Positions 1-43,802 of a DNA stretch of 43,802 nt are shown piece by piece. Source of the stretch: Planctomycetota bacterium. GTDB taxonomy: Bacteria; Planctomycetota; Planctomycetia; Pirellulales; Lacipirellulaceae. Under the pieces are notes generated by a model. That model searched no databases. It had not been told where the DNA came from and saw only the letters and a list, made by a program, of their open reading frames with translations. Position 1 is the first letter of the stretch, and every line of letters starts with the position of its first letter. The position numbers and the translations under genes are program-made. The stretch covers positions 1 through 43,802 of the forward strand of contig JAJRUA010000255.1 in the NCBI GenBank assembly GCA_024278035.1, in the 5' to 3' direction.

Positions 1-657
1 AAGCGATGCACCGGCCCGCTCAACGAGTCCTGGTGTCCAGCAGCCGGCTGCAAGGCAATAGTTGGCTGCGCTAAAATCTCCGGCAGGGGTCGTGACTTGG
101 ACCACTCGATCACCATCGATCGTAAGGGACTTGGCAGGCGATTTCGTAACTATCTGCACGCCTCGCTTATGGCAGGCGGCGGTCACCGCTTGAAGATGCC
201 GCGGATTGCGTACCTGGGCTTCCTGGGGAACGTCGAACGCCGTCACTTCGTTTGCGGAAATTCCCAGGGGGGTGACGGTGATACCTAGCTTTCGCCAACG
301 TGCGAAGGCAGCCGCCAAGAAATTCGCATTCTGCGGCGTCTGAATATAACGACTACCACAGCGCCAGTACTCGTTGTCTATGCCGGTCTCTTCGAGCAGC
401 CGTTCGGACCAGTCGGCGTAAATTTCCCGTGAGGCTACGGCCATTTGGTCGAGCAACGGGTGGTCGCTGTACCAAGAACCGGGAGGAAGAATACCGGCCC
501 CCGCCCACGAGGCCTCACGTCCCAGTTCGCCCCGCTCAAGAAGCGTGACGCTCATCCCATCACACGCCAGTTGGTAGGCGATCGAGAGGCCAACTACGCC
601 CCCGCCGACGACCAGACAATCACTCGTTTGACTTTTTACTGTACGTCCCAAAACCAT
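1..657 (-). CDS. thiO: FAD-dependent amine oxidase, ThiO (glycine oxidase)-like, partial
   Basis: The frame is open from an ATG at 657 down to the left edge, so 219 N-terminal residues are visible and the C-terminus is missing. Residues 15-31 form a Rossmann FAD-binding site (VVGGGVVGLSIAYQLA) ending in an acidic position (LLERGE). The segment EASWAGAGILPPG near residue 52 is the flavin-contacting loop of DAO-family amine oxidases and has the form usual in ThiO. ThiO oxidises glycine to iminoglyoxylate for thiazole synthesis in thiamine biosynthesis. Other DAO-family oxidases (D-amino acid dehydrogenase, sarcosine oxidase-like) cannot be excluded without the C-terminus. No thi genes are visible nearby. 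The first residues (MVLGRTVKS) are encoded by the right arm of a dispersed hairpin repeat (633-719). No other convincing start is available, so the repeat probably supplies the start codon. Confidence 0.75.
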   Translation of the reverse strand, partial: MVLGRTVKSQTSDCLVVGGGVVGLSIAYQLACDGMSVTLLERGELGREASWAGAGILPPGSWYSDHPLLDQMAVASREIYADWSERLLEETGIDNEYWRCGSRYIQTPQNANFLAAAFARWRKLGITVTPLGISANEVTAFDVPQEAQVRNPRHLQAVTAACHKRGVQIVTKSPAKSLTIDGDRVVQVTTPAGDFSAANYCLAAGCWTPGLVERAGASL

Positions 658-719
658 TCGGTCCTTCGGTCTTTCTCGACCGCTGGACGCGTCTCCTGAG
701 GGGTTGGGGGAATAGGCTC
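633..719 (-). repeat. Hairpin repeat family 1, copy A
   Basis: Read on the minus strand, this 87-nt stretch matches the copy at 11068-11151 almost end to end: it begins GAGCCTAT, has the core TCCAGCGGTCGAGAAAGACC and ends TTTTGGGACGTACAGTAAAA. The core folds as CGGTC-GAGAAA-GACCG. The outer stem is degenerate here. It lies immediately upstream of, and overlaps, the start of the ThiO-like gene, in the same orientation. Confidence 0.8.
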
Positions 720-775
720 TTCGTGAGGATGCCATGGAAGAGAGTTGCCCGTTGCTAGTTGCCAAGCAGTAGTCG

Positions 776-1561
776 CTAGTTCGTGCTCAGCCAGTTTTTG
801 ATGTGGGGCGTTAGCTTTATAAGAACTTTGTCTTCGTTGGATATTTCAGCAGCCCTTTCAGCAAGACGTTGCTGCAAAGTGGCTAAATCTTCGGTGGTGT
901 CCACATCGTACCACTGGTCAACAAGCAAGTAATCCTCCCCCTCTCGCCAGCCTGCTTTCTCTAGCCGCTGAAGCGTCGCACGAAGTAGGTCGGGCGAACT
1001 CCACGGCAATCCCTCAAAAACGGGAGCGGGCTCACCCCGAACACCAATCAGCCAGTACCCACCATCTGCTGTCGGGCCCAACACCAAACGATTCGGCGGC
1101 CCCGAACTTAGAAGCCAATCTTGTGCCCTCCGCACAGCAGCGAGTGGCAAGTCGGGACTGTCCGAACCGACTAACAACGCCGCCTGAGCCCCGCCAGCGA
1201 TTGTGGTCTCAAAGAACCATCGCATCCGCTCTCCGAGGCGTGGCAGATCGGGCTGCAAAGCCAATTCCCAGCCTCCGGTACGCACCTGAGGAAGGGCCTC
1301 GAACGCGGCCCGCTCCTTAGCCGGCGTGTAGGCCAAGATGCGTTTGCCCTCCAGAAGCGAAAGACGCTCTAAAGTCACTTCAATAAAGCAACGGGCCGCT
1401 TCTGAGGCGGCACGCTTGCCAATTTTTGCAGCGAGCCGCGTTTTTGCCTTGCCAGGGGTCCAATGCTTGGCAAACAGGCCAACGCACACCGCACGGGCCG
1501 CAGAGCCCGTCCCCCCACTTTCGGGAGGGACGGCGGGCCTCTTTTCCCCGTTTATCGCCAT
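776..1561 (-). CDS. TIGR04282-type glycosyltransferase (DUF2064)
   Basis: The protein is 261 aa from the ATG at 1561. Residues 26-45 carry the family signature (GLFAKHWTPGKAKTRLA). The motif VGSDSPDLP near residue 130 and the later GPTADGGYWLIG match the nucleotide-sugar and metal-binding region of the TIGR04282/DUF2064 family. Members are soluble GT-A-like transferases, usually paired with a TIGR04283 enzyme; databases name both as arsenosugar-biosynthesis glycosyltransferases. A TIGR04283 gene is indeed present, at 6049-6840. The true start may be the GTG at 1489, because residues 6-20 are encoded by a GC-rich hairpin (about 1505-1545) and do not look conserved. Both start options have a poor Shine-Dalgarno site. 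Confidence 0.8.
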   Translation of the reverse strand: MAINGEKRPAVPPESGGTGSAARAVCVGLFAKHWTPGKAKTRLAAKIGKRAASEAARCFIEVTLERLSLLEGKRILAYTPAKERAAFEALPQVRTGGWELALQPDLPRLGERMRWFFETTIAGGAQAALLVGSDSPDLPLAAVRRAQDWLLSSGPPNRLVLGPTADGGYWLIGVRGEPAPVFEGLPWSSPDLLRATLQRLEKAGWREGEDYLLVDQWYDVDTTEDLATLQQRLAERAAEISNEDKVLIKLTPHIKNWLSTN

Positions 1562-2018
1562 TATCGTCAAAAACTGTTCGAGTATTTCCCAACCTTCCTC
1601 TTTCAGAGGACTTGGGGTTCGGCAAGAAATTGTCTATTTGGGGGTTTAGGTAAGTCCCTTCTGTCACTCGATTTGTGACGTCCAGGCCCCAGGGTGCGGC
1701 CAGCCGCACGGTCCGTTCTGAACTAGAGTTGAGTGTCTCCGAGACCCTTTTCTGAATCTAGGTCCCAAGCGCAACTCTTTTCATATCAAGCGTTTAAGGT
1801 TTTTCTTGATCCTAATCCATCTGTCTGCGTAGCATGAAAGGAGCCCCCCTCGGCGGGCCTCTTTCAAGAGATCCGCCTTGGCATTGGCCACACGCATCGT
1901 GGCCACACCACTTCACACCACGCCATCTACGGAGGTGGCGATCTCGGCAAAGGAAGCCGCGAGAAACGTTTCGGTGTTGTTAGCCGTTCCTCTTTACAAC
2001 TCGGTTGGCCCTCATCCT
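1562..2018. other. Intergenic region, 457 bp, short hairpins only
   Basis: Divergent gap between the TIGR04282 gene and the HExxH gene. It holds a short perfect palindrome (GTGCGGC-CA-GCCGCAC, 1694-1709). A 14-bp string CGGCGGGCCTCTTT at 1851-1864 also occurs at 1531-1544, inside the neighbouring gene, each time as the 3' arm of a GC-rich hairpin. I see no confident promoter and no coding potential beyond shadow frames. Confidence 0.5.
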
Positions 2019-2759
2019 ATGGCAAAACGATCCAGTAGCTCGAATCACCAAGGACGCCGTGACTATCGCGCGAAGTCCCAAGTAAGGCAAGCACAGCGTC
2101 GCAATGCGTCGGTGACGGCCCAGAGTCAAGGCCGGCAGGGATTGGCCAAATCACGTCGTGGCGTGACCCAACAGAACCTGGAGCTCCCCTTCTCGCCCCC
2201 TGAGGATTGGTACGAGCCGACCGGAGCCGCTAAGGGCTACCGAGTCCTTACCCAGGCCCCAGGCAGCGGCTACAGCCACGTTGTGACGCCTGACGAGGTT
2301 CGGGCGAAACTCGCCGAACTGCCCAGCCATTTCCTGCGCGACCTGGAGGTTGTTCAGCTAAGCCGTATGACCCGTAAAAAGCAGAGTTTGCCTTGCTACG
2401 GGATGCAATGGGGCCCGGCACTTTACCTCTATCCGATTGACGAGAGCTTGGTTGAGCATTTCTACGCCCCGCCGGGAGTGAATGTCGTCAATGAGACCAA
2501 GATGTACGGCGGGCGATGGGGCGAGCCGGAGCCCGGTCTGTGGACCCTCACTTGGAGCGAACGGGCGATCCGCGATTTTTACCTTAACAACATCTTAATA
2601 CACGAGTTGGGCCACTTGCTGGACGAGCGAAACTCTAGCTATACCGACCGTGAGCGATTCGCGGAGTGGTTTGCGACGGAGTTTGGCTACCGTCGTACGG
2701 GGGGGGCCGCCAGCCGTCGCCCCAGGCAACGGATGCGACGCCGCCACCACACGGCCTAA
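2019..2759 (+). CDS. Small zincin-like HExxH protein
   Basis: From the ATG at 2019 (MAKRSSSSNHQ) the protein is 246 aa. The frame stays open upstream to 1878, but that extension is unremarkable in composition. Residues 1-65 are basic and low complexity, probably disordered. Residues 195-199 read HELGH, followed by DERN, and E216 in ERFAEWFATEFGY is placed as the third zinc ligand of a gluzincin. This gives a candidate metallopeptidase core without a signal peptide, so it is likely cytoplasmic. The C-terminus is an Arg-rich tail (RRPRQRMRRRHHT). I do not recognise the family by name, and substrate and role are unknown. The gene stands alone between a divergent glycosyltransferase and a phosphate transporter. 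Catalysis is inferred from the motif only. Confidence 0.7.
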   Translation: MAKRSSSSNHQGRRDYRAKSQVRQAQRRNASVTAQSQGRQGLAKSRRGVTQQNLELPFSPPEDWYEPTGAAKGYRVLTQAPGSGYSHVVTPDEVRAKLAELPSHFLRDLEVVQLSRMTRKKQSLPCYGMQWGPALYLYPIDESLVEHFYAPPGVNVVNETKMYGGRWGEPEPGLWTLTWSERAIRDFYLNNILIHELGHLLDERNSSYTDRERFAEWFATEFGYRRTGGAASRRPRQRMRRRHHTA

Positions 2760-2906
2760 AGCCTGCACGGGAAGGAGGAAGGCGACAAATCCGAGTGGCA
2801 CGGGAAGGTTTACCGGGCGGGTTGAGAAAGGGCGGTTGTCGCCGGGACAGAGTCGCGCTAGACTCTCGTCCAAAACAACCCTCCCCCCCATTTGCGTGGC
2901 TTCCCC

Positions 2907-4589
2907 GTGGACCCCTCAGCCTTCTTTCAGCTTGCCTGCGAACTTGTCGGCGGTCTTGGCATTTTCCTGCTCGGCATGAAGCACATGTCCGAAGGGATGC
3001 AGGCGGTGGCGGGCAGCAGCCTCAGGCGGCTCATCGGCTCTGTCACAAGCAATCGCTTTCTGGCCGTTATCGTTGGCACTCTTGTCACCTGTATCGTGCA
3101 GTCGAGTTCTATCACTACGGTCATGGTGGTTGGGTTCGTTAACAGTGGCATCATGGAACTCTCACAAGCGATCGGGGTGATCCTTGGAGCCAACATTGGT
3201 ACGACCATCACCGGTTGGATTTTGGTTCTGAAAGTCGGCAAGTACGGCCTACCGATTTTAGGAGCCGCCGCCTTTGTTTATCTCTTCTCGAAAGGAGATC
3301 GTTGGCGCTATTGGGCCATGGCCATCATGGGCATCGGGATGATTTTCTTCGGCCTTGAGCTGATGAAGGATGCTTGTGCGATCATTAAAGAGAATCCCAA
3401 CTTTGAATCTTGGTTCCAGCAATTTCAAGCAGACAGCTACTTTGGCGTTCTCAAGTGCGCGTTAGTTGGCTGTGTGATTACGACGCTCGTGCAATCTTCT
3501 TCCGCAACGCTAGGCATTACGATCTCGCTTGCCTTTCAAGGAGTCATCTCTTACGAGACGGCTGCGGCGCTCGTCCTGGGAGAAAACATAGGCACCACGA
3601 TCACCGCCCTCCTTGCTTCGCTCGGAGCCACCACCAACGCACGTCGGGCAGCCTACTTTCATGTCATCTTCAATCTGATTGGCGTCTTTTGGATCACGCT
3701 AATCTTCTCTTGGTACATCGGCTTGATCCAATGGATTGTTGATGTGGATGTTGCCAAGATAGTAATGGTGGGCGGCAAAGAGACTTTTCCCAACACGACG
3801 ATTGCCATCGCAGCGACGCATACGGTTTTTAATCTGGCGAACATGTTGCTCTTCTTGATGTTCGTTCCCATGTTTGTCCGCTTGTTGACATGGTTTGTGC
3901 CCGCCAAGGAATTCAAGGAAAAGCCACGTCTCTCAGACCTTGATATCCGGATGCTCGAAACGCCGCTGCTGGCCATTGACCAATCGCACAAAGAGATCGA
4001 ACGGATGGGCGACGGCTGTGAAAAAATGATCGGCTGGCTCGCTGAGCTTCGGGACCAAGACGACCCTGACAAGGCGCTTGCCAACCGGCTCCAGCAACGT
4101 GAAAAAGTCCTCGACTCGATCCAAGATGAAGTCTCGGAGTACATCACCAATTTCCTAGCCGGAAATATCCCGCACGCCATCGCCGACGAAGCACGGCTTC
4201 AGTTGCGTATGGCAGACGAGTACGAGTCGGTAAGCGACTACATCGTCCAACTTGATGTTTTCGACCGAAAACTACGCCGCGACGGCCACCGGTTCACGGC
4301 AGAGCACCGCAAAGACCTCGGCGACCTCAATCGCCATCTCGCGGAGTACCTTGCCTCGATCAACGAAGCGCTCACGCAGAAGAATCGTAACATCCTCGTA
4401 AAAACGTCCCCCATTTCCAAGCGAATCAAAAGCGAGATCAAGCAATTGCGTCACAAGCACCTCGACGAACTCTCCGGCGGCACGATTTCCCCCGCGATCA
4501 GCGTCGCCTTCCTTGCTAGCCTTAACGCCTACAGCCGCGTCCTCGACCACACGGTCAACATCGCCGAATCGATCTCGGGGGAGAAGTAG
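2907..4589 (+). CDS. Na/Pi cotransporter family protein (NptA/YjbB-like) with PhoU-like tail
   Basis: About 560 aa, inner membrane. Two inverted-topology halves each carry the QSSS motif of Na/phosphate cotransporters: VQSSSITT at about residue 65 and VQSSSATLG at about 196. Each is followed by a GxNIGTTITG-type loop (about 95 and 226). About eight hydrophobic segments fill residues 8-325. Residues 360-560 are hydrophilic and helical and match a PhoU-like regulatory domain. The predicted role is sodium-coupled inorganic phosphate transport (uptake or export, depending on gradient). No ATG fits; GTG 2907 or TTG 2892 is the likely start, so the first five residues are uncertain. No pst or pho genes are adjacent. 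Confidence 0.88.
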   Translation: MDPSAFFQLACELVGGLGIFLLGMKHMSEGMQAVAGSSLRRLIGSVTSNRFLAVIVGTLVTCIVQSSSITTVMVVGFVNSGIMELSQAIGVILGANIGTTITGWILVLKVGKYGLPILGAAAFVYLFSKGDRWRYWAMAIMGIGMIFFGLELMKDACAIIKENPNFESWFQQFQADSYFGVLKCALVGCVITTLVQSSSATLGITISLAFQGVISYETAAALVLGENIGTTITALLASLGATTNARRAAYFHVIFNLIGVFWITLIFSWYIGLIQWIVDVDVAKIVMVGGKETFPNTTIAIAATHTVFNLANMLLFLMFVPMFVRLLTWFVPAKEFKEKPRLSDLDIRMLETPLLAIDQSHKEIERMGDGCEKMIGWLAELRDQDDPDKALANRLQQREKVLDSIQDEVSEYITNFLAGNIPHAIADEARLQLRMADEYESVSDYIVQLDVFDRKLRRDGHRFTAEHRKDLGDLNRHLAEYLASINEALTQKNRNILVKTSPISKRIKSEIKQLRHKHLDELSGGTISPAISVAFLASLNAYSRVLDHTVNIAESISGEK

Positions 4590-4640
4590 AGCGATTCTCT
4601 CCGGTCCCGTGTTTCCGAACAATCAGCGATCGCGGATCGC

Positions 4641-5372
4641 CTAGCAGCCATTCAACAGTTTCCCTGAATGCGGAAACCACTTCCGCCAAATTACTGGTAA
4701 CGGTGCGACGAGCGTGATCGGCTCACGGCGCACGGGATGCTCGATCGTTAGTCGCCAGGAGTGCAGGGCGATGCCCGGCTCCACGACGACCGTGCTGCCG
4801 TACTTCCGGTCGCCGAGGATCGGCAGGCCGATCTTGGCGAGCTGCACACGGATCTGATGCTTGCGGCCCGTAACAGGGCGAACGACCAGCAGGCTCCGCC
4901 CGGACGTTGCCCGAACGACCTCGTACGACAGCTCCGCGCGCTGGGCTCCGGGGGCCGTGGCATGGGTCGTATGGACCTTACGGTGGCGTTCGTCCTTGCG
5001 GAGGTGATGAACCACGGGCCCCTCACATGGGGGAGCCTCGCCCTCGACAATCGCCGCATAGACTTTCTCGACCTTGCGTTCACGAAAAGCCTCGGAGAGC
5101 CGGCTCGCCGCCTTGGACGTACGCGCCAGCAGCACGAGCCCCGTGACCGGTGCGTCGAGCCGGCTGACAATGCCCAAATAGACAGCCCCCGGCTTGTCGT
5201 GTTTCCGCTTGATATAGGCTTTTGCCTCATCAAGCAACGTCGGCGTGCCGGCAGGTGTCCCCATCGTCGCTAACCCCGGTGGCTTGGCGACGACGAACAA
5301 GTGATTATCTTCGTAGAGGACTTGCAACGGATAGGTTCCTGCTAACGTATGAGCTAAGTTTTTCCCAAGCAT
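4641..5372 (-). CDS. RluA-family RNA pseudouridine synthase
   Basis: 243 aa from the ATG at 5372. Residues 16-34 (LQVLYEDNHLFVVAKPPG) are the standard opening of the RluA family. The catalytic Asp is D73 in SRLDAPVTGLVLLART, and the later VRPVTGRKHQIRVQLA and GLPILGDRKYG are the usual RNA-binding and core motifs. The commonly seen HRLD is SRLD here; the Asp is kept, so activity is expected. The target uridine cannot be predicted. The frame stays open upstream to 5498, but that part encodes only Pro/Gly-rich junk from a C-rich repeat. The chosen start codon sits exactly at the end of that repeat (5371-5473). Divergent from maf. Confidence 0.88.
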   Translation of the reverse strand: MLGKNLAHTLAGTYPLQVLYEDNHLFVVAKPPGLATMGTPAGTPTLLDEAKAYIKRKHDKPGAVYLGIVSRLDAPVTGLVLLARTSKAASRLSEAFRERKVEKVYAAIVEGEAPPCEGPVVHHLRKDERHRKVHTTHATAPGAQRAELSYEVVRATSGRSLLVVRPVTGRKHQIRVQLAKIGLPILGDRKYGSTVVVEPGIALHSWRLTIEHPVRREPITLVAPLPVIWRKWFPHSGKLLNGC

Positions 5373-5473
5373 CCCCCTCCCCCTCAAGGGGGAGAAGTTA
5401 GGGAAGGAGGCGGAATCGTGTACAGGGTTCAAAACCCCTCCCCTAGCCCCTCCCCTAAAAAGGGGAGGGGGAT
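5371..5473. repeat. C-rich inverted-repeat element, copy a
   Basis: The element is bounded by a perfect 12-bp inverted repeat (ATCCCCCTCCCC at 5371-5382 and GGGGAGGGGGAT at 5462-5473). Inside lies a second arm pair, with CCCCTCCCCTAGCCCCTCCC shared almost exactly with the copy at 14971-15097; the string CAGGGTTC just before it corresponds to GAACCCTG in that copy. It fills the divergent gap between the pseudouridine synthase gene and maf and would carry both promoters if they exist. Confidence 0.8.
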
Positions 5474-5522
5474 TCCAATCGACAGAACTTACCTCCATTC
5501 ACCCCCTATACAACTCCTCCTA

Positions 5523-6137
5523 ATGTCGTCTCCCGAACTCATCCTTGCCAGTGGCTCGCCACGGCGGAAGCAACTGCTTGAGGCCGCTGGCTACCAATTT
5601 CGCGTTGTCTCGCCCCATGAGGGGGCTGAGGAAGCGGGCCTTTGCTCGAACTGCGGGCCGGCAGAACTTGTAAGGGATTTGGCGATTCTCAAGTGGAAAG
5701 ATGTGGATGCCCAGCTCGAAGCGGCTGGCACGGCAGCGGGCGAAGCGGCCCTCCTTCTGGCGGCAGATACCGTTGCTGAGTGCGGAGGCCAAGTGCTGGG
5801 AAAACCCGTCGATGAAGAACATGCCCGGGCGATGTTGACGGAACTAAGCGGCTGTGAGCACCGTGTCTTCACCGGCATTTGCCTCGGCGTCTCAGGAGCC
5901 GTGGTAACACTGCACAGCGAAGTCGTGACCACAACGCTCCGCATGGCTCCGCTCGATGAGGGCTGGATTGAGAAGTACCTTGCCACGGGCTTATGGGAAG
6001 GCAAGGCGGGAGCCTTTGGTTATCAAGATGGGCTCGGCTTTGTGACGATCATCGAAGGGAGTGAGACGAATGTCGTTGGCTTGCCGATGGAACGGGTCGC
6101 GGGGTTGCTCGAGCAATGGAACTGTCGGCCTGTTTGA
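5523..6137 (+). CDS. maf: Maf-family nucleoside triphosphate pyrophosphatase
   Basis: 204 aa. Maf proteins hydrolyse non-canonical or pyrimidine NTPs (dTTP, UTP, modified bases) to NMP and PPi, acting as house-cleaning enzymes in the cytoplasm. Residues 7-15 (ILASGSPRR) are the nucleotide-binding signature, ADTVAECGGQVLGKP around D82 carries the catalytic Asp, and HRVFTGICL plus KAGAFGYQDG complete the usual motif order. Start chosen at ATG 5523, three codons before the conserved strand; upstream in-frame sequence is repeat DNA. There is no clear Shine-Dalgarno site. The last 89 bp overlap the 3' end of the convergent glycosyltransferase gene. Confidence 0.92.
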   Translation: MSSPELILASGSPRRKQLLEAAGYQFRVVSPHEGAEEAGLCSNCGPAELVRDLAILKWKDVDAQLEAAGTAAGEAALLLAADTVAECGGQVLGKPVDEEHARAMLTELSGCEHRVFTGICLGVSGAVVTLHSEVVTTTLRMAPLDEGWIEKYLATGLWEGKAGAFGYQDGLGFVTIIEGSETNVVGLPMERVAGLLEQWNCRPV

Positions 6138-6840
6138 CCGGCGTTTTTTTGACGTGCGGAGCGTACCACTTCTGCAGCCGATCGACGGAAACGCCAGAGA
6201 AATAGGCGAGCACGAGCGACCAGTTGCGTAGCGTCTGTCGGGCCAAGCCGTGCCGCTGCCAACGCCGTGGCGAAACCAATAAGGGCCCCGGTAATTGCTC
6301 TGGCCGCACAAGCCGAGAGACACGGCGCATGAGGGTTACGTCTTCCATGAGCGGCAAGCTTGGCACGCCGCCAACCCGGTCGAGCAAGTCCCGTCGAAGA
6401 AAAATCGCCTGATCGCCGTACGGCAAGCGTAGCACCCGACCGCGAAAGGCGTTGCCCCGTTCGATGAGCCGATATCGCCAGCCAGCAGCGTCAATTTCCT
6501 GGCGAAAGAAGCCCGCTTGAGCCTTTTTATCCAGCAAGGCCTCGGCAAGCTGTTCACCCGCATCGGTTGGCAATCGAGAGTCGGCATGTAGCATGAGAAC
6601 CACATCGCCATGGGTCGCTTCGATGCCGGCACGAAGCTGGGCACCGCGGCTCGCCACGGTCTGGATAACCGTCGCCCCTGCGCGACGGGCAATCTCGCAG
6701 GTCACATCGCTGCTTCCGCCATCGGCAACGACGATCTCAGCCAAAGCGATCCGGTCGGTTCCAGCTTGCTCAGCTGATTTTAAGCACGCAGCGAGGTTTT
6801 TCGCCTCATTGAGCGTCGGTACAACGATCGAGAGCTTCAT
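6049..6840 (-). CDS. TIGR04283-type family 2 glycosyltransferase
   Basis: 263 aa from the ATG at 6840; a purine-rich AAGGAAA lies upstream. The GT2 fold is shown by LSIVVPTLNEAKNL (3-16), VVADGGSSD (37-45), the SRGAQLRAG segment (64-72, typical of TIGR04283), the metal-binding HADS (85-88), and LPYGDQAIFLRRD later. Families TIGR04283 and TIGR04282 are named arsenosugar-biosynthesis glycosyltransferases and usually occur together; the partner here lies 4.5 kb away at 776-1561. No radical-SAM or arsenic gene is in the window, so the substrate is not supported locally. The C-terminal 30 residues lie in the 89-bp tail-to-tail overlap with maf and look non-conserved (Arg/Ser/His-rich), as if the original stop had been lost. 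Confidence 0.85.
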   Translation of the reverse strand: MKLSIVVPTLNEAKNLAACLKSAEQAGTDRIALAEIVVADGGSSDVTCEIARRAGATVIQTVASRGAQLRAGIEATHGDVVLMLHADSRLPTDAGEQLAEALLDKKAQAGFFRQEIDAAGWRYRLIERGNAFRGRVLRLPYGDQAIFLRRDLLDRVGGVPSLPLMEDVTLMRRVSRLVRPEQLPGPLLVSPRRWQRHGLARQTLRNWSLVLAYFSGVSVDRLQKWYAPHVKKTPVKQADSSIARATPRPVPSASQRHSSHSLR

Positions 6841-6983
6841 TCGCAACTATTTTCCTTCTTTCCTTCGGAATCACCTCCCCTATAACCGTCCAATCCTACG
6901 CCAATACGTGCTTCGCATCAGCGATGCATCGTACACAGTCAAGAATGACTTTGTAGCCTACCGCCCCATTCGGCTATACTGCT

Positions 6984-7016
6984 TGGCTGACCGCTGATGG
7001 CTGAAAGCTGACCGCT
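6984..7016 (+). repeat. GCTGATA-type short repeat, copy 1
   Basis: Tandem variants of GCTGAxxGCTGA (GGCTGACCGCTGATGGCTGA, then AAGCTGACCGC). The same string type is found at 40652-40684. Both copies end about 20 bp before a non-ATG start codon on the same strand. Confidence 0.6.
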
Positions 7017-7036
7017 AACCCTTACGAGAGATACAA

Positions 7037-8086
7037 TTGAAGCTAAAAGTGGGGCTAGTTGGACTCGGACCCTCGTGGCAATCGCGCCACCGACCTGCAC
7101 TCAAGGCGCTCAGTTCACGTTTTGAAGTCCGAGCCGTCTGCGATCCGGTGGCTCACAGGGCGGCTCAGGTCGCTTGTGAACTAAAAGCCCGATCTGTGGA
7201 TGGTTTTCGAACGCTCGTCGGGGCGGATGACATTGATGCGGTACTCATGCTCTCGGGCCGATGGTTCGGGGCGCTGCCGATCCTTGCAGCCTGTGATGCG
7301 GGCAAAGCGGTCTACTGCGGAGCGTCGGTCGAAATGCCAGACGACGAGGCGCGTCTCCTCCGCTCGCGTGTTCTCCAATCGGGAGTCGCTTTCATGGCTG
7401 AGCTACCGCACCGGCTTGCCCCCGCCACGATTCGACTCAAAGAGCTGATCGCCACGAGGCTCGGCCCGCCCAAATTGCTTTTCTGCAACGAACGCCACGC
7501 CGCTCCCGACCCAAAAGGCAGTCCCTTTTCGTCCGACAACGGCAGTGGCAACGGAAGCGTCAGTCACACCCGCCGGCTAATTGAAATGGTCGATTGGTGC
7601 CGTTACGTCGCCGGCACCGAAGCGAAGAGCGTCACCGGCCTGCGTCACGCCACCCCCCACAGCGCCGAGCGGGAGGATTATTCGCTCGTAACAATTGAGT
7701 TCGCGCCGAGCCAAGCCCCCTCCAGCCCTTCCGAGCAAAAGCCAGTCGCACAAATCGCCTGTGGTGGTTATGTGCCGAGTGGCTGGAGCGAAGCGGCGGC
7801 GTTTCGTCGTCCTGCGGATATGCAAGTCGTCTGCGAACGGGGCATGGCCTTTCTCGACTTGCCGAACCGGCTCGTCTGGTTCGACGACGCGGGCCAGCAC
7901 ACCGAGTCGCTAGAAAACGAACGCCCTGTGGGCGAGCAGTTACTGATGCAATTCCACCGCTCGGTGGCGAGCCTTGTCCTGCGGCCATCGAGTTTAGAAG
8001 ACGCAATCCGAGCGCTATCGATCGTCATGGCCGCTCAGCAAAGTGCTGAGGAAGGCCGGCGCGTGGAGATCACGAGGGAAGTTTAG
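7037..8086 (+). CDS. Gfo/Idh/MocA-family oxidoreductase
   Basis: 349 aa. The N-terminus (KVGLVGLGPSWQSRHRPAL) is the NAD(P)-binding Rossmann start of the Gfo/Idh/MocA family. Residues 65-90 (DDIDAVLMLSGRWFGALPI) and the following segment (AGKAVYCGASVEMPDDEA) correspond to the strand that normally carries the EKP motif. Here the motif is not intact (CGASVEMP), so the usual catalytic Lys is missing and classical dehydrogenase activity is doubtful. The start is TTG at 7037, seven bases after GAGAG. Residues 160-180 are a Ser/Gly/Asn linker. Substrate is unknown; the gene is a single unit, convergent with guaA. Confidence 0.75.
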   Translation: MKLKVGLVGLGPSWQSRHRPALKALSSRFEVRAVCDPVAHRAAQVACELKARSVDGFRTLVGADDIDAVLMLSGRWFGALPILAACDAGKAVYCGASVEMPDDEARLLRSRVLQSGVAFMAELPHRLAPATIRLKELIATRLGPPKLLFCNERHAAPDPKGSPFSSDNGSGNGSVSHTRRLIEMVDWCRYVAGTEAKSVTGLRHATPHSAEREDYSLVTIEFAPSQAPSSPSEQKPVAQIACGGYVPSGWSEAAAFRRPADMQVVCERGMAFLDLPNRLVWFDDAGQHTESLENERPVGEQLLMQFHRSVASLVLRPSSLEDAIRALSIVMAAQQSAEEGRRVEITREV

Positions 8087-8110
8087 AGGTCTTCGCAAAA
8101 GGGTGCCCGA

Positions 8111-8160
8111 TTTAATCCGTGTTGATCCGCCCAATCCGCGCTTATCCGCGTCTCATTCTT
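8111..8160. repeat. ATCCGCG repeat family, copy a
   Basis: Four spaced ATCCG(C/T)G-like units ending CCGCGTCTCATTCTT, identical over that end to the copy at 13342-13459. It lies in the convergent gap between the Gfo/Idh/MocA gene and guaA. Confidence 0.65.
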
Positions 8161-8189
8161 CGGCGGAGTTGTACCGTATGATACGGGCT

Positions 8190-8216
8190 TTCCGTGCCAG
8201 GATGGCCCGGCTATAG
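8190..8216. repeat. GCCAGGATGGC-GGCTATAG repeat, copy 1
   Basis: A 27-bp unit (TGCCAGGATGGCCCGGCTAT core) that recurs at 16946-16972 and 18624-18651 with few changes. It sits just past the guaA stop codon. Confidence 0.65.
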
Positions 8217-8224
8217 GTGAGGGG

Positions 8225-9811
8225 TTACTCCCATTCAATCGTCGCCGGCGGTTTGCTGCTGATATCATAAACGACGCGGTTGATGCCGGGGACTTCGTTG
8301 ATGATGCGCGTGCTGATCTTGGCGAGCAACTCGTGCGGGAGATGGCTCCAGTCGGCGGTCATGAAGTCGTCGGTGTTCACACAACGGACGGCGATTGTGT
8401 TTTCGTAAGTGCGACTGTCGCCCATCACACCGACCGATTGAACGGGCAACAACACGGCGAACGCTTGCGACGTTTGGCGGTAAAGGCCGGCGGCTTCGAT
8501 CTCGCCGACCACAATCGCATCGGCTTCGCGGAGCGGTACGAGTTTTTCTTCCGTGATTTCTCCAAGGCAGCGAACGGCTAGGCCCGGGCCGGGGAAGGGG
8601 TGTCGCCAGACGATCTCTTCTGGCAAGCCGAGTTGCAGGCCGAGGCGGCGCACCTCGTCTTTGAACAAATCGCGAAGCGGTTCGATCAGCTCAAAACCCA
8701 GTTCCTTGGGCAAGCCGCCAACGTTGTGGTGCAGCTTGATCGTAGCGGCAGGGCCATCGGCGGCAGCACCGCTTTCGATCACGTCGGGGTAGAGCGTTCC
8801 CTGGGCAAGGTACTTGGCATTTTCGACCTTGGTCGCCTCTTCCTTGAAGCAGGCGATGAACTCGGCACCAATGCGGCGTCGTTTTTCTTGTGGGTCTTCG
8901 ACGCCCGCAAGTTGGTGGAGGAATCGCTCTTTGGCTTGCACAACGTGCAGGTCCGCCTTGAAGTGGTCAGAGAACTCTCGAACGACGGCCGCTTGTTCGT
9001 TTTTACGCAGCAGGCCATTATCGACCAGAATGCACGTAAGTTGGGGGCCAATCGCTTTGGCGAGCAGGGCGGCGACGACCGCCGAATCGACGCCGCCAGA
9101 GAGGCCGCAGATCACTCGGTCCGTGCCGACTCGTTCACGCACTCGGGCAATCGCTTCGTCAGCAAAATCGCCCAGACGCCAAGTGCCGGTCGTTTGGCAG
9201 ACCTCACGCAAGAAATTGCCGAGAATTTTCTTGCCATCGACTGAGTGGGTCACTTCCGGGTGGAACTGAAGGCCATAAACGGGAAGTCGCTTATGGCGTA
9301 CCGCCGCGAAGGGGCAGGTCGCCGTACGGGCGAGCGGCTCAAAATCATCGGCGATCTGCTGGACCTGATCGCCGTGGCTCATCCAGACTTCTGTTTGCGA
9401 CGGGACCTCGTGGAACAAATCGCTCGCATCGATCACGTCACAATGGGCGCGGCCATACTCGTGGGACTCAGCGCTCTGGACTTTGCCACCGAGCGCTTCG
9501 CAGGCGAGTTGCATTCCGTAACAAATGCCAAGAACGGGAATGCCTAGCTCGAAGAGCTTGGGGTCGCACCGCGGGGCACCGTCAGCGTACACGCTGTTGG
9601 GACCGCCGGAGAGGATAATTCCCTTGGGAGCAATTTCCGCCATCCGCTCCGCAGATAAATCATGGCGAACGATTTCGCAGTAGACGTTCTCGTCGCGAAC
9701 TCGGCGCGCAATAAGCTGGGCATACTGTGAGCCAAAGTCGAGCACCAACACCCGCTCATGGGCCAAGCGTGAAATGGGGGGGGCAGCTTTTTTGGTAACG
9801 GTAGAGGTCAT
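8225..9811 (-). CDS. guaA: GMP synthase (glutamine-hydrolysing)
   Basis: 528 aa, the normal length. GuaA converts XMP to GMP with ATP and glutamine in purine biosynthesis. The class I glutamine amidotransferase domain (residues 20-205) has the catalytic Cys97 (GICYGMQ) with His184 and Glu186 (FHPEVTHS). The ATP-pyrophosphatase P-loop is SGGVDS at 238-243. The C-terminal dimerisation domain ends in the conserved [21 protein letters not shown] 9811 is preferred over the TTG one codon upstream. The gene is monocistronic, with an unusually long leader region. Confidence 0.97.
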
Positions 9812-10265
9812 CAACCTGTAGCAGTATGTTTAGGAAAAAAAGCCAAGAACTCCTAGGAAAAGAAACTGAACCACGACGGAACGAAGGAACAATGAAAAAG
9901 AGAAAGTGTGGGAAGCGTCTCCGAAGCCGATACGGTGTTGCCTATATCTAGGGCCCGCAACGCGCAGTCGGCATCTTCAGACGCCTCCCTTAATCCAATC
10001 TCCGTTGTTCCGTCATGGTTCAGTTTCTTCCGCCGCCCGTGCCGGGTAGTGCCGGTTCTGCGGGGTGGTGGGTCGTCGGGGATCTGATTCTAGCGACCAG
10101 AGGGCTTAGAAACTAGCAGCGAAGCCTAGGAATGGTTTCGTGGCGGGGGAAAGTCCGCTTATCATGGAGTCAGGGCCCGACCGGGCTCGCAACCCTTTTA
10201 AGCACTCGCTTGACCACTTCTCTTAACACGGCCTCTAACTTTTTGCCACGGATAAGGCACTCCCC
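9812..10265. other. Intergenic region, 454 bp, divergent guaA/surE
   Basis: Contains the large palindromic element at 9861-10028 and then about 240 bp of GC-rich sequence with a small hairpin around 10174-10192 (GGGCCCGACCGGGCTC). A weak promoter-like pair (TTGACC at about 10212) lies before surE. I see no guanine riboswitch signature that I would defend and no tRNA. Confidence 0.45.
9861..10028. repeat. 168-bp long imperfect palindrome
   Basis: The outer arms AGAAACTGAACCACGACGGA (from 9861) and TCCGTCATGGTTCAGTTTCT (to 10028) pair at all but one position over 22 bp. Inner arms at 9910-9941 (starting GGGAAGCGTCT) and 9957-9989 pair imperfectly, closing on a loop around the GGGCCC at 9951. 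This is MITE-like in shape, but no target-site duplication or transposase is evident. Confidence 0.75.
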
Positions 10266-11063
10266 ATGCAAATTCTCTTGACCAACGACGACGGAATCTA
10301 TGCCCCCGGGCTCGCAGCGATGCGCGAGGCGCTTGCTCGACTGGGAGAGGTGTCGGTCGTTGCACCGGCGACGGAGCAAAGTGGGGTAGGGCATTCGATT
10401 ACGTTCCTAACGCCGCTCATGGCGAACCGAGCGTTCAATGGCGACCAGGAACTTGGTTGGGCGGTCGAGGGATCGCCGGCGGACTGTGTGAAACTGGCTC
10501 TCGCTGAGCTGGGTACCGAGGGACCTGAAACATGGCGGCCCGACCTTGTGGTGAGTGGCATTAACGGTGGCTTGAATACGGGGATCAACGTCCTTTACTC
10601 GGGAACCGTCGGTGCGGCAACCGAAGCGGCAATCAACGATTTGCCAGCGATTGCCGTTTCGCTCCAATACGAAGAACGCCCTCGATTTGACGTAGCAGCG
10701 GCGATGGCCGCCGACTTGATTGAACAAATGCTCGAGCAGAATGCTTGGCAAGACCATCGACTGTACAACTTGAACATCCCGACCTCAGCAACGTGCTCGG
10801 AAGAAAACGAAGTGCGTGTCACCCGCATGGGATCGACTCGCTGGGACTCCGCTTATGAAGAACGACGCGACCCACAGGGACGGCGCTACTACTGGACCGT
10901 TGGCACCCCACCAACGGAGAAGCCTGGCTCCGATACGGATATCATTGCCATCCAAGAGGGAGCCATTTCATTGACGCCACTCCTTATCGACCGGACACGA
11001 GGCCGGATGCTGGAAGAGATGCGGTCCTGGGAACTTGGCCTTAACAAAAAAATTAGTATCTAA
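10266..11063 (+). CDS. surE: 5'/3'-nucleotidase SurE
   Basis: 265 aa. SurE is a metal-dependent phosphatase that dephosphorylates nucleoside 5'/3'-monophosphates and short polyphosphates. The N-terminal MQILLTNDDGIYAPG holds the metal-binding D8 and D9. S39 (EQSGVGHS) and the Asn of SGINGGLNTGINVLYSGT are the remaining conserved metal and phosphate ligands. ATG 10266 gives the exact family start. Downstream, 5 bp after the stop, begins the hairpin repeat copy B that precedes the lipoprotein gene. Confidence 0.95.
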   Translation: MQILLTNDDGIYAPGLAAMREALARLGEVSVVAPATEQSGVGHSITFLTPLMANRAFNGDQELGWAVEGSPADCVKLALAELGTEGPETWRPDLVVSGINGGLNTGINVLYSGTVGAATEAAINDLPAIAVSLQYEERPRFDVAAAMAADLIEQMLEQNAWQDHRLYNLNIPTSATCSEENEVRVTRMGSTRWDSAYEERRDPQGRRYYWTVGTPPTEKPGSDTDIIAIQEGAISLTPLLIDRTRGRMLEEMRSWELGLNKKISI

Positions 11064-11067
11064 CTAA

Positions 11068-11151
11068 GAGCCTATCCCAAAAACCATCGGAAGGTATCCA
11101 GCGGTCGAGGAAGACCGAAGTACCTGATGGTTTTGGGACGTGCAGTAAAAA
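11068..11151 (+). repeat. Hairpin repeat family 1, copy B (best folded)
   Basis: A two-part stem is visible. CCCAAAAACCATC (11076-11088) pairs with GATGGTTTTGGG (11126-11137), with one bulged A. AGGTA (11092-11096) pairs with TACCT (11121-11125). Inside is CGGTC-GAGGAA-GACCG (11102-11117). After the hairpin comes the conserved tail ACGTGCAGTAAAAA. It lies 36 bp before the ATG of the lipoprotein gene, same strand. It could be a 5'-UTR structure, a surE terminator or a mobile palindrome. Confidence 0.85.
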
Positions 11152-11187
11152 CCACTTACTCCATTACCTGAGACAAAGAAACCTGTC

Positions 11188-11793
11188 ATGTACCAACGTA
11201 TCACGAAGATAACGCTTATCGCTTGTTTTGCTCTGCTGCCACTTGGTTGTGGCGGCGGTGGGGATGGCACGGCTGATGAGTCGGTGAGCGAAGCCGAGGC
11301 GATGGCCGACGCTCTCGACGAGCAAACCGAGGTCGCTGAAAAGCAATCCGAGATCGAGGCCCTTACTCAGGCGGCCAAAGCGGCACGCACCGAGGCTGAT
11401 CGCCTAGCCAGTTCGGGCCTGACACCAGTCACCCCTGAAGACATGGTGCGTGGCAAGAAAATGAAAAGCGGCGGTATGTTACAGACCACACTCAAGGCAG
11501 GTGTCGTCGCTGAACAGAAGCTCAACATGATCCAGTGGCGACAGGCACTCGATCTCTATGCAGCCATGAACAACCTGGACTATCCCAAGACCCATGAGGA
11601 GTTCATGGAGAAAGTCATTGAAGCGAATGGGATCACGCTCGAACCACTCCTGGAACCGTACGAGTACATCTATAACCCCGAAGAGAGCGACCTGAACAAA
11701 CGGGTGAAGCAAGAAGCAATCGGTGCGGCGGAAGAGGCAGCGCAAGCTGCCGAGGCAGCCCTGGCAGAAGCACAGGCAGCGGTAAAAGAATAA
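11188..11793 (+). CDS. Predicted lipoprotein with coiled-coil ends
   Basis: 201 aa. Residues 1-21 are a lipoprotein signal peptide with lipobox LPLGC (Cys about 21), followed by a Gly run. Residues 32-75 and the last 40 (EAAQAAEAALAEAQAAVKE) are Ala/Glu-rich heptad-like helices. The middle (about 95-160) contains WRQALDLYAAMNNLDYPKTH, resembling small secreted planctomycete proteins of unknown function. I do not recognise a named family. The likely location is the periplasmic face of a membrane. The gene is preceded by the hairpin repeat copy B and followed by a C-rich hairpin at 11806-11846. Confidence 0.75.
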   Translation: MYQRITKITLIACFALLPLGCGGGGDGTADESVSEAEAMADALDEQTEVAEKQSEIEALTQAAKAARTEADRLASSGLTPVTPEDMVRGKKMKSGGMLQTTLKAGVVAEQKLNMIQWRQALDLYAAMNNLDYPKTHEEFMEKVIEANGITLEPLLEPYEYIYNPEESDLNKRVKQEAIGAAEEAAQAAEAALAEAQAAVKE

Positions 11794-11805
11794 CGATTAC
11801 AGTTT

Positions 11806-11846
11806 CTCCCTCCCCAGTAGGGGAAGGGGCTAGAGGAGGGGGCCGA
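11806..11846. repeat. C-rich hairpin (terminator-like), relative of C-rich elements
   Basis: CCCTCCCC-AGTA-GGGGAAGGG forms a strong hairpin 15 bp after the lipoprotein stop, followed by GGCTAGAGGAGGGGG, which echoes the CTAG-centred C-rich elements at 5371 and 14971. It may act as a terminator, although no T-run follows. Confidence 0.55.
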
Positions 11847-11928
11847 TAACCTTCACCTTTACTAACGCGCTACTCCTCTATTTCTCCTCTGTTGAATCTA
11901 TTAAAAACTTTTCTCAAGACGTGCAACG

Positions 11929-12726
11929 ATGAACCGACTCCTCCTTTTATCTTGCTTGGCCCTGGTCTCACTGCTGGACAATAGCGCTGTTGCCGGCCCC
12001 CCTGACTGGCTCTTCGCGCAAAGTCGTTTTACTCACAGTCCCATGACGGGGGTGCGAGTGGCTCAGTACGCGGCGGCCGCGCCAGTGGAAGGATTGCCCG
12101 ATCCACGGGCGACCCTCAGTCGATACTGGAACACACGGACTCGGATTGTTGGTGCGGACGGATCGAGCGATACGATCTACGAAGTCCGTAGCTTCGGCGA
12201 CGCCCAGGGCGAAAACAATGCCCGCTGGGAGCGTAACTTCGATGCATGGAAAGATGCGGCCAACATTGCGGGCCCCTTCTGGGCGGGTGCCTACTGGCCG
12301 AGCGGCGGTCCCCCTGCTCCTGGAGCCAACTACTACAACCAAGGCTATGGAACGGGCGGGGGATACGGCGGCGGTTGGGGAGGTGGCTTTGGCGGTGGCT
12401 ATGGTTTTGGGGGTGGTTTTGGCGGAGGCCCCTACACGGGCTTTGGCCCGAATGGTTTTTTCGGGGGGCCTGGAGTCCCGTTCGGAGTGTCCCCTTATGG
12501 CTATGGCTTCGCCCCAGGTTCTGCCTTTCCACAGCAGCCACCTTATCCTCGCCCCTATCCCCCCCGCCGCCCAGGGCAAGGAGGTGGAGGCCATGGCCAC
12601 GGTGGCGGCCACGGTGGCGGCTATGGCGGCGGTCACGGTCAAGGAGGAGGGCAGGGTGGAGGCCAGGGTTACGGCGGTGGCCAAGGTTACGGAGGACAGG
12701 GTTACGGAGGACAGGGGCGCCCCTAA
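11929..12726 (+). CDS. Secreted Gly/Tyr/Pro-rich protein
   Basis: 265 aa. Residues 1-22 are a signal peptide (RLLLLSCLALVSLL, cleavage near AVAG). Residues 45-120 form a short non-repetitive region (RYWNTRTRIVGADGSSD, RWERNFDAWKDAANIAGPFW). From residue about 125 the chain is GGGYGGGWGGGFGGGYG-type repeats, then a Pro-rich stretch, then Gly/His/Gln repeats (GGGHGHGGGHGGGYGGGHG). Such chains are usually disordered, surface or matrix proteins; the His-rich part could bind metal, but that is speculation. This strand is preferred over overlapping frames because it has a signal peptide and a codon-consistent Gly pattern. Confidence 0.7.
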   Translation: MNRLLLLSCLALVSLLDNSAVAGPPDWLFAQSRFTHSPMTGVRVAQYAAAAPVEGLPDPRATLSRYWNTRTRIVGADGSSDTIYEVRSFGDAQGENNARWERNFDAWKDAANIAGPFWAGAYWPSGGPPAPGANYYNQGYGTGGGYGGGWGGGFGGGYGFGGGFGGGPYTGFGPNGFFGGPGVPFGVSPYGYGFAPGSAFPQQPPYPRPYPPRRPGQGGGGHGHGGGHGGGYGGGHGQGGGQGGGQGYGGGQGYGGQGYGGQGRP

Positions 12727-12771
12727 GCGTACCCAGAGTTACCAGAAAAGTGAGGCGAGAAAAAGAAAAAA

Positions 12772-13314
12772 TCAACGCCCCAAACGCCCTGCCTCCGAAC
12801 GCCAATCCTTGGCCGCTTGATAGCCGGTGGCTAGCCACCGGTCGCCGCGGCGTACGAAATCAATCCGCAGACCATCAAAGTAAGCCCCCGTGGTTCCCGA
12901 CTGTCGGTGTTGTACTTTGATGAGGGGCTTCAGGTTGGCGGTCGCCGTGTCGGTTCCCCGAATTTCGATCCGCACTTCGCCCCCTTCGCCTGCTGCTTCA
13001 ACTCGGAACATTGGCAGGAGCGTCTCGGCGTCAGAACGCATTTCCGTTGCCGAAGGGTCGATCAGCATAAGCACCGCTGGCAAGTCATTCGCTTTGATCG
13101 CATCAAAAAACTCGGCGATGGTGCCATGGATTTGCTCGGCAGGCGTCTGCCAAAATCGTTCGCCAAGGAAGGCCCCAACGGCCAAAAGGAGTGCCAGGAC
13201 AAGCATTCCGAAAGACTTGCCGGTTCGCAATTGCGAATGAGCCATCGCAGCCATCGTGACCAAAAGCAAGCCAATCGCCGCAACGGCCAGCGGACTTTCT
13301 AGCAGCAGGGCCAT
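12772..13314 (-). CDS. Small membrane-anchored protein, NTF2-like C-terminus possible
   Basis: 180 aa with two N-terminal hydrophobic segments (about 7-25 and 33-52), then a soluble domain (60-175) that resembles an NTF2/SnoaL-like fold in pattern (EFFDAIKANDLPAVLMLI, then RIDFVRRGDRWLATGYQAA). A good Shine-Dalgarno AAGGAAAG lies 5-6 bases before ATG 13314. Function unknown. The 3' end faces the Gly-rich gene with 45 bp between them. The gene is downstream of and co-oriented with the NtrC-type regulator, with a 118-bp palindromic repeat in between. Confidence 0.75.
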   Translation of the reverse strand: MALLLESPLAVAAIGLLLVTMAAMAHSQLRTGKSFGMLVLALLLAVGAFLGERFWQTPAEQIHGTIAEFFDAIKANDLPAVLMLIDPSATEMRSDAETLLPMFRVEAAGEGGEVRIEIRGTDTATANLKPLIKVQHRQSGTTGAYFDGLRIDFVRRGDRWLATGYQAAKDWRSEAGRLGR

Positions 13315-13341
13315 CTTGCTTTCCTTTTGGAAAAAACAAAA

Positions 13342-13459
13342 AAGAATGAGACGCGGAGCCGTGTAGCAATACGGGGCGGATCGAGCGGATGGACACGGAC
13401 GAAAAAAAATTTCATCCTCGCTGATCCGCTAAATCCGCGTTCATCCGCGTCTCATTCTT
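13342..13459. repeat. ATCCGCG repeat family, copy b, complete palindromic element
   Basis: 118 bp, bounded by a perfect 16-bp inverted repeat (AAGAATGAGACGCGGA at 13342-13357 and TCCGCGTCTCATTCTT at 13444-13459). The right half has spaced ATCCGCG-like units. Partial relatives lie at 8111-8160 and 29384-29435. It lies between the regulator gene (stop 13477) and the small membrane protein (start 13314). Confidence 0.8.
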
Positions 13460-13476
13460 CCTTCCAATCAACGCGA

Positions 13477-14862
13477 TTAAGCAACCGCACGGAGTGTGCT
13501 CTCTTGATTGAGCTTGTTGTAGAGCGTTTTGAGACTGACACCCAGTTCCTCCGCCACTTTAGGCTTAGCCCCGTCGTGCCGTTGCATCGATTCGTGGATC
13601 GCCTCCATCTCAAGTTCGGCAAGTGTCATCGGACCACGTGACTTGGCCGAGCTGGTCAACTGGCGACGATTGAAGTGCTGCGGCAAGTCGGCTGCTGAGA
13701 TAGGGCCCGCGTTGCAAAGGATCGTTGCGTGCTCGATCACGTTGGCCAGTTCACGCACATTGCCAGGCCAAACGTGCCCTTTGAGCGCTTCGATGGCGTC
13801 GTCGGTAAACTGTTGCTCGATCGGCTTCGCACCAGGGCGGAACCGCTTGAGCAAGTGCTCAGCGAGCGGCACCAAATCTTCAAGGTGTTCACGCAAGGCT
13901 GGCAGGTGAATCTCGAACGTATTGATCCGATACATCAAGTCTTCGCGGAACTCTCCTTCGGTAACCATCTCCGAAAGATCGCGGTGCGTTGCACAAACGA
14001 CACGAACATCGACCTTGACCGTCTTGTTTTCGCCAACGCGGCGAATCTCACGGCTTTCAAGGACCCGAAGCATTTTCGCTTGCATCGGACGGGGGAGTTC
14101 ACCGATTTCGTCTAAGAAAATCGTGCCGCCCGAAGCGACTTCAAACAGGCCAACGCGGTGCTCATCGGCACCGGTGAAGGCCCCCTTGGCGTGGCCAAAC
14201 AGTTCGCTTTCAATCAGACTCTCGGGCAAAGCGCCGCAGTTGATCGCGACGAACGGCTTGTCCGAGCGACTGCTGGAATCATGGACCGCCCTAGCAACCA
14301 GCTCTTTTCCGGTACCCGTTTCGCCGAGAACAAGGACGGTCGATTCGGCGGGCGCGACTTTCTCGATCATTGATTTTACGTGGGCCATCGAAGAGCTATC
14401 GCCGATCAATTGCGGGGCCCCTTCGATTCGCTCGATTCGGCGTTCCAGCGCGTGGAACTTTTGCATCAGCTCCCGCTTCGAGGCGATACGACAAAGCAGA
14501 GCTTCAATCTCGATGAGCTTGCACGGTTTGGTGAGATAATCAAACGCCCCGTAACGCAAGGCTGCAATGGCACTCTTGGTGGTGCTTTTGCCCGTGAGAA
14601 CGACCGCTTCGGTCTCAGGCGAAATCTCTTTGAGGCGCGCAATCACCTCCACACCGGTCAGGCCCGGCATGTCCAGATCGACAATGATCGCGTCGTAGTT
14701 GTTCTTCTCAATGGCCGCGACGGCGGTAAGACCGTCGGGACAGACGGTCACCGTATGGCCCATACGGGGCAATTCAAGCTTCATCAACTCTTGCAAAGAT
14801 CGCTCGTCGTCGGCGAACAGGAGCGATAGAGCGGTCGTTTTCGATTTCGTTTTGGTGGGCAT
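13477..14862 (-). CDS. Sigma54-dependent response regulator, NtrC family
   Basis: 461 aa with all three domains. The receiver domain (13-125) has D18/D19, phosphoacceptor D62 (VDLDMPG), T90 and K112. The AAA+ domain (about 150-390) has Walker A GETGTGKE (179-186), an intact sigma54-contacting GAFTGA loop (226-231) and Walker B GGTIFLDEIGE (244-254). The C-terminal Fis-type helix-turn-helix is VAEELGVSLKTLYNKLNQ. It should activate sigma54 promoters when phosphorylated. The cognate kinase is almost certainly the co-oriented gene upstream at 15131-16810. I found no convincing -24/-12 promoter in the window, so the target is not visible. Confidence 0.95.
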   Translation of the reverse strand: MPTKTKSKTTALSLLFADDERSLQELMKLELPRMGHTVTVCPDGLTAVAAIEKNNYDAIIVDLDMPGLTGVEVIARLKEISPETEAVVLTGKSTTKSAIAALRYGAFDYLTKPCKLIEIEALLCRIASKRELMQKFHALERRIERIEGAPQLIGDSSSMAHVKSMIEKVAPAESTVLVLGETGTGKELVARAVHDSSSRSDKPFVAINCGALPESLIESELFGHAKGAFTGADEHRVGLFEVASGGTIFLDEIGELPRPMQAKMLRVLESREIRRVGENKTVKVDVRVVCATHRDLSEMVTEGEFREDLMYRINTFEIHLPALREHLEDLVPLAEHLLKRFRPGAKPIEQQFTDDAIEALKGHVWPGNVRELANVIEHATILCNAGPISAADLPQHFNRRQLTSSAKSRGPMTLAELEMEAIHESMQRHDGAKPKVAEELGVSLKTLYNKLNQESTLRAVA

Positions 14863-14970
14863 CTGTATCGCTTCCTGCGGTCGAATCGCGTGCCATCCTT
14901 GGCATCACGGGGAATGTTTAGTTGAGTTGTCTTGACGAATCACGAAGGAATATAAGGGAAAATAAACGCC

Positions 14971-15097
14971 GTAGTCCCCCTCCCCCGTTTTCGGAAGAGG
15001 CCGACTCGCTAGAGAACGGGGGGAGGGGGGTTTTAGAACCCTGTGCATGGTTCAGCCCCCTCCCCTAGCCCCTCCCCCCAAAGGGGAGGGGGACTAC
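14971..15097. repeat. C-rich inverted-repeat element, copy b
   Basis: 127 bp bounded by a perfect 15-bp inverted repeat (GTAGTCCCCCTCCCC at 14971-14985 and GGGGAGGGGGACTAC at 15083-15097). It contains the same CCCCTCCCCTAGCCCCTCCC core as copy a. It lies between the kinase and regulator genes, within what would otherwise be one operon. Confidence 0.8.
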
Positions 15098-15130
15098 GCG
15101 CAAGCGATTTTTCCGTCGTTCCTTAGCGGT

Positions 15131-16810
15131 TTAAGCGGCGGCGAGTTGTTTTTTATTTTTTGCAACACTGTCGGTTTGGTGAATGGGGAGCGTGACCGTA
15201 AACGACGAACCATGGCTGGGGCCGGGACTTTCGGCGACCAGTTCGCCACCATGTTCTTCGACAATGCGATAGGTGATCGAAAGCCCCAGTCCCGTTCCTT
15301 GTCCACTATGGCAACGAGTGAAGAAGGGCTCGAACAGATGCTGCTTCACTTCTTCGGTCATGCCACAACCGTTGTCGGTGAAGACGATTTGCGCAGACTT
15401 GCCTGTTCGCAGCACTTTGACGGCAACATGGCCACCGTCATCAAGGCTGTCGAGACCGTTGGTGATGAGGTTAAGCACCACCTGCTTCATCTCCTGGGCG
15501 TTCATCTCGGCGATCACCGGCGGTCCGTCGGCGAGCTTGATCTGCTTGTTCTTGTGTTTGCCCAAATGGCGCACCATCTCGATGACGCCCTCGACAAGTT
15601 CTCGCAAGTCGGCTGGCCGGCGTTCGGAATCTCCCATCCGTGAGAAATCGAGCAGCTTCTCCGTGATCTGTTTACAACGGAACGATTCTCGCTGAATCAT
15701 CTCAAGGTAGCTAAGAATGACTTCCCACTCAGGGCCTGGCGTCGTCCCCTCGGGGCTGTTGGCACTCGCCAGTTCTGCCACCCGGCTTTCGAGCGACTCG
15801 CTACACAGGGCAATCGAAGCGAGTGGGTTGTTGATTTCATGGGCAACGCCTGCAGCCAGGAAGCCGACGCTCGCCAGTTGCTCGCTCCGCACCACCTCTT
15901 TCGTACGCTGCTTGACCTGTTGATCCAGTTCGTCACGCGTCTGCTCAAAATGCCGCATCATGGCGTTCATAGCGACGGCAACCTCGCCAATTTCATCTCG
16001 TGAATCAACTGCGATTCGGTGCGAAAAGTTATCCGATGCCACTTTGCGCGCCCCTTCAGCCAAAAGCCTCAATGGTTTGGCAATCGTTTTACGAAAGGCC
16101 TGAATCGTAAGAACGAGCAGCACCAAAACAGAAACAAAAGTAGCCCAGGCAAGCGTGAGCGCCCAGCGGTACTGCGACTGAACCTTGCCGGAAAGATCGT
16201 GGAGACGGTTGTGCAAGTGATTGGGCAATTGAGCGGCCAGCGAACGAAGCTGTTCGATCTCTTCTTGAAGCGAATCGGTTTCACCGCCCAAGTCGTCCAA
16301 AAACAAATTGTCGTCAAGATTTTGTTCCGCGATGCGGTCAAGGATCGCATCGATCTCGGCAAGAGTCGCCCGCTCAGGCTCGTCGCCACTGATACGGGTA
16401 GAGTCGCGTCGTTGGTTTTGATTGAGACGTTCTCGATAATCGGCGATCGCCAAATTGAACTTATCGAACTCAATTCGATAACGGTCACGGAGCAACTTGA
16501 GATCAAAAGGGGCTTCGTCACTAGGGGCCGACTCGGCACGAAGGTATTCGATCAACTTGAAGCCAGAATCTTCCCGATCGATTTTGAGCGTCCGTTCGCG
16601 CGCTTGGCCCAGGACGACCCGCAGGTTGGCCACATGTTGGCTCAACTCATTGGCGAGCGGTAATTCGGTCGATCGGGCACTGAGCGACTTGGCCAAACCG
16701 CGGTAGGCGTAGATGCCGTACATGGCTGACAGAAAGAGCGCAAGCGTACTGACGGCCAACAGGCCGACGCCGATGCGTAGCTTCACGCGAATCGAGTGGT
16801 GAGAAAACAC
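15131..16810 (-). CDS. Membrane sensor histidine kinase (HAMP-HisKA-HATPase)
   Basis: 559 aa. Membrane segments at about 11-36 and 218-237 enclose a roughly 180-residue, mostly helical periplasmic sensor region. HAMP covers 238-290. The H-box is [14 protein letters not shown] with H324. The N-box has N451 ([10 protein letters not shown]), then FTDNGCGM (G1), FEPFFTR (F) and GTGLGLSI (G2). It autophosphorylates and should donate phosphate to the NtrC-type regulator encoded next. The GTG start at 16810 is strongly supported by AAGGAGGAGG seven bases upstream. The signal is unknown. Confidence 0.94.
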
Positions 16811-16945
16811 TCGTGCACCTCCTCCTTGCCATGAACTTGGGGCGATCCCTCCGTGGATTCACCTGAGCGAACAGCCTACCAGGGAACAGGAAACCGCCAC
16901 AACGACAGTCTCCGGGGTGCTAGCAGTCGTCCCTTCGGCAAAGCA

Positions 16946-16979
16946 TTCCTCGCCAGGATGGCGAGGCTATAGCCTCGCC
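16946..16979. repeat. GCCAGGATGGC-GGCTATAG repeat, copy 2, with 20-bp palindrome
   Basis: The 27-bp unit (16946-16972) runs into a perfect 20-bp palindrome GGCGAGGCTATAGCCTCGCC at 16960-16979. It lies in the gap between the LptF/G gene stop and the kinase start. Confidence 0.7.
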
Positions 16980-17027
16980 GTCGTAGACCCGCCGAAGGAG
17001 GGGCAAGGAAAAGCTGTGGGATCGACT

Positions 17028-18209
17028 TCAATGCCGTACAACTTTTCGCATCATCCAGAGGCCCCAGACCGCTAGCACGACATTGCCGAGCCAAACCGTC
17101 ACGGGCGGCACATCGCCACTTTTGGCGTTATCCACGCTCACGATCAAGAGCGGATAATAGACGAGCAAGATCGGCAGAAAACACATGAAAAAGCTCGCCA
17201 GGAACTCTCCCTTTTGACGAATCACGGACATCGGCACACCGACCATTACAAAGCAGAGGCAACTGAAAGCGGTGGCCCAGCGGCGGTAGGGCTCGACCGC
17301 CAAACGGCGTTGCCGGCGTTTGGCACCACGGATTGCATCTTCGATGGGCTTCCATTGCTCGGCAGAAACCCGCTCGAAGTCGCCCGTCATCATGGCCAGC
17401 GTCGATTCGGTAAGCTCTTGGCGATGCAGATTGGCAAGATGCTCATTGGTTGCTCGGGTCTCGGCTCCGATCTCTGAAAGGGCATAGTTCGATGCCGAAC
17501 GGCTCCGCGACTTGTCACCCAAGAGTTGCTCGAAGCTGATTTCTTGGACTTGGTTTGAGGGAAGTGTGGCATCGACTTTGCCATAAATGTCGGCGTCCTT
17601 GAACGTAATGACCAGCTTACGCTCGTTGGGAAAAGAACGAATCTCCGCCTCGGCGGCAGAGCCGAACCAGTTTTCTTCGCCCTCTTTGCCAGCGATCGTC
17701 ACGGCAGGTTGGATCAGCCGTTTTCCTTCGACTTGCCGAACGCTGATCTGCACGTCGCCCGCCCCGTAGCTGCGGTGGAGGCGAAGCTGGCCGTAGATTA
17801 CCTCTTCGAGCGATTCGACAAAAACGCGTTGGACCCCTAACCGACCCCATGAGACAGCAAGATCATTGAGTGCGACCGCCCCCAGGCTGACCAGAAAGGC
17901 AAGCACAAAAGCGGGCCGAGCGAGTGCCCAGGGCGAGATGCCCATCGACTTCGCAGCGACCACTTCGTTCGAGGCCGACATGCGCCCGTAGACGCTGGTG
18001 GTGGCTAGGAGCATCGTCCCCGGCACGGCAAACTGCATCGCTTGGGGCAACAAGTAGGGGGTCATTCGCAAAAGTGGCCCCAAGCCAATGCCTTTGCTCA
18101 CCGCCTCTTTGGCAACAAGGGCCAAGAAAATCAGCGCCGTCAGGCCAGCAAGCGTCAGCAGGAAGACCTGAAGCAACTCGGACAAAACGTAGCGGGTGAG
18201 GATTTTCAC
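17028..18209 (-). CDS. LptF/LptG (YjgP/YjgQ) family permease
   Basis: 393 aa from GTG 18209. LptF/G are the inner-membrane subunits of the LptBFGC complex that extracts lipopolysaccharide. The family pattern is present: KILTRYVLSELLQVFLLTL at the start, three N-terminal membrane segments including PYLLPQAMQFAVPGTMLLA, an ASNEVVAAKSMGISPWAL coupling region, a periplasmic beta-rich middle (about 130-310), and three C-terminal segments. The frame is open to an ATG at 18380, but residues before KILTRY do not fit the family, and a TATACT box on this strand (18231-18236) suggests transcription starts after that ATG. No second permease or lptB gene is adjacent. Confidence 0.85.
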   Translation of the reverse strand: MKILTRYVLSELLQVFLLTLAGLTALIFLALVAKEAVSKGIGLGPLLRMTPYLLPQAMQFAVPGTMLLATTSVYGRMSASNEVVAAKSMGISPWALARPAFVLAFLVSLGAVALNDLAVSWGRLGVQRVFVESLEEVIYGQLRLHRSYGAGDVQISVRQVEGKRLIQPAVTIAGKEGEENWFGSAAEAEIRSFPNERKLVITFKDADIYGKVDATLPSNQVQEISFEQLLGDKSRSRSASNYALSEIGAETRATNEHLANLHRQELTESTLAMMTGDFERVSAEQWKPIEDAIRGAKRRQRRLAVEPYRRWATAFSCLCFVMVGVPMSVIRQKGEFLASFFMCFLPILLVYYPLLIVSVDNAKSGDVPPVTVWLGNVVLAVWGLWMMRKVVRH

Positions 18210-18696
18210 AGAGGCAAAAGGCTTGCTAACAGTATAGCTGCGAGAAACGATTAGGTCATCAACTGTAACAAGCAGAGCGAAATGCGGGAACGACAGTTCC
18301 GCCCCGTACTGCTGCTGGGGTGCAGCCTGCCCTTTGCACGAGGTCCTGTTTTTTCGAGTAGAAAGTAGAAGTGGTAGCATGAATTGACAGCGTGTGGAGG
18401 GAACCGTAAAGCTTTGGGATCAAGGGCCCGAACCGTTGCTCCAGCTAGCAGCCGACCACCTCAGCCAAACCGAAGACCTGGGCCGCTTCTGAAAACGATG
18501 CTACCGGAGGGTCCAACCCCCATGCGGTCCTACCCAACCGCCGCCTGATACAATGCAAAGTGCCAGGTGCGGATGTAGGAACGGTGAATAGCGGGACGGC
18601 TTAGTGGCTGGTAAGATGGTCCTTTCCCCGCCGGGATGGCCAGGCTATAGGGCCGTCCGTAACTCTCGATAAACGCTCCTTCTTACCCCTACCAGC
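18210..18696. other. Intergenic region, 487 bp, divergent lptF-like/leuB
   Basis: Minus-strand TATACT at 18231-18236 is a plausible -10 for the permease gene. GGAAC-GACA-GTTCC (about 18293) is a small hairpin. A copy of the GCCAGGATGGC repeat is at 18624-18651. I see no defensible gene in the remaining GC-rich sequence. Confidence 0.45.
18624..18651. repeat. GCCAGGATGGC-GGCTATAG repeat, copy 3
   Basis: TTCCCCGCCGGGATGGCCAG followed by GCTATAGG, matching copies at 8190 and 16946. It ends 45 bp before the leuB-like start. Confidence 0.65.
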
Positions 18697-19788
18697 ATGT
18701 CCTCTACGCACAAGATTGCCGTCATCGCCGGTGATGGAATTGGTCCCGAAGTTGTCGGCGCCTCGCTCGAAGTCCTTGCCGCAGCAGCCCCTGCTTGCGG
18801 GCTCCAGTACGAGACGACCGATTTTCCGTTCTCCGCGAGCCATTTTCTTGAGACGGGCCATATCCTGAGCGAGGACGATATTCAGGTACTCCGCACGTTC
18901 GATGCGATTCTTCTGGGTGCCGTTGGCGGCCTGCCAAACGATCCGCGACTGGCCGGTGGCGTGATCGAAAAAGGGATCTTGCTCAAACTTCGCTTTGAGC
19001 TGGACCAGTACATCAACTTGCGGCCCGTGCGGCTTTATCCGGGTATCGAAACGCCGCTCAAGGGAAAGACGAGCGAGCATATCGATTTTGTTTGTGTTCG
19101 AGAGAACACTGAGGACCTGTACTGTGGCGTGGGGGGCTTCGTCCGCAAGGGAACACCGCACGAGATCGCCAGCCAAACGATGATCGCCACACGGTTTGGC
19201 GTCGAGCGGTGCATTCGCTACGCCTTTGAGCTTGCCAAGACGCGCGAACGAAAGCACCTGACATTGGTTCACAAGACGAACGTCCTGACCTTTGCCGGCG
19301 AGACTTGGTTTCGAGCGTTCCAAGAAGTCGCAGAGGAGTACCCCGAGATTGAAACCGCTTATCACCATGTCGATGCTTGCTGCATGTTCCTCGTGAGCAA
19401 GCCCGAGGTGTACGACGTGGTGGTGGTGCCCAATATGTTTGGCGATATTATTACAGACCTTGGTGCGGCGATCGCGGGTGGCATGGGCATTGCCAGTAGT
19501 GGCAACCTCAACCCGGAGGGGGCGGCCCCCAGCATGTTTGAGCCGGTCCACGGGTCGGCCCCCGACATCGCGGGGCAGAACCTTGCGAATCCGATCGCGA
19601 CGATCGACTCGCTCGGTCTTCTTCTGCGTGAGACCGGTCGGATTGCTGAAAACGACGACGCCATCCAGTGTGGCGAACAGATCGACAAAGCGGTCCAGCG
19701 CGTCACGCCCCGATTTGAAGGCAAGCACCTTGACCGAAGCGGTTTTGGAACCGACGAGATCGGCAGAATGGTGATCGAAGCTCTGTAA
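18697..19788 (+). CDS. leuB: Beta-decarboxylating dehydrogenase, probable 3-isopropylmalate dehydrogenase
   Basis: 363 aa, full length. The family oxidatively decarboxylates 2-hydroxy acids with NAD(P). Visible motifs are IAVIAGDGIGPEVV (7-20), LLGAVGG, the metal-binding region VVVPNMFGDIITDLGAAIAG with its Asp pair, and EPVHGSAPDIAGQNLANP near the C-terminus. The substrate loop reads RENTEDLYCGVGG, the form common in isocitrate, homoisocitrate and tartrate dehydrogenases, while classical LeuB has a RELTGG-type loop. LeuB is my preferred call because planctomycete enzymes of this group are commonly assigned so; the substrate is not certain. No other leu gene is near. A GC-rich hairpin (19810-19833) follows. 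Confidence 0.8.
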   Translation: MSSTHKIAVIAGDGIGPEVVGASLEVLAAAAPACGLQYETTDFPFSASHFLETGHILSEDDIQVLRTFDAILLGAVGGLPNDPRLAGGVIEKGILLKLRFELDQYINLRPVRLYPGIETPLKGKTSEHIDFVCVRENTEDLYCGVGGFVRKGTPHEIASQTMIATRFGVERCIRYAFELAKTRERKHLTLVHKTNVLTFAGETWFRAFQEVAEEYPEIETAYHHVDACCMFLVSKPEVYDVVVVPNMFGDIITDLGAAIAGGMGIASSGNLNPEGAAPSMFEPVHGSAPDIAGQNLANPIATIDSLGLLLRETGRIAENDDAIQCGEQIDKAVQRVTPRFEGKHLDRSGFGTDEIGRMVIEAL

Positions 19789-19809
19789 CGATTGAATCGC
19801 TAGAGGGAA

Positions 19810-19833
19810 CTTGTGGGAGGCGTCTCCCACAAG
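19810..19833. terminator. Perfect 10-bp stem with GCGT loop after leuB
   Basis: CTTGTGGGAG (19810-19819), loop GCGT, CTCCCACAAG (19824-19833), starting 22 bp after the leuB-like stop. No T-run follows. The GTGGGAGGCGTCTCC segment also occurs (one change) in the palindrome at 9908-9922, so it may be a repeat rather than a dedicated terminator. Confidence 0.55.
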
Positions 19834-19947
19834 CAATGTTTCCCCATGGCTCTGCCTCACCTTGAATTGCTGCCGCTATCAGGCCAAGATGGCGGACGAA
19901 TCTGGTGAATTGCCTCCCTCCTTCTAACCCACTGGTACTTGCCAACC

Positions 19948-21384
19948 ATGTTTCGTGGACTGACTCGCGGCGGATTATCAACGTTTCTTATTCTGGTTCT
20001 TTCGGTCATTGTCCTTAATTTGACAACCGCTTCGGTCGCTGTGGCTCAAGAGCCAACGCTTGCCGAGTTGGCCGCCGGTGTCGAAGAAGCAAAACTTGCC
20101 GGGCACAACGCATGGATGCTCACTTGTTCTGCCTTGGTGCTCTTCATGATCGTGCCGGGGCTTGCGATGTTCTACGGCGGCTTGGTTCGCCGGAAGAACG
20201 TGCTAAGTGTGCTCATGCAGTGTCTCTTTCTGATGGGAATGATGACGGTCGTTTGGGCGCTGTACGGCTACAGCCTTGCGTTCGGTGGCAACGGCGACGG
20301 TGAAAATCTCTACCTCGGGAACTGGGAATATGTCTTTATGGAGAACGTCGCCCGATCGTGGGACACGGAGGCAGGCACCGCGATTGAGCCAATGGAGGGT
20401 GCCATTCCGCGACTTACGCACATGGTTTTCCAAGGGATGTTCTTTATCATTACGCCGGCTCTAATTTGTGGGGCGTTTGCAGAACGGATGAAGTTCTCTT
20501 CGATGGCGATTTTTTCGTTACTCTGGGGAACCTTCGTTTATTGTCCCCTCTGTCACTGGGTGTGGGACGGGGGCATTCTGGCTTATGGCGGTGAAAACTC
20601 TTGGGGAGGCGGAGCGCTCGACTTTGCCGGTGGAACGGTCGTTCATATTAGTTCGGGTGTCTCGGCCCTAGTTTGTGCGATGGTGCTCGGTCGTCGCCGC
20701 GGCTTTGGCACGGAAGACATGCGCCCGCATAATCTCACCTACACGGCGATTGGCGCCGGCATGTTGTGGTTCGGCTGGTTCGGGTTCAACGCCGGCAGCG
20801 AACTTGCGGCCGATCACCTCACGAGTAGCGCGTTTGTCACCACCCACTTCGCGGCGGCGGCTGGGGCCGTCGCTTGGGCTCTCTACGAAATGCTTATGCG
20901 GGGCAAACCGAGTGTGCTTGGTGCGGCGTCAGGAGCCGTCGCCGGATTGGTTTGTATCACACCGGCTGCCGGGTTTGTGAACCCGATGCCAGCGCTGTTG
21001 ATGGGTGCCATTGCTGGGGTTCTCTGTGCGATGGCCTGTAGCATGAAATCCAAATTGGGTTACGACGATGCCCTGGATGCTTTTGGTATCCATGGCGTTG
21101 GCGGCACCTTGGGGGCCATCCTGACAGGGGTCTTCGCGACGCGCGCCTGTTGGGATATCGCCGAGGGAGAACCGCTTGGCTGGCTAGGCGACAAAATCTC
21201 CTATGGCGAGTCGGTCATGAATGGCCAGCTTTGTGCGATCGGCGTAACTTGGCTCTTTAGCATTGGGATGACTTACATTCTGCTGAAAGTTATCGACGTA
21301 ACGATCGGCCTGCGGACCTCGCAAGAGAACGAGCAGCTTGGCCTCGACCTGACGGACCACGAAGAAGAGGGCTATTTGCTGTAG
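19948..21384 (+). CDS. amt: Ammonium transporter (Amt family)
   Basis: 478 aa from ATG 19948. The first 33 residues look like a cleaved signal segment ending in VAVAQ, as in many Amt proteins. Eleven membrane helices follow. Family signatures are FYGGLVRRKNVLS, the first pore His in GGTVVHISSGVSAL, FNAGSELAADH, and the second pore His in DAFGIHGVGGTLGAI. It conducts ammonium or ammonia into the cell. No glnB/glnK gene is next to it. I looked for a sigma54 promoter upstream and did not find one with correct spacing. Confidence 0.95.
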   Translation: MFRGLTRGGLSTFLILVLSVIVLNLTTASVAVAQEPTLAELAAGVEEAKLAGHNAWMLTCSALVLFMIVPGLAMFYGGLVRRKNVLSVLMQCLFLMGMMTVVWALYGYSLAFGGNGDGENLYLGNWEYVFMENVARSWDTEAGTAIEPMEGAIPRLTHMVFQGMFFIITPALICGAFAERMKFSSMAIFSLLWGTFVYCPLCHWVWDGGILAYGGENSWGGGALDFAGGTVVHISSGVSALVCAMVLGRRRGFGTEDMRPHNLTYTAIGAGMLWFGWFGFNAGSELAADHLTSSAFVTTHFAAAAGAVAWALYEMLMRGKPSVLGAASGAVAGLVCITPAAGFVNPMPALLMGAIAGVLCAMACSMKSKLGYDDALDAFGIHGVGGTLGAILTGVFATRACWDIAEGEPLGWLGDKISYGESVMNGQLCAIGVTWLFSIGMTYILLKVIDVTIGLRTSQENEQLGLDLTDHEEEGYLL

Positions 21385-21462
21385 AGGCAGTGTCAAAGGC
21401 GAGCCGGGTGCCGTAAGGCCTCGGAGGGGGGGGCTACCCATTTTCTATCCGAACGGCCGAAC

Positions 21463-21541
21463 GCCCGCCCGATCGCCATAAAGCCCGCCCGCTCGCCATA
21501 AAGATAGCGACACCCTTAATTTGCGACGCCCTCGCCATAAA
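21463..21541. repeat. Tandem 20-bp repeats with TCGCCATAAA boxes
   Basis: GCCCGCCCGATCGCCATAAA (21463-21482) is followed directly by the same 20-mer with one change (21483-21502). A third TCGCCATAAA stands at 21532-21541, 39 bp later. A TATACT -10-like box follows at 21556-21561, so the third box overlaps the -35 position. The arrangement resembles activator sites before the ABC permease gene. Confidence 0.65.
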
Positions 21542-21620
21542 ACGGTGAGCCAGCGTATACTGGAAAGGTCCTGTTTCCCTAGTAATGCTAGCCGACTAGT
21601 AATTTAGCCAACCAACCGCC

Positions 21621-23459
21621 TTGTTCATTGGCCCCGTCTTTTCCCGTGAAGCGATCACCGCACCGAGGCGGCCTTCGTTTTTTGTTGCCCGTGTCCTGTT
21701 GGTGGCGGTGTTGCTTGGTCTCGCGCTCACGGCTTGGCAGGTGATTGTCGGCACGGGAACGCTCGACGGTCCGGGAGAGTTGGCTCGGTTCGGAGCCTCG
21801 GTTTTTTCGTTGCTTGCGCCGCTGGTGCTGACGATCGCCATTCTTTTCTCGGCCTTGCTCTCCGCGGCAGCCGTTTCCCAGGAGAAAAGTCGGGGGACAC
21901 TCGTCTTGCTTCTACTAACGGATTTACGGAATAGCGAGTTGGTGCTTGGCCGATTGCTGGCGAGTTTGATGACCGTCTTGGTTTCGACACTGGCGGTGGC
22001 TCCCTTCTTTTTCGCAATCAGTCTGCTTGGCGGAATTCAGGCGGCACAAATTGGACGGGTGATGGCCGTCACGATCGCCAGTTCGCTTGCAGCAGGAAGT
22101 CTTGGTTCGACGCTCGCCCTGTGGCGTGAAAAAACCTTTCAAGCCCTCGCCCTCACTTCGCTCAGCCTTGTGCTATGGCTGGCTGCCGGAGAAGTGGTTG
22201 CCACCGGCGCGTTGGGAAACCCAATAGGGGGTGTCGATGCGGAAACGGCTGCGACCTACATCAGCCCCTGGCGGGCTCTTGCCGCCGCGACGAGGCCCCA
22301 GCTTGGCCCCGGCCCTTCGATTGTACCGAACACAAAAACCACGGCGATTCTCCAAGCTCACCTTAATCCCGTTACCGGGTTTCTCCTCCAATCGGCCGTT
22401 TTGGTTGCCGTGCTGAATGGTTTGGCGATCGGACTTGTGCGTGTTTGGAACCCGTCCCGTGAGGCCCGCCCGGCAACCGCGCGGGACAAAATGGCCTCCG
22501 AGACAACCGAAGATCGCGTCTCCGCTACCGAGGTGGGACGCGCACGGGGTCAAGAAATGGCCGTCCATCGCTCAGGGGGCAAGGCCCGTGAAGTATGGGA
22601 TAATCCCATCCTCTGGCGAGAGGTTCGCACTTGGGCTTATGGCAGGAAGGTTTTGGTGGTGAAGGGAGCCTACCTGCTGATCTTTGCGCTGCTTGCCCTA
22701 GCAACGGTACGAGCGGCCGACGAGCCCGTTCGGAGCCGCGATCCTGTCCCCTCGGCTGCCGCGCCGATGGCCCCTTTGCTGGTTGTCAGTTTGGTGCTTA
22801 TCAACGCACTGTCGGTCACTTCGCTTACCGGAGAGCGCGACGGCAAATCGCTTGATCTCCTGCTAACCACCGACCTCTCACCACGAGAGCTGATTTTTGG
22901 CAAGCTGGGCGGTGCGTTTTGGAACTCACGCGAAATGGTCCTGTTGCCGCTCGCGTTGGTGGCTTACCTCGCCTGGACCGGTGCCCTCACGTCGTGGCAA
23001 TTTTTTCTACTAGCGTTTGGTATGGTAGTCCTCAATTTCTTTGCCGCCGTGCTGGGGCTTCATGCGGCGATGATGTACGTTAGCAGCCGAAAAGCAATTG
23101 GGACGAGTGTCGGAACCTTGCTGTTTTTGTTCCTCGGCGTTTCGACTTGTATGAGGATGATGCTGGCACTAAGCGATACGTTCGATGGACAGTTGGCGTC
23201 GTTTCTTGGCTTTATCGTGGGAGGTGGTGTCGCACTGTTTGCGGTGCTCGGTTGGCGGAACCCTTCGACGGCGATGGGTATCGCTTCGATCTCCGCACCC
23301 TTCGTCACGTTTTTTGCCATTACCAGCTTCTTGGTGGGCGACTACAGCCCCGCTGCGATTGCGACCGTACTAACCTTTGGGTTCGCCTCTGCCGCGATGT
23401 TAGTTCCTGCTTTGTCGGAGTTCGACATAGCGACCGGCTCTAGTCCAACAAAGGAGTAA
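21621..23459 (+). CDS. ABC-2 type permease with two fused halves
   Basis: 612 aa with about twelve membrane segments in two repeats. Each half carries the ABC-2 coupling motif: QEKSRGTLVLLLLTDLRNSE at about residue 92 and GERDGKSLDLLLTTDLSP at about 395. The start is TTG 21621; the following GPVFSREAITAPRRPSFFV is a typical opening for planctomycete ABC-2 permeases. The domain layout suggests a self-sufficient membrane part for export of an unknown substrate. No ATP-binding subunit is adjacent: the next genes are CNNM proteins. Confidence 0.8.
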   Translation: MFIGPVFSREAITAPRRPSFFVARVLLVAVLLGLALTAWQVIVGTGTLDGPGELARFGASVFSLLAPLVLTIAILFSALLSAAAVSQEKSRGTLVLLLLTDLRNSELVLGRLLASLMTVLVSTLAVAPFFFAISLLGGIQAAQIGRVMAVTIASSLAAGSLGSTLALWREKTFQALALTSLSLVLWLAAGEVVATGALGNPIGGVDAETAATYISPWRALAAATRPQLGPGPSIVPNTKTTAILQAHLNPVTGFLLQSAVLVAVLNGLAIGLVRVWNPSREARPATARDKMASETTEDRVSATEVGRARGQEMAVHRSGGKAREVWDNPILWREVRTWAYGRKVLVVKGAYLLIFALLALATVRAADEPVRSRDPVPSAAAPMAPLLVVSLVLINALSVTSLTGERDGKSLDLLLTTDLSPRELIFGKLGGAFWNSREMVLLPLALVAYLAWTGALTSWQFFLLAFGMVVLNFFAAVLGLHAAMMYVSSRKAIGTSVGTLLFLFLGVSTCMRMMLALSDTFDGQLASFLGFIVGGGVALFAVLGWRNPSTAMGIASISAPFVTFFAITSFLVGDYSPAAIATVLTFGFASAAMLVPALSEFDIATGSSPTKE

Positions 23460-23511
23460 GAAATACGCGATTCGCTTTACGGGCCCTGCCCTAATCGCGA
23501 TTCTCCTCATC

Positions 23512-24912
23512 ATGCTTTTGCTCCATCACCTGCCGGAAATTTTTGCGATGCTCTTCCTGATCGGAGCATCCGGTTTCTTTTCTTGCAGCGAGGCGGCCTT
23601 CTTTTCGCTGTCGCGGTCCGAACGGACCGCGATGAAAATCGGCACAGCCCCCGAACGGGCGGTCGTGACCATGTTGCAGCGGCCTGAGCGCTTGCTCACG
23701 GCCATTCTTTTCTGGAATTTGACGATCAACATGGCGTACTTTGCCCTGGCATCGATCGTTTCGCTACGCTTGGGACGTGAAGAGGCTGCCGCAGGAGAGG
23801 CCACGTGGTTGCCGCAAGCGTTTGCTCTTGAAGCTCTTCTTGCGATTATCCTCCTTAGCGAACTGGCTCCAAAGAATGTAGCCGTTCTCAAACCGCGTCG
23901 CCTGTCCTGCTTGTTGGCATTGCCACTTCGTGCCGCAACACGTGCACTGGATCCCGTTCTACCATGGTTCCAAGCCGTGAGCCGTGTTTCTGCTCGCCTC
24001 CTGTTGCCGCAACTGGAGCCAGAGCCTTACCTAGAAATCGATGACCTCGAGCGGGCTATCGAGATTGGCGCTACAGGAACGTTGGATGACGAAAAATTGC
24101 TTCATCAAGAACGGCTTGTTCTGCAACGCATTATTGACTTGTCAAACGCCCGTGTCGAAGAGCTCATGCAGCCGCGGAGGCGTTGTACGGTGCTCCCTCC
24201 CCCTTTAGCGATCGTCGACTTGCCCAAGAGCGTGGCAGGAGATTACGTTCTGATAACGGAAAACGAGAGCGATCAGATTCTCTCTGCCTTGCCGACCGAA
24301 TTGCTGGCGCTCGCTCCGGAGAACCACTTGGAACGTCGTGCGGAGCCGGTGGCTTATGTTCCCTGGTGTGCCACTGCTGCGAGCGCCCTTGACCTGCTTC
24401 GCACGGAGCGACGGCATGTAGCGGCAGTTATCAATGAAATCGGCGAGACGATTGGCATCGTCACGCTCGAACGATTACTCGACGCGGTTCTCAGAGATGC
24501 TACTCGGGTTGATCCCGCCGATGCGCATGCACCTGTGCTCCGGCCCCGAGGAGCGGGCACTTGGGAAGCGTCGGCAGCGACACCGCTTCGGCGTCTTGTG
24601 AAACGGCTCCGCCGACAAGCGTGTGAAGCAGGAGGCGAAGCACTGGCTCGTATCCCTGTAGCGACACTCGAAGAACTCAATTCTGCCCGGAGTGTCACGC
24701 TCGGAGGATTGCTACAAGAGCTCCTCAAGCGTCCGCTTATCAAAGGGGACCGTGTTTTTCATGCAGGCCTGTTCTGGACCGTTATGACAGGCCCCGCTAC
24801 AGAGGAAGAAGCCGCTCAGAGCGACGAACCGATTCTTGTTTGTATTACCGTCTCGGAAGAAAATAGTCCGCATGAAGCGCCCCCATCGAACCCGCCAGGG
24901 GAGGCTCCGTAA
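23512..24912 (+). CDS. CNNM/DUF21 hemolysin-family protein (HlyC/CorC)
   Basis: 466 aa. Residues 1-190 are the DUF21/CNNM membrane domain (FSCSEAAFFSLSRSER, ILFWNLTINMAYFALA, ILLSELAPKNVAVLKPRR). Residues about 215-345 fit a CBS pair, with RRHVAAVINEIGETIGIVTL as the second CBS core. A C-terminal CorC_HlyC-type domain follows, then an acidic/Pro tail. Family members are linked to Mg2+/Co2+ transport or efflux. ATG 23512 is 52 bp after the ABC permease stop. It is followed by a second DUF21 gene with a 2-bp gap, so the pair is co-transcribed. Confidence 0.88.
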   Translation: MLLLHHLPEIFAMLFLIGASGFFSCSEAAFFSLSRSERTAMKIGTAPERAVVTMLQRPERLLTAILFWNLTINMAYFALASIVSLRLGREEAAAGEATWLPQAFALEALLAIILLSELAPKNVAVLKPRRLSCLLALPLRAATRALDPVLPWFQAVSRVSARLLLPQLEPEPYLEIDDLERAIEIGATGTLDDEKLLHQERLVLQRIIDLSNARVEELMQPRRRCTVLPPPLAIVDLPKSVAGDYVLITENESDQILSALPTELLALAPENHLERRAEPVAYVPWCATAASALDLLRTERRHVAAVINEIGETIGIVTLERLLDAVLRDATRVDPADAHAPVLRPRGAGTWEASAATPLRRLVKRLRRQACEAGGEALARIPVATLEELNSARSVTLGGLLQELLKRPLIKGDRVFHAGLFWTVMTGPATEEEAAQSDEPILVCITVSEENSPHEAPPSNPPGEAP

Positions 24913-24914
24913 AA

Positions 24915-25886
24915 ATGCTCTTTACCATCCTCCTGTTTTTTGTGGGAGTCGCTCTCAGCGCGTTCTTTAGCGGCTCGGAGACTGGCTTCTATCGTGTGCC
25001 TCGCGTTCGGTTGGTGATCGACGGCGTTGCCGGCAGCCGGATTGCCCGAGGGCTATTATGGGCATCGAACAACCCGACCGCCTTTGTTGCCACGGCTCTG
25101 GTTGGCAATAATTTGGCCAACTATCTCACTTCGCTTGCGGTGGTGATTGCTGCTGGGTACTGGCTCCCCGGTGGCGGGTTGGCAGCGGAACTGATCCCGC
25201 CCCTGCTCCTTGCACCGTTTGTCTTCATCTATGGCGAGCTGCTACCCAAACAAGCATTCCTTGACGCACCCTATCGGTTACTAAAAGTCGCCGCACCGGC
25301 GATGGCGGTGGCTGCGGTGGTGCTTCTGCCAATCAGCGGCGTGCTTTGGCTTATTAGCCGAATGATTAGCCGGTTGACAGGTGCCTCGAAGGAACCCTTG
25401 CGAATGACTCTCCGGCGACGTGAACTGACCGACGTTTTGTCGGAAGGGCACGAAGTCGGGTTGCTGGCTCCGGCACAACGAGATTTGGCCTTCGCCACCT
25501 TTGCCTTAGGCGGGAAACCAATCCGCGACTTCATGATTCCGTTAGGTCGTCAACCACGTCTTCCTGCTAACATCAGCCGCGAAGCTGTCTTGGCAACCGC
25601 CCGGAAGCGGAAGCAGGATGCCCTGCCGATTGCTAAGGGAAAGGGCAAGGGAAAATCGTTCGGCTGCCTGAGAGCCTCGCGGTGTGTCCTCATAGCACCC
25701 GGTGATCCGTTGCCGATCGAACCGCTCCCGATCTTCGAGGAAGGCACTCCCTTTCTCGACGTCATTACACAGATGGAATCGAATGCCGAGCCTTTGGCTG
25801 CCATCCACGGCCCGAACGACCGCGTTCTAGGATTCGTTCGCCTAGCAAGACTTCAGCAGGCGCTTTGGAAGCAAAGCTCAACATGA
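24915..25886 (+). CDS. Second CNNM/DUF21 protein, shorter
   Basis: 323 aa. The DUF21 membrane domain (1-180) is clear: SAFFSGSETGFYRVPRVRL, FVATALVGNNLANYLTS, FVFIYGELLPKQAFLDAP. The rest is a CBS-pair region ending AAIHGPNDRVLGFVRLARLQ. It lacks the CorC_HlyC domain found in its neighbour, so the two may work as unlike partners. ATG 24915 starts 2 bp after the upstream stop (translational coupling). A Lys/Gly run (AKGKGKGKS) interrupts the CBS region at about residue 240. Confidence 0.87.
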   Translation: MLFTILLFFVGVALSAFFSGSETGFYRVPRVRLVIDGVAGSRIARGLLWASNNPTAFVATALVGNNLANYLTSLAVVIAAGYWLPGGGLAAELIPPLLLAPFVFIYGELLPKQAFLDAPYRLLKVAAPAMAVAAVVLLPISGVLWLISRMISRLTGASKEPLRMTLRRRELTDVLSEGHEVGLLAPAQRDLAFATFALGGKPIRDFMIPLGRQPRLPANISREAVLATARKRKQDALPIAKGKGKGKSFGCLRASRCVLIAPGDPLPIEPLPIFEEGTPFLDVITQMESNAEPLAAIHGPNDRVLGFVRLARLQQALWKQSST

Positions 25887-25891
25887 GTAAC

Positions 25892-26167
25892 TCAGCGTGA
25901 GTAACCAAGTGACTTGACGACGGAGAGCATCTCTTCGTAATTGATAAACCGGCGACGGTGCTGCGCTTTGTAGCTATCGATGGCGGTGGCAAGCTCTGCC
26001 GCTTCGGGAGAGAGTCCTTGATGGCTATTCGTAAATTGCCGCCGTTCGCGAGCCGCGGAGTTTCCGGCTGGTGCCTCACCTCGCCGATCAACAAAACGCC
26101 CCGGCACGGCAATAGGGGTCCTGGCAGTTTCAGTACCGTAGTCGGTGCTGTAGAGGGCTTCAGCCAT
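25892..26167 (-). CDS. Small conserved-looking protein of unknown function
   Basis: 91 aa. A strong Shine-Dalgarno (AGGAG, six bases before ATG 26167) supports it as real. Residues 1-45 are low complexity. Residues 46-91 (LSPEAAELATAIDSYKAQHR, then RRFINYEEMLSVVKSLGY) look like a compact helical module of a type I associate with planctomycete small proteins; I cannot name it. It is convergent with the DUF21 gene (6 bp between stops) and co-oriented with the glycoside hydrolase genes upstream of it. Confidence 0.75.
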   Translation of the reverse strand: MAEALYSTDYGTETARTPIAVPGRFVDRRGEAPAGNSAARERRQFTNSHQGLSPEAAELATAIDSYKAQHRRRFINYEEMLSVVKSLGYSR

Positions 26168-26321
26168 AATGAACTCCTGTTTGCGACAAAAAGAGGATCG
26201 AATCCAACGTCTGTGGAAAGAGTAGCTCTTTTTTTCAATGGAGGTCGGCTTCGTCGGGCAGATTTATCCCCCAGAGCGGTTAACGATAGGAAAGCTGTTC
26301 CGGGAGTGCGGATTGCATCGG

Positions 26322-27530
26322 TTAGTTTTCGGTCGTTTGGCGTGCTTTCTTGTTGTGCTGGCGGACTGAGGATCGAATTTCCTCGTCGAGAAAGGCCCGT
26401 TTATGGATGCCGAGCGGTTCCCAGCTTCCTTCGCTCCAGAGGTAAGCCGCCTCGACAGGGCGCGGGCCGGGTTGGGTGCGGAGGAACTCGAGCAGGGCGG
26501 TGTAGTAAGATCGGCGTAGCCCGATCATCACGTCCGACCGCCAAGGGTTGCGAGGCGGGCTAACCGTTCCTTCCCACGGTTCGGCAGCAGCTCGCTCAGG
26601 GGAGGAGATTCCCCATTTTTCCGGAGCGCCGCCGAGACCGATCTCGGAGAAATGGAGGGGCGTCTCTTTCGGCACGGGCGAACCGTACTTTTTCATCGCG
26701 GCAAGAAATCGCTCGCAATCAGCGCTGAACTGCTGGGCTGTCGGAGGCAAGCTGAAGGGGGAGTAGTCCGAGAAGCCGATGAAATCAAGCTTTTCGATAA
26801 GCTGCCGCATTTCGGTCCGTTCGGCTTCCGTCGGTTCGTACTCGCCGGTAACGCCGCTATGGTTCAGACTGATCCCGACCGACAAGGGCCTTCCAGCCAA
26901 TTCACGGCGAATTTTTTTCGTTAGTTGTCGATAGGAGTCGGCATGGGCAAATGCGCTGCGCCCCATTTCGCCACCTAAAGAGAAATGGATCGTCGTTCCT
27001 TTATCCGTCGTTTTTTGCAAGGCTTCAAGACAAGAATCAATCAGGACCGATTCATAGGAAAAACCCTGGTACTTTTCGCGCGGATCAAAGTCGTAAAGAT
27101 TACGCCACTCCGTTACCTCGCCGGCAGGATCGAAGTGTGGCAAGATGGCAATTTCCATCCCTTGGCGGGCCGCCACGGCAAACGCGGCTTGTAAGCGGGC
27201 CTGGTATTCTCCGAGCAACGCTTTGTCGAGCGGCTCATAATTATTCAGATCGGTCCATGAGTCGTACCGAGACTTCATCAAACCAAGCTCGAAGGGACGT
27301 AGCTCGGGCGTCAGTCGGCACTGGATTGTGACGACAAACAGCACCCGTTTGTCCCCCAACGCGGCGATACGCTCAACAACCGCCGGCGCTTCTTCGAGCG
27401 ATTTTCGGTCGTAAATTAGAACAGCGGAGCTTAAGGGGACCGACTGCGCAGAAAGGCTTTGCGTCAGCATAGCGCACGCAAACGCTAAGCAGAGGATCGG
27501 CGCGTGTCGTTTACTCTGTCGGCCTGCCAT
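26322..27530 (-). CDS. Secreted TIM-barrel glycoside hydrolase-like protein (clan GH-A pattern)
   Basis: 402 aa. Residues 8-29 are a signal peptide (LCLAFACAMLTQSLSAQS). The clan GH-A layout is suggested by E188 in HFSLGGEMGRS (acid/base position after strand 4) and E296 in TPLHFSEIGLGG (nucleophile position after strand 7), with DFIGFSDYSPFS between. I cannot assign a GH family. ATG 27530 lies inside the 3' end of the GH5-like gene, with a 20-bp overlap, implying translational coupling. The open frame reaches 27701, but that part is antisense-free shadow of the upstream gene. It is the last enzyme gene of the leftward mannan unit. Confidence 0.8.
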   Translation of the reverse strand: MAGRQSKRHAPILCLAFACAMLTQSLSAQSVPLSSAVLIYDRKSLEEAPAVVERIAALGDKRVLFVVTIQCRLTPELRPFELGLMKSRYDSWTDLNNYEPLDKALLGEYQARLQAAFAVAARQGMEIAILPHFDPAGEVTEWRNLYDFDPREKYQGFSYESVLIDSCLEALQKTTDKGTTIHFSLGGEMGRSAFAHADSYRQLTKKIRRELAGRPLSVGISLNHSGVTGEYEPTEAERTEMRQLIEKLDFIGFSDYSPFSLPPTAQQFSADCERFLAAMKKYGSPVPKETPLHFSEIGLGGAPEKWGISSPERAAAEPWEGTVSPPRNPWRSDVMIGLRRSYYTALLEFLRTQPGPRPVEAAYLWSEGSWEPLGIHKRAFLDEEIRSSVRQHNKKARQTTEN

Positions 27531-29355
27531 AGCTGATCTCCACACGTGAGATTTGGATTTCTTCCGCTCCCTGTGGAACGGATAATCGGAGAAAATGAGT
27601 GTCCAAAGGCATTCTCTCCGTTGATAGTAACAGAGGCCTGAGATAACCATAGTCTCCTGCCACGGCAGCGGAAGTTTGACGATCGATCGGAAGTGGTACA
27701 AAAGTCTTTCCGTCTTCAGAAATAGCTATTTCGAGCGTCGAGGTATCTTTCTTCGCAAAAGCCCACACTCGCACACAGCGAACCGTCTCTGGCAGGCGGT
27801 AGGTGATTTGTGCCCCCCCGCCAAGAGCTTGCCGATGAATATCCTCTTGCACACGGCGAGCTTTGCCACAGCGTGATTCGACGGGGCCGCTGGAAGAATC
27901 GATCCGACTGAGATCGGCCATCTCGTCAGCAAGCAGCCGGGCAGCGTAGCGGACGGGCCCGATCGGTTGGGAAGCAGAGGAGCGGCCCGCTTCATTCTTT
28001 GCTATGACCCGATAGTAGTAGTCGGTCCCTGGCTCAGCCGATTCGTCACTGAAGAGGGGCCTATACTGCGTAGCAACATCGCTCAGGTTGCTGGCAAGCG
28101 TTTTCCAAGGGCCAGCCGAGTTGGTCGCCCGCTCTAAATCGTAGCCCTGCGCACCGGCAGCGCCTTGCCAACTGAGATTGCCCACTTCGTCTGGGGGCAA
28201 CATTTTTGGCGTGCTAAGGGAGGGCAGGGGGGGCGTTTCCAAACCTCGAATCCGGAAAGCGGCGTCGCGCAACATCCCGATCACTCGGCGTTCATTGTAT
28301 TCATCGCCCTCCGGAAAGCCGGGCCAATGATAGGCCTTAAAGACATTTCCTCCGGACGGCTCGTCGTGCCAATAAAATCCCCCTTCGCGCCGGTGGTAGC
28401 GAAGGCTCCAGTGCAACGCACCCGAGACGCCGTGTTCAATCACAGCGTCAAACACTCGTTGTGCCTCGTCGGGCGGCAGGAAACCTAACTCGCCTACAAA
28501 GTAGGCCTTCTTTCCCCCAACCAATTTCACCGCCTCAACAACGCTCTCCGCATTATTGTTGCCTACGTTCGGATAATGGTGTGTCGTAACGATATCAATG
28601 TTCGGGTCCTCGAGCGAAGCAATCGGAATGCCGTGCAGCGCGTTGCCGTCGATAACCAAATGATTGGGGGCAAGCCGCTTGATGAGGGCGCTCGCGCGGC
28701 GAGTCCACTCGGGAGGCGAATCAAGCTCGTTGCCGGTCTCCCAGGCGAAGACCGCCGGATCGTCCCGATAGCGAACGCCCGTGAGCGTATTCCGCCGGTT
28801 GAGCACGTGCTCGACTGTTTTCGCATAGTCGGCAAACAATTCCGCATCGGTCCAAAAAGCCCCTTTCGGTTTTCCTCGAAAGGCTTCGTACTGGTGAATC
28901 CCCCCCCACCAATGCCAGTTATCGACCAAGGGAATAATAACCCGAATGCCCTCTTCACTGGCGACCTTTAGTACAAGATCGAGCGCCTCGAATGCCCGTT
29001 CGTTGAATTCGCCCGGCGCGAAGACATGAACATTCTCACCCATGTCGCCGCCGTCACGACGGACGCTAATCACATAGCTTCGCGCGACCGTACCGCCCAT
29101 TTGTCGTACCGACGCCAGCGCATCACGCACCTCGTACTCGTTCGGCCAACGCCAAGGGCTCTTGCCGAGGAAGGTAAACGCGTCTTCCAGGTTGTGTAGA
29201 TTAGGGATATTCCACGAAATAAACCGACAAAGTTGATCCCCATCGTAGAGTTTGCCCCCACGCTCTGTAATAAAGTGCTCAAGCTTCTGCGGTTCCTGCG
29301 CTGCCGAAAAGGTGGTGGAAGCAAGAACAAGGGCCAGGGAGAAAGCGAATCGCAT
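27511..29355 (-). CDS. GH5-type beta-mannanase-like secreted enzyme with fibronectin III domain
   Basis: 614 aa from ATG 29355. Residues 1-20 are a signal peptide (ending FSAAQ). The catalytic TIM barrel is about 25-375. Acid/base E210 is in AWETGNELDSPPEW, nucleophile E289 is in AYFVGELGF, and VDNWHWWGGIHQYEAF (about 144-159) resembles the substrate cleft of GH5_7 mannanases. A fibronectin type III-like domain (about 388-468) and a beta-sandwich, discoidin-like C-terminus (about 480-610) follow. Predicted role: extracellular or periplasmic cleavage of beta-1,4-mannan. The frame is open upstream to 29625, but that part overlaps the symporter and lacks a signal. Confidence 0.85.
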   Translation of the reverse strand: MRFAFSLALVLASTTFSAAQEPQKLEHFITERGGKLYDGDQLCRFISWNIPNLHNLEDAFTFLGKSPWRWPNEYEVRDALASVRQMGGTVARSYVISVRRDGGDMGENVHVFAPGEFNERAFEALDLVLKVASEEGIRVIIPLVDNWHWWGGIHQYEAFRGKPKGAFWTDAELFADYAKTVEHVLNRRNTLTGVRYRDDPAVFAWETGNELDSPPEWTRRASALIKRLAPNHLVIDGNALHGIPIASLEDPNIDIVTTHHYPNVGNNNAESVVEAVKLVGGKKAYFVGELGFLPPDEAQRVFDAVIEHGVSGALHWSLRYHRREGGFYWHDEPSGGNVFKAYHWPGFPEGDEYNERRVIGMLRDAAFRIRGLETPPLPSLSTPKMLPPDEVGNLSWQGAAGAQGYDLERATNSAGPWKTLASNLSDVATQYRPLFSDESAEPGTDYYYRVIAKNEAGRSSASQPIGPVRYAARLLADEMADLSRIDSSSGPVESRCGKARRVQEDIHRQALGGGAQITYRLPETVRCVRVWAFAKKDTSTLEIAISEDGKTFVPLPIDRQTSAAVAGDYGYLRPLLLSTERMPLDTHFLRLSVPQGAEEIQISRVEISYGRPTE

Positions 29356-29383
29356 GGTGTCCGTCCTATTCGGCAAGTTTTTT

Positions 29384-29435
29384 AACCACGGACCACTCGG
29401 AAAAAAGGATGTTTTTTCATCCGTGCTATCCGCGA
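29384..29435. repeat. ATCCGCG repeat family, partial copy c
   Basis: ACCACGGACCA, GGAAAAAAGGATGTTTTTTC and ATCCGTGCTATCCGCGAAGT resemble the inner part of the 13342-13459 element (ACGGACGAAAAAAAATTTCA, ATCCGC). It lies in the 95-bp gap between the symporter and GH5-like genes. Confidence 0.45.
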
Positions 29436-29450
29436 AGTCGGCGGCCCTTT

Positions 29451-31301
29451 CTACGAAGTGGTATTGGTCTGGCCCTCGGGCATTTGTGGATAATCTTCCA
29501 GGCGATCGTACCAGTTCCACTTCAAGAAGAGCGAGCAGACGAGGACAGCCCCCACGGCGATGGAGAGCGATTGGTAATCTTGTAAGACCAAATAAATGCC
29601 CGTTACGGTCAAGCCGGTTTGCCAAGCGATTACTACAGCCACATTGAGCAAGTCGCGGCCCATGGCTCGGTTAGCAACGAGATCGGGATAACGCTCCGCC
29701 AATCGATTATGAACAGGCCCCCAAAAACCCCACGGACGCACCTTGAGATAAAATTGATTGAGCACTTCTTCGTCGTCCGGCGGAGTTAGCAGCGTGCCCA
29801 AGAGACAACCTACGAGCGCCAAGCCGAGGATCGTCGGGAAGGCGTAGATAACCGCCATGTCAGGATAGAACCAGGGCACAATAGCAGCGCTGATGATGCC
29901 TGCCATCATCCCCCAGAAGAAACCGTAACTATTGAACCGCCACCAGTGCCATTTGAGCAGGTTCGACGCGGTGTACCCGCCGTACAGAGCAGAGACAATC
30001 CACTTCACAAGGTCGTTCAGAGATTCCACGACAAAGCCCAAGGAGACGCCAATCACCACCACGATGATCGAAACGGCATAGCTCATGTGGACATAGGTTT
30101 TCTCATCGGCATTCGGATTGAGATAGCGCTTGTAGATGTCGTTTACAACGTAAGCCGGAGCGGCATTCACCGTAGCCGCATAGGTGGACATAAACGCTGC
30201 CAGAAGGGCTGAAATGAGCAGTCCCAGCAATCCTGCGGGGATGAGTTGGCTAAGCGCAAGGGGGAGTATCCGCTCAAAATCGACGGCGTCGCCCATGGCA
30301 TTAAGATCATCGGAAAGGAACGCTAGTGCTAAAACAGCCAGCCCCGTGATGAGCAAGTAGCGAGGAACGAGAAGCACAAGGCTGACGAAGCCGCTCATGT
30401 AGGCCGCTTCGCGGGGCGTACGAGCCGATAGGACACGCTGCATATCGTAGTTGGGAGCAGGGCCCGCCATGCTCTGCAAGCTTCCTTTGAAGAGCATCGT
30501 GATGAAAAAGATCGTAAACAACTCCCAACCATCATCGACAATTTTTTGATTGGCCGCATCCATCAAGCCAGACCAATCGAGATCCAATTTCCATCCGAAC
30601 CACAGATCGTTCCAACCGTGAGGGACAAGCGTCTCGATCATCTCAGGAGAAACTTGTTGCATCGCAAGCACGCCGACCCAAATGCAGGCGATCGTCATAA
30701 TGACGAATTGCAAAACCTCTGTGAAAACAACACTAAGCATGCCACCCTTCACGACATAGAGCGTCGTGATGGCCGTGATGATCAGGCCGTAAAGATTGGC
30801 GTTGGTTGTCGGATCAGCAGCCAGTTCCCACGGCAGGAAAGTTGCCGAAAATTTGCCGATGCCGATGAAACCGTAGGCGAGAAATCCGATGACGTTAATC
30901 AGCGCAAAGATAACGACGATCATGTGCGCTAGCTGGGATCCACGGCTATCCCCAAACCGGAAGCGAATCCACTCGGCCCCCGTCATAACGCCTGAGCGTC
31001 GGAGCCAGAGCGATAGGTAGATCATCATGAAAATCTGGTTGAAGACAGGCCACAACCAGGGGATCCACGCACTCTTCAGACCGTAGACGTACAGCAGATA
31101 GACCATCCACATGGTACCGCTGATGTCGAACATGCCTGAAGCATTCGACAAACCGAGAAAGTACCAAGGGATTTTGTTCCCGCCTAGAAAATAGTTACTG
31201 ATGCTCTTCGACGCTTGGCGGGAAATCCAGAAGCCGATGCCTACCGTGAGGATCAGATAGACGATCAGGATGACCTGATCGATCCGAGAGAAGTTTTCCA
31301 T
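29451..31301 (-). CDS. Sodium:solute symporter (SSS family)
   Basis: 616 aa with about 13-14 membrane helices. The N-terminus (LILTVGIGFWISRQ, then SNYFLGGNKIPWYFLGLS) is the SSS opening, and sodium-site helix 1 (SNASGMFDISG) and the SALLAAFMSTYAATVNAAPA segment of helix 8 are clear. In this locus the likely cargo is a mannooligosaccharide or hexose, driven by Na+. It lies between GH130 and GH5-like genes in the same direction. A copy of the hairpin repeat (31303-31392) occupies the leader just before its ATG. Confidence 0.9.
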   Translation of the reverse strand: MENFSRIDQVILIVYLILTVGIGFWISRQASKSISNYFLGGNKIPWYFLGLSNASGMFDISGTMWMVYLLYVYGLKSAWIPWLWPVFNQIFMMIYLSLWLRRSGVMTGAEWIRFRFGDSRGSQLAHMIVVIFALINVIGFLAYGFIGIGKFSATFLPWELAADPTTNANLYGLIITAITTLYVVKGGMLSVVFTEVLQFVIMTIACIWVGVLAMQQVSPEMIETLVPHGWNDLWFGWKLDLDWSGLMDAANQKIVDDGWELFTIFFITMLFKGSLQSMAGPAPNYDMQRVLSARTPREAAYMSGFVSLVLLVPRYLLITGLAVLALAFLSDDLNAMGDAVDFERILPLALSQLIPAGLLGLLISALLAAFMSTYAATVNAAPAYVVNDIYKRYLNPNADEKTYVHMSYAVSIIVVVIGVSLGFVVESLNDLVKWIVSALYGGYTASNLLKWHWWRFNSYGFFWGMMAGIISAAIVPWFYPDMAVIYAFPTILGLALVGCLLGTLLTPPDDEEVLNQFYLKVRPWGFWGPVHNRLAERYPDLVANRAMGRDLLNVAVVIAWQTGLTVTGIYLVLQDYQSLSIAVGAVLVCSLFLKWNWYDRLEDYPQMPEGQTNTTS

Positions 31302-31302
31302 A

Positions 31303-31392
31303 TCTTACTAACACGTCTCCGAACTGCTGGGTGCTTCGATCTTTTCCGACCGCTGGAGATTTCCAAATGAGTTTTCGGAGGGGCTCCTATTC
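31303..31392 (-). repeat. Hairpin repeat family 1, copy C (compensated outer stem)
   Basis: On the minus strand the core is CTCCAGCGGTCGGAAAAGAT followed by CGAAG. CGGTC-GGAAAA-GATCG still pairs, with one G-U. The outer stem has different sequence from copy B but still pairs: CTCCGAA (plus-strand 31374-31380) with TTCGGAG (31317-31323). The tail GACGTGTTAGTAAGAT matches the other copies. It ends just before the symporter ATG. Confidence 0.75.
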
Positions 31393-31437
31393 CATCACTG
31401 CAAGAGATGAAACATGGGCCTGATAAACCCCAAGGGC

Positions 31438-32520
31438 TTAGAAAACGGCCGAGTTGGATTTGGTGAAGTCAATCAACTCGTCGATCTTTGTGTAGCAGAC
31501 ACAAGTGCAAGTGTCGGCCGCTCCATAGTAGATGGCCAACCGTCCGGTCCCCTCGTCGTGCAATGCGGCACAGGGGAAAAAAACGTTGGGCACATGGCCA
31601 CTAATTTCGTACTCGGCGTCGGGGGTCAAAAGGTGTTGGTTCGTTCGGTAAAGAACGCGCCACGGTTCGTCGAGGTCGAGCAGAGCGGCTCCCATGCTGT
31701 AGACAAAACCGTTGCAAGTATCCATCACACCGTGGTAGATCATGAGCCAGCCGTCAGGCGTCTCGATCGGAATCGGCCCGGCGCCAATTTTGGTTCGCTG
31801 CCACCATTGCCCCAAGTGATCGCCCCCCTTACGCATTACGAGGCGATGACAACCCCAATGGATCATGTCCGGGCTTTGGCTCAGATAGATATCGCCAAAC
31901 GGAGTATGGCCATTGTCACTCGGCCGGCTCAACATGCAGAACTTGCCGTCGATTTTCCTAGGGAACAAAACCCCGTTGCGATTGAACGGAAGGAAGGCGT
32001 TCTCCATTTGCTCGAAAGAACAGAAGTCCTTTGTACGAGCCAAGCTAATCGTCGGGCCATTGTTTCCGCCACACCAGGAGACGTAGTACCAATCTTCGAT
32101 CTTGACGACACGTGGGTCGTAGGCGTAATCGCTTGGATCGGTCTCTCGGTTACTAAAAACAACAGGCTTGGGCTCAATCTGCCAATCCAGCGCGTCGTCA
32201 CTCCAGCCGACGTGAAGGTGGGGGAAACGTGTGTGGTCTTCGGTGCGGAAGACACCGGCGTAGCCATCTCCGAAGGGGACGACTGCGCTGTTGTAAATCC
32301 CTTGAATGCCTGGCATTGGCTTGCGACCAATGATCGGGTTACCCCGGTGCCGCCAAACGACCTCTTTGCTATCAACGGGTCGGTCTTGCCATGGGAAACT
32401 CGCCCGGACCGAAGTGCCCGATAAGCCCTGTTTGGCTTTCGGGGTGCCCGATTTTGGGGCGCCCGGCTTGGGGGCGACTGTACGGCTAGCAGCTTCTGCG
32501 GCGGGACCGAGAGGATTCAT
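31438..32520 (-). CDS. GH130-family beta-mannoside phosphorylase
   Basis: 360 aa from ATG 32520, with GGAA upstream; a TTG 11 codons further up is less likely. GH130 enzymes phosphorolyse beta-1,4-mannosides to mannose 1-phosphate in the cytoplasm. Family features are RGNPIIGRKPMPGIQGIYNS (59-78), FRTEDHTRFPHLHVGWSDD, catalytic Asp 135 in YAYDPRVV, RNGVLFPRKIDGKFCMLSRP, GAGPIPIETPDGWLMIYHG and IYYGAADT. There is no signal peptide; residues 1-40 are a low-complexity Pro/Ala/Lys tail. First gene of the leftward unit, behind a good sigma70-type promoter. Confidence 0.92.
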   Translation of the reverse strand: MNPLGPAAEAASRTVAPKPGAPKSGTPKAKQGLSGTSVRASFPWQDRPVDSKEVVWRHRGNPIIGRKPMPGIQGIYNSAVVPFGDGYAGVFRTEDHTRFPHLHVGWSDDALDWQIEPKPVVFSNRETDPSDYAYDPRVVKIEDWYYVSWCGGNNGPTISLARTKDFCSFEQMENAFLPFNRNGVLFPRKIDGKFCMLSRPSDNGHTPFGDIYLSQSPDMIHWGCHRLVMRKGGDHLGQWWQRTKIGAGPIPIETPDGWLMIYHGVMDTCNGFVYSMGAALLDLDEPWRVLYRTNQHLLTPDAEYEISGHVPNVFFPCAALHDEGTGRLAIYYGAADTCTCVCYTKIDELIDFTKSNSAVF

Positions 32521-32593
32521 GCAGGATTCCAAATCAAGATATTCTTTAGGCAATTGGGCAACTTTGGGAACAAGCTTACCCTGAGAAGACTTA

Positions 32594-32622
32594 ACTATAA
32601 TCAGCCGCGAGTTTTAGTTCAA
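32594..32622 (-). promoter_or_regulatory. Sigma70-type promoter of the GH130 unit
   Basis: On the minus strand, TTGAAC (32617-32622), 17 bp, TATAGT (32594-32599). It lies about 75 bp before the GH130 ATG and overlaps the shared 20-bp motif at 32617-32636. Confidence 0.65.
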
Positions 32623-32636
32623 GTGTTTTATCAGGC
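32617..32636. promoter_or_regulatory. Candidate LacI-type operator motif, site 1
   Basis: GTTCAAGTGTTTTATCAGGC, identical at 17 of 20 positions to 33994-34013. It covers the -35 of the GH130 promoter and lies between the divergent GH130 and LacI-type genes. Confidence 0.5.
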
Positions 32637-32745
32637 TTTTTATCACCAACACCAGCGCCCTACGGCTTCCCCAGACGGCAAAATCCCCCAGGCAAAACAA
32701 CGGCAGGCCTACCTGCATGGCCGTTGATGCCATTCTGCCTGTAAG

Positions 32746-33813
32746 ATGGCACCTATGGATCAACCACGAGTTCCCCGCCTGAAGGATGTCGCTGAGGCAG
32801 CCAATGTTTCAATCAGCGCCGCGTCAAAGATTTTGCGAGGCGATGTCGCTCGCTTTAGCAAGGAGACATGCGATCGCGTCACCGAGGTATCCCAACGCCT
32901 CGGCTGGCGGCGCAATTTGCTCGTTAGTGGTATTCAGACGGGCCGGACGAAAACGGTGGGCGTGATGATTCCTCCCTACGACTCGTTTTGGGTCAATGTC
33001 TTATCAGGCATTCACAGTCGGTTGGCTGAGGCGGATTACCTGCCGATTACCATTTGGCAAGGTGACCTCGACCACATGCCCCACTTCGAGGCAGACGAAC
33101 AAGAGGGAGCCCGACAAATCAATCGTCTGCTCGATCGTCGTGTGGATGCCATTATCATGTGGCCCGCTTTTGGTGTGGCCTATTACGACCATATCTCCGA
33201 TCTCGCGCAGAAGAATGTTCCTCTGGTCTTGATCGACCACCTACCAGAAAAACCCTTCTGCGATACCGTTGTTACCAACGAAACGCTAGCGGCAAAGATG
33301 GTTGCCAAGCATTTGCTTGATCTGGGACATCGCCGAATCGCCTGTATTTCGAGTCGTGAGAGTAAGTCACAGACCTGGGCGATCGAACGTCGGCAAGAGT
33401 TTGAGCAGGCGATTGCTGCCAACCCTGAAGCGAAGATCGGGAGCTGGCAGCTCAACCGGGATGGGACGAATGGATCACAGGTCGCCATGCAACTTCTGAC
33501 ATCGGAGCTGAAGCCGACAGCCGTTTTTGCCGTGACCGACCACGAAGCCCTTTTCCTTTACGAAGCGGCCATTCTTCTGGGGCTTTCTATCCCGCAAGAT
33601 TTGTCCATTGTTGGGTTTTCCGATCTGGATTTCGCCGCGGGACTCTCCCCCCCCTTATCAACCGTCCGCCAAAGGCCACGAGAAATCGGGGTACGGGCGG
33701 CGACACTGGTACTCGACCGACTCGAAGGCCGACTCACCAATTCGGGGTATGAAAAGGCGATGATCGAAGGCGATCTGGTCCTCCGCAACTCGACAGGGCC
33801 CGTTTCGGACTAA
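32746..33813 (+). CDS. LacI-family transcriptional regulator
   Basis: 355 aa. The N-terminal helix-turn-helix is LKDVAEAANVSISAASKILR (12-31), followed by the hinge helix region (WRRNLLVSGIQTGRTKTVGV). The periplasmic-binding-like effector domain has VGVMIPPYDSFWVNVLSGI, VVTNETLAAKMVAKHLLDLG, VFAVTDHEALFLYEAAILLG and SIVGFSDLDFAAGLSPPLST. It is divergent from the GH130 unit and just upstream of the PEP-CTERM genes, so it most likely controls both, with a manno-sugar as effector (inference). ATG 32746 is used; ATG 32755 is also possible. An inverted repeat CAACGGC...GCCGTTG (32698-32726) right before it could be an autoregulatory site. Confidence 0.93.
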   Translation: MAPMDQPRVPRLKDVAEAANVSISAASKILRGDVARFSKETCDRVTEVSQRLGWRRNLLVSGIQTGRTKTVGVMIPPYDSFWVNVLSGIHSRLAEADYLPITIWQGDLDHMPHFEADEQEGARQINRLLDRRVDAIIMWPAFGVAYYDHISDLAQKNVPLVLIDHLPEKPFCDTVVTNETLAAKMVAKHLLDLGHRRIACISSRESKSQTWAIERRQEFEQAIAANPEAKIGSWQLNRDGTNGSQVAMQLLTSELKPTAVFAVTDHEALFLYEAAILLGLSIPQDLSIVGFSDLDFAAGLSPPLSTVRQRPREIGVRAATLVLDRLEGRLTNSGYEKAMIEGDLVLRNSTGPVSD

Positions 33814-33951
33814 CAGCCCGCTGAAAACACTTTCACCCCCTTTGATGGCTGGTGGAAATGTTCACTGAAAGGCACCTTTTGTCCGTCACACCCTTCAAGT
33901 TTCCATGTGTTCTCAAAGTACTGGACTAACCAGGGGCGGTGTGCCTGTAAC

Positions 33952-33969
33952 GGAAAATCCGGATTTTCC
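33952..33969. promoter_or_regulatory. 18-bp perfect palindrome with central CG
   Basis: GGAAAATCCGGATTTTCC, perfectly self-complementary and centred on a CG step, as LacI-family operators usually are. It lies 14 bp upstream of the -35 box. Confidence 0.55.
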
Positions 33970-33982
33970 TTCGTTCAAGTAC

Positions 33983-34011
33983 TTGACTTGATTGCTCAAG
34001 TGCTTTATCAT
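33983..34011 (+). promoter_or_regulatory. Sigma70-type promoter of the PEP-CTERM unit
   Basis: TTGACT (33983-33988), 17 bp, TATCAT (34006-34011). TCAAGTACTTGA overlaps the -35 and ACTTGA-TTGC-TCAAGT (33986-34001) fills the spacer, so a bound protein would block polymerase. Confidence 0.7.
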
Positions 34012-34013
34012 GC
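33994..34013. promoter_or_regulatory. Candidate LacI-type operator motif, site 2
   Basis: GCTCAAGTGCTTTATCATGC, 17/20 identical to site 1 at 32617-32636. It covers the -10 of the rightward promoter. Confidence 0.5.
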
Positions 34014-34126
34014 ATTTTGTAGTCGCAACAAGGCTTTTTCATTCGTTAAAAGATAGCGGCTTCATTACGATGGAAGTCTCTTTACTACACTACTTTTCTT
34101 GTTTTCCTGTCTCCCAGAGGTGCCTC

Positions 34127-34759
34127 ATGAAGATGTACAGGCGGTTGGTAGCTGGCTTAGCGGTCGGCTTGGTTAGTGTGGCTTGTGGTACAACGCAGGC
34201 TGCGGTAATGCTTGTTAATGATTTCGACAGTGATCTCGAATCCTGGCGTTTTGACTTTGGTCCTGCCGGGGCGATTAGTTACGATGCGACTGAGGGCTCG
34301 CCCGGCAATGCGACTGGTGCCGCGCGGCTTGACATGACCTTTGTTTCCGGCTCCCCCAGCGGCAATGCCTTCACGGGCGATGTGTTTTTCCCCGAGATCG
34401 ACTTGTCGGGCTACGATACTCTTGAGTTCGACGTGTTGGTCGCTCCTGGATCGGCAGTGGATGGCTCTGGTAATAATGGCTTCTTGGAATTTGTCACGCG
34501 AGAAACCGGTGGCTACAACTTTGTCTCGGTGTTCGGGACAAATCTTGCACCAGCCGCAGGTTGGCAGACTTTCTCGGTACCCACGTCTGCCATGCTCGCC
34601 ACTCGCGCTTTCACTTTGCAACTTTTTGGTGAAGCTGCCGGCGACGTCACGTTGTTTTTGGATAACATCCGTTTAACGGCCATTCCAGAGCCAAGCACTG
34701 CTCTGATTACCTTCACCGTGTTGGCAGCCTGTTGTGCTCCCATGCGGCGTTGTAGCTAG
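34127..34759 (+). CDS. PEP-CTERM protein, single carbohydrate-binding-like domain
   Basis: 210 aa from ATG 34127, with AGAGGTG just upstream. Signal peptide at 1-25 (LVAGLAVGLVSVACGTTQA). Residues 28-185 are a beta-sandwich-like domain opening VNDFDSDLESWRFDFGPAG and closing with DVTLFLDNIRLTA, the pattern of CBM4/9-type carbohydrate-binding modules. The C-terminus is a PEP-CTERM sorting tail: IPEPS, a hydrophobic stretch, then an Arg-containing end. Predicted to be exported and processed by an exosortase, then held at or released from the surface. First gene of the rightward unit. Confidence 0.82.
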   Translation: MKMYRRLVAGLAVGLVSVACGTTQAAVMLVNDFDSDLESWRFDFGPAGAISYDATEGSPGNATGAARLDMTFVSGSPSGNAFTGDVFFPEIDLSGYDTLEFDVLVAPGSAVDGSGNNGFLEFVTRETGGYNFVSVFGTNLAPAAGWQTFSVPTSAMLATRAFTLQLFGEAAGDVTLFLDNIRLTAIPEPSTALITFTVLAACCAPMRRCS

Positions 34760-34785
34760 TTGAAGAAGGGTTTTGGGAGAGAGAT

Positions 34786-34824
34786 GCCCGCATGTGTGGC
34801 GAACGATTCGCCGCACATGGGGGC
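34786..34824. terminator. Long hairpin between the two PEP-CTERM genes
   Basis: Arms 34786-34803 and 34807-34824 pair over 18 positions with one mismatch and one G-T (CATGTGTGGCGAA with TTCGCCGCACATG), loop CGA. It lies 26 bp after the first PEP-CTERM stop. There is no T-run, so it may be a processing or attenuating hairpin rather than a classical terminator. Confidence 0.6.
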
Positions 34825-34929
34825 TCCCCCAACCCAACGCTACTGATGCTGTTATCTCCATGGCTGACTTTTTTCGTCGAATACAAATATTTCCAACTCG
34901 ATCCCTCATTTCGTAACAGGAGCCCTTTG

Positions 34930-36426
34930 ATGTTTGCCTTTTGCGCTGCAACAAAGAAATCAAGCGTTCTCACTTGGATTTTACCGCTTGCCTTGCTGGG
35001 CATGATGGTACCTCACGCCAATGCACAGTTGCTCTACTCGTTTGAGACGGGGCTCGATAACTGGGTCGCCCAAGGGGGTGCCGATTCGGATTACATTAGC
35101 CACGCCCAATCGACCGTCGGAGCGACCGATGGCACCATGGCTATGGCCATTGAAACGGGGACCGGCTTCGGACGGGACGTTGTCGTCGATGAAACGAGCC
35201 TCGCCGGTGGGCCGCTCTACGATATCTTCAACACGATTTCTGCCGATCCTTCGCTTTACACCTTTGACTTTGATGTCACTTTTACCGCGGACAGTTGGGC
35301 GAACCTCCAGGCTCCAGGCAGCTACTTCCAGCTCAATGTCTTTTCCAACAGCGATAGCCTGCAGGGGTTTCAAGAATCGTTTGGGGTGGCCAACGGAAAT
35401 CCTGGTGTAGCTAGCAGCTTTACGGCCAGCATGCCCGCTTCGCAATTGTCGCTTGTTCCCAACTCCGCCTTCTATCAAGTCGGTTTTGGCTCGAACGGTA
35501 ACCAGCTTGATGGCCTTGGTGGCGAAGGGGTTCGCTACTTCATCGACAATGTTCGCTTTAGTCCGGTTCCTCAGTTCCAAGAAGAGTTGCTCTTCTCTTG
35601 GGAGACACCTGACAACCCTGCCACCCCTGCGGTCAATGAGCAGCTTGAAGGTTGGACCGACGGATTCACAGGACAAGCCTATCAGCACACTCGCACCATC
35701 ACGACCGACGGAGCGACCGAAGGAAGCTCAGCCATGCAGGTCGCTTCGCCCCAGAGTGGTTTTGCCTGGGCAAGCGAGTTCTCTCTCGACAGTGGAGTCG
35801 ATCCATCGGCCCAACCACAAATCGATAGCCTCATCAGCAGCTTCAACTCGGCGGATACGATCGCTTTTGATGTGACCTTCCCTGCCGACATGTTTCCCAA
35901 CGTTCCAAGTTTCCTCAGCCTCTTCCTCAGCGTGAGCGATCAGGCGGGCACCTTCTATCAGTCGCCAGCCAAACAGGCTGGCAATCCGATAAGCCAAGCG
36001 GGCGACACGATCACGATTGAAGTTCCTCTTTCCGAACTAACGGCTGGCGGGTTGAACCTGGCGGATGATGGACTTGTGGATGGCACCTTCTTCCGAATCG
36101 CCTTGGCGACCAACTCGGACGATGCCAACTTCTTTTCGATCGACAATTTCCGTCTGCTGACCGCAATAACGGGCCTCAGCGGGGACTACAACAACGATGG
36201 CACGGTCGATGCCGCTGACTACACCGTTTGGCGTGACAACGAAGGTGCCGTAGCAGGCACGCTTCTGAACGACACGGATGGCGGAGTCATCGGAGCGGCT
36301 CAGTACGCCACTTGGGTCAACAATTTCGGTGCCACCTCGTCCACCTCGGTTGCTATCCCCGAGCCGGCGGCTGGTTTGATGCTGTTGATCGGCTTGGCTT
36401 CGGTGGCTTTGAACCGGAAACGTTGA
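34930..36426 (+). CDS. PEP-CTERM protein with two carbohydrate-binding-like domains and dockerin-like block
   Basis: 498 aa from ATG 34930, with AGGAG seven bases upstream. Signal peptide about 13-34 (ILPLALLGMMVPHANAQ). Two related beta-sandwich-like domains follow: about 35-212 (LLYSFETGLDNWVAQGG ... YFIDNVRFSPV) and about 217-412 (LLFSWETP ... FFSIDNFRLLTA). Residues about 415-465 are a dockerin-like Ca-binding block (GDYNNDGTVDAADYTVWRDN, then DGGVIGAAQYATW). The tail is IPEPAAGLMLLIG plus basic end (PEP-CTERM). No catalytic motif is seen, so it is probably a secreted polysaccharide-binding protein. The frame extends upstream to 34792 without a signal. Confidence 0.85.
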   Translation: MFAFCAATKKSSVLTWILPLALLGMMVPHANAQLLYSFETGLDNWVAQGGADSDYISHAQSTVGATDGTMAMAIETGTGFGRDVVVDETSLAGGPLYDIFNTISADPSLYTFDFDVTFTADSWANLQAPGSYFQLNVFSNSDSLQGFQESFGVANGNPGVASSFTASMPASQLSLVPNSAFYQVGFGSNGNQLDGLGGEGVRYFIDNVRFSPVPQFQEELLFSWETPDNPATPAVNEQLEGWTDGFTGQAYQHTRTITTDGATEGSSAMQVASPQSGFAWASEFSLDSGVDPSAQPQIDSLISSFNSADTIAFDVTFPADMFPNVPSFLSLFLSVSDQAGTFYQSPAKQAGNPISQAGDTITIEVPLSELTAGGLNLADDGLVDGTFFRIALATNSDDANFFSIDNFRLLTAITGLSGDYNNDGTVDAADYTVWRDNEGAVAGTLLNDTDGGVIGAAQYATWVNNFGATSSTSVAIPEPAAGLMLLIGLASVALNRKR

Positions 36427-36507
36427 TCCGGCGTAGAAAGAATCCGTGACGCGTTTCGACACCCGTTTGTCCAACCGTAAACAAGGACTGTACCAACAAA
36501 AGTGAAC

Positions 36508-37608
36508 ATGAATTCCCTAACTACCCATCATCGCAAGGACGCCCTCCACAAGGGGTTTACCCTGGTCGAGCTTTTGGTCGTGATCGCCATTATTGGCATC
36601 TTGGTGGCCATGCTCTTGCCAGCGGTTCAGGCCGCACGCGAGTCGGCCCGAAGGGCCTCTTGTGTGAGCAACATGAAAAACCTCGCCCTGGCGTTGCACA
36701 ACTACCATGACACGCATGGCCAGTTCCCTGCGGCGGCAGAGTTTCCTGATGATAGAAATTGGAATCCCTTGACAGACACATCGCTCTTTCAAACCTGGGC
36801 CATCCAAACGCTTCCCTTTATTGAAGAGCAGGCCCTTCAAGACCTGTTTGTTATCAACGCCACCAGTCGTGTGAGGGACGATCCGACAGGCACGACGAAC
36901 GCCATTGCCCGCGCGACGAACATCCAAGTGATGCTTTGCCCTAGTGACAGCGAAAACACGGTGCAGTTCGTAGGGAGTGGCGGTAGCTGGGCACGTACCA
37001 ACTATGGCCTCAATGCGATGCAGTACTGGCCTAACGCTTGGTGGAGAGATGTTAGGCAAGTCACAGGGAACGATGCGAGTTTCGATTTCCAGATCGGTAT
37101 CGCGGGCTTCAGCGACGGAGAGACCAACCAAGCGCTCTCGATGCGACAGATCACCGATGGTACATCGAAGACCATTTTACTTGCCGAAATGCGGGCCGGT
37201 GTTGGGCCCAGCGATCGACGTGGTGTCTGGGCGATGGGGATGTGTGGCTCTAGCTTTCATTGCCGCCATGCTGGTTACCCGCCGAACGATTGCGGGGATA
37301 CGAACGACGACGTCTTTGGTGTGCAAGACATCATTGATGAGGTCGGTTTCGCGTCGCTTAGCGTCCAGTGCATGGCGCCTGATCCAGGTACCAATGAAAG
37401 TGGTCAGTCCGTCGTACGAAGCATGCACCCGGGCGGCGTTAACGCAGCCTTGGCCGATGCGAGTGTCCGATTCATTGGCGATTTCGTCGAGACCGGCGAT
37501 TTTAGTGTAGCGGGGAAAATCACCGTTGATCAAACCACCCCCGATCAATTCCTCACTTGGCAACGACTCAACATCTCGCGCGACGCTTACCCTGTTTCGG
37601 AGTACTAA
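36508..37608 (+). CDS. DUF1559 protein with type IV pilin-like N-terminus
   Basis: 366 aa from ATG 36508. Residues 17-37 hold the prepilin cleavage and methylation site KGFTLVELLVVIAIIGILVA. The DUF1559 region follows (ARRASCVSNMKNLALALHNY at about 50) and the family ends with the MHPGGVNAALADASVRFI motif. DUF1559 proteins are abundant in planctomycetes and are thought to be pseudopilin-like; individual roles are mostly unknown. It sits between the mannan-binding PEP-CTERM gene and a small lipoprotein gene, so it may form part of a surface structure used with this substrate. Confidence 0.93.
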   Translation: MNSLTTHHRKDALHKGFTLVELLVVIAIIGILVAMLLPAVQAARESARRASCVSNMKNLALALHNYHDTHGQFPAAAEFPDDRNWNPLTDTSLFQTWAIQTLPFIEEQALQDLFVINATSRVRDDPTGTTNAIARATNIQVMLCPSDSENTVQFVGSGGSWARTNYGLNAMQYWPNAWWRDVRQVTGNDASFDFQIGIAGFSDGETNQALSMRQITDGTSKTILLAEMRAGVGPSDRRGVWAMGMCGSSFHCRHAGYPPNDCGDTNDDVFGVQDIIDEVGFASLSVQCMAPDPGTNESGQSVVRSMHPGGVNAALADASVRFIGDFVETGDFSVAGKITVDQTTPDQFLTWQRLNISRDAYPVSEY

Positions 37609-37612
37609 AATC

Positions 37613-38071
37613 TTGAACGTAGGAAGAGACAGGACTTTGTCCTTTGGGCAAAGCCGACCGTTTACCCCAGCTTTGTTGTGCGTGTCTTTTTTACTAGGAG
37701 TGGCCGGGTGTAGCAATGAGCCGTTCGACATCGTTACCGTCAGTGGGACGGTGATGTATGAGGATGGTTCGCCCATACCCAGCGATGACTACCGGCTAAA
37801 ATTTGTGCCACAGATTGAGTCGCCCGATGGAAAGGCTTATCCACGCGTAGCGACGGCGATGATTGGTGCCGACGGTTCTTTTAGCAAAACGACAACCCAT
37901 AAGTACGGCGACGGCCTCGCCTATGGCAAGCACCTTGTCTACCTAAAGATAGGCAAGGGGCCGGACGGCAAGCCGCTTGTCCCGGCGGAGTACCTTAGCT
38001 CCAAGACAACGCCCCTGGAGATCGACGTTTCCCAAAGTCGCCAATTAGAGATTCGTGTTCCCAAGCCCTGA
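37613..38071 (+). CDS. Small lipoprotein paired with the DUF1559 gene
   Basis: 152 aa if TTG 37613 is used; TTG 37637 (after AGGACT) is an equally good start and gives a shorter, more typical signal peptide. Lipobox LLGVAGC precedes the soluble part. The remainder is a beta-rich domain (VTVSGTVMYEDGSPIPSDDY at about 44) that looks like a carboxypeptidase-regulatory or transthyretin-like fold. Such lipoproteins commonly follow DUF1559 genes in planctomycetes. Four bp separate it from the upstream stop, so it is co-translated. Function unknown. Confidence 0.78.
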   Translation: MNVGRDRTLSFGQSRPFTPALLCVSFLLGVAGCSNEPFDIVTVSGTVMYEDGSPIPSDDYRLKFVPQIESPDGKAYPRVATAMIGADGSFSKTTTHKYGDGLAYGKHLVYLKIGKGPDGKPLVPAEYLSSKTTPLEIDVSQSRQLEIRVPKP

Positions 38072-38131
38072 CCAACGTTGTGTGAAATAGAACCGCAAAA
38101 GCAAGCACAAAAAACAGATGAGAGAAAAGAA

Positions 38132-38165
38132 CCTTTAATCCGCATTTATAAACGCGGATTAAAGG
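38132..38165. terminator. Perfect 12-bp hairpin after lipoprotein gene
   Basis: CCTTTAATCCGC (38132-38143), loop ATTTATAAAC, GCGGATTAAAGG (38154-38165). It is 60 bp after the lipoprotein stop and before the GH113-like gene. It echoes the ATCCGC repeat family and may be a minimal member. Confidence 0.6.
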
Positions 38166-38257
38166 GAGCGAAAAAGAACATTTGCGTTTAGAATAAGTGT
38201 GTGTGTTCATTAGCGGTTTTTTTTCTTCCTTGGACTCTACCTAAGACGCCCCCACTT

Positions 38258-39631
38258 ATGAAATACGCCGCTCTTTTGATTTTTGTGCTTGCGGTCACTG
38301 TGCCGGCGAATGCTGGCACGACGGCTTACGAACCAGGGTACGATCCGGGGGTAGGGTTCAACCTTGTCTCTTGGTGGAACTTTGGCGGGGGGGGGAATTC
38401 GGTCTGGGAGAACGCGGTCCAAGAGGTTTACGACGCGGGCTTCGACGAAGTTTCTATCAGCCCCGTCCGCTTCATCAACACGGCCACCGGCTCCATAGCC
38501 ACCAGCTCCGGACGTGGGCCCGAGCTGGCCCATATCGCGGCGGGCATCGTCCGTGCAAAGTCGCTTGGAATGCGAGTGACGGTGAATCCTTTTGTCGAAC
38601 CCGAAAACTTTACTTTCTGGAGGGGGGATTACGATCCGACGCCCGGCTCAAGCCAGTCGAACACGTTCTGGAGCGATTACGAGCAGTACCTTGTGGATGT
38701 TGCCGAAGTGGCTCAGGCCAATGGGGCCGATGCGATGAACATCGGTACGGAACTCAAAGACCTTACCCAGAACTCTGGTAACAACGCCGATTGGACTTCA
38801 GTCATTTCCGCCGTCGATGCCGAGTTCACCGGTTCGCTTGGCTACGCCGCCAATTGGGACAACTACTCCAACGGCAACCTCACTTCGACGATCTGGGATA
38901 ACCCGGCGATCGACTATTTGGGAATTGATGCTTACTTCCGTAACACCGTGACCAACGCCCAAGCCGACGCCTCGGGCTCGGACCCGAACGAAACCTTCAT
39001 TGAGCAGGTGGAGCAAGGTTGGAACGATCGTCTCGATAACGAAATTTTGCCTTTTGCCGCCGCTCGTCAGTCGGGCACGGGACTACCGGTCGTCTTTTCG
39101 GAAGTAGGCTACCTACCTTACAATCGGACGGCAGCGACCCCGCAAAGCTCTAGCGGTTCCGTCGATTCGGACGAACAGGTGATGGCGTTCAAGGGGCTCA
39201 TGCGGGCCCTTGATGGTCGGGCGGATGCTCTCTCCGCCGTGCATATTTGGCAATGGGGCATGCCGGGTTCATCGGGAAGCCTTTGGAACATTGACACCGA
39301 TTTGCCCGCCGACCAGCCGAACAACTTGGCAGCCGGGCAGTGGCTCTCGTCGTTCGTTTCTGGGCCGGTCCTCAGTGGCGATTACAACAACGATGGCATC
39401 GTGGACACCGCCGACTACACCGTTTGGCGCGACAACCTTGGCGCCGCCCCAGGGACCTTGCCCAACGATCCGGATGGAGGTGTCATTGGCGCGGCACAAT
39501 ACAACACATGGCGTGATCGGTTCGGATTGACTTTTGCAACGTCCCTGTCTCAAACGGTGCCTGAACCCCATGCCTTGCTGTTGCTTGCCTTCAGCCTGGC
39601 TGCCGTTAGCGCAGCTCCGTCTCGGCGGTAG
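38258..39631 (+). CDS. Secreted GH113-like beta-mannanase with dockerin-like block and PEP-CTERM tail
   Basis: 457 aa from ATG 38258. Signal peptide 1-19 (ALLIFVLAVTVPANA). The barrel (about 28-365) matches GH113: acid/base E165 in MNIGTELKDL, then WTSVISAVDAEFTGSLGYAA, AIDYLGIDAYF, and nucleophile E282 in VVFSEVGYLPY. Residues 373-422 are a dockerin-like block nearly identical in layout to the one at 36178-36320. VPEP at 434-437 plus a hydrophobic segment and RR end form a PEP-CTERM tail. Predicted extracellular endo- or exo-acting enzyme on beta-mannan. The last 26 bp overlap the convergent TPR gene. Confidence 0.87.
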   Translation: MKYAALLIFVLAVTVPANAGTTAYEPGYDPGVGFNLVSWWNFGGGGNSVWENAVQEVYDAGFDEVSISPVRFINTATGSIATSSGRGPELAHIAAGIVRAKSLGMRVTVNPFVEPENFTFWRGDYDPTPGSSQSNTFWSDYEQYLVDVAEVAQANGADAMNIGTELKDLTQNSGNNADWTSVISAVDAEFTGSLGYAANWDNYSNGNLTSTIWDNPAIDYLGIDAYFRNTVTNAQADASGSDPNETFIEQVEQGWNDRLDNEILPFAAARQSGTGLPVVFSEVGYLPYNRTAATPQSSSGSVDSDEQVMAFKGLMRALDGRADALSAVHIWQWGMPGSSGSLWNIDTDLPADQPNNLAAGQWLSSFVSGPVLSGDYNNDGIVDTADYTVWRDNLGAAPGTLPNDPDGGVIGAAQYNTWRDRFGLTFATSLSQTVPEPHALLLLAFSLAAVSAAPSRR

Positions 39632-40541
39632 GCTGTGCGAGGCGTCCTAAGAGCTGGCGTGAGGCGACATGGCTAGCGTCGGCTTCCAAGGCCCGGCGGG
39701 CGCTTGTGATGGCCTGCTGAGGCTGTCCGCACGCCGCCTCAGCTTCGGCGAGCCGGTAGAGCATGTCGGCACTCGTCTCTCCCTTGGCCGCAGCGAGACG
39801 GAGATTCTCAGTCGCTTCTTGTGGACGGCCGATGGCTAGGTAAGATTCTCCGGCTAGCGCCAAAGCGCCGGCCGGCTCTTCGCCCGGAGTGTAGCAGTCG
39901 AGCAAGTGATGGAGCGTGGTCAGGCAACGGTGGTGGTCGCCTCGCGCCCGGTGCAGGAGGGCAACATCGGCAAGCAATACTCGATCGTTCGGCGCATAGC
40001 GGAGCGCTTGCTGTAAGTCGGCCAAAGCGCGGTCGGCTTCCCCTTGGCGTTCTAAAGCATGGCCGCGTAGGGCCCAAGCGGCTGCGGACCGCGCATCGAG
40101 CCCAATGGCTTGTTGGCCCCAGGCGATGGCCTGCTCGGTTTGCCCCGTCTGGAGCCGCATCTCGCCAGCACGGATGGCCGCTCGGGCATCCGTCGGTTCG
40201 TAACGACAGGCGGCCTCGGCATGGACGATTGCCTCGTCACGGTGGCCCCGTTGCCACAGCGCTTCGGCCAATTGGCTTCGGGTGTCGGCATCTTCGGGCG
40301 AGGCCTCGGCCGCCTTGCGAAGCCATGCTTCGGCTTCGTTGAGCTCGCCCAACTCCAGAGCCGAGACGCCACGCCGCCACATTTGTCGCGTATGGGCCAC
40401 CGACTCGGGCGTTGGCCCCCTTTTACGCATCAAGGCACACCCGGGGAGACTACTGACTAGCAGGACTCCAATCATCAGCGCCCGCCAAACGAGCCACGGC
40501 TCGCTAGCTAGCAGAAGACGACGATTGATGCGAATCGACAA
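39606..40541 (-). CDS. TPR-repeat lipoprotein
   Basis: 311 aa. TTG 40541 is the likely start (GGATCC upstream); the first Met codon is at residue 23, inside the signal segment. Lipobox SLPGC (about residue 35). From about 50 to 300 there are seven or so tetratricopeptide repeats (ELNEAEAWLRKAAEASPED, HRDEAIVHAEAACRYEPTD, QTEQAIAWGQQAIGLDARS). TPRs bind proteins; the partner is unknown. Its 3' end overlaps the GH113-like gene by 26 bp. Confidence 0.85.
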   Translation of the reverse strand: MSIRINRRLLLASEPWLVWRALMIGVLLVSSLPGCALMRKRGPTPESVAHTRQMWRRGVSALELGELNEAEAWLRKAAEASPEDADTRSQLAEALWQRGHRDEAIVHAEAACRYEPTDARAAIRAGEMRLQTGQTEQAIAWGQQAIGLDARSAAAWALRGHALERQGEADRALADLQQALRYAPNDRVLLADVALLHRARGDHHRCLTTLHHLLDCYTPGEEPAGALALAGESYLAIGRPQEATENLRLAAAKGETSADMLYRLAEAEAACGQPQQAITSARRALEADASHVASRQLLGRLAQPTAETELR

Positions 40542-40651
40542 GAATCGGATCCGAAGACAATTGGAGCGTGGACGAGGGTGGCAAGACAGTAGTCCTCTGG
40601 GCCCCCCAAGGCAACGCCGACCAGTTGCGGTAAACTGGGCAAATAGCCTCA

Positions 40652-40684
40652 GGCTGATAGCTGATAGCTAAAAGCTGACCGCCC
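40652..40684 (+). repeat. GCTGATA-type short repeat, copy 2
   Basis: GGCTGATAGCTGATAGCTAA then AAGCTGACCGCC. The AAAGCTGACCGC end is shared with 7004-7015 and lies 33-34 bp before the start codon in both places. Confidence 0.6.
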
Positions 40685-40704
40685 TTTACCCCGTGAGCTA
40701 GCAA

Positions 40705-41154
40705 GTGTTTTCGGTATACGACAAGTCGGGCCTCCACCTCGCCTACCCAGAAAATTGGACTCTCGAAGAGACGCTGGCCACCACGGCTGGGGGGGAGGAG
40801 CCAGCGGTCCAATTGACGGTCAGCAGCCCGAACACGGCTTTTTGGACGCTAGCAATTTTCGAGGGGCAGCACGACTTGTCGGGCATTGTCGAGCAAGTCA
40901 TCGGTGCGTTGCTAGCGGAGTACCCTGACCTGGAGCAGTCGCCTGTTACGGAGACCATCGCAGGGCAATCGCTCGTGGGGCAAGAGGTCAATTTTATTTG
41001 CCTTGACCTAACGAACACGGCTCAAGTACGTGCGTGCCATCATGGCGACACGACCTTGCTACTTTTCTCGCAATCGGAAGACCGTGAACTTGAAACCGTG
41101 GGCCCCGTCTTGCAGGCGATGACGATGAGCCTGCTGAGTGAACGCTCAAAATAA
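40705..41154 (+). CDS. Small cytoplasmic protein of unknown function
   Basis: 149 aa from GTG 40705. No signal peptide or membrane segment. The composition is acidic, with an alpha/beta pattern (YDKSGLHLAYPENWTLEETL, then AVQLTVSSPNTAFWTLAIF), reminiscent of PsbP/Mog1-like folds, but I would not name it. It stands alone between the TPR lipoprotein and an SDR gene. A weak GAGC purine stretch precedes the start. Confidence 0.7.
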   Translation: MFSVYDKSGLHLAYPENWTLEETLATTAGGEEPAVQLTVSSPNTAFWTLAIFEGQHDLSGIVEQVIGALLAEYPDLEQSPVTETIAGQSLVGQEVNFICLDLTNTAQVRACHHGDTTLLLFSQSEDRELETVGPVLQAMTMSLLSERSK

Positions 41155-41234
41155 TTTCGGCGTGAGCCGTGTCGTCCCGACCACGGCGCGCTGCAAAGAA
41201 AAAACGCCGCGATCGAGACGGCACGGCTCACCCC

Positions 41235-42092
41235 CTACGACTTCATCGAGCGCCGTAGCAACCAATCGCCCAGCCGAGGGCTGATTTGCGAGAGGATAAA
41301 CAACAGTCGTGCCTTGCGGGGGACGATCAACTCCGCTTGCCGCCGTTCACACGCCCGGAGAATCTGTGCAGCCAGCTCTTCGGGGTCGATCGCTTTGACC
41401 TTGGCACCACCGCCCGGCTTACGAGCCGATTCGGGTAAGTTTTTGGCCTTCTCATCGTAGCGCTGGCCAGCGTCGTCTCGGGCAAGCGGGCCGGGGCAAA
41501 CGAGCAACGTATGCAAGCCATCAGGGCCGAGTTCCAAACGCAACTGTTGAGCGAGAGCCGCAACCGGGTGTTTGCTTGCCGGGTACGCTCCTAGCAGCGC
41601 AGGGGCGACACGACTTGCCAAGGAACCGATCAAAACAAAATGCCCTTGCCTTGCAGCAAGGTGGGGGGCAGCCGCAGCAGCGAGTTCCACAGCGGCCAAG
41701 AAGTTGATGGCGAGCAACTCCTCAAAGTCGCTGCGAGGCGTTTCAACAATCCGGCCACGAGTTGACCGGCCAGCAGCGTGGCAGAGGAAATCAATCGGGC
41801 TCGTGGCGCTCGCTTCGAGGACAACGCGTTCCGCTTCGCCAGGAGTGGCCAAGTCCGCCACTAGGGTTCCTATCTCAGCGGTTCCTATCTCAGCGGAAGG
41901 GCTACGGTCGCCCAGCAAGGCTTTCGCTGCTGCTAGGCGGCCTTCATCACGAGCGACGAGCGTCACCCTCATGCCGTGTGTCAAGCAGGCGTCAGCGATC
42001 GCCAGGCCCAGACCTGCAGAACCTCCCGTCACGAGAGCGTGCTTATCGGCCCAAGGGCTCTGTGGTTTCTCCAAAATGGGTTGTTCCTCCAT
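41235..42092 (-). CDS. Short-chain dehydrogenase/reductase (SDR)
   Basis: 285 aa. Classical SDR motifs are HALVTGGSAGLGLAIA (NAD(P)-binding, about 18-33), FLCHAAGRS (NAG-like), the catalytic Ser in LIGSLASRVAP, and YPASK for Tyr and Lys. An R at the second beta strand (VARDEGRL) favours NADPH. The C-terminal extension (RKARLLFILSQISPRLGDWL) resembles the membrane-associated end of sphinganine-reductase-like SDRs. Residues about 68-77 contain IGTAEIGT, coded by a 15-bp tandem duplication. ATG 42092. Substrate unknown. Confidence 0.88.
   Translation of the reverse strand: MEEQPILEKPQSPWADKHALVTGGSAGLGLAIADACLTHGMRVTLVARDEGRLAAAKALLGDRSPSAEIGTAEIGTLVADLATPGEAERVVLEASATSPIDFLCHAAGRSTRGRIVETPRSDFEELLAINFLAAVELAAAAAPHLAARQGHFVLIGSLASRVAPALLGAYPASKHPVAALAQQLRLELGPDGLHTLLVCPGPLARDDAGQRYDEKAKNLPESARKPGGGAKVKAIDPEELAAQILRACERRQAELIVPRKARLLFILSQISPRLGDWLLRRSMKS
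41865..41894. repeat. 15-bp exact tandem duplication inside the SDR gene
   Basis: GGTTCCTATCTCAGC occurs twice in direct succession (41865-41879 and 41880-41894), adding five residues in frame in a loop of the SDR. It looks like a recent slippage event. Confidence 0.85.
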
Positions 42093-42450
42093 AATGGCGA
42101 GCTTATCTCAGGCAACCCAAAATAACCACGCCCGTCAGAAAAATCGGTGTTACCGCTCCCAACCGCTAGGGTAAGGTGTTTTATGGTTGCTTCCCGTCCA
42201 ATCGTGCCTCGTGGTAGCCGCAGAAAGGCAATCTACCCTTCACGGGCAGCGGTTTTCGTGCAAGGCTTACCTATTCCCGCCGGGTGACTCCTTCTCCTGA
42301 GCCTGCCCACCCCTCTCCCTATCAAAATAACGGCAAAAACGTATGACCTCCCAACTGCTGCCGCAGCTTGAAGACTGCCCGGATACGACGCTTGGGTCGG
42401 TTTCCTGCAATTCCCCTTCCGATAGCCCTTTTTCTGAAGATGGCCCCCGT
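42093..42450. other. Divergent gap before pyk, 358 bp
   Basis: No repeat or gene recognised. The pyk frame is open upstream to an ATG at 42343, so the last 108 bp might be coding. Confidence 0.4.
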
Positions 42451-43802
42451 ATGCCCACCTCTGCCGAAATCAACGGACGCGCCCGGACCAAAATCGTCGC
42501 CACCGTCGGCCCCGCTTGTTCAAGCCCCGAAATGCTCCGCGGACTCGCCCAGGCAGGGGTCGATGTCTTTCGACTGAACATGGCACACGGCTCGATCGAA
42601 GCTCAGCAGAAAAATGTCGATGAAATTCGGCAAATTAGCGAAGAGCTAAATCAACCAATCGCGATTCTTGTTGACTTGGCAGGCCCCAAAATTCGTCTCG
42701 GCGAAATCGAAAACGATCAGATTTTTTGTAAAACGGATGAAGAGTTTTTCTTCGTCATAGGAGACCAAGCGGAGAACCCCAACGAGTTCACCAGTACCTA
42801 CAAACCGCTCGTACGAGAATTGTCCGTGGGAGACAATGTCATGCTTGCCGATGGCACGGTTAGCATGGTGGTTGTAGAAAAGATGTCCGACCGAGTTCGC
42901 GCAAAAGTTGTCCAGCAAGGCATCGTGCGTAGTCGTCAGGGGATCAATCTTCCGGGTGTCAAACTGAGCGCCCCGGCGATTAGCATGACCGACCATCAGC
43001 ACGCGGAGTGGGCCGCTAAGGCAGGGGTCGATTTTGTGAGTTTAAGTTTCGTCCGCAAGCCGGACGAAGTGAATGCTTTGAAAGACATTTTGCTTTCCAA
43101 CGGCTCCGAGGCTCTGGTAATCGCCAAAATTGAAAAGCGAGAAGCGCTGGATTGCCTAGACCAAATCGTCGCCGCTGCGGATGGTATTATGGTGGCCCGC
43201 GGTGACTTGGGTGTCGAGATCGATGTCGCTGAGATGCCGATGGAGCAAAAACGGATCATCAGCACATGCCATCGACATGAGAAGCCGGTCATCATCGCCA
43301 CGCAAATGCTCGACAGCATGCACGATGCACTCCGCCCGAAGCGGGCGGGAGTGACCGACGTAGCCAATGCGATTCTCGACGGCGGCGATGCTTGTATGCT
43401 TTCCGGCGAAACGGCCATTGGTAAGTACCCGCTGGAAACGGTGCAAATGATGAACCGCATCGCCTTGGCAACGGAAAGGAGCGTGGCCGATCGTCCGCCG
43501 CGTGACGCAGATGCTGTTCCGGTAGGACAGCACCTTCATGCCGTGACCCGCGCTGTTGTCCATGGTGCCGGAAGCATGGCCCATGCCTTACGGGCGAAGC
43601 TCGTGGTGGTGGCCAGTCATTCGGGCCGCACCGCTTTGGGGCTCTCACAGCAACGCAATTTTGTGCCAGCAATTGGCGTGAGTAGCTGCGAATCGACTCT
43701 TCGGAAAATGTGTCTCTACTGGGGCGTTACCCCGCTCCGCGGTGCCCCGGCAAGCGACACAACCCAACTCATTCAGTTCATGGACCGATGGTCACGCGAG
43801 AA
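42451..43802 (+). CDS. pyk: Pyruvate kinase, C-terminus cut by window edge
   Basis: 450 residues are visible and no stop is reached. Pyruvate kinase makes pyruvate and ATP from phosphoenolpyruvate and ADP. Motifs are RTKIVATVGPA (11-21), VDVFRLNMAHGS, ILVDLAGPKIRLGE, VSLSFVRKPDEV, the active-site signature IAKIEKREALDCLD with its Lys, MVARGDLGVEI, ATQMLDSM and MLSGETAIGKYP. The allosteric C-domain begins at about 360. The start at ATG 42451 fits the family. An in-frame ATG at 42343 would add 36 Ser/Pro/Asp-rich residues with no homology signal. Confidence 0.95.
   Translation, partial: MPTSAEINGRARTKIVATVGPACSSPEMLRGLAQAGVDVFRLNMAHGSIEAQQKNVDEIRQISEELNQPIAILVDLAGPKIRLGEIENDQIFCKTDEEFFFVIGDQAENPNEFTSTYKPLVRELSVGDNVMLADGTVSMVVVEKMSDRVRAKVVQQGIVRSRQGINLPGVKLSAPAISMTDHQHAEWAAKAGVDFVSLSFVRKPDEVNALKDILLSNGSEALVIAKIEKREALDCLDQIVAAADGIMVARGDLGVEIDVAEMPMEQKRIISTCHRHEKPVIIATQMLDSMHDALRPKRAGVTDVANAILDGGDACMLSGETAIGKYPLETVQMMNRIALATERSVADRPPRDADAVPVGQHLHAVTRAVVHGAGSMAHALRAKLVVVASHSGRTALGLSQQRNFVPAIGVSSCESTLRKMCLYWGVTPLRGAPASDTTQLIQFMDRWSRE

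Follow-up and report, generated by a model that had tools for sequence, protein, structure and literature searches.

The window, a stretch of 43,802 nucleotides of DNA, carries three copies of a hairpin repeat, and the question raised by the locus is whether such a repeat is a cis-acting leader RNA or a structured palindrome that moves. The copies lie at the places and on the strands first reported for them, with copies A and C on the minus strand and copy B on the plus strand. The core pattern given in the preliminary description returns these three matches, all exact in a search that permitted up to three mismatches, and none of 100 shuffled sequences reached three. Written as CCAGCGGTC-N4-AAGAYCGAAG, the core has three occurrences in the window, compared with an average of 0.01 in shuffled sequences. 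The three copies belong to an interspersed repeat family, beyond what chance would give. Their 3' halves are identically spaced as far as GACGT, and the tail that was said to be common to them, GACGT-N2-AGTAA, is present in copies A and B, whereas copy C has GACGT-N3-AGTAA.

As read from the sequence, copy B spans 11065..11148 on the plus strand when the TAA on either side (11065-11067 and 11146-11148) is counted, and its element proper (11068-11145) begins with GAGCCTATCCCAAAAACC and ends with GGTTTTGGGACGTGCAG. Copy A occupies 636..722 on the minus strand, with GAA at 722-720, TAA at 638-636 and the element proper at 719-639, and copy C occupies 31305..31389, also on the minus strand, with TAG at 31389-31387, TAA at 31307-31305 and the element proper at 31386-31308. 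Taken from GAGCC up to the final G ahead of the right-hand TAA, element length is 78 nt in B, 81 nt in A and 79 nt in C, and only B among the window copies has TAA on both sides (A has GAA/TAA and C has TAG/TAA). Against a covariance model made from the three copies themselves, B scores 107.9 bits, A 89.3 bits and C 86.6 bits, each copy being part of the model that scores it.

The genes around the copies share the orientation of the copy in each case. Copy B follows surE (10266..11063, plus strand; PF01975), the TAA stop of which ends one base ahead of the left TAA of the copy, and precedes a lipoprotein-like gene (11188..11793, plus strand), an ORF with no Pfam or NCBIfam match; relatives have similar DNA at the corresponding position. 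Copy C lies between a mannoside-phosphorylase-like gene on its 5' side (31438..32520, minus strand; NF050092 at 183.6 bits, below the curated cut-off of 550) and a sodium:solute (SSF) symporter gene on its 3' side (29451..31301, minus strand; PF00474). The 5' neighbor of copy A is a DUF2064 gene (776..1561, minus strand; PF09837), the start of which is taken from a home-made gene finder. Each copy had been described as lying directly 5' of a start codon; this is true of copy C, 3 nt ahead of the symporter ATG at 31301, and loosely of copy B, 39 nt ahead of the lipoprotein ATG at 11188, but not of copy A, which is better placed inside the coding sequence of a ThiO-like gene.

Comparison with related genomes indicates that the repeat is mobile. 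By its GMP synthase the window is nearest to genome G098 (85% identity) among 396 genomes, a sample of the order of a Pirellulaceae MAG. The order of SurE and the lipoprotein is kept in four close genomes (G098, G078, G089 and G061), and in 4/4 of them the site of copy B is empty, with 16-34 nt separating the SurE stop from the first ATG and no covariance-model match in the stretches fetched. Copy B was therefore inserted in the lineage of the window or lost in the four relatives. A covariance model of the three copies, the check that the preliminary description had proposed, places the repeat in 10 of the 43 genomes of the nearest family, with 41 copies in G177, 21 each in G106 and G193, 12 in G209, three in G118, two in G134 and single copies in G138, G189, G197 and G201, a total of 104 copies over the 10 carriers. 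With a second covariance model at least 12 of the 396 genomes in the order carry the repeat, G147 and G179 being added; here 11 candidates per genome were scored, and the copy and carrier counts are lower bounds.

The copy set used below comprises 101 rows including the three from the window, minus one duplicated place, giving 100 copies; seven places in G177 and three overlapping tandem units stand outside it. The consensus ends of this set are ACTAA, GAGCCTATCCCAGAACC ... GGTTTTGGGACGTGCAG, TAAA, and head-to-tail arrays are present, with periods of 80-84 nt in the arrays read. The repeat thus exists as about 100 copies with changes in related genomes and is not confined to leaders. Scans for the exact core gave only chance matches in viral contigs (four matches) and in genome contigs (17 matches), and since most relatives of the repeat lack the exact core such scans are a poor gauge of its spread; a distant search of plasmids for the repeat gave no match. 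Among open-licence publications, at the level of titles and the beginnings of abstracts, we found no description of this repeat family.

A leader RNA, either riboswitch-like or a general expression element, would be expected to be conserved upstream of genes, and several features of the repeat would suit it. The hairpin is stable, sense copies exceed antisense copies between co-directional genes (33 versus 18), and 16 copies lie in divergent gaps against three in convergent gaps (raw counts over gaps of any length). The outer stem that had been described as compensated does pair in copy B (CCCAAAA/TTTTGGG) and, with a different sequence, in copy C (CTCCGAA/TTCGGAG), but copy A pairs more poorly, with two C.U mismatches, and the compensation does not extend to all copies. 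Across the copies, in an alignment fitted to this same structure and biased toward it, 13 of 17 pairs are changed on both sides compared with 9.1 in shuffles, and 72 cells are changed on both sides compared with 43.3. These counts lie above the shuffles, in the direction of the selection on structure that had been proposed; the four innermost pairs of the outer helix hold 45 of the 72 cells. As a wobble test of which strand folds, G.U and A.C cells were counted over 13 pairs, giving 155 and 59, but with three wobble-rich pairs set aside (chosen after viewing the table) the counts become 50 and 53, so that G.U is not favored over A.C. These numbers fit drift among dead copies together with differences between the source copies, and most of the stem variation looks like drift; the compensated difference between B and C is real and does not need selection on RNA.

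The placement of the copies speaks more directly against a leader. Rfam gave no match in the whole window at the gathering threshold, the three downstream genes in the window are unrelated, and the repeat is absent from orthologous sites. Gene overlap was judged with a home-made hexamer gene finder rather than a standard caller, and by this measure 20 of the 100 copies overlap a predicted gene and 80 are intergenic, 18 of the latter lying between two genes that are both on the strand opposite to the copy; copies are found inside genes, at a gene end and in antisense. The leader RNA proposed in the preliminary description is not supported by these results and was dropped after this test, and we regard a conserved cis-acting leader as extremely improbable.

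The other half of the original proposal, a structured mobile palindrome, agrees with the empty SurE-lipoprotein sites, with homologous genes free of a copy and with the IS5-type ends and target duplications of relatives of the repeat. Those relatives that were read in G147, G179 and G201 are 66-69 bp long and have symmetric or near-symmetric 17-bp ends (GARCCTRTCCSARAACY). Among 28 elements with paired ends, of which one (L107) comes from the three-copy family and the rest are relatives, 17 have identical flanks of 3 bp, where shuffling gives 10.7 on average (p 0.001), and flanks of 2 bp or 4 bp show no excess of identity. The identical pairs include three TTA/TTA and one TGA/TGA, which indicates that the target duplication is TNA. 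Within the three-copy family, the left and right trinucleotides of the 69 of 100 copies that passed the anchor filter show no covariation, and TAA/TAA is found in 23 of these 69. The 3-bp duplication is demonstrated on the relatives only, and not within the three-copy family.

Similar ends also bound a transposase. In G138 a 614-bp element (G138:C3:20358-20971) combines such ends with a TAA on each side and a 193-residue ORF that matches IS5 transposases (NF033580, E 3.9e-43; PF13340, 9.9e-27; PF13586) and is shorter than the model, which has 258 positions. A degraded 935-bp element of this kind, flanked by TTA/TAA, is present in G179. PF13340 is present in 6 of 12 genomes searched, with internal stops in 9 of 10 matches, and no complete IS bearing the right end of the three-copy family was found in the genomes searched; the source element may be extinct or absent from the assemblies. 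Both ends are present in the near-symmetric relatives and in the G138 relic. In the three-copy family the right end resembles the left end poorly, and it is the left end that is common to the IS5 relic, the right end only partly so.

A different route of movement would make the repeat a REP-like palindrome carried as single-stranded DNA by a Y1 (HUH, RAYT, IS200/IS605) transposase, with no target duplication. The preferred left flank, ACTAA, is in keeping with such a route, as are the head-to-tail arrays, which would be accounted for by the likeness of the left flank (A)CTAA to the right end GTAA. An insertion in the VWA/BatA gene of G106 has ambiguous 3-bp edges, Y1_Tnp is present in carriers, and one copy lies about 0.9 kb from a Y1 gene. 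However, Y1_Tnp is found in 42 of the 43 genomes of the family, whether carriers or not, and in eight Y1 loci (L141-L148, part of the Y1 genes of the carriers) neither end occurs at up to four mismatches and none is flanked by the repeat. The TNA duplications of the relatives, TTA/TTA and TGA/TGA among them, and the IS5 transposase between similar ends are likewise at odds with this route, which we consider very improbable. An explicit HUH/Y1 model, with CTAA as target, GTAA as right end and no duplication, was abandoned on account of the TNA duplications in relatives.

Elements of the IS1031 group, according to one account, prefer TNA targets and produce 3-bp repeats, and one of them has 17-bp ends, GAACCTGTCTAGTATCT (PMC12016507). 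Taking together the ends, the TNA duplication of the relatives, the IS5 relic and this description, we take the hairpin repeat to be a mobile IS5-family MITE of IS1031 type, some copies of which persist in frame in genes, and put the probability of this at about 0.88. The repeat resembles such MITEs in that its relatives have 17-bp ends starting GARCC and a 3-bp TNA duplication, in its lack of transposase coding, in its many copies and in the similar ends that flank an IS5 transposase relic; it differs in the asymmetric right end of the three-copy family and in the copies that lie in genes. An element of about 80 nt has no room for a transposase of its own, and its transposition would have been driven in trans by an IS5 transposase. 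The asymmetric right end can be read as divergence from an IS1031-type end, the right end having probably changed in the lineage of the window to CTGCACGTCCC in place of GAGCCTATCCC. Copies B and C would then be intergenic insertions between co-directional genes, and copy A would have inserted in frame close to where the ThiO-like gene begins.

Other repeats were seen in the window and in the related genomes. A 29-nt inverted repeat (GAACCACGACGGAACGAAGGA; 9860-9888 and 10001-10029, 90% complementary and 112 nt apart) is probably another MITE family, since GAACCACRRCG palindromes that resemble it occur at loci L130 and L133 of relatives. A nested palindrome some 200 bp long, starting with GCGAGCGGCAGATAGGAATTTACC, interrupts a minus-strand copy of the hairpin repeat at L130 (G193:C4, contig positions about 7983-8262). 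Also in G193, elements of 183-417 bp (L177-L181 and L193) have ends like GARCCTATCCCARAACT and ACGGAGTCACGGAG-like inverted arms, and represent longer MITEs with similar ends. The window further has a 52-nt direct repeat (8110-8161 and 13409-13460, 85% identical) with several ATCCGCG-like stretches, text similar to which sits 5' of hisG in G106 (L150), and GC-rich hairpin repeats at 5371-5473 and 14975-15093 (CCCCTCCCCTAGCCCCTCCCC/GGGGAGGGG).

The clearest departure from an ordinary MITE is the position of copies within genes. All 20 gene-overlapping copies are sense, and in all 20 the length in nucleotides is divisible by three, compared with 43 of the 80 intergenic copies (Fisher 4e-5). Of these 20 copies, 11 are internal, one is at a gene end and eight are at a gene start, a position at which the choice of start codon is uncertain. 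Under a strict test, in which the element was deleted and a spanning coding ORF was then required, 10 of the 100 copies qualify, nine sense and one antisense (one-sided p 0.011), and the nine sense copies are all among the 20, hence open with the copy in place. Sense-only placement is not absolute, given the antisense copy at L086 (G209:C258:2465-2550), which apparently disrupts a coding ORF; once it is removed, two strongly coding halves share one frame. In the same strict test, none of 24 near-symmetric or longer relatives lies in a gene, a difference from 10 of 100 that is not significant (Fisher p 0.2).

Among the 80 intergenic copies, the antisense frames a1 and a2 are open in 55 and 52, and the sense frames s0 and s1 in 50 and 48. 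Antisense frames being as often open as sense frames, stop codons alone cannot account for the preference for one strand. Hydrophilicity is higher in the sense peptides, with mean GRAVY values of -0.98 and -0.76 versus -0.24 and 0.01 for the antisense peptides. The common unit together with its duplication measures 81 or 84 nt, a length at which insertion can preserve the reading frame. With two sense frames that are mostly open and hydrophilic, some copies would survive in genes and add about 27 residues, and gene-breaking copies would mostly be lost. Purifying selection may in this way cause the sense and in-frame bias, the inserts presumably being translated.

Copy A illustrates this arrangement. 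The ThiO-like FAD-dependent oxidoreductase gene (1..735, minus strand; PF01266 on 1-624) runs off the window, and its translation from the ATG at 735 passes through copy A in frame throughout, giving MASSR, then RAYSPNPSGDASSGRERPKDRMVLGRTVK from the element, then SQTSDCLVVGGG. Between copy A and the conserved SDCLVVGGG there is no ATG, GTG or TTG codon, so that, barring a rarer start codon, the start of the gene lies in or before the element. Ten of the best 12 relatives align only from residue 32-37 onward (the other two from 13 and 23), and in seven relatives the likely ATG, judged by eye, is about 5-16 residues ahead of the conserved part, with the segment absent. The home-made gene finder called copy A intergenic and the in-frame reading comes from this separate translation, by which copy A is better read as an in-frame insertion in the 5' coding end of the gene.

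Homologue comparisons extend this to other genes. In the VWA/BatA protein of G106, LAF and NTGDP are separated by 27 additional residues, RAYPRTSMEASSGRESLNNQTVLGRAV, that are absent in 6/6 aligned homologues, one of them 89% identical (six aligned of at least 120 listed). A PfkB-type kinase of G177 likewise has 27 extra residues that are absent in 5/5 aligned homologues (five of at least 120 listed). In hisG of G209 a copy follows ATGACT and is in frame from the ATG; at that point 5 of 9 orthologues continue directly with ATGACYGARAAY, and in none of the nine does the repeat stand just ahead of the shared hisG part, although one of them shows only a run of N at this position. A sulfatase-like gene of G106, so judged by eye, contains two tandem copies in frame. 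Together, the length bias, hisG and the two homologue comparisons with a clean outcome suggest that these are kept in-frame inserts of traceable IS5 origin.

It may be asked whether the intergenic copies have also acquired a use, such that a repeat of mobile origin would act, as copies B and C, on the translation or mRNA stability of the gene behind. Each of the three copies in the window has the orientation of the gene that follows it, and the sense excess between co-directional genes given above would fit as well, but this excess is small (p 0.049) and could be produced by gene-start effects. We consider such domesticated use unlikely.

The in-gene copies invite comparison with the Rickettsia palindromic elements (RPEs), which are described as palindromes of 100-150 bp that lie in frame within many Rickettsia genes (PMC10969869, PMC3733652, PMC3767692). 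By description, the repeat is like RPEs and the Wolbachia coding palindromes in being short, palindromic, present in many copies and in frame in unrelated genes, to which it adds tens of residues; in-frame insertion in several unrelated genes, by which the RPE class is recognized, was found here. It differs, when set against RPEs by description, in belonging to another phylum and in having a transposon origin that can be traced; for CGTC-tagged REPs, including RPE-4 and RPE-6, a dedicated transposase is reported to be absent. REP/BIME elements with RAYT are also interspersed hairpins, mainly intergenic with some inside genes, whereas the planctomycete repeat is longer (about 80 nt), has relatives with TNA duplication, shows no RAYT link in the eight Y1 loci and is commoner in divergent than in convergent gaps. 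We see roughly even odds that an IS5-derived MITE became a coding palindrome of about 27 codons, frame-keeping, hydrophilic and almost only sense in genes, which would be an independent, transposon-rooted origin of an RPE-like element in planctomycetes.

The repeat is thus transposon-derived and of a known kind, and its landing sites inside genes are its unusual habit. How short palindromes come to sit in frame in genes is, to our knowledge, still open for RPEs. Near-symmetric MITEs, asymmetric MITEs with copies in genes and IS5 relics occur in related genomes, which makes it possible to compare the stages between a transposon and a coding insert. Gene starts and protein lengths in these genomes are open to misannotation, the ThiO-like gene being a possible case. 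If true, the reading of the repeat as a coding palindrome would offer a model of the way in which RPEs and similar elements originate.
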